Shown piece after piece: positions 1-5,930 of a stretch of 5,930 nt of DNA (position 1 is the first letter of the stretch; every line of letters begins with the position of its first letter). The position numbers and the translations under genes were made by a program. Source of the DNA: Deltaproteobacteria bacterium RBG_13_61_14. GTDB taxonomy: Bacteria > RBG-13-61-14. Where the stretch lies: contig MGQK01000040.1 of the NCBI GenBank assembly GCA_001797815.1, positions 1-5,930 on the forward strand, read 5' to 3'. The notes beneath the pieces are model-generated. The model saw nothing but the letters and a program-made list of their open reading frames with translations. It was not told the DNA's origin and made no database searches.

Positions 1-1053
1 GGCCGGCGGGTGGCGGGTTTCTTCTGCGATTACGTGCCCGAGGAAATCCTCTGGGCCGCCGGCCTCACCCCGATCCGGATCACCGCCGGCCGGGGCAACG
101 TGATCGCGGCTGACAAACACCTGCAGTCCAACGTCTGTTCCTTTGCCCGCGGCTGTTTAGACCAGGCGCTCGAGGGTGTCTATGATTACCTGGACGCCCT
201 GGTCATCCCCCATACCTGCGACGTGATTACCAAGATGTATGACCTGTGGGCCTACCGGCTTCAAGGTCCTTCCTTTATTCATTATGTTTGGGTGCCGCAC
301 AAAGTCTTTGACCCGGACGCGGTCGGGGTCATGTCCGGCGAACTCAAGCGCTTGAAGAAGTGCCTGGAGGAGTGGACCGGCGCGCCGATTCAAGATTCAG
401 CCCTGCAAGAGGCGATCCAGATTTATGACCGAAGCCGGTCTTTGCTCAAGCGGGTGTATGAACTGCGGCGAACCGATCCCCCGCTGATCACCGGCCAGGA
501 AGCGTTTGCGATCGCTTTGAGCGCGCTGCTTTCTCCGAAAGATTTATTCAACCGCTGGGTGGAGGATTTTCTGGCCGAGCGGGAGAGCAAGCCCTCGATC
601 CTGGAGCGCCGGCCCCGGGTAGTGATCTCGGCCTCCGTGCTGGACGACCTGGACTTGGTCCGCGCGATCGAGGAGCCCGGGGCCTGGGTGGTTGCCGATG
701 AGGCCTGCACCGGCAGCCGTTATTTCTGGGACCTGGTGGGCGAGGTCCAAGGGAACCCGATCCCGGCGCTGGTCCGCCGCTACCTGAACAAACTGCCCTG
801 TCCGAGAAGCGTGGGATCTTTGGCCCCGCGCAAAGAACACCTGTTCCACCTGGTCCGCGACTATCAGGCGGACGGCGTCATTTTTTATATTTTACGCTGC
901 TGCGACGCCCACCTGTTCCAGTATCCGATCCTGCACCAGCGTTTACAAAGCGCGGGTTCCCGGATATTATACCTCCAGGGCGACCAGACCGTGGGCGTCA
1001 ATGAGGCGGTCGTGAACCGGATCCAGGCCTTTGTGGAGATTTTGCAGGAATGA
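1..1053 (+). CDS. 2-hydroxyacyl-CoA dehydratase / benzoyl-CoA reductase family protein, subunit C (BcrC/BzdN)-like, 5' partial
   Basis: This is the smaller Fe-S subunit of a ferredoxin-dependent radical enzyme acting on acyl-CoA, either a benzoyl-CoA reductase-type ring reductase or a 2-hydroxyacyl-CoA dehydratase. Numbering from the GTG at 10, residues 5-18 show the family opening FCDYVPEEILWAAG. The likely [4Fe-4S] ligands are C43 (NVCSFARGC), C70 (PHTCD) and C298 (RCCDAHLFQYP), matching the three-cysteine pattern of BcrC/HgdB proteins. The C-terminal LQGDQT-VNRIQAFVE segment is also typical. The GTG at 10 is unlikely to be the start: codons 1-9 are open in frame and homologues carry some 25-40 residues before this motif, so the gene begins upstream. 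It overlaps the next gene by ATGA (1050-1053), as expected for two subunits of one complex. Family is certain; the choice between reductase and dehydratase is inferred from the partner and gene order. Confidence 0.88.
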   Translation, partial: GRRVAGFFCDYVPEEILWAAGLTPIRITAGRGNVIAADKHLQSNVCSFARGCLDQALEGVYDYLDALVIPHTCDVITKMYDLWAYRLQGPSFIHYVWVPHKVFDPDAVGVMSGELKRLKKCLEEWTGAPIQDSALQEAIQIYDRSRSLLKRVYELRRTDPPLITGQEAFAIALSALLSPKDLFNRWVEDFLAERESKPSILERRPRVVISASVLDDLDLVRAIEEPGAWVVADEACTGSRYFWDLVGEVQGNPIPALVRRYLNKLPCPRSVGSLAPRKEHLFHLVRDYQADGVIFYILRCCDAHLFQYPILHQRLQSAGSRILYLQGDQTVGVNEAVVNRIQAFVEILQE

Positions 1054-2384
1054 GCGACGAACTTCACGATCAAGAGGTCAAACAAGCCAACCGGATGCGG
1101 GGCAAGAAGCACCTGCAGACCACCCAGGAGATCTCGCAGATCGTCAAGGACTATTACGAGGAGCGGGCCCGGAAAGGCCGGCAGCCGGGGCAGAAAGTGG
1201 CCTGGTGCGGAGTGGCGGTTCCCAAACCGCCGCTTCAGGCCATGGATGTGCTGGCTTATTATCCGGAGCAGTATGGAACGGTGGTGGCCACCCGGGGCGA
1301 TCCCCATCGGTTCCTCTCGGTGGCCGAAAGCTACGGCCTGAGCCGGGAAATGTGCGGCTATGCCCGGATCACCCTCGGCTACATTCTGGAGGGCCTGCCC
1401 GAGGACGCGCCCCTGGGCGGCATGGCCCGGCCGGACATGCTCATCGTCACCACCGCGGTGTGCGACACCCGGGTCAAGTGGTGGGAGCTGATGGGCGAGC
1501 TCCTTGAGGTGCCGGTCTATATTCTCGAAGCCCCGGAAATGCCGCCCCCCGGCCGAAGCGGCGCGGTCATCTCCGCCGCGGATATGGAGAGCGCGGGCAT
1601 CCAGATCGGCCGGCGGGACGCCCCCCATACCACCCTTTTCGCCGCGCAAAATTACGTGGGCCTCATCAAGTTTCTCGAAGCCCAGTGCGGGAAGCCCATG
1701 GACCAGAAACGCCTCGCCGAGATCAACCAGGCCAGCGCGCGCGTCTCCCGGATCCGGCGCGAGATCAATGAATATCGCAAGGCCATCCCCTGCCCCATGG
1801 GCTCGGCCGACGCCTTTGCCGCCATGTTCCCGGGCATGTATATGCCGGGGACGCCCCTGGCCGATGATTTCTACACCCGGCTCCGGGCCGAGGTGCGCGA
1901 GCGGATGGAGCGGAAGCTCGGGATCATCCCGGAGGAGCGCTACCGGCTGGTCTGGAGCGGGATTCCCTTCTGGTATAACATGGGCCTGCTTAACTACTTC
2001 GAGGAGCGCGGCGGGGTGGTGGTGATTGATACCGCCTACGGCTGCGCAGCCCAGCGAAGCGGCAACCCCAAACGCGAGCCCGGGCGCTGGGGCATCAACG
2101 GCATGGTGGCCTCGGTGATCAAGGCCGTGGTGGACTACAATTGCGACGGCGCGATCCTGTCCTACACCCCCACTTGCCGGGCGCTCTATATCAACCAGCT
2201 CGAGATCCAGAACACCCTGAGGGAAGAACTGGACGTCCCCTCCCTGCTCCTGGAGAGCGACATGGTGGATGCCTCCAGCTTCAGCGAGGCCCAGACCCTG
2301 TCCCGGATTGACGCCTTCATCGAGGTGGTCGAAGAAAAGGCGCGGCGCCGGGGCTGGATGCCGGTTGCAATCGGGCCAAAGTAA
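1050..2384 (+). CDS. Benzoyl-CoA reductase subunit B (BcrB/BzdO)-like, 2-hydroxyacyl-CoA dehydratase family
   Basis: This is the larger Fe-S subunit and presumed partner of the preceding protein; together they would bind the CoA substrate and transfer single electrons at very low potential. The 444 residues match the length of BcrB/BzdO. Three cysteines align with the cluster-binding positions of that family: C102 (MCGYARITLG), C138 (VCDTRVKWWELM) and C376 (TPTCRALYINQLE). Further BcrB-like blocks are EYRK-PCPMGSADAF near 240-255, EERYRLVWSGIPFW near 295, and the C-terminal DMVDASSFSEAQTLSRIDAF. The start ATG at 1050 overlaps the upstream stop by four bases; GGAG at 1035-1038 is a modest ribosome site, so translational coupling is likely. 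Extra cysteines, such as C332 in AYGCAAQR, have no role I can assign. It could serve another acyl-CoA than benzoyl-CoA. Family is secure, substrate unknown. Confidence 0.87.
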   Translation: MSDELHDQEVKQANRMRGKKHLQTTQEISQIVKDYYEERARKGRQPGQKVAWCGVAVPKPPLQAMDVLAYYPEQYGTVVATRGDPHRFLSVAESYGLSREMCGYARITLGYILEGLPEDAPLGGMARPDMLIVTTAVCDTRVKWWELMGELLEVPVYILEAPEMPPPGRSGAVISAADMESAGIQIGRRDAPHTTLFAAQNYVGLIKFLEAQCGKPMDQKRLAEINQASARVSRIRREINEYRKAIPCPMGSADAFAAMFPGMYMPGTPLADDFYTRLRAEVRERMERKLGIIPEERYRLVWSGIPFWYNMGLLNYFEERGGVVVIDTAYGCAAQRSGNPKREPGRWGINGMVASVIKAVVDYNCDGAILSYTPTCRALYINQLEIQNTLREELDVPSLLLESDMVDASSFSEAQTLSRIDAFIEVVEEKARRRGWMPVAIGPK

Positions 2385-2385
2385 G

Positions 2386-4158
2386 ATGGCGAGCTTTATC
2401 AGCAAGGAAGAGTGGAAAGTCTTTGGCCGGCTGAACTTGGCGTTGTTTCGCCTGCTCAAGGGCGAGCGCTCCTGCCCCCGGCTGATTGAAAAATGGGCGC
2501 GGGAAATCCCGGACCGTCCGGCCGTCTTTTTCCAGGACCGGGTGCTGAGCTACCAGAAGCTCAACTCCCTGGCCAACCGGGTGGCCCATCACTTCCTCGG
2601 ACTGGGCGCCCGGCCGGGCGACCTGGTCGCGCTCTACATGGAGAACTGTCCGGAATACCTGGCCCTGATCGCCGGGCTGAACAAGATCGGGGTGGTGGCC
2701 TCCCTGATCAACACCCACCTGCGACAGCATACCCTGGTGCATGCCCTGACCATCTGTTCGCCCCGATGGATCGTGGCCAGCGAAACCCTGGCGCCGGCCC
2801 TGCAAGACGTGGAAGACCAGTCTCCCTTGAAGCGGGATGCCGTCTGGGTATGGGACGGCCAGGCCCCGGCCGGGCAGGAAGGCCAGGACCTGGCAAAAGC
2901 CTTGGCATCCGCTTCGGATGCTCCTCCTCCTCATCCCGCCCGGCCCAAATTCGATGATCACGTGCTCAACATCTACACTTCCGGCACCACCGGCCTGCCC
3001 AAGGCGGCCAAAGTGTCCAACCGGCGATGGTTCTTTTCCGGGTATGCCCTGGGCTATGCCCTGGCCAAGTTTACCTCAGAAGACGTGATTTACGTGCCCC
3101 TGCCCCTTTACCATTCCATCGGCATGTTCGTGGCCTGGGGCAGCGCTTTGGCCACGGGCGCGGCCATCGGGATCAGACGCCGGTTCTCGGCCTCGGAGTT
3201 CTGGCCGGAGGCGAAAAGGTTCGGGGCCACCGGCGCGACCTTTATCGGCGAGATGCCCCGCTACCTTCTCTCCCAGGCCCCCGGCCCCCAGGAGAAAGAC
3301 CACAACATCCGCAAGGTCATCACCGTGGGGCTCCGCGCCAATATCTGGGAGGAATTCCAGAAGCGGTTCGGGATCGAGAAAGTCTTTGAGTTCTACGGCG
3401 CGACCGAGACCTCCGTGGGCATCATGAACGTGGAGGGTCGGCCGGGCATGCTCGGTCGGCTGATGCCGATCCAGGCCGCGGTGGTGAAATGGGACCCGGA
3501 GACCGAGACCCTGGTGCGCAACTCCAAAGGAAGGTGCCTCCCGGTTAAGGAAGGCGAAGAGGGCATGTTACTGGGCAGGGCCAATTCGATTCTTTCCCTG
3601 TTGGGATACGACGGCTATCTGGATGAAGAAGCCAACCGGCAGAAGATGGTCAAGGGCGTGTTCTGGCCCTGGGACGAGTTCTTTATCACCGGCGACGTGG
3701 TCAAGATGCACGAGGACCGCTGGGTGTCGTTTGTGGACCGCTCCGGGGACACCTTTCGCTGGAAGGGCGAGAACGTGGCGACCAAAGAGGTGGAAATCGT
3801 CCTCGACCGCTGTCCCCAGATCCGCGAGATCAGCGTGTATGGGGTGAAGATTCCCGGGCAGGAAGGCGCCGCGGGAATGGCCGCGGTCGTGCTCCGGGGG
3901 GAATGGGACTCGGACCGGATCTCTCGCTATGTCGTGGACAACCTCCCCCACTATGCCCGGCCTCTCTTCCTCCGGCTTTGTCCCGAGCTGCCCGTGACCG
4001 TCACCTGGAAGCACATCAAATATGAGCTCCGAAAAGAGGGTTTCGCCCTCTCCAAGATCAAGGACCCGATTTACTTCTGGGACCGCCAGGCCAGCCGATA
4101 CCTCCCTTTGGATGAAGATTTATATGCGGATATAATCGGCGGAAATGTGAAACTGTAA
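2386..4158 (+). CDS. AMP-forming acyl-CoA synthetase, FATP / very-long-chain type
   Basis: It adenylates a carboxylic acid with ATP and transfers the acyl group to CoA, probably making the CoA ester used by this operon. The 590 residues show the ANL-superfamily order: N-terminal domain with the FATP-like RPAVFFQDRVLSYQKLNSLANR region near 45; P-loop YTSGTTGLPKAAK at 197-209; FYGATET at 336-342; TGD at 435-437; the FATP signature DRSGDTFRWKGENV at 451-464; and the C-terminal TWKHIK with probable catalytic K542. The ending, with an IKDPIYFWD block and LPLDEDLYADI, is also FATP-like, unlike benzoate-CoA ligases. ATG at 2386 lies one base after the previous stop. The same frame is open back to 2269, but that part overlaps the upstream gene and lacks family similarity. 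No clear Shine-Dalgarno is seen, so coupling is likely. Chemistry is confident; the substrate cannot be read and could be fatty, aryl-alkyl or alicyclic. Confidence 0.9.
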   Translation: MASFISKEEWKVFGRLNLALFRLLKGERSCPRLIEKWAREIPDRPAVFFQDRVLSYQKLNSLANRVAHHFLGLGARPGDLVALYMENCPEYLALIAGLNKIGVVASLINTHLRQHTLVHALTICSPRWIVASETLAPALQDVEDQSPLKRDAVWVWDGQAPAGQEGQDLAKALASASDAPPPHPARPKFDDHVLNIYTSGTTGLPKAAKVSNRRWFFSGYALGYALAKFTSEDVIYVPLPLYHSIGMFVAWGSALATGAAIGIRRRFSASEFWPEAKRFGATGATFIGEMPRYLLSQAPGPQEKDHNIRKVITVGLRANIWEEFQKRFGIEKVFEFYGATETSVGIMNVEGRPGMLGRLMPIQAAVVKWDPETETLVRNSKGRCLPVKEGEEGMLLGRANSILSLLGYDGYLDEEANRQKMVKGVFWPWDEFFITGDVVKMHEDRWVSFVDRSGDTFRWKGENVATKEVEIVLDRCPQIREISVYGVKIPGQEGAAGMAAVVLRGEWDSDRISRYVVDNLPHYARPLFLRLCPELPVTVTWKHIKYELRKEGFALSKIKDPIYFWDRQASRYLPLDEDLYADIIGGNVKL

Positions 4159-4166
4159 GAGGAAGG
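4159..4166 (+). promoter_or_regulatory. Ribosome binding site for the ferredoxin-like subunit gene
   Basis: GAGGAAGG begins directly after the ligase stop codon and lies 12 bases before the ATG at 4179. The match to the 16S anti-Shine-Dalgarno is strong but the spacing is on the long side. It is the only good ribosome site in the 20-base gap and supports the ATG at 4179. Confidence 0.6.
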
Positions 4167-4178
4167 ATCTCAGGACTG

Positions 4179-4409
4179 ATGACGGCTGAATTCGTGGTTG
4201 AAATTGATGAGAAGCGGTGCAAAGGCTGCGCGATCTGCGTCGCGGTTTGCCCCAAGCAATGTCTGGCCATCCAGGATAACTACAACCCCTCGGGTTATTT
4301 TTATCCGGCGCTGAAGCCGGACGCGGATTGCACCGGCTGCGGGGCCTGCGTGAAACTGTGTCCGGATTTTGCGGTCACGGTCTATGAACTCCTCGAGCAA
4401 GCCGGCTGA
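4179..4409 (+). CDS. korD: 2x[4Fe-4S] ferredoxin-like delta subunit of 2-oxoacid:ferredoxin oxidoreductase (KorD/VorD-type)
   Basis: This small cytoplasmic electron carrier of 76 residues should take electrons from the catalytic subunits of a 2-oxoacid oxidoreductase and pass them to ferredoxin. Two classical CxxCxxCxxxCP motifs are present: C14, C17, C20, C24 (CKGCAICVAVCP) and C51, C54, C57, C61 (CTGCGACVKLCP). Each should bind one [4Fe-4S] cluster. The start VEIDEKRCKGC and the extended linker between motifs, with a GYFYPAL segment near 39-45, are typical of KorD-type subunits. The gene stands immediately before the alpha and beta subunit genes, the usual order in four-subunit enzymes. A free-standing ferredoxin serving the Bcr-like pair is a possible alternative, but position and length favour a delta subunit. 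The symbol is a family name and does not prove 2-oxoglutarate as substrate. Confidence 0.88.
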   Translation: MTAEFVVEIDEKRCKGCAICVAVCPKQCLAIQDNYNPSGYFYPALKPDADCTGCGACVKLCPDFAVTVYELLEQAG

Positions 4410-4423
4410 GGCCGCCCGTTAGC

Positions 4424-4429
4424 AGGAAG
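4424..4429 (+). promoter_or_regulatory. Ribosome binding site for the alpha subunit gene
   Basis: AGGAAG lies five bases before the ATG at 4435. Another ATG at 4430 directly abuts this motif and is in a different frame, so spacing and the conserved protein N-terminus both choose 4435. Confidence 0.6.
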
Positions 4430-4434
4430 ATGAA

Positions 4435-5508
4435 ATGAGCCCGAAAAGAATTTTGACCACCGGCAACGAGGCGATCGGCTATGGAGCCATCGCCGCGGGA
4501 TGCCGGTTCTTTTGCGGCTACCCGATTACTCCCCAAAACGAGATCCCGGCGTTCTTCGCCCAAGAACTGCCCAAGCACGGCGGGACCTTTGTCCAGACCG
4601 AGAGCGAGATCTCCTCGATCAACATGCTCCTGGGAGTGGCGGCTACCGGCATGCGCGGGATCACCAGCACCTCCAGCCCCGGCTTTTCCCTGATGCAGGA
4701 GGGAATGTCCGCCATTCATGCCCTGCAACTGCCCGCGGTGGTCGTCAACGTCCAGCGGGGCGGACCCGGCTCCGGATCCATTGCCAGCGCCCAGACCGAT
4801 TACCTGCTGGCCACCAAGAGCGCCGGCCACGGCGGCGTGAAAAGCATTGTGCTCGCCCCGGCCTCGGTCCAGGAATGCCACGATCTGGTTCAACTCGCCT
4901 TCTTCCTCGCCGATAAACACCGGACCCTGGCCGTGGTCCTTCCCGACGCCATCATCGGCCAGAGCGCGGAGCTCCTGGAAATCTCGACCCTGGCCTTCGG
5001 GGAACTCCCGAAAAAGACCTGGGCGCTCCGCGGCTCCGCGGAAAAAAAGGGCGTGCGCATCGTCATGGACTCCTACATGCCCTTCAACTACGGGGCCTAT
5101 TTCCAGAGCCTGCGCAAGAAAGTGGAACAGATCGAGGCCCAGGAGGTCCGGTTTGAGGGCCGCTTCCTGGAAGACGCGGAGGTGCTGGTGGTTTCCTGGG
5201 GATCCACGGCCCGAACCTCCCTCGAAGCCATCCAGCAAGCCCGGACCCAGGGCCTCCGGGTCGGCCTGTTCCGGCCCATCACCTTGTATCCCTTCCCCAA
5301 GGCCGCGCTTCAAGCCGCCGCGGCCCAGGCCAAGAAGGTCCTGGTGGTGGAAGACAACCAGGGACAGATGCTCTATGACGTGGAGTGGGCGCTGGGGCGG
5401 GAGATTCCGATCTCGTTTTTGGGAATTGAAAAGCGAGACCTCACCAGCGGCATGGGTCTGTTGTATCCGCAACCGGTGTTGGATGAAATCCAGAGGTTGG
5501 CGTCATGA
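4435..5508 (+). CDS. vorB: 2-oxoacid:ferredoxin oxidoreductase alpha subunit, VorB/KorA family
   Basis: This subunit of a TPP-dependent, CoA-acylating 2-oxoacid oxidoreductase works with the beta subunit: 2-oxoacid + CoA + oxidised ferredoxin gives acyl-CoA + CO2 + reduced ferredoxin. Its 357 residues match the stand-alone VorB length of about 350. The N-terminal domain carries GNEAIGYGAIAAG at 10-22 and GYPITP at 28-33. By analogy with pyruvate:ferredoxin oxidoreductase, T32 and R108 (QRGGPGSG) are likely substrate-binding residues. The TESE motif at 55-58 is where the TPP-activating glutamate is expected. ATSTSSPG-type and LAPASVQE blocks follow, and the C-terminal domain has FRPITLYPFP and VVEDNQGQM. 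It overlaps the beta gene by ATGA. The sequence resembles VorB more than 2-oxoglutarate-specific KorA, but names in this family predict substrate poorly; branched, aryl and dicarboxylic 2-oxoacids all remain possible. Confidence 0.9.
   Translation: MSPKRILTTGNEAIGYGAIAAGCRFFCGYPITPQNEIPAFFAQELPKHGGTFVQTESEISSINMLLGVAATGMRGITSTSSPGFSLMQEGMSAIHALQLPAVVVNVQRGGPGSGSIASAQTDYLLATKSAGHGGVKSIVLAPASVQECHDLVQLAFFLADKHRTLAVVLPDAIIGQSAELLEISTLAFGELPKKTWALRGSAEKKGVRIVMDSYMPFNYGAYFQSLRKKVEQIEAQEVRFEGRFLEDAEVLVVSWGSTARTSLEAIQQARTQGLRVGLFRPITLYPFPKAALQAAAAQAKKVLVVEDNQGQMLYDVEWALGREIPISFLGIEKRDLTSGMGLLYPQPVLDEIQRLAS
5492..5496 (+). promoter_or_regulatory. Ribosome binding site for the beta subunit gene
   Basis: AGAGG inside the end of the alpha gene lies eight bases before the ATG at 5505. 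Together with the ATGA stop-start overlap it supports that start and coupled translation of alpha and beta. Confidence 0.55.
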
Positions 5509-5930
5509 AAGAAAAGAAAGTCAAGCACGGGCCTCCCGCCCTGTTTAATTCCATGATGCAACCCCATTTTTGCCCGGGATGCCATTACGGGATCATCTTG
5601 CACTGTTTCATGGAGGCGCTGGAGCAAACCGGAGTGGCGGGACAATCCATCCTGGTCACCGGCATCGGGTGCAGCATGGTCAGCGCCCACTACATCAAAG
5701 GGATCGAGGGCCTGGTAGCCCTGCACGGCCGGGCGCCGGCGGTAGCCACCGGCCTGAAGCGGGCGCTGGGCAAGGAAAAGCTGATCTTCACCATGCAGGG
5801 CGACGGGGATCTCTCCGCCATCGGGATGGGCGAGATTATCGCCGCGGCCGGCCGCTTCGAGAAGCTGACCACCCTGTTCCTGAACAACGCCAACTTCGGC
5901 ACCACCGGCGGACAGATGGCACCCACCACC
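5505..5930 (+). CDS. korB: 2-oxoacid:ferredoxin oxidoreductase beta subunit (KorB/VorA-type, TPP-binding), 3' partial
   Basis: This catalytic subunit holds thiamine diphosphate and the proximal Fe-S cluster. Only the first 142 codons are in the window, open to the edge. The N-terminus has C23 and C26 in FCPGCHYG and C56 in GIGCS. In archaeal homologues three cysteines at nearly the same spacing, plus a fourth nearer the C-terminus, bind a [4Fe-4S] cluster; the fourth would be beyond the window. HGRAPAVATG at 74-83 is a family block. The TPP/Mg motif runs from GDGD at 99-102 to NN at 127-128, followed by FGTTGGQMAPTT, as in KorB/VorA proteins. The ATG at 5505 overlaps the alpha stop. Family usual length is about 250-290 residues, so roughly half is missing. 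A gamma subunit gene is expected next (inference). Substrate is not readable. Confidence 0.9.
   Translation, partial: MKEKKVKHGPPALFNSMMQPHFCPGCHYGIILHCFMEALEQTGVAGQSILVTGIGCSMVSAHYIKGIEGLVALHGRAPAVATGLKRALGKEKLIFTMQGDGDLSAIGMGEIIAAAGRFEKLTTLFLNNANFGTTGGQMAPTT

Follow-up and report, generated by a model that had tools for sequence, protein, structure and literature searches.

A BCR/HAD-family subunit pair encoded with lipid-type CoA ligases and a 2-oxoacid:ferredoxin oxidoreductase: a candidate ATP-dependent acyl-CoA reductase

The first 5,930 nucleotides of contig MGQK01000040.1 (C40) of Deltaproteobacteria bacterium RBG_13_61_14, hereafter the window, encode two subunits of the family of benzoyl-CoA reductases (BCR) and 2-hydroxyacyl-CoA dehydratases (HAD), followed by a CoA ligase and a 2-oxoacid:ferredoxin oxidoreductase (VOR). 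This arrangement raises the question of which reaction the pair catalyzes and how it receives its electrons. The initial annotation had read a Bcr-like pair, a ligase and a separate-subunit 2-oxoacid:ferredoxin oxidoreductase in the same run of genes, and this reading was borne out: family matches verified all six ORFs at high significance (Table 1), all on the + strand, with intergenic gaps of −4, +1, +20, +25 and −4 bases. Both subunits of the pair contain the HGD-D domain (PF06050) and three cluster cysteines each, and the oxidoreductase has separate delta, alpha, beta and gamma subunits, the beta subunit being interrupted by a run of Ns.

Layout of the operon and its surroundings

The window is cut at both ends: its 5′ edge is the contig end, which falls inside the small-subunit gene, and its 3′ edge is the N-run at 5931–6078. 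When the first 120 bases of the window were searched against the genome itself, a 68-base exact match was found at the end of a second contig, C20, on the opposite strand. Joining C20 to C40 restored the cut small subunit to 376 aa, and its start overlaps the end of the preceding gene by four bases. The join also extends the run of genes upstream by a second ligase, a PanE-like gene and a crotonase. The join is based on the overlap and on frame continuity, not on reads; if it is correct, missing genes between the two contigs are excluded. The source genome is a 4.7-Mb draft in 132 contigs, 95% complete, and genes missing from it may sit in gaps.

On the joined contig (~55 kb), the gaps from the PanE-like gene through VorB measure 10, −4, −4, 1, 20, 25 and −4 bases. 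This spacing suggests that a single co-transcribed operon runs from the PanE-like gene to VorG, at approximately −2882 to 6665 in joined coordinates, in the order PanE-like dehydrogenase, CoA ligase 1, small subunit, large subunit, FATP-like CoA ligase, VorD, VorA, VorB, VorG. Just past the N-run, VorB and VorG show an apparent four-base overlap. Promoter and terminator scans gave signal at the shuffle level.

The operon sits inside a larger acyl-CoA catabolic cluster that includes crotonases, a thiolase, an acyl-CoA dehydrogenase and FabK/NMO-like flavoenzymes. Farther upstream on C20 we found genes for a thioesterase, a methylmalonyl-CoA-epimerase-like protein, the thiolase and the acyl-CoA dehydrogenase, with the thioesterase and the dehydrogenase outside the tight operon; downstream of VorG, a 237-base gap precedes two FabK/NMO-like flavoproteins. 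Genes outside the window were predicted with a simple codon-usage caller.

Both operon ligases appear to be of very-long-chain or steroid-like type. The closest PDB structure to the window ligase is human FATP2 (E 8e-115), as opposed to E ~1e-15 for benzoate-CoA ligase structures, and a benzoate-type ligase was accordingly rejected. No CoA-transferase was found in the operon.

Table 1. Genes of the operon and an upstream neighbor, in window coordinates unless a contig is named
Feature	Position	Strand	Evidence and remarks
Crotonase	upstream, C20	same strand	exceeds PRK06142 cut-off
PanE/ketopantoate-reductase-like gene	upstream, C20	same strand as operon	
611-aa CoA ligase	upstream, C20	same strand	best NCBIfam model steroid-22-oyl-CoA synthetase, below cut-off
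BCR/HAD-family small subunit (BzdN/DCCP-like)	1..1053; full gene from −77 on joined contig	+	PF06050 E 4.7e-86; 5′ cut
BCR/HAD-family large (active-site) subunit	1050..2384	+	PF06050 E 1.5e-53; HadB/BzdO/MbdO alignments
AMP-forming very-long-chain acyl-CoA ligase (FATP/FadD6-like)	2386..4158	+	PRK08279 637 bits, cut-off 625
VorD/OorD-type 2x[4Fe-4S] ferredoxin subunit	4179..4409	+	Fer4 families; OorD E 1.8e-13
VorA, 2-oxoacid:ferredoxin oxidoreductase alpha subunit	4435..5508	+	PRK07119 E 1e-118; POR_N E 2.5e-44
VorB, beta (TPP) subunit	5505..5930	+	PorB_KorB E 1.8e-24; cut by N-run 5931–6078
VorG, gamma subunit	after N-run, to 6665 on C40		outside window

Cluster ligands of the two subunits

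The strongest evidence on the nature of the pair is a six-cysteine set in the small subunit, which by its pattern would bind a double cubane and points to a reductase-type electron store. In BzdN, according to PMC11971306, six cysteines hold an [8Fe-9S] double cubane, with Arg53, Arg267 and His330 nearby. All six cysteines of this type in our small subunit (C35, C72, C99, C262, C293 and C327, full-length numbering) align with cysteines of BzdN (C36, C73, C100, C263, C293 and C327, numbers that we assigned by conservation), and R52, R266 and H330 correspond to BzdN R53, R267 and H330. The best PDB match of the small subunit is BzdN itself (8s02_B, E 7e-51), and its best NCBIfam match is the double-cubane model, yet under that model's cut-off.

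The set is also complete in DCCP. That protein is described in PMC11971306 as a homodimer with two double cubanes, unlike our predicted heterodimer, whose large subunit has three conserved cluster cysteines. MbdN of 3-methylbenzoyl-CoA reductase, a member of the same family whose large subunit shares a CR motif after the third cluster cysteine, lacks three of the six, namely the distal ones. HadBC, the (R)-2-hydroxyisocaproyl-CoA dehydratase, has the same fold and likewise three large-subunit cysteines and a glutamate (Glu55), but HadC lacks Arg52, His330 and two of the six cysteines, the equivalents of C35 and C262 being Pro and Ala. The single-cluster small subunit without full distal cysteines that typifies HadBC is thus not what this operon encodes. 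Because the double-cubane ligand set is present here and missing in HadC, an ATP-dependent reductase is favored over a 2-hydroxyacyl-CoA dehydratase.

For the large subunit the picture is more mixed. In BzdO, a [4Fe-4S]-OH2 cluster is held on Cys95, Cys128 and Cys380 with Glu65 and His131 (PMC11971306). The three cysteines (C102, C138 and C376), the catalytic glutamate (E73) and the counterparts of Trp46, Tyr97 and Tyr298 (W52, Y104 and Y330) are kept, but R141 replaces His131 and I305 replaces Gln274. R141 is invariant among close relatives, some of which were found partly with the motif that holds it. His131 of BzdO is a proposed acid/base residue. The best PDB match of the large subunit is HadB, not BzdO, and a valine occupies the position of HadB Ser37. 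AlphaFold models of the two subunits, built from 6–7 sequences, reached mean pLDDT values of just 57 and 62, too low for the models to be of use.

No family score comes close to the curated cut-offs for BCR, HAD and DCCP. With the BzdO and BzdN models the large and small subunits scored 92 and 168 bits (cut-offs 449 and 454), the BcrB/C models were likewise not matched at cut-off, and the HadB and HadC models gave 138 versus 750 and 171 versus 700 bits. The best match in the genome to the ring-opening hydrolase Oah (TIGR03200) reached 99 bits, compared to a cut-off of 464, in an assembly that is 95% complete; benzoyl-CoA degradation is therefore unlikely. Since no ring hydrolase exceeds the cut-off and the ligases are of very-long-chain/steroid-like type, the substrate is probably not benzoyl-CoA. 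By the tests available, the pair appears BzdNO-like in architecture and not a benzoyl-CoA reductase: compared with the class I enzyme BzdNOPQ of Aromatoleum, it shares two BCR/HAD subunits and the cluster and pocket residues listed above, and differs in the two large-subunit substitutions, in a locus devoid of the PQ activase genes, in its lipid-type ligases and in its low identity.

The same residues bear on a dehydratase route, in which the PanE-like enzyme would turn a 2-oxoacid into an (R)-2-hydroxyacid, a ligase would make the CoA ester, the pair would dehydrate it to the enoyl-CoA and VOR would serve as an oxidative branch starting from that 2-oxoacid. We consider this route rather unlikely. 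HadB as top PDB match of the large subunit and a PanE-like gene in the same run as the pair are consistent with it and weaken the reductase reading. One PDB relative of the PanE-like protein, 3wfi/5x20, is an Enterococcus D-2-hydroxyacid dehydrogenase, and in a Myxococcota MAG that also carries the pair (G388), a locus (L072) holds VorDABG with a PanE-like gene behind it that is 36% identical to ours. However, the double-cubane ligands argue for a reductase, as HADs have lost that cluster (PMC11971306). The valine at Ser37, a residue with a role in HadB, and the ATP-dependent very-long-chain ligases in an operon with no CoA-transferase also speak against dehydration. The amino-acid-type fermentation that the initial annotation offered as its alternative gains from the PanE-like neighbor but is weakened by the six-cysteine signature and by the operon having ligases instead of a CoA-transferase. 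The PanE-like gene itself could fit a 2-oxoacid supply and a 2-hydroxyacyl-CoA route equally.

Activation and electron supply

BCR/HAD-family enzymes require an ATP-driven activase. A genome-wide search for the activase family (PF01869) placed matches on contigs C45, C73, C21, C24, C106 and C22, but neither this search nor tblastn with two activases of the genome gave a match on C20 or C40; the ~18 kb upstream and ~38 kb downstream of the cassette contain no activase. The C45 activase was considered as a gene adjoining the window and rejected, being a solitary mid-contig gene beside a DUF362-ferredoxin gene. The cassette had been called self-contained, which is wrong because no activase is present on the joined ~55 kb; moreover, the window ends at a contig end and an N-run, the operon extends upstream, and VorG lies outside. 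The pair must presumably share an activase encoded elsewhere and acting in trans.

The oxidoreductase is a plausible electron source. VorA scores 395.8 bits with PRK07119 (VorB in NCBIfam naming), just below the cut-off of 399. The precedent invoked by the initial annotation is real: in Thauera aromatica, BCR is supplied by KorAB, a 2-oxoglutarate:ferredoxin oxidoreductase, and two R. palustris strains have korAB inside their benzoate cluster (PMC9973337). The KorAB precedent supports a functional linkage between VOR and the pair, in that it shows a BCR drawing electrons from an enzyme of this type; the present operon differs in having a four-subunit VorDABG, a lipid-type cluster and no benzoyl-CoA lower pathway. 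The dedicated electron loop proposed earlier therefore stands in part: the operon layout fits a co-encoded ferredoxin supply and the double-cubane ligands favor a reductive step, but the cassette is without an activase.

We favor, tentatively, the reading that the pair is an ATP-dependent low-potential acyl-CoA reductase of class I BCR type, fed by the co-transcribed VOR, with an activase in trans and a lipid- or steroid-like substrate; we hold this to be quite possible. The PanE-like enzyme may make a 2-oxoacid from a 2-hydroxyacid, and VOR would oxidize the 2-oxoacid to yield reduced ferredoxin. An activase encoded elsewhere would spend ATP to drive electrons onto the [8Fe-9S] double cubane of the small subunit, from which they would pass to the [4Fe-4S] cluster of the large subunit. 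The ligases would make a conjugated or hard-to-reduce lipid- or steroid-like acyl-CoA, the large subunit would reduce it, and the product would enter beta-oxidation via the cluster genes. Missing activase genes on the joined contigs, the invariant arginine in place of His131 and family scores below cut-offs all weaken the reductase reading.

The gene content of the cluster can be read in another way, as an anaerobic alpha-oxidation. The pair would hydrate an enoyl-CoA to a 2-hydroxyacyl-CoA, the thioesterase and the PanE-like enzyme would give the 2-oxoacid, and VOR, by decarboxylating this, would produce an acyl-CoA one carbon shorter, bypassing a 3-methyl block. The cluster has a gene for each type of activity required (an acyl-CoA dehydrogenase, a thioesterase, the PanE-like enzyme, VOR and lipid ligases), and a paralogous locus carries a 2-hydroxyacyl-CoA-lyase/benzaldehyde-lyase-like enzyme. 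Nevertheless, we regard it as highly improbable: the double-cubane signature points to a reductase, the thioesterase and the acyl-CoA dehydrogenase are not within the tight operon, and a literature search gave no description of such a pathway.

Relatives of the pair

The pair is rare. At the thresholds used, the large subunit was found in four of the 386 genomes drawn as relatives, source genome included, and in two of the 395 genomes of one relative's phylum. In the closest relative (G026; 63% identity in the large and 49% in the small subunit), the 20 kb examined hold the pair with no activase, ligase or VOR, and VOR is encoded at a separate locus. More distant relatives (~36–41% in the large subunit), MAGs of Nitrospinota, Desulfobacteraceae and Myxococcota, keep the pair with activases, and two different activase genes follow it where the contig allows. 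Class I BCRs carry two different activase genes, and this likeness supports the reductase reading. In two of the loci (L041 and L042), a ligase lies directly upstream of the pair.

A VOR at the locus of the pair was found in none of these relatives, which weakens the reductase reading. The whole cassette was absent from the 386 relatives' genomes, the 395 genomes of the relative's phylum and seven loci of a contig scan; a first contig scan, with a single-sequence query, gave no match, and a literature search for the same gene set returned nothing relevant. The synteny that the initial annotation had put forward as a check thus came out mostly negative.

These findings bear on a looser arrangement, in which the ligase and beta-oxidation genes, the pair and VOR would share one transcript and serve separate steps, VOR taking a branched-chain 2-oxoacid late in branched-lipid breakdown. 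The pair standing alone in the closest relative, whose VOR lies apart, three VOR copies at different places in the source genome, and the lack of a conserved neighborhood are in line with it. The four-base overlaps and 1–25 base gaps along the gene run argue against it, as do the KorAB/BCR clusters, where such linkage can be functional, and we judge it unlikely.

Extending the reductase reading, we put forward as a doubtful proposal that the pair represents a new subfamily of acyl-CoA reductases, ATP-dependent and with a double cubane, in which Arg replaces the BCR active-site His. Its substrates would be very-long-chain, isoprenoid or steroid-like acyl-CoAs; it would have a co-transcribed 2-oxoacid:ferredoxin supply of its own and would share an activase in trans with the genome's other family members. 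If true, a rare pair in a lipid-type operon would offer a second, testable catabolic use of the double-cubane cluster and reveal how such enzymes are connected to their electron donors and to shared activases. In trees, the pair groups with that of one relative, G026; long branches leave the deep nodes that join it to BzdN, DCCP and HadC weak. The order of the source genome is represented by only two further genomes in the compared set.

BCR/HAD pairs and a candidate activase in trans

A solitary BzdQ-like activase is encoded on contig C45 of the same assembly, where its neighbour is a ferredoxin-domain protein of the DUF362 type, and we consider this activase a candidate for the one acting in trans on the window's pair. 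Another BCR/HAD pair, whose small subunit carries the six cysteines, lies on C40 9 kb downstream of the operon and is adjoined by a GMC oxidoreductase. Its paralogue on contig C73 shares 49% identity with it in each of the two subunits, and at the C73 locus a GMC oxidoreductase is accompanied by an activase and by a TPP enzyme resembling benzaldehyde lyase/2-hydroxyacyl-CoA lyase.

Other arrangements were also observed. C65 encodes a lone HGD-D protein that has kept only the proximal three cysteines, the distal three being absent. Genome G034 carries two large-subunit genes in tandem, and no small subunit or activase was recognised on their 13-kb contig. A Desulfobacteraceae MAG carries two complete back-to-back sets, each of a pair and two activases.

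Coordinates of the loci described
Feature	Locus	Position	Strand
BzdQ-like activase, DUF362-type/ferredoxin-domain protein	L045 (C45)	12296-14148	
Second BCR/HAD pair with adjoining GMC oxidoreductase	L009 (C40)	15466-17920, 18772-19998	
Paralogous BCR/HAD pair locus	L011 (C73)	4210-11650	
Lone HGD-D protein	L013 (C65)	7427-8560	
Two tandem large-subunit genes	L030 (G034)	8788-11718	
Two pair-plus-two-activase sets	L040 (Desulfobacteraceae MAG)	5210-14078	
VorDABG, PanE-like reductase	L072 (G388 C826)	223-4190	
Module, upstream copy	L050	4146-6730 (joined coordinates -6661..-4077)	-
Module, downstream copy	L009	8994-11449	+

The interrupted VorB

VorB lacks about 110 C-terminal residues compared with relatives of about 255-260 aa. 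Since the run of 148 N just past the window end (5931-6078) is too short for the missing part, either the figure of 148 is nominal or the assembly has lost bases here. In the Myxococcota MAG G388, the VorDABG genes precede one for a PanE-like reductase, forming an independent VOR/PanE neighbourhood.

A module on both sides of the operon

A three-gene module is present in two copies, one on each side of the operon, and encodes an APH-type kinase, a protein of about 165 aa and a DUF7064/7065 protein, Rv3169-like in one copy. For the downstream kinase, the best PDB matches include ACAD11 and 3ats structures.
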